6,467 nucleotides of DNA from Myxococcales bacterium (GTDB lineage: Bacteria; Myxococcota; Bradymonadia; UBA7976; UBA1532), in assembly GCA_020430675.1 (NCBI GenBank), contig JAGQJJ010000240.1:1-6467 (forward strand). The letters are read 5' to 3'. The notes below the pieces were generated by a model. The model was not told the DNA's origin and ran no database searches. It saw nothing but the letters and a program-made list of their open reading frames with translations. Shown in pieces: positions 1 to 6,467 of this stretch; position 1 is the first letter of the stretch, and each line of letters starts with the position of its first letter. Made by a program: the position numbers and the translations under genes.

Positions 1-41
1 TCGAGGAAGCGCATCCGCGCCTGCGCAAATGACAGCGGCAG
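1..41 (-). other. Start of a second condensation domain (C1 motif), cut by window edge
   Basis: The last visible residues, 1742-1754, read L-P-L-S-F-A-Q-M-R-M-R-F-L and match the C1 motif (S-x-A-Q-x-R-M-W-F-L) that opens NRPS condensation domains. The synthetase therefore continues with at least one more module beyond the left edge. Arg replaces the usual Trp before F-L, a small deviation. The stretch is too short for subtype assignment. Confidence 0.85.
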
Positions 42-3000
42 TCTCGTCTCGCGGGCGACGCGCTCGATGGGCGGCAACGCGGCGCTCGTGGCGGCTTCGA
101 CCAACCGGGCCTGCGCCGCCACCGTCGTCGCGTCGAACAGCCTTCGCAGCGGCACCTCGACGCCCAACGACGAAGCGATGCGGCTCGCGACCTGCGTCGC
201 CCGCAGCGAGTGTCCGCCCAACTCGAAGAAGTCATCCTGCGCTCCGACCGAAACAACGCCGAGCACCTCGGCCCAAATGGCGGCGAGCGCTGCTTCGGTG
301 GCGGTGCGCGGCGCCACAAAACCCGCCGACAGCGCTTCGCGGTCCAGCGCGGGCGATGGCAGCGCGGCGCGGTCGATCTTGCCATTCGGTGTCAGCGGGA
401 GAGCGTCGAGCCAGACAAACGCCGATGGGATCATATAGTCGGGCAATGACTCGGCGAGATGACTGCGCAGCGCGCCGACCGAGGCGGCATCGCCGACCAG
501 CCACGCGACCAGCGCCGCGTCGCCGCTGTCATCGCCGTGGGTCAGCACCACGCATTCGCGCACCGATGGGTGCCCGCGCAGCGCCGCTTCGATCTCGCCC
601 AGCTCGATGCGGAAGCCACGCACCTTGACCTGGCGGTCGACGCGGCCCAGAAACTCGAGCTCGCCATCGGCACGCCACCGCGCACGGTCGCCGGTGCGAT
701 AGAGCCGGCTGCCCGGCGGGCCGAACGGGTCGGGTCGGAACCGCTCGGCGGTCAGGCCCGGGCGGCCCAGGTAGCCGCGGATGACCCCCGCGCCGCCAAC
801 GCAGATCTCGCCCGGCGCGTCGATGGGCACGGGATGTCCGTCGTCGCGCACGACATGCACGCTCAGGTCGGGCAAGGCTCTTCCGATGGGGCTCGCCGTG
901 CGCGCGCCGCGGTCGCCGTGGCGCATGCGCCGCAGGGTGACATGCACCGTCGTCTCGGTGATGCCATACATGTTCACGAGGCAGGGCTTCGATGCTCCGC
1001 GCGCGGCGAACCATGGGGCGAGCATGGCCGGATCGAGGGCTTCGCCGCCGAAGATGACCCAGCGCAGCGCCGGGCCAACCTCGTCTGGATCGACGGCGCG
1101 GATGAGCTGCCCGAAAGCGGACGGCGTCTGGTTGAGCACCGTGACGCCCTCGTCGTGCAGCAGGGCGGCAAAAGCGACCGGGTCTCGGCTGATCGCGTGG
1201 GGCACGATGACCACGCGGCCGCCCAGGCAGAGCGCGCCCCAGAGCTCCCAGACCGAGAAGTCGAAGGCAAACGAGTGGAAAAGCGTCCAGACATCTCCCG
1301 CGCCGAAGTGAAACTCGGCCGCAGCGACCGAGAGCAGCCGCGCGACCTGCCGGTGCGCGACACCGCATCCCTTGGGCCGGCCCGTCGAGCCCGAGGTGTA
1401 GATGACATAGGCCAGGTTGTCGGGCATCACCGGCGTGGGCCCATGGGCCCGTGGCGCCGGGCCGGGCTCCACCAGGTCGACCAGCAGCGCGTCGAGATCG
1501 GCCGCCCACGACCCATTCATCGTCGAACTTGTCACCAGGACGCGGACCCCGGCGTCGTCGACCATGGTGCGCAGGCGAGACTCGGGGTGGATGGGATCGA
1601 GCGGCACATAGGCGCCGCCCGCCGACAGGATGCCCACGATGCCCACCACCATCTCGATGGCACGGTCAAGGTAGATGCCGACCCGCGCCTCGGGTCCGAC
1701 GCCCAACGCGCGCAGGCGCCGGGCCACCGCTTCGGCGCGGTCGAACAACGCGCGATAGGTCAACGACGCCCCCGCGCAGACCACCGCGATGGCATCCGGC
1801 GTGCGCTGCACCTGCTCGGCAAACAGCGCGTGAATGCATGCCTCGTCGCGGAAGGGTCGGCGGGTGCCACCCCACTCGGCGAGCCGCGCCTTCTCTTCGG
1901 CGCTGATGACCTGCAACTCCGAGACGCGCTGTTCGGGGTCAGCCGCCATGGCAATGAGCGCGGTCTCCACCTGACGCCAAAGGCGTGCGATGAAGTCCTC
2001 ATCGTAGAGACTTGTCCGATACTCGATGCCACCGTGATAGCCACTCTCCCCCGGCACCAGCGAGACTGAGAGATCAAACTTCGCGGTGCCAGCGGGCGCG
2101 CCGTGGTGCGTGCCAACGAAGGCACCTTGCGGCGCGCCGAAGAGGCGACGGTCATGCCATGTACCATCGCCGACCTCGAAGGCAACCCGCAACAGCGGAT
2201 GGCGCGCGCCGCGGCCGGCGGCGTGGTCGAACCGCCCGATGATCTCGGCGAGCGGCAGCCGGCCATGCTCCACGGTCGCCCACATCTCGTCGCGCAACCG
2301 CGCGAGCCACGCGGCGACGGACTCATCGCCCACGATGCGCACGCGGTGTGGCAGCGTGCGCGCGAAGAAGCCCAGCATGTCGCGGCGCACCGCGTCTTCA
2401 CGGCCGTGCGCGATCAGCGCGACGGGGAACTCGTCCTGGCCGCTCTGGCGCGACAAGGCGAGGCCAAGGGCGCCGAACAGCGCCGTCACCGGCGTGCAGC
2501 CGACGCGGCGGGCCAGCGCGTCGAGGCCGGTCGAGGCCGCCGGGCCGAGCGCGATGCGGTGCTCCGCGCCCGAAGGCCCGTGCCCTGAAGTCGTGCGCGA
2601 TGGCATCAGATGGAGCGGCTCGAGCCCGACGAACTGCGCCCGCCAGAAGCCGCGCGCGTCTTTGGCCTCTTCGCTCGCAAGCCAATCGGTCTCGGCGCGT
2701 TGCACGTCGACAAACGAGCCGACCGGCGCGGTCGGCGGACTCTGAAGCCCCTGCGACAGCGCGGCATAGGTCGCCGTCAACTCGCTGAGGAACACGGCCA
2801 CCGACCAGCCATCGCCGACGCTGTGATGCCATGAAAAGGCCAGCCCGCTCTCATCGGCGCCCATGCGATACAGGCGGACCCGCAGGAGCGGCGCGTGGCT
2901 CAGGTCGAAAGGCTCGGCGAAGAGCGCCTGGGCGCGGCGCTCAAACGCGGCGAAGCGCTCGCCTGGCTCTTCGTTGGCCAGGTCGACGGCCTCGAAGTCC

Positions 3001-5264
3001 GGCTCGATCCGGTCGAAGATCTGCGCCCAGATGGCATCGCCGCGCTGCTCGAAAGCCGTGCGCAGCGCCGGGTGTCGCGCGGTGAGCACCGCCAGCGCCG
3101 CGCGAACGCGATGCGGGTCGACCGCCGCCGGGATCGTGAAGCCGGCAGCGAGGTTGCAGGCATGGCGCTCGTCGAGCAGCCGATCGAGCAGGAAGAGCCG
3201 CGCCGGCCCCTCCAACGCCGGTACGCGCTGGACCGCGCCATCACCTCGACCGGGCGGCTCGTCCTGTCGACCCGTCCACCAACCGGCGGCGCGCATCTCC
3301 AGGAAACTGCTCTGGACCGCTTCGATCAGGCGCTCGATGTGGGCATCGGTATGGGCGGACGAGAGGAAACAGGTGCCGCCCTCCCAGAAATAGACCCCGC
3401 GCAACAGGAGATGCGCGCCGAGAAGCTCGCCCCCCGGCGGCAGGACGAACCGGAACAGCGAGCCCGCGGTCGCGACCGAGGCCTGCAGGTCCATCTCAAG
3501 GAACCACCGGTTGAGGCGACCTGCCATCGCGCTGACGCGGGCGCTCAGGGTCTCGACCAGCGCCTCGCCCTCGCGCTCCAGCCGACCGAGGGCCGCGTGC
3601 GCGGCGGTCAGGGTGACCGCGTTCTTGCTGAACGTGCCGCCGAACATGATCCGCGGCACGGTCGGCGTGCTGCCGGCCGCGCGGGGACCGCCATCGATGG
3701 CATCGAGCCAATCGGCCCGGCCGGCGACCACGCCGATGGGCAGGCCGCACTCGCAGAAGGCGTTGCACACCGAGCCGTTGGGGCAGCGACCCACGCACAC
3801 GTCGCCGCCCAGGTCGCGGCAGTCGGGCGTGCGCGGCACGCACTGGCGGCAGTCGGGCCCGCATTGCTGGCCGGCGGGGCAGCGGTCGATGCACACGCCC
3901 GCGTCCAGATTGCACAAGGCCGGCACGCAGCCCTCGCAATCGGGATCGCAGACCAGGCCGGCGGCGCAGTTGTCGCTGCAGAAAGGCGGGTCGGGCGGCA
4001 CGGCCTGCTGGGCGCGGCAGGCGACCATCTCGGGTCCGCAGGCGGCGCAGTTGTTGTCGCAGGCCTGGCCGGGCGGGCAACGGTCGAGGCAGATGTTGTT
4101 GCGCACGTCGCAGCTCACCGCCTCGCAGCGCTGGCAGTTCTGGTCGCAGTCCGAGCCGAGCGGGCAGTTGTCCTGGCAGACGCCGCCCACATTGGCGCAG
4201 AACGGCACACATTGCATGCAGTCGTCGTCGCAGGTCTGGCCGTTGGGGCAGTTGCCCACGCAGATGCCCTGGCCGTTGAGGTTGCAGTCGCGCTCGGGCA
4301 CGCAGGCGCCGCAGGCGTCGTCGCAGCGGAAGCTGTCGGGGCAGCGGTCATCGCAGACGCCGTTCTCCAGCGTGCACAGGTCGGGCTCGAAGTCGCAACC
4401 CGAGCAGTCTTCGGCGCACTGGAAGCCGGGCAGGCATTCATCGAAGCACCGGTTGCCGGCCAACAGGCAGCCCCGGTCGGGCGGGGGGCCTTCGGGCGTG
4501 CATTGCGTGCAGGCCAGATCGCACTCGCTGCCGCGCGGGCAGCCGCCGGTGCACTGGTTGTTGCCGTCGAGCGCGCAGGCGATGGGCTGGCAGGCATCGC
4601 ACTCGCCGTTGCACTGCTGGCCCGGCGGGCACAGGTCGAAGCAGGTGCGCGAGTCGAGGCTGAAGCCGCAGCCATTGGGCGGCGGGGGCACGCAGCCCAG
4701 GCAGTCGGCATCGCAGACCAGCTCGCCGGGGCACGAGTCGATGCACAGGTCGAAGTCGCCGTCGCCGTTCTCGTCGATGCGGCGGCAATTCGGGCTGGGC
4801 AGGCGTGCGCACCCGCCGCAGAAGCGGTCGCAGCGCATGCCTTCGGGGCAAAGGTCGACGCAGGCGCCGTTCTCCTCATGGCAGGGCGGCACGCAGCGGC
4901 TGCAGTCGGGGTCGCATTGCATGCCTTCGGGGCAGGCATCGATGCACTGGCCCGCGCCGTTCTGCTGGCACGGCGACGGCGCCATGTCGGGCATGTCGGG
5001 CACATCGCGATCCATGGGCGGGCGCATGTCGATGATCTGTTGATCGACCGCGGCGTCGATGGTCGGCGGCGCGTCGGGGCGCATGTCGGTTGGCGCGCCG
5101 CGGTCGCTTCCGGTGTCGCGCCGGCCGCCGCCGATGCCGCCCTCGCTGCTCGCATCCTCGGTCATCCGCGAGCGGTTGCCGGAGTTGTCATCACAGCCGA
5201 TCAGCGCGCAGAGCAGCGCGGCGGTGAGCGTGATCGACGACGAGATGCGGGAAGAGCTGCTCAT
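1..5264 (-). CDS. Chimeric open frame: Cys-rich lipoprotein N-terminus joined in frame to NRPS (partial AMT-C-A(Thr)-PCP-C), 3' end outside window
   Basis: Codon-by-codon translation from the ATG at 5264 gives at least 1754 residues without a stop; the frame leaves the window at the left edge. Order: lipoprotein signal peptide (1-24), Asp/Met/Pro-rich linker (25-98), 13 six-Cys repeats (99-506), C-terminal part of a class III aminotransferase (507-662), condensation domain (about 680-1110), adenylation domain (about 1144-1635, threonine code), carrier protein (about 1649-1725, Ser1686) and the C1 motif of another condensation domain (1742-1754). All NRPS core motifs are intact. The ATG is chosen because it gives a complete signal peptide. 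The two halves do not fit together: one is exported and oxidised, the other is cytoplasmic, and the aminotransferase lacks its N-terminal two thirds. The reading frame itself is certain; that it encodes one real protein is doubtful. I think it is two genes joined by rearrangement or misassembly. Confidence 0.9.
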   Translation of the reverse strand, partial: MSSSSRISSSITLTAALLCALIGCDDNSGNRSRMTEDASSEGGIGGGRRDTGSDRGAPTDMRPDAPPTIDAAVDQQIIDMRPPMDRDVPDMPDMAPSPCQQNGAGQCIDACPEGMQCDPDCSRCVPPCHEENGACVDLCPEGMRCDRFCGGCARLPSPNCRRIDENGDGDFDLCIDSCPGELVCDADCLGCVPPPPNGCGFSLDSRTCFDLCPPGQQCNGECDACQPIACALDGNNQCTGGCPRGSECDLACTQCTPEGPPPDRGCLLAGNRCFDECLPGFQCAEDCSGCDFEPDLCTLENGVCDDRCPDSFRCDDACGACVPERDCNLNGQGICVGNCPNGQTCDDDCMQCVPFCANVGGVCQDNCPLGSDCDQNCQRCEAVSCDVRNNICLDRCPPGQACDNNCAACGPEMVACRAQQAVPPDPPFCSDNCAAGLVCDPDCEGCVPALCNLDAGVCIDRCPAGQQCGPDCRQCVPRTPDCRDLGGDVCVGRCPNGSVCNAFCECGLPIGVVAGRADWLDAIDGGPRAAGSTPTVPRIMFGGTFSKNAVTLTAAHAALGRLEREGEALVETLSARVSAMAGRLNRWFLEMDLQASVATAGSLFRFVLPPGGELLGAHLLLRGVYFWEGGTCFLSSAHTDAHIERLIEAVQSSFLEMRAAGWWTGRQDEPPGRGDGAVQRVPALEGPARLFLLDRLLDERHACNLAAGFTIPAAVDPHRVRAALAVLTARHPALRTAFEQRGDAIWAQIFDRIEPDFEAVDLANEEPGERFAAFERRAQALFAEPFDLSHAPLLRVRLYRMGADESGLAFSWHHSVGDGWSVAVFLSELTATYAALSQGLQSPPTAPVGSFVDVQRAETDWLASEEAKDARGFWRAQFVGLEPLHLMPSRTTSGHGPSGAEHRIALGPAASTGLDALARRVGCTPVTALFGALGLALSRQSGQDEFPVALIAHGREDAVRRDMLGFFARTLPHRVRIVGDESVAAWLARLRDEMWATVEHGRLPLAEIIGRFDHAAGRGARHPLLRVAFEVGDGTWHDRRLFGAPQGAFVGTHHGAPAGTAKFDLSVSLVPGESGYHGGIEYRTSLYDEDFIARLWRQVETALIAMAADPEQRVSELQVISAEEKARLAEWGGTRRPFRDEACIHALFAEQVQRTPDAIAVVCAGASLTYRALFDRAEAVARRLRALGVGPEARVGIYLDRAIEMVVGIVGILSAGGAYVPLDPIHPESRLRTMVDDAGVRVLVTSSTMNGSWAADLDALLVDLVEPGPAPRAHGPTPVMPDNLAYVIYTSGSTGRPKGCGVAHRQVARLLSVAAAEFHFGAGDVWTLFHSFAFDFSVWELWGALCLGGRVVIVPHAISRDPVAFAALLHDEGVTVLNQTPSAFGQLIRAVDPDEVGPALRWVIFGGEALDPAMLAPWFAARGASKPCLVNMYGITETTVHVTLRRMRHGDRGARTASPIGRALPDLSVHVVRDDGHPVPIDAPGEICVGGAGVIRGYLGRPGLTAERFRPDPFGPPGSRLYRTGDRARWRADGELEFLGRVDRQVKVRGFRIELGEIEAALRGHPSVRECVVLTHGDDSGDAALVAWLVGDAASVGALRSHLAESLPDYMIPSAFVWLDALPLTPNGKIDRAALPSPALDREALSAGFVAPRTATEAALAAIWAEVLGVVSVGAQDDFFELGGHSLRATQVASRIASSLGVEVPLRRLFDATTVAAQARLVEAATSAALPPIERVARETRLPLSFAQARMRFL
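90..320 (-). other. Peptidyl carrier protein (PCP/T) domain
   Basis: Residues about 1649-1725 form a carrier domain that holds the activated amino acid on a phosphopantetheine arm. The attachment motif D-D-F-F-E-L-G-G-H-S-L is intact and Ser1686 (207-209) is the modified serine. The L-G-G-H-S form, rather than L-G-G-D-S, is typical of carriers not followed by an epimerase, and the next visible motif is indeed the start of a condensation domain. The threonine is therefore likely to stay L. Confidence 0.93.
360..1835 (-). other. NRPS adenylation (A) domain, predicted threonine-activating
   Basis: Residues about 1144-1635 carry the full A1-A10 series: L-T-Y-R-A-L, G-G-A-Y-V-P-L-D, Y-T-S-G-S-T-G-R-P-K-G (from 1289), F-D-F-S-V-W-E, N-M-Y-G-I-T-E, G-E-I-C-V-G-G, Y-R-T-G-D-R-A-R, V-K-V-R-G-F-R-I-E-L and L-P-L-T-P-N-G-K. 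Aligned by eye to GrsA, the ten specificity positions are D1335, F1336, W1339, N1378, I1404, G1406, M1432, V1440, H1441 and K1629, i.e. DFWNIGMVHK. This is identical to the established threonine signature, so L-threonine is the expected substrate, adenylated with ATP and passed to the adjoining carrier protein. No methylation or oxidase insertion is seen between A8 and A10. Confidence 0.93.
1935..3227 (-). other. NRPS condensation (C) domain
   Basis: Residues about 680-1110 form a complete condensation domain, which makes the peptide bond between the upstream acyl donor and the amino acid on the downstream carrier. Landmarks in order: a C1-like segment (A-R-L-F-L-L-D-R-L-L), C2 R-H-P-A-L-R-T-A-F from residue 730, the catalytic H-H-S-V-G-D-G-W-S at 813-821 (second His 814, Asp818), a C4-like V-G-S-F-V-D-V-Q, C5-like M-L-G-F-F-A-R-T-L, a segment R-H-P-L-L-R-V-A-F and the late K-F-D-L-S motif. 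Every expected motif is present, so the domain looks functional. Its position right after an AMT fragment suggests that its native donor is a beta-amino acyl chain. Confidence 0.93.
3279..3746 (-). other. C-terminal fragment of an AMT (glutamate-1-semialdehyde aminotransferase-like) domain
   Basis: Residues 507-662 resemble the end of PLP-dependent class III aminotransferases used inside NRPS/PKS lines. Visible landmarks are G-L-P-I-G-V-V-A-G-R-A-D, then G-G-T-F-S-K-N (equivalent to the G-T-L-S-G-N segment of HemL, near the PLP phosphate), and F-L-S-S-A-H-T-D-A-H-I-E-R-L-I near the end. Intact domains are about 400 residues or more, and the Lys forming the Schiff base sits about five residues before the G-L-P-I-G equivalent (K265 in E. 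coli HemL, in L-G-K-I-I-G-G-G). The fragment starts after that point, so PLP-binding core and lysine are missing and it should be inactive. In mycosubtilin/iturin-type synthetases an AMT domain directly precedes a C domain, as here. V-P-R-I-M-F at the usual F-F-A-G position is a mild divergence. Confidence 0.85.
3741..3755. other. Junction between Cys-rich lipoprotein and NRPS/AMT sequence
   Basis: On the minus strand the protein reads N-A-F-C-E-C-G-L-P-I-G-V-V-A-G across this point (residues 501-515). Up to F-C-E it is the thirteenth Cys repeat; from G-L-P-I-G onward it is aminotransferase sequence. The Cys at 506 could belong to either side, so the breakpoint lies within a few codons of 3747-3752. 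The frame is preserved. Lys, Trp and Tyr, absent over the previous 506 residues, return at once and the dense Cys pattern stops. I see no IS end, target duplication or inverted repeat. The cause, misassembly or genomic rearrangement, cannot be decided from the sequence alone. Confidence 0.8.
3747..4970 (-). repeat. Thirteen tandem six-cysteine repeats (protein level)
   Basis: Residues 99-506 contain 78 Cys in 408 residues, in 13 units of about 25-38 residues. The consensus is C-x(5-13)-C-x3-C-x5-C-x3-C-x2-C, usually with Pro after the third Cys, Gly two residues later, and V-P after the last Cys; unit 7 reads C-T-L-E-N-G-V-C-D-D-R-C-P-D-S-F-R-C-D-D. Six Cys per unit suggests three disulfides each, which needs an oxidising compartment. 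The whole stretch 1-506 has no Lys, Trp or Tyr and only one His; Asp is abundant. I do not recognise a named domain; EGF-like or other small disulfide folds are possible. Unit 13 is damaged: its last two Cys are separated by one residue instead of two, exactly where the NRPS sequence begins. Confidence 0.9.
4749..4775 (-). other. Calcium-loop-like motif inside Cys repeat 3
   Basis: Residues 164-172 read D-E-N-G-D-G-D-F-D, matching the D-x-[DN]-x-D-G-x-x-D pattern of EF-hand, dockerin and thrombospondin type 3 calcium loops. It is an insertion between the first and second Cys of unit 3, making that unit longer than its neighbours. Calcium binding would suit an extracellular disulfide-rich protein, but the helices flanking a true EF-hand are not visible, so this rests on the motif alone. 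Confidence 0.5.
4971..5192 (-). other. Low-complexity Asp/Met/Pro linker
   Basis: Residues 25-98 follow the lipidated Cys and contain no Cys. They begin Gly/Ser/Arg-rich and become rich in Asp, Met and Pro, with repeated short units such as D-M-R-P and P-D-M-P-D-M. It is probably a disordered spacer holding the Cys-repeat region away from the membrane. Similar D-M-P linkers are, as I recall, common after the lipobox in surface lipoproteins of myxobacteria and their relatives, which is part of the taxonomic guess. Confidence 0.75.
5193..5264 (-). other. Lipoprotein signal peptide with lipobox
   Basis: The first 24 residues of the frame starting at 5264 have a short Ser/Arg n-region, a hydrophobic core (I-T-L-T-A-A-L-L-C-A-L-I) and the lipobox L-I-G-C, with Cys24 (5193-5195) as the expected lipidated residue. 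This is the classic signal for export by Sec and processing by signal peptidase II. Residues +2 and +3 are Asp-Asp. Asp at +2 retains lipoproteins in the inner membrane in E. coli, but sorting rules differ in other lineages, so the final membrane is not predicted. The leader fits the Cys repeats that follow and conflicts with the NRPS domains further on. Confidence 0.9.
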
Positions 5265-5277
5265 GGGAGAATCGCCA

Positions 5278-5283
5278 TCCTTT
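5278..5283 (-). promoter_or_regulatory. Possible ribosome binding site for the frame starting at 5264
   Basis: The minus strand reads AAAGGA, the only purine-rich stretch near the ATG at 5262-5264. It is separated from it by 13 bases, longer than the usual 5-9, so it is a weak candidate. There is no room in the 43-base gap for a clear separate promoter and I see no -35/-10 pair, which favours cotranscription with the upstream Cys-rich gene. Confidence 0.35.
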
Positions 5284-5297
5284 GCGCCTGAAGGCGC
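5284..5297 (-). other. Small hairpin in the intergenic gap
   Basis: GCGCCTTCAGGCGC is a perfect inverted repeat; as a hairpin it has a five-base-pair GC-rich stem and a TTCA tetraloop, about ten bases after the stop codon of the upstream gene. It is not followed by a T-run (AAAGG follows on the transcribed strand), so it is not a typical intrinsic terminator. It could slightly reduce read-through or be chance in such GC-rich DNA. Confidence 0.3.
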
Positions 5298-5307
5298 CGT
5301 GACCGGG

Positions 5308-6467
5308 TCAGTAGCATGCCCCCCGCCCTTCGAGATCGCGACGACACCGCAGCGGGGGCGCGCAGTCGGCGTCGTCAGCGCAGAGGGGGGCACACACCCA
5401 CAAGGGTGCAGCGGGATCGCGGGCCAGATCCACACATCGTCCGGAGGGGCAGTGCGCATCGCTTGCGCAGGGCCGTCCGCAGCGCCCGTCGAGGTACGAC
5501 GCGACGCACCATCCCGACGCGCAGTCCGCGCCTTGGGCACAGGGGGCCAGCGGGGCACCCGGGCCCGCGGGCACGCAGGCGCCGACCGGCGCGTCGGGTT
5601 CGAGCGGCGCGCAGGCCTGGCCGTCGGGGCAGGCGCCGTCGTACAGCGCGCACGGCGCCCGGCAGCGGCGGCCATCGGCGCCTTCCAGGCAGGCGACCGC
5701 AGGCGCCGCGCACTCGGCATCGGCGGCGCAGGCCAGCCCGACCACCTCGCCGGCCGCCGGCTGGCATTCGCCTTCGAGCGCCTCGGGCGAGAGCGCGCAG
5801 GCTTCGTTTGCGCTGCATTGCGGCCCATCAAGGCGGCAGATGCCCACGCAGCGGCGGGCGCCGAGGCGGTCGCGGCAGGCGGTGCCCGCGGGGCAGGCGT
5901 CGCCTTCGGGGCAGGGGTCGGCGCAGCGGCGGCCGAGGCACAAGCCTGAGGCGCATTCGTCGCCCTGGGCGCAGACCGCGCCGGCTTCGGCGGGCCCGCT
6001 GGCCAGGCAGACCGCTGTGGTGCCGAGCGCGACGCAGCGCGCGCCTGCGGGGCATTCGTTCTGGCACAGCGCGCGGCATTGGCCCTCGAAGCAGGCGCCG
6101 CTGGCGCAGTCGGCGCCGATCAGGCAGGGCTCGCCCAGCGCGCCCGGACCGCGCTCGACGCAATGCGGCCCTTTGTCGTCGAAGACGGCGCACACCCGAC
6201 CCGGCCGGCAGTCGGCAGCGCTGGCGCAGCGCGGATGGCAGGCCTCGGCGGCGCAGAGGGTGGTCGCCGGGCAGCCGGCCTCGCAGTCGGGCAGGCAGCG
6301 GCCGGCGGTGCACATGAGGCCCGCGGCGCAGGCGGTCACCGACTCGCAGGCGGCGCCCTCGGCCAGCGGCAGCGGCGTGCACCACGCGCCCGTGCCGAAG
6401 TCGACGCAGCGCAGCCCCGCCGGGCACTCACCGGCGCAGGCCGCCAGGCAGCGGCCGTTCGCACACC
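5308..6467 (-). CDS. Cysteine-rich repeat protein, probably exported (5' end outside window)
   Basis: 385 residues are visible before the TGA at 5308-5310; the frame is already open at the right edge, so the true start and any signal peptide lie outside. It contains 58 Cys (15%), arranged in about five related units of roughly 50-90 residues built on G-x-x-C-x5-C-x-S-G-x-C followed by further Cys pairs such as C-P-x-G-x-x-C. The GTG at 6337-6339 is not a convincing start because the same Cys pattern continues upstream of it. The protein ends G-R-G-A-C-Y with no C-terminal membrane segment, LPXTG or MYXO-CTERM-like tail. High even-spaced Cys and scarcity of Lys point to an oxidised, cell-surface or secreted protein. 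The repeat type differs from that of the next gene, 43 bases downstream and in the same direction, with which it is probably cotranscribed. Function unknown. Confidence 0.88.
   Translation of the reverse strand, partial: CANGRCLAACAGECPAGLRCVDFGTGAWCTPLPLAEGAACESVTACAAGLMCTAGRCLPDCEAGCPATTLCAAEACHPRCASAADCRPGRVCAVFDDKGPHCVERGPGALGEPCLIGADCASGACFEGQCRALCQNECPAGARCVALGTTAVCLASGPAEAGAVCAQGDECASGLCLGRRCADPCPEGDACPAGTACRDRLGARRCVGICRLDGPQCSANEACALSPEALEGECQPAAGEVVGLACAADAECAAPAVACLEGADGRRCRAPCALYDGACPDGQACAPLEPDAPVGACVPAGPGAPLAPCAQGADCASGWCVASYLDGRCGRPCASDAHCPSGRCVDLARDPAAPLWVCAPLCADDADCAPPLRCRRDLEGRGACY
5314..6348 (-). repeat. About five degenerate Cys-rich units (protein level)
   Basis: Units begin at A-A-C-E-S-V-T-A-C, E-P-C-L-I-G-A-D-C, A-V-C-A-Q-G-D-E-C, L-A-C-A-A-D-A-E-C and A-P-C-A-Q-G-A-D-C. 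Three of them share C-x5-C-A-S-G-x-C almost exactly (C-A-S-G-A-C, C-A-S-G-L-C, C-A-S-G-W-C), the first and fourth are more diverged. Later Cys in each unit follow x-x-C-x3-C and C-P-x-G-x-x-C spacing, with variable loops of 8-12 residues. Duplication of an ancestral unit is the obvious origin. I cannot name the domain. Confidence 0.75.

Follow-up and report, generated by a model that had tools for sequence, protein, structure and literature searches.

The 6467-bp window analysed here is an entire contig, and it is probably a chimera in which two unrelated genes, one for a Cys-rich lipoprotein-like protein and one for an AMT-C-A-PCP NRPS (AMT, aminotransferase), were joined by accident at positions 3746/3747. 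Either a chimeric molecule or a misjoin during assembly at thin coverage would be the likeliest cause. We favour this reading because the protein changes sharply in kind, both partners are incomplete, a conserved lysine is missing, and no sister fusion was found. The accident would have taken place in the library or the assembly rather than in the cell, and coverage would have been thin. Both parent genes possibly come from Myxococcota. An automatic pipeline would label the frame as a giant NRPS whose Cys-rich N-terminal domain is new, and such entries mislead fusion-based function prediction and NRPS catalogues.

The sharp in-frame junction of lipoprotein and NRPS is confirmed. It lies in a single minus-strand frame from position 5264 to the contig edge; the original prediction of at least 1754 open codons holds, as the frame stays open for 1754 codons, through to the contig end. 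The two unlike parts proposed on either side of residues 506/507 are evident from residue composition. Residues 1-506 contain 80 Cys (78 in 13 repeats and two in the signal peptide) and no Lys, Trp or Tyr, while residues 507-1754 contain 10 Cys, 8 Lys, 25 Trp and 15 Tyr. The features of the window are as follows:

5308..6465, minus strand: second Cys-rich protein with an intact 3' end, truncated by the contig edge (frame list)
3747..5264, minus strand: Cys-rich lipoprotein-like gene, 5' part, residues 1-506 (frame and composition)
5193..5264, minus strand: signal peptide ending in the putative lipobox L-I-G-C24 (translation read by eye)
3747..4970, minus strand: 13 six-Cys repeats, residues 99-506 (Cys pattern)
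3747..3821, minus strand: 13th Cys repeat, final Cys spacing x1 against the expected x2 (spacing comparison)
3746..3747, minus strand: break, residue 506/507 (start of homology and missing lysine)
3279..3746, minus strand: C-terminal part of a GSA-type AMT, residues 507-662, without the lysine-bearing part (MycA match)
1881..3200, minus strand: NRPS condensation domain (C), residues 689-1128 (Pfam)
768..1823, minus strand: NRPS adenylation domain (A), residues 1148-1499 (Pfam)
378..596, minus strand: AMP-binding C-terminal domain, residues 1557-1629 (Pfam)
99..290, minus strand: peptidyl carrier domain (PCP), residues 1659-1722, the frame continuing off the contig (Pfam)

The first half begins like a bacterial lipoprotein, with LIGC at residues 21-24, which we take to be a lipobox. 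Its repeats follow the spacing C-x3-C-x5-C-x3-C-x2-C in 12 of 13 cases, the 13th alone deviating in its last spacing. The same spacing is found in all 17 C-terminal six-Cys repeats of P0003, a 1499-aa protein with about 40% identity to the window's repeats and a strong phmmer score against the lipoprotein part. The last repeat of P0003 is complete, whereas the 13th of the window is broken (x1 instead of the x2 of the 12 others and of 17/17 in P0003), which agrees with the earlier proposal that the change falls inside the last Cys repeat and breaks its final spacing. P0003 also differs in its N-terminus, which has a carboxypeptidase-regulatory-like match under the Pfam cut-off, and no NRPS domain appears in its Pfam lists. 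Its best alignment to the Cys repeats of the window halts at residue 509, and a weaker one reaches residue 518. Because P0003 terminates five residues past the last Cys of its array, the lipoprotein part may be missing perhaps a few residues only. With the lipoprotein part alone as query, none of 1935 candidate proteins of about 279-887 aa, a range outside which P0003 lies, was matched at E 0.001. The stop of the second Cys-rich gene is 43 bases ahead of the lipoprotein start.

The second half contains an NRPS elongation module, with C, A and PCP all found by Pfam. Pfam gave no aminotransferase (PF00202) at E 0.001, and none in residues 507-690 alone even at E 1. Despite this silence, the AMT segment is real: residues 507-662 match the AMT of mycosubtilin synthase (6kfm/6kfu; E about 4e-28). 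The segment begins with GLPIGVVAG, as in the subunit A enzyme (MycA; PDB 6kfm/6kfr/6kfu) and 40 relatives, and corresponds to chain residues 295-454 of 461 in 6kfm, while an equivalent of MycA chain residues 1-294 is absent from the window. The top-scoring protein among those fetched was P0008, an AMT-C-A-PCP synthase (JGI protein, 2938 aa) that is collinear with window residues 507-1719 at 40% identity. Its AMT extends upstream with YGKIVGGGMPIG, whereas that of the window stops at the break, and it is preceded by PKS domains where the window has Cys repeats.

The break at 3746/3747 lies inside the interval 3741..3755 in which the change had been placed. In 36 of 41 AMT relatives the match starts at residue 506 or 507; the remaining five start at residue 486 (n = 3), 492 (n = 1) and 600 (P0024). 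All 40 relatives covering the point have Lys five residues before GLPIG (YGK or a variant), P0024 being excluded from this count since its alignment begins past the break; the window has Ala. We equate this residue with the PLP Schiff-base lysine. The Schiff-base lysine is reported to be conserved but not universal, with Thr, for example, in its place in some Methylobacterium domains (PMC3870968). Used as tblastn queries against the window, the N-terminal AMT parts from three relatives gave nothing better than E 0.18, against 1.6e-39 for the C-terminal control; neither PF00202 nor a significant tblastn match marks an N-terminal AMT part there. A motif of the N-terminal AMT half that 29 of 40 relatives carry ahead of the break is not in the window; this has little weight, since 11 of the 40 lack it. 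With the N-terminal part and the lysine missing, the change does fall inside the aminotransferase domain, and both partners are incomplete at the same point, as had been suggested, one by a cut AMT and the other by a cut last Cys repeat, although the lipoprotein may have lost only a few residues.

The join was sought in 7411 candidate proteins of about 965-3070 aa. None of the 42 other proteins matched (E up to 0.001) spans the join, holds both sides or has the lipoprotein-AMT-C-A-PCP architecture; the fused protein is a single member, on the window contig itself, and the join occurs in no other genome among the proteins searched. Together, the truncated AMT, the lysine lost against 40/40 relatives, the cut repeat and the 0/42 fusions support the original prediction that two interrupted genes explain the frame better than a designed fusion. 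The in-frame outcome needs no selection, because about one third of same-strand gene joins would keep the frame.

A genuine and recent cellular event, an illegitimate deletion or rearrangement by which the lipoprotein end and the NRPS start were lost and a non-functional fused frame was left, is a serious though less probable explanation. Both genes lie on the same strand, G+C shows no step at the break (0.68-0.73 on the NRPS side, 0.70-0.74 in the lipoprotein), and relatives from MAGs named Myxococcales occur on both sides (P0024 and P0047). Few bases seem to be shared at the break: neither the 10 bases to its left nor the 10 to its right recur on the opposite side, the 8 bases to its right recur once on the left, and the longest word common to both sides (15 bases) lies away from it. 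Little homology at the break is usual for illegitimate joining. Against a cellular event, the join is in no other protein found, and a genome_contigs scan with the AMT end brought up nothing closely related: among 56 pattern matches there were two relatives, both Denitrovibrio MAG loci with 34-37% identity. Moreover, accidents that ruin two genes should be short-lived, while a chimeric contig needs no survival.

A misjoin through k-mer overlap was judged unlikely, since the flanking 10-mers do not recur across the break; because few bases seem to be shared there, a chimeric molecule or a true deletion would be the likelier cause.

As to composition, the absent G+C step and the Myxococcales-named relatives on both sides speak against a chimera in that they also suit rearrangement within one genome. 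The second Cys-rich gene has a higher G+C (0.75-0.79). Synonymous codon use differs between the NRPS and the lipoprotein (p 0.0008) but not between the NRPS and the second Cys-rich gene (p 0.22); p was 0.33 for the two Cys-rich genes and 0.13 for the NRPS halves. Codon use thus gives no clear sign of two source genomes, which is a further point against a chimera.

That the fusion is functional, its Cys-rich lipoprotein leader anchoring or exporting the NRPS module, is very unlikely. The 1754-codon open frame, the lipobox and the complete C, A and PCP would suit such a protein. Its AMT, however, lacks the N-terminal part and the lysine, its last Cys repeat is broken, and the fusion is absent from all relatives found. 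A real and working join would amount to an exported NRPS, and a narrow literature search found no precedent for one. An NRPS exported by Sec would also be without ATP and the carrier-activating enzyme. Still harder to credit is an expressed fusion whose leader takes the module to the cell envelope, with a dead AMT remnant as a mere linker. It is just as improbable that this NRPS type has a naturally shortened AMT, its C-terminal part only, onto which the lipoprotein end was joined: P0024 likewise starts within the AMT, at the equivalent of about residue 598, but it lies on a 9738-base contig and may begin there through truncation or a wrongly called start, it begins at a different place from the window protein, and 40 of the 41 AMT relatives extend through the break on its upstream side and have the conserved lysine.

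Two published accounts describe chimeric junctions arising in metagenome assembly or whole-genome amplification (PMC7299287, PMC1855051). These likewise join sequences that are unrelated, and in the present case the contig is short. Of 475 MDA chimeras in PMC1855051, 406 were inverted and 69 direct; nothing indicates that MDA was used here.

The AMT end gave 32 pattern matches in viral_contigs, none of them a relative. Neither the lipoprotein part, searched with E up to 0.001, nor P0003, with E up to 1e-5, matched any plasmid. The NRPS part matched 2991 plasmid records; of the best 60, nearly all carry NRPS or adenylation names or are unannotated under the match; among the matches is a Planktothrix plasmid with annotated NRPS/PKS genes.

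The minus-strand frame that starts at 5264 is open for 1754 codons and reaches the contig edge. The window is an entire contig of 6467 nucleotides, and the fused protein encoded by this frame (P0001) is listed once in the protein database, on this contig alone. The features of this protein and of the gene upstream of it are as follows:

Residues 21-24, minus strand: lipobox LIGC of a signal peptide (by eye)
Within residues 1-506, minus strand: Asp/Pro-rich linker (by eye)
3747-4970, minus strand: 13 six-Cys repeats (sequence count)
Residues 689-1128, minus strand: NRPS condensation (C) domain (Pfam)
Residues 1148-1499, minus strand: NRPS adenylation (A) domain (Pfam)
Residues 1557-1629, minus strand: AMP-binding C-terminal domain, A_C (Pfam)
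Residues 1659-1722, minus strand: peptidyl carrier (PCP) domain (Pfam)
5308-6465, minus strand: second Cys-rich protein, 385 aa, truncated by the edge of the contig (open frame)

Composition counts gave 80 Cys in residues 1-506, 78 of them inside the repeats, with no Lys, Trp or Tyr, and an ordinary composition across residues 507-1754. No aminotransferase (AMT) was detected by Pfam in P0001 or in residues 507-690 alone; residues 507-662 match the AMT of mycosubtilin synthase subunit A, at chain residues 295-454 of 461 (E about 4e-28). A query of residues 300-720, which includes both sides of the change, was run against 5.8 billion proteins at an E cut-off of 0.001; the proteins examined were about 965-3070 aa long and had words in common with it. 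Besides the window's own protein, 42 were found: 41 match the AMT side alone, one (P0003, a 1499-aa six-Cys repeat protein) matches the Cys side alone, and none of these 42 matches both sides of the join.

The blastp matches to the AMT side start at residue 506 or 507 in 36 of 41 cases, the others at 486 (three), 492 (one) and 600 (P0024, an AMT/NRPS relative). The four starting at 486-492 have alignments that reach 15-21 residues into the Cys repeat, and at that position these four also have Lys within the AMT motif. All 40 relatives covering residue 507 have a Lys five residues before it (38 GK, 2 AK), which we take to be the PLP-binding lysine; the window has Ala. The residue directly before 507 is Gly in 32, Ala in five and Asn in three of them, and Cys in the window. 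The Schiff-base Lys is described as conserved in embedded AMT domains, with a few exceptions (PMC3870968). Probes from the N-terminal AMT part gave no significant match in the window (best of three, E 0.18), and the C-terminal part, as a control, gave E 1.6e-39. Because the Lys is missing at its conserved place and the N-terminal part is unmatched in the window, the AMT appears to be cut directly behind the lysine loop and is not expected to have aminotransferase activity.

On the other side, the last five Cys of the repeat are spaced C-x3-C-x5-C-x3-C-x2-C, a spacing intact in 12 of the 13 repeats and in all 17 copies of P0003, whose last repeat is complete, unlike the thirteenth of the window, where the final spacing is x1 exactly at the break (3746/3747). 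The best P0003 alignment stops at window residue 509 and a weaker one at 518. Since P0003 ends five residues past the final Cys of its array, the loss to the lipoprotein may be as small as a stop codon and a few codons before it. The six-Cys repeat matched no Pfam family and P0003 is the sole relative found; the repeat may be undescribed. The stop codon of the second Cys-rich gene lies 43 bases upstream of the lipoprotein start, and both genes are on the same strand. The encoded protein and its relative P0046 end in the same 15 residues, so the DNA on the lipoprotein side appears natural as far as the break.

A de Bruijn misjoin requires that the two sides have k bases in common. Neither the 10 bases to the left of the break nor the 10 to its right are found again on the opposite side, and the 8 bases to its right recur once on the left; if the parental glycine codon before GLPIG was GGC, the AMT parent and the window's TGC would have only about two bases in common. 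So little common sequence suggests a chimeric molecule, an error in gap closing or a genuine illegitimate deletion. Metagenome assembly is known to produce chimeric contigs (PMC7299287), and MDA is known to produce chimeras, though 406 of 475 of these were inverted (PMC1855051). We consider an artefact the somewhat likelier origin, because two genes are wrecked and the join is seen once, on a short contig; to a true deletion in the cell we give a smaller, though appreciable, chance. A working lipoprotein-NRPS fusion is very improbable: its AMT would be headless and without its lysine, its repeat is broken, and an ATP-dependent synthase would leave the cytoplasm. Narrow literature searches yielded no Cys-rich lipoprotein/nonribosomal peptide synthetase fusion from myxobacteria, and for a synthetase with signal peptide and lipobox only a paper on signal peptidase II, judged unrelated from its listing.

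Both sides may come from Myxococcota, perhaps even from one genome. Among the matches listed, P0008 (an AMT/NRPS relative) scores highest over the NRPS module, at 40% identity. P0024, whose name assigns it to a Myxococcales MAG, is 64% identical to the AMT end across a 73-residue segment and 37% identical across the module; because its match begins only at residue 600, it is outscored in the residues 300-720 search by others including P0004 (named Crocosphaera MAG) and P0015 (named Sphaerotilus). A single scan of genome_contigs returned only Denitrovibrio loci as AMT relatives. G+C is 0.68-0.73 on the NRPS side, 0.70-0.74 in the lipoprotein and 0.75-0.79 in the second Cys-rich gene. The NRPS and the lipoprotein differ in codon use (chi-square 53.5, 25 df, p 0.0008); comparisons of the NRPS with the second Cys-rich gene (p 0.22), of the two Cys-rich genes with each other (p 0.33) and of one NRPS half with the other (p 0.13) showed no difference. 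The second Cys-rich protein, without a Pfam or NCBIfam family, is 50% identical to P0046 and 37% to P0047 (Myxococcales MAG), among the 7995 candidates sharing most words that were scored. By eye, the start of P0047 is lipobox-like. The listed start of P0024, a synthase related to 3-3746 on a 9738-base contig, may be true, cut or mis-called; it also falls inside the AMT, at another place.
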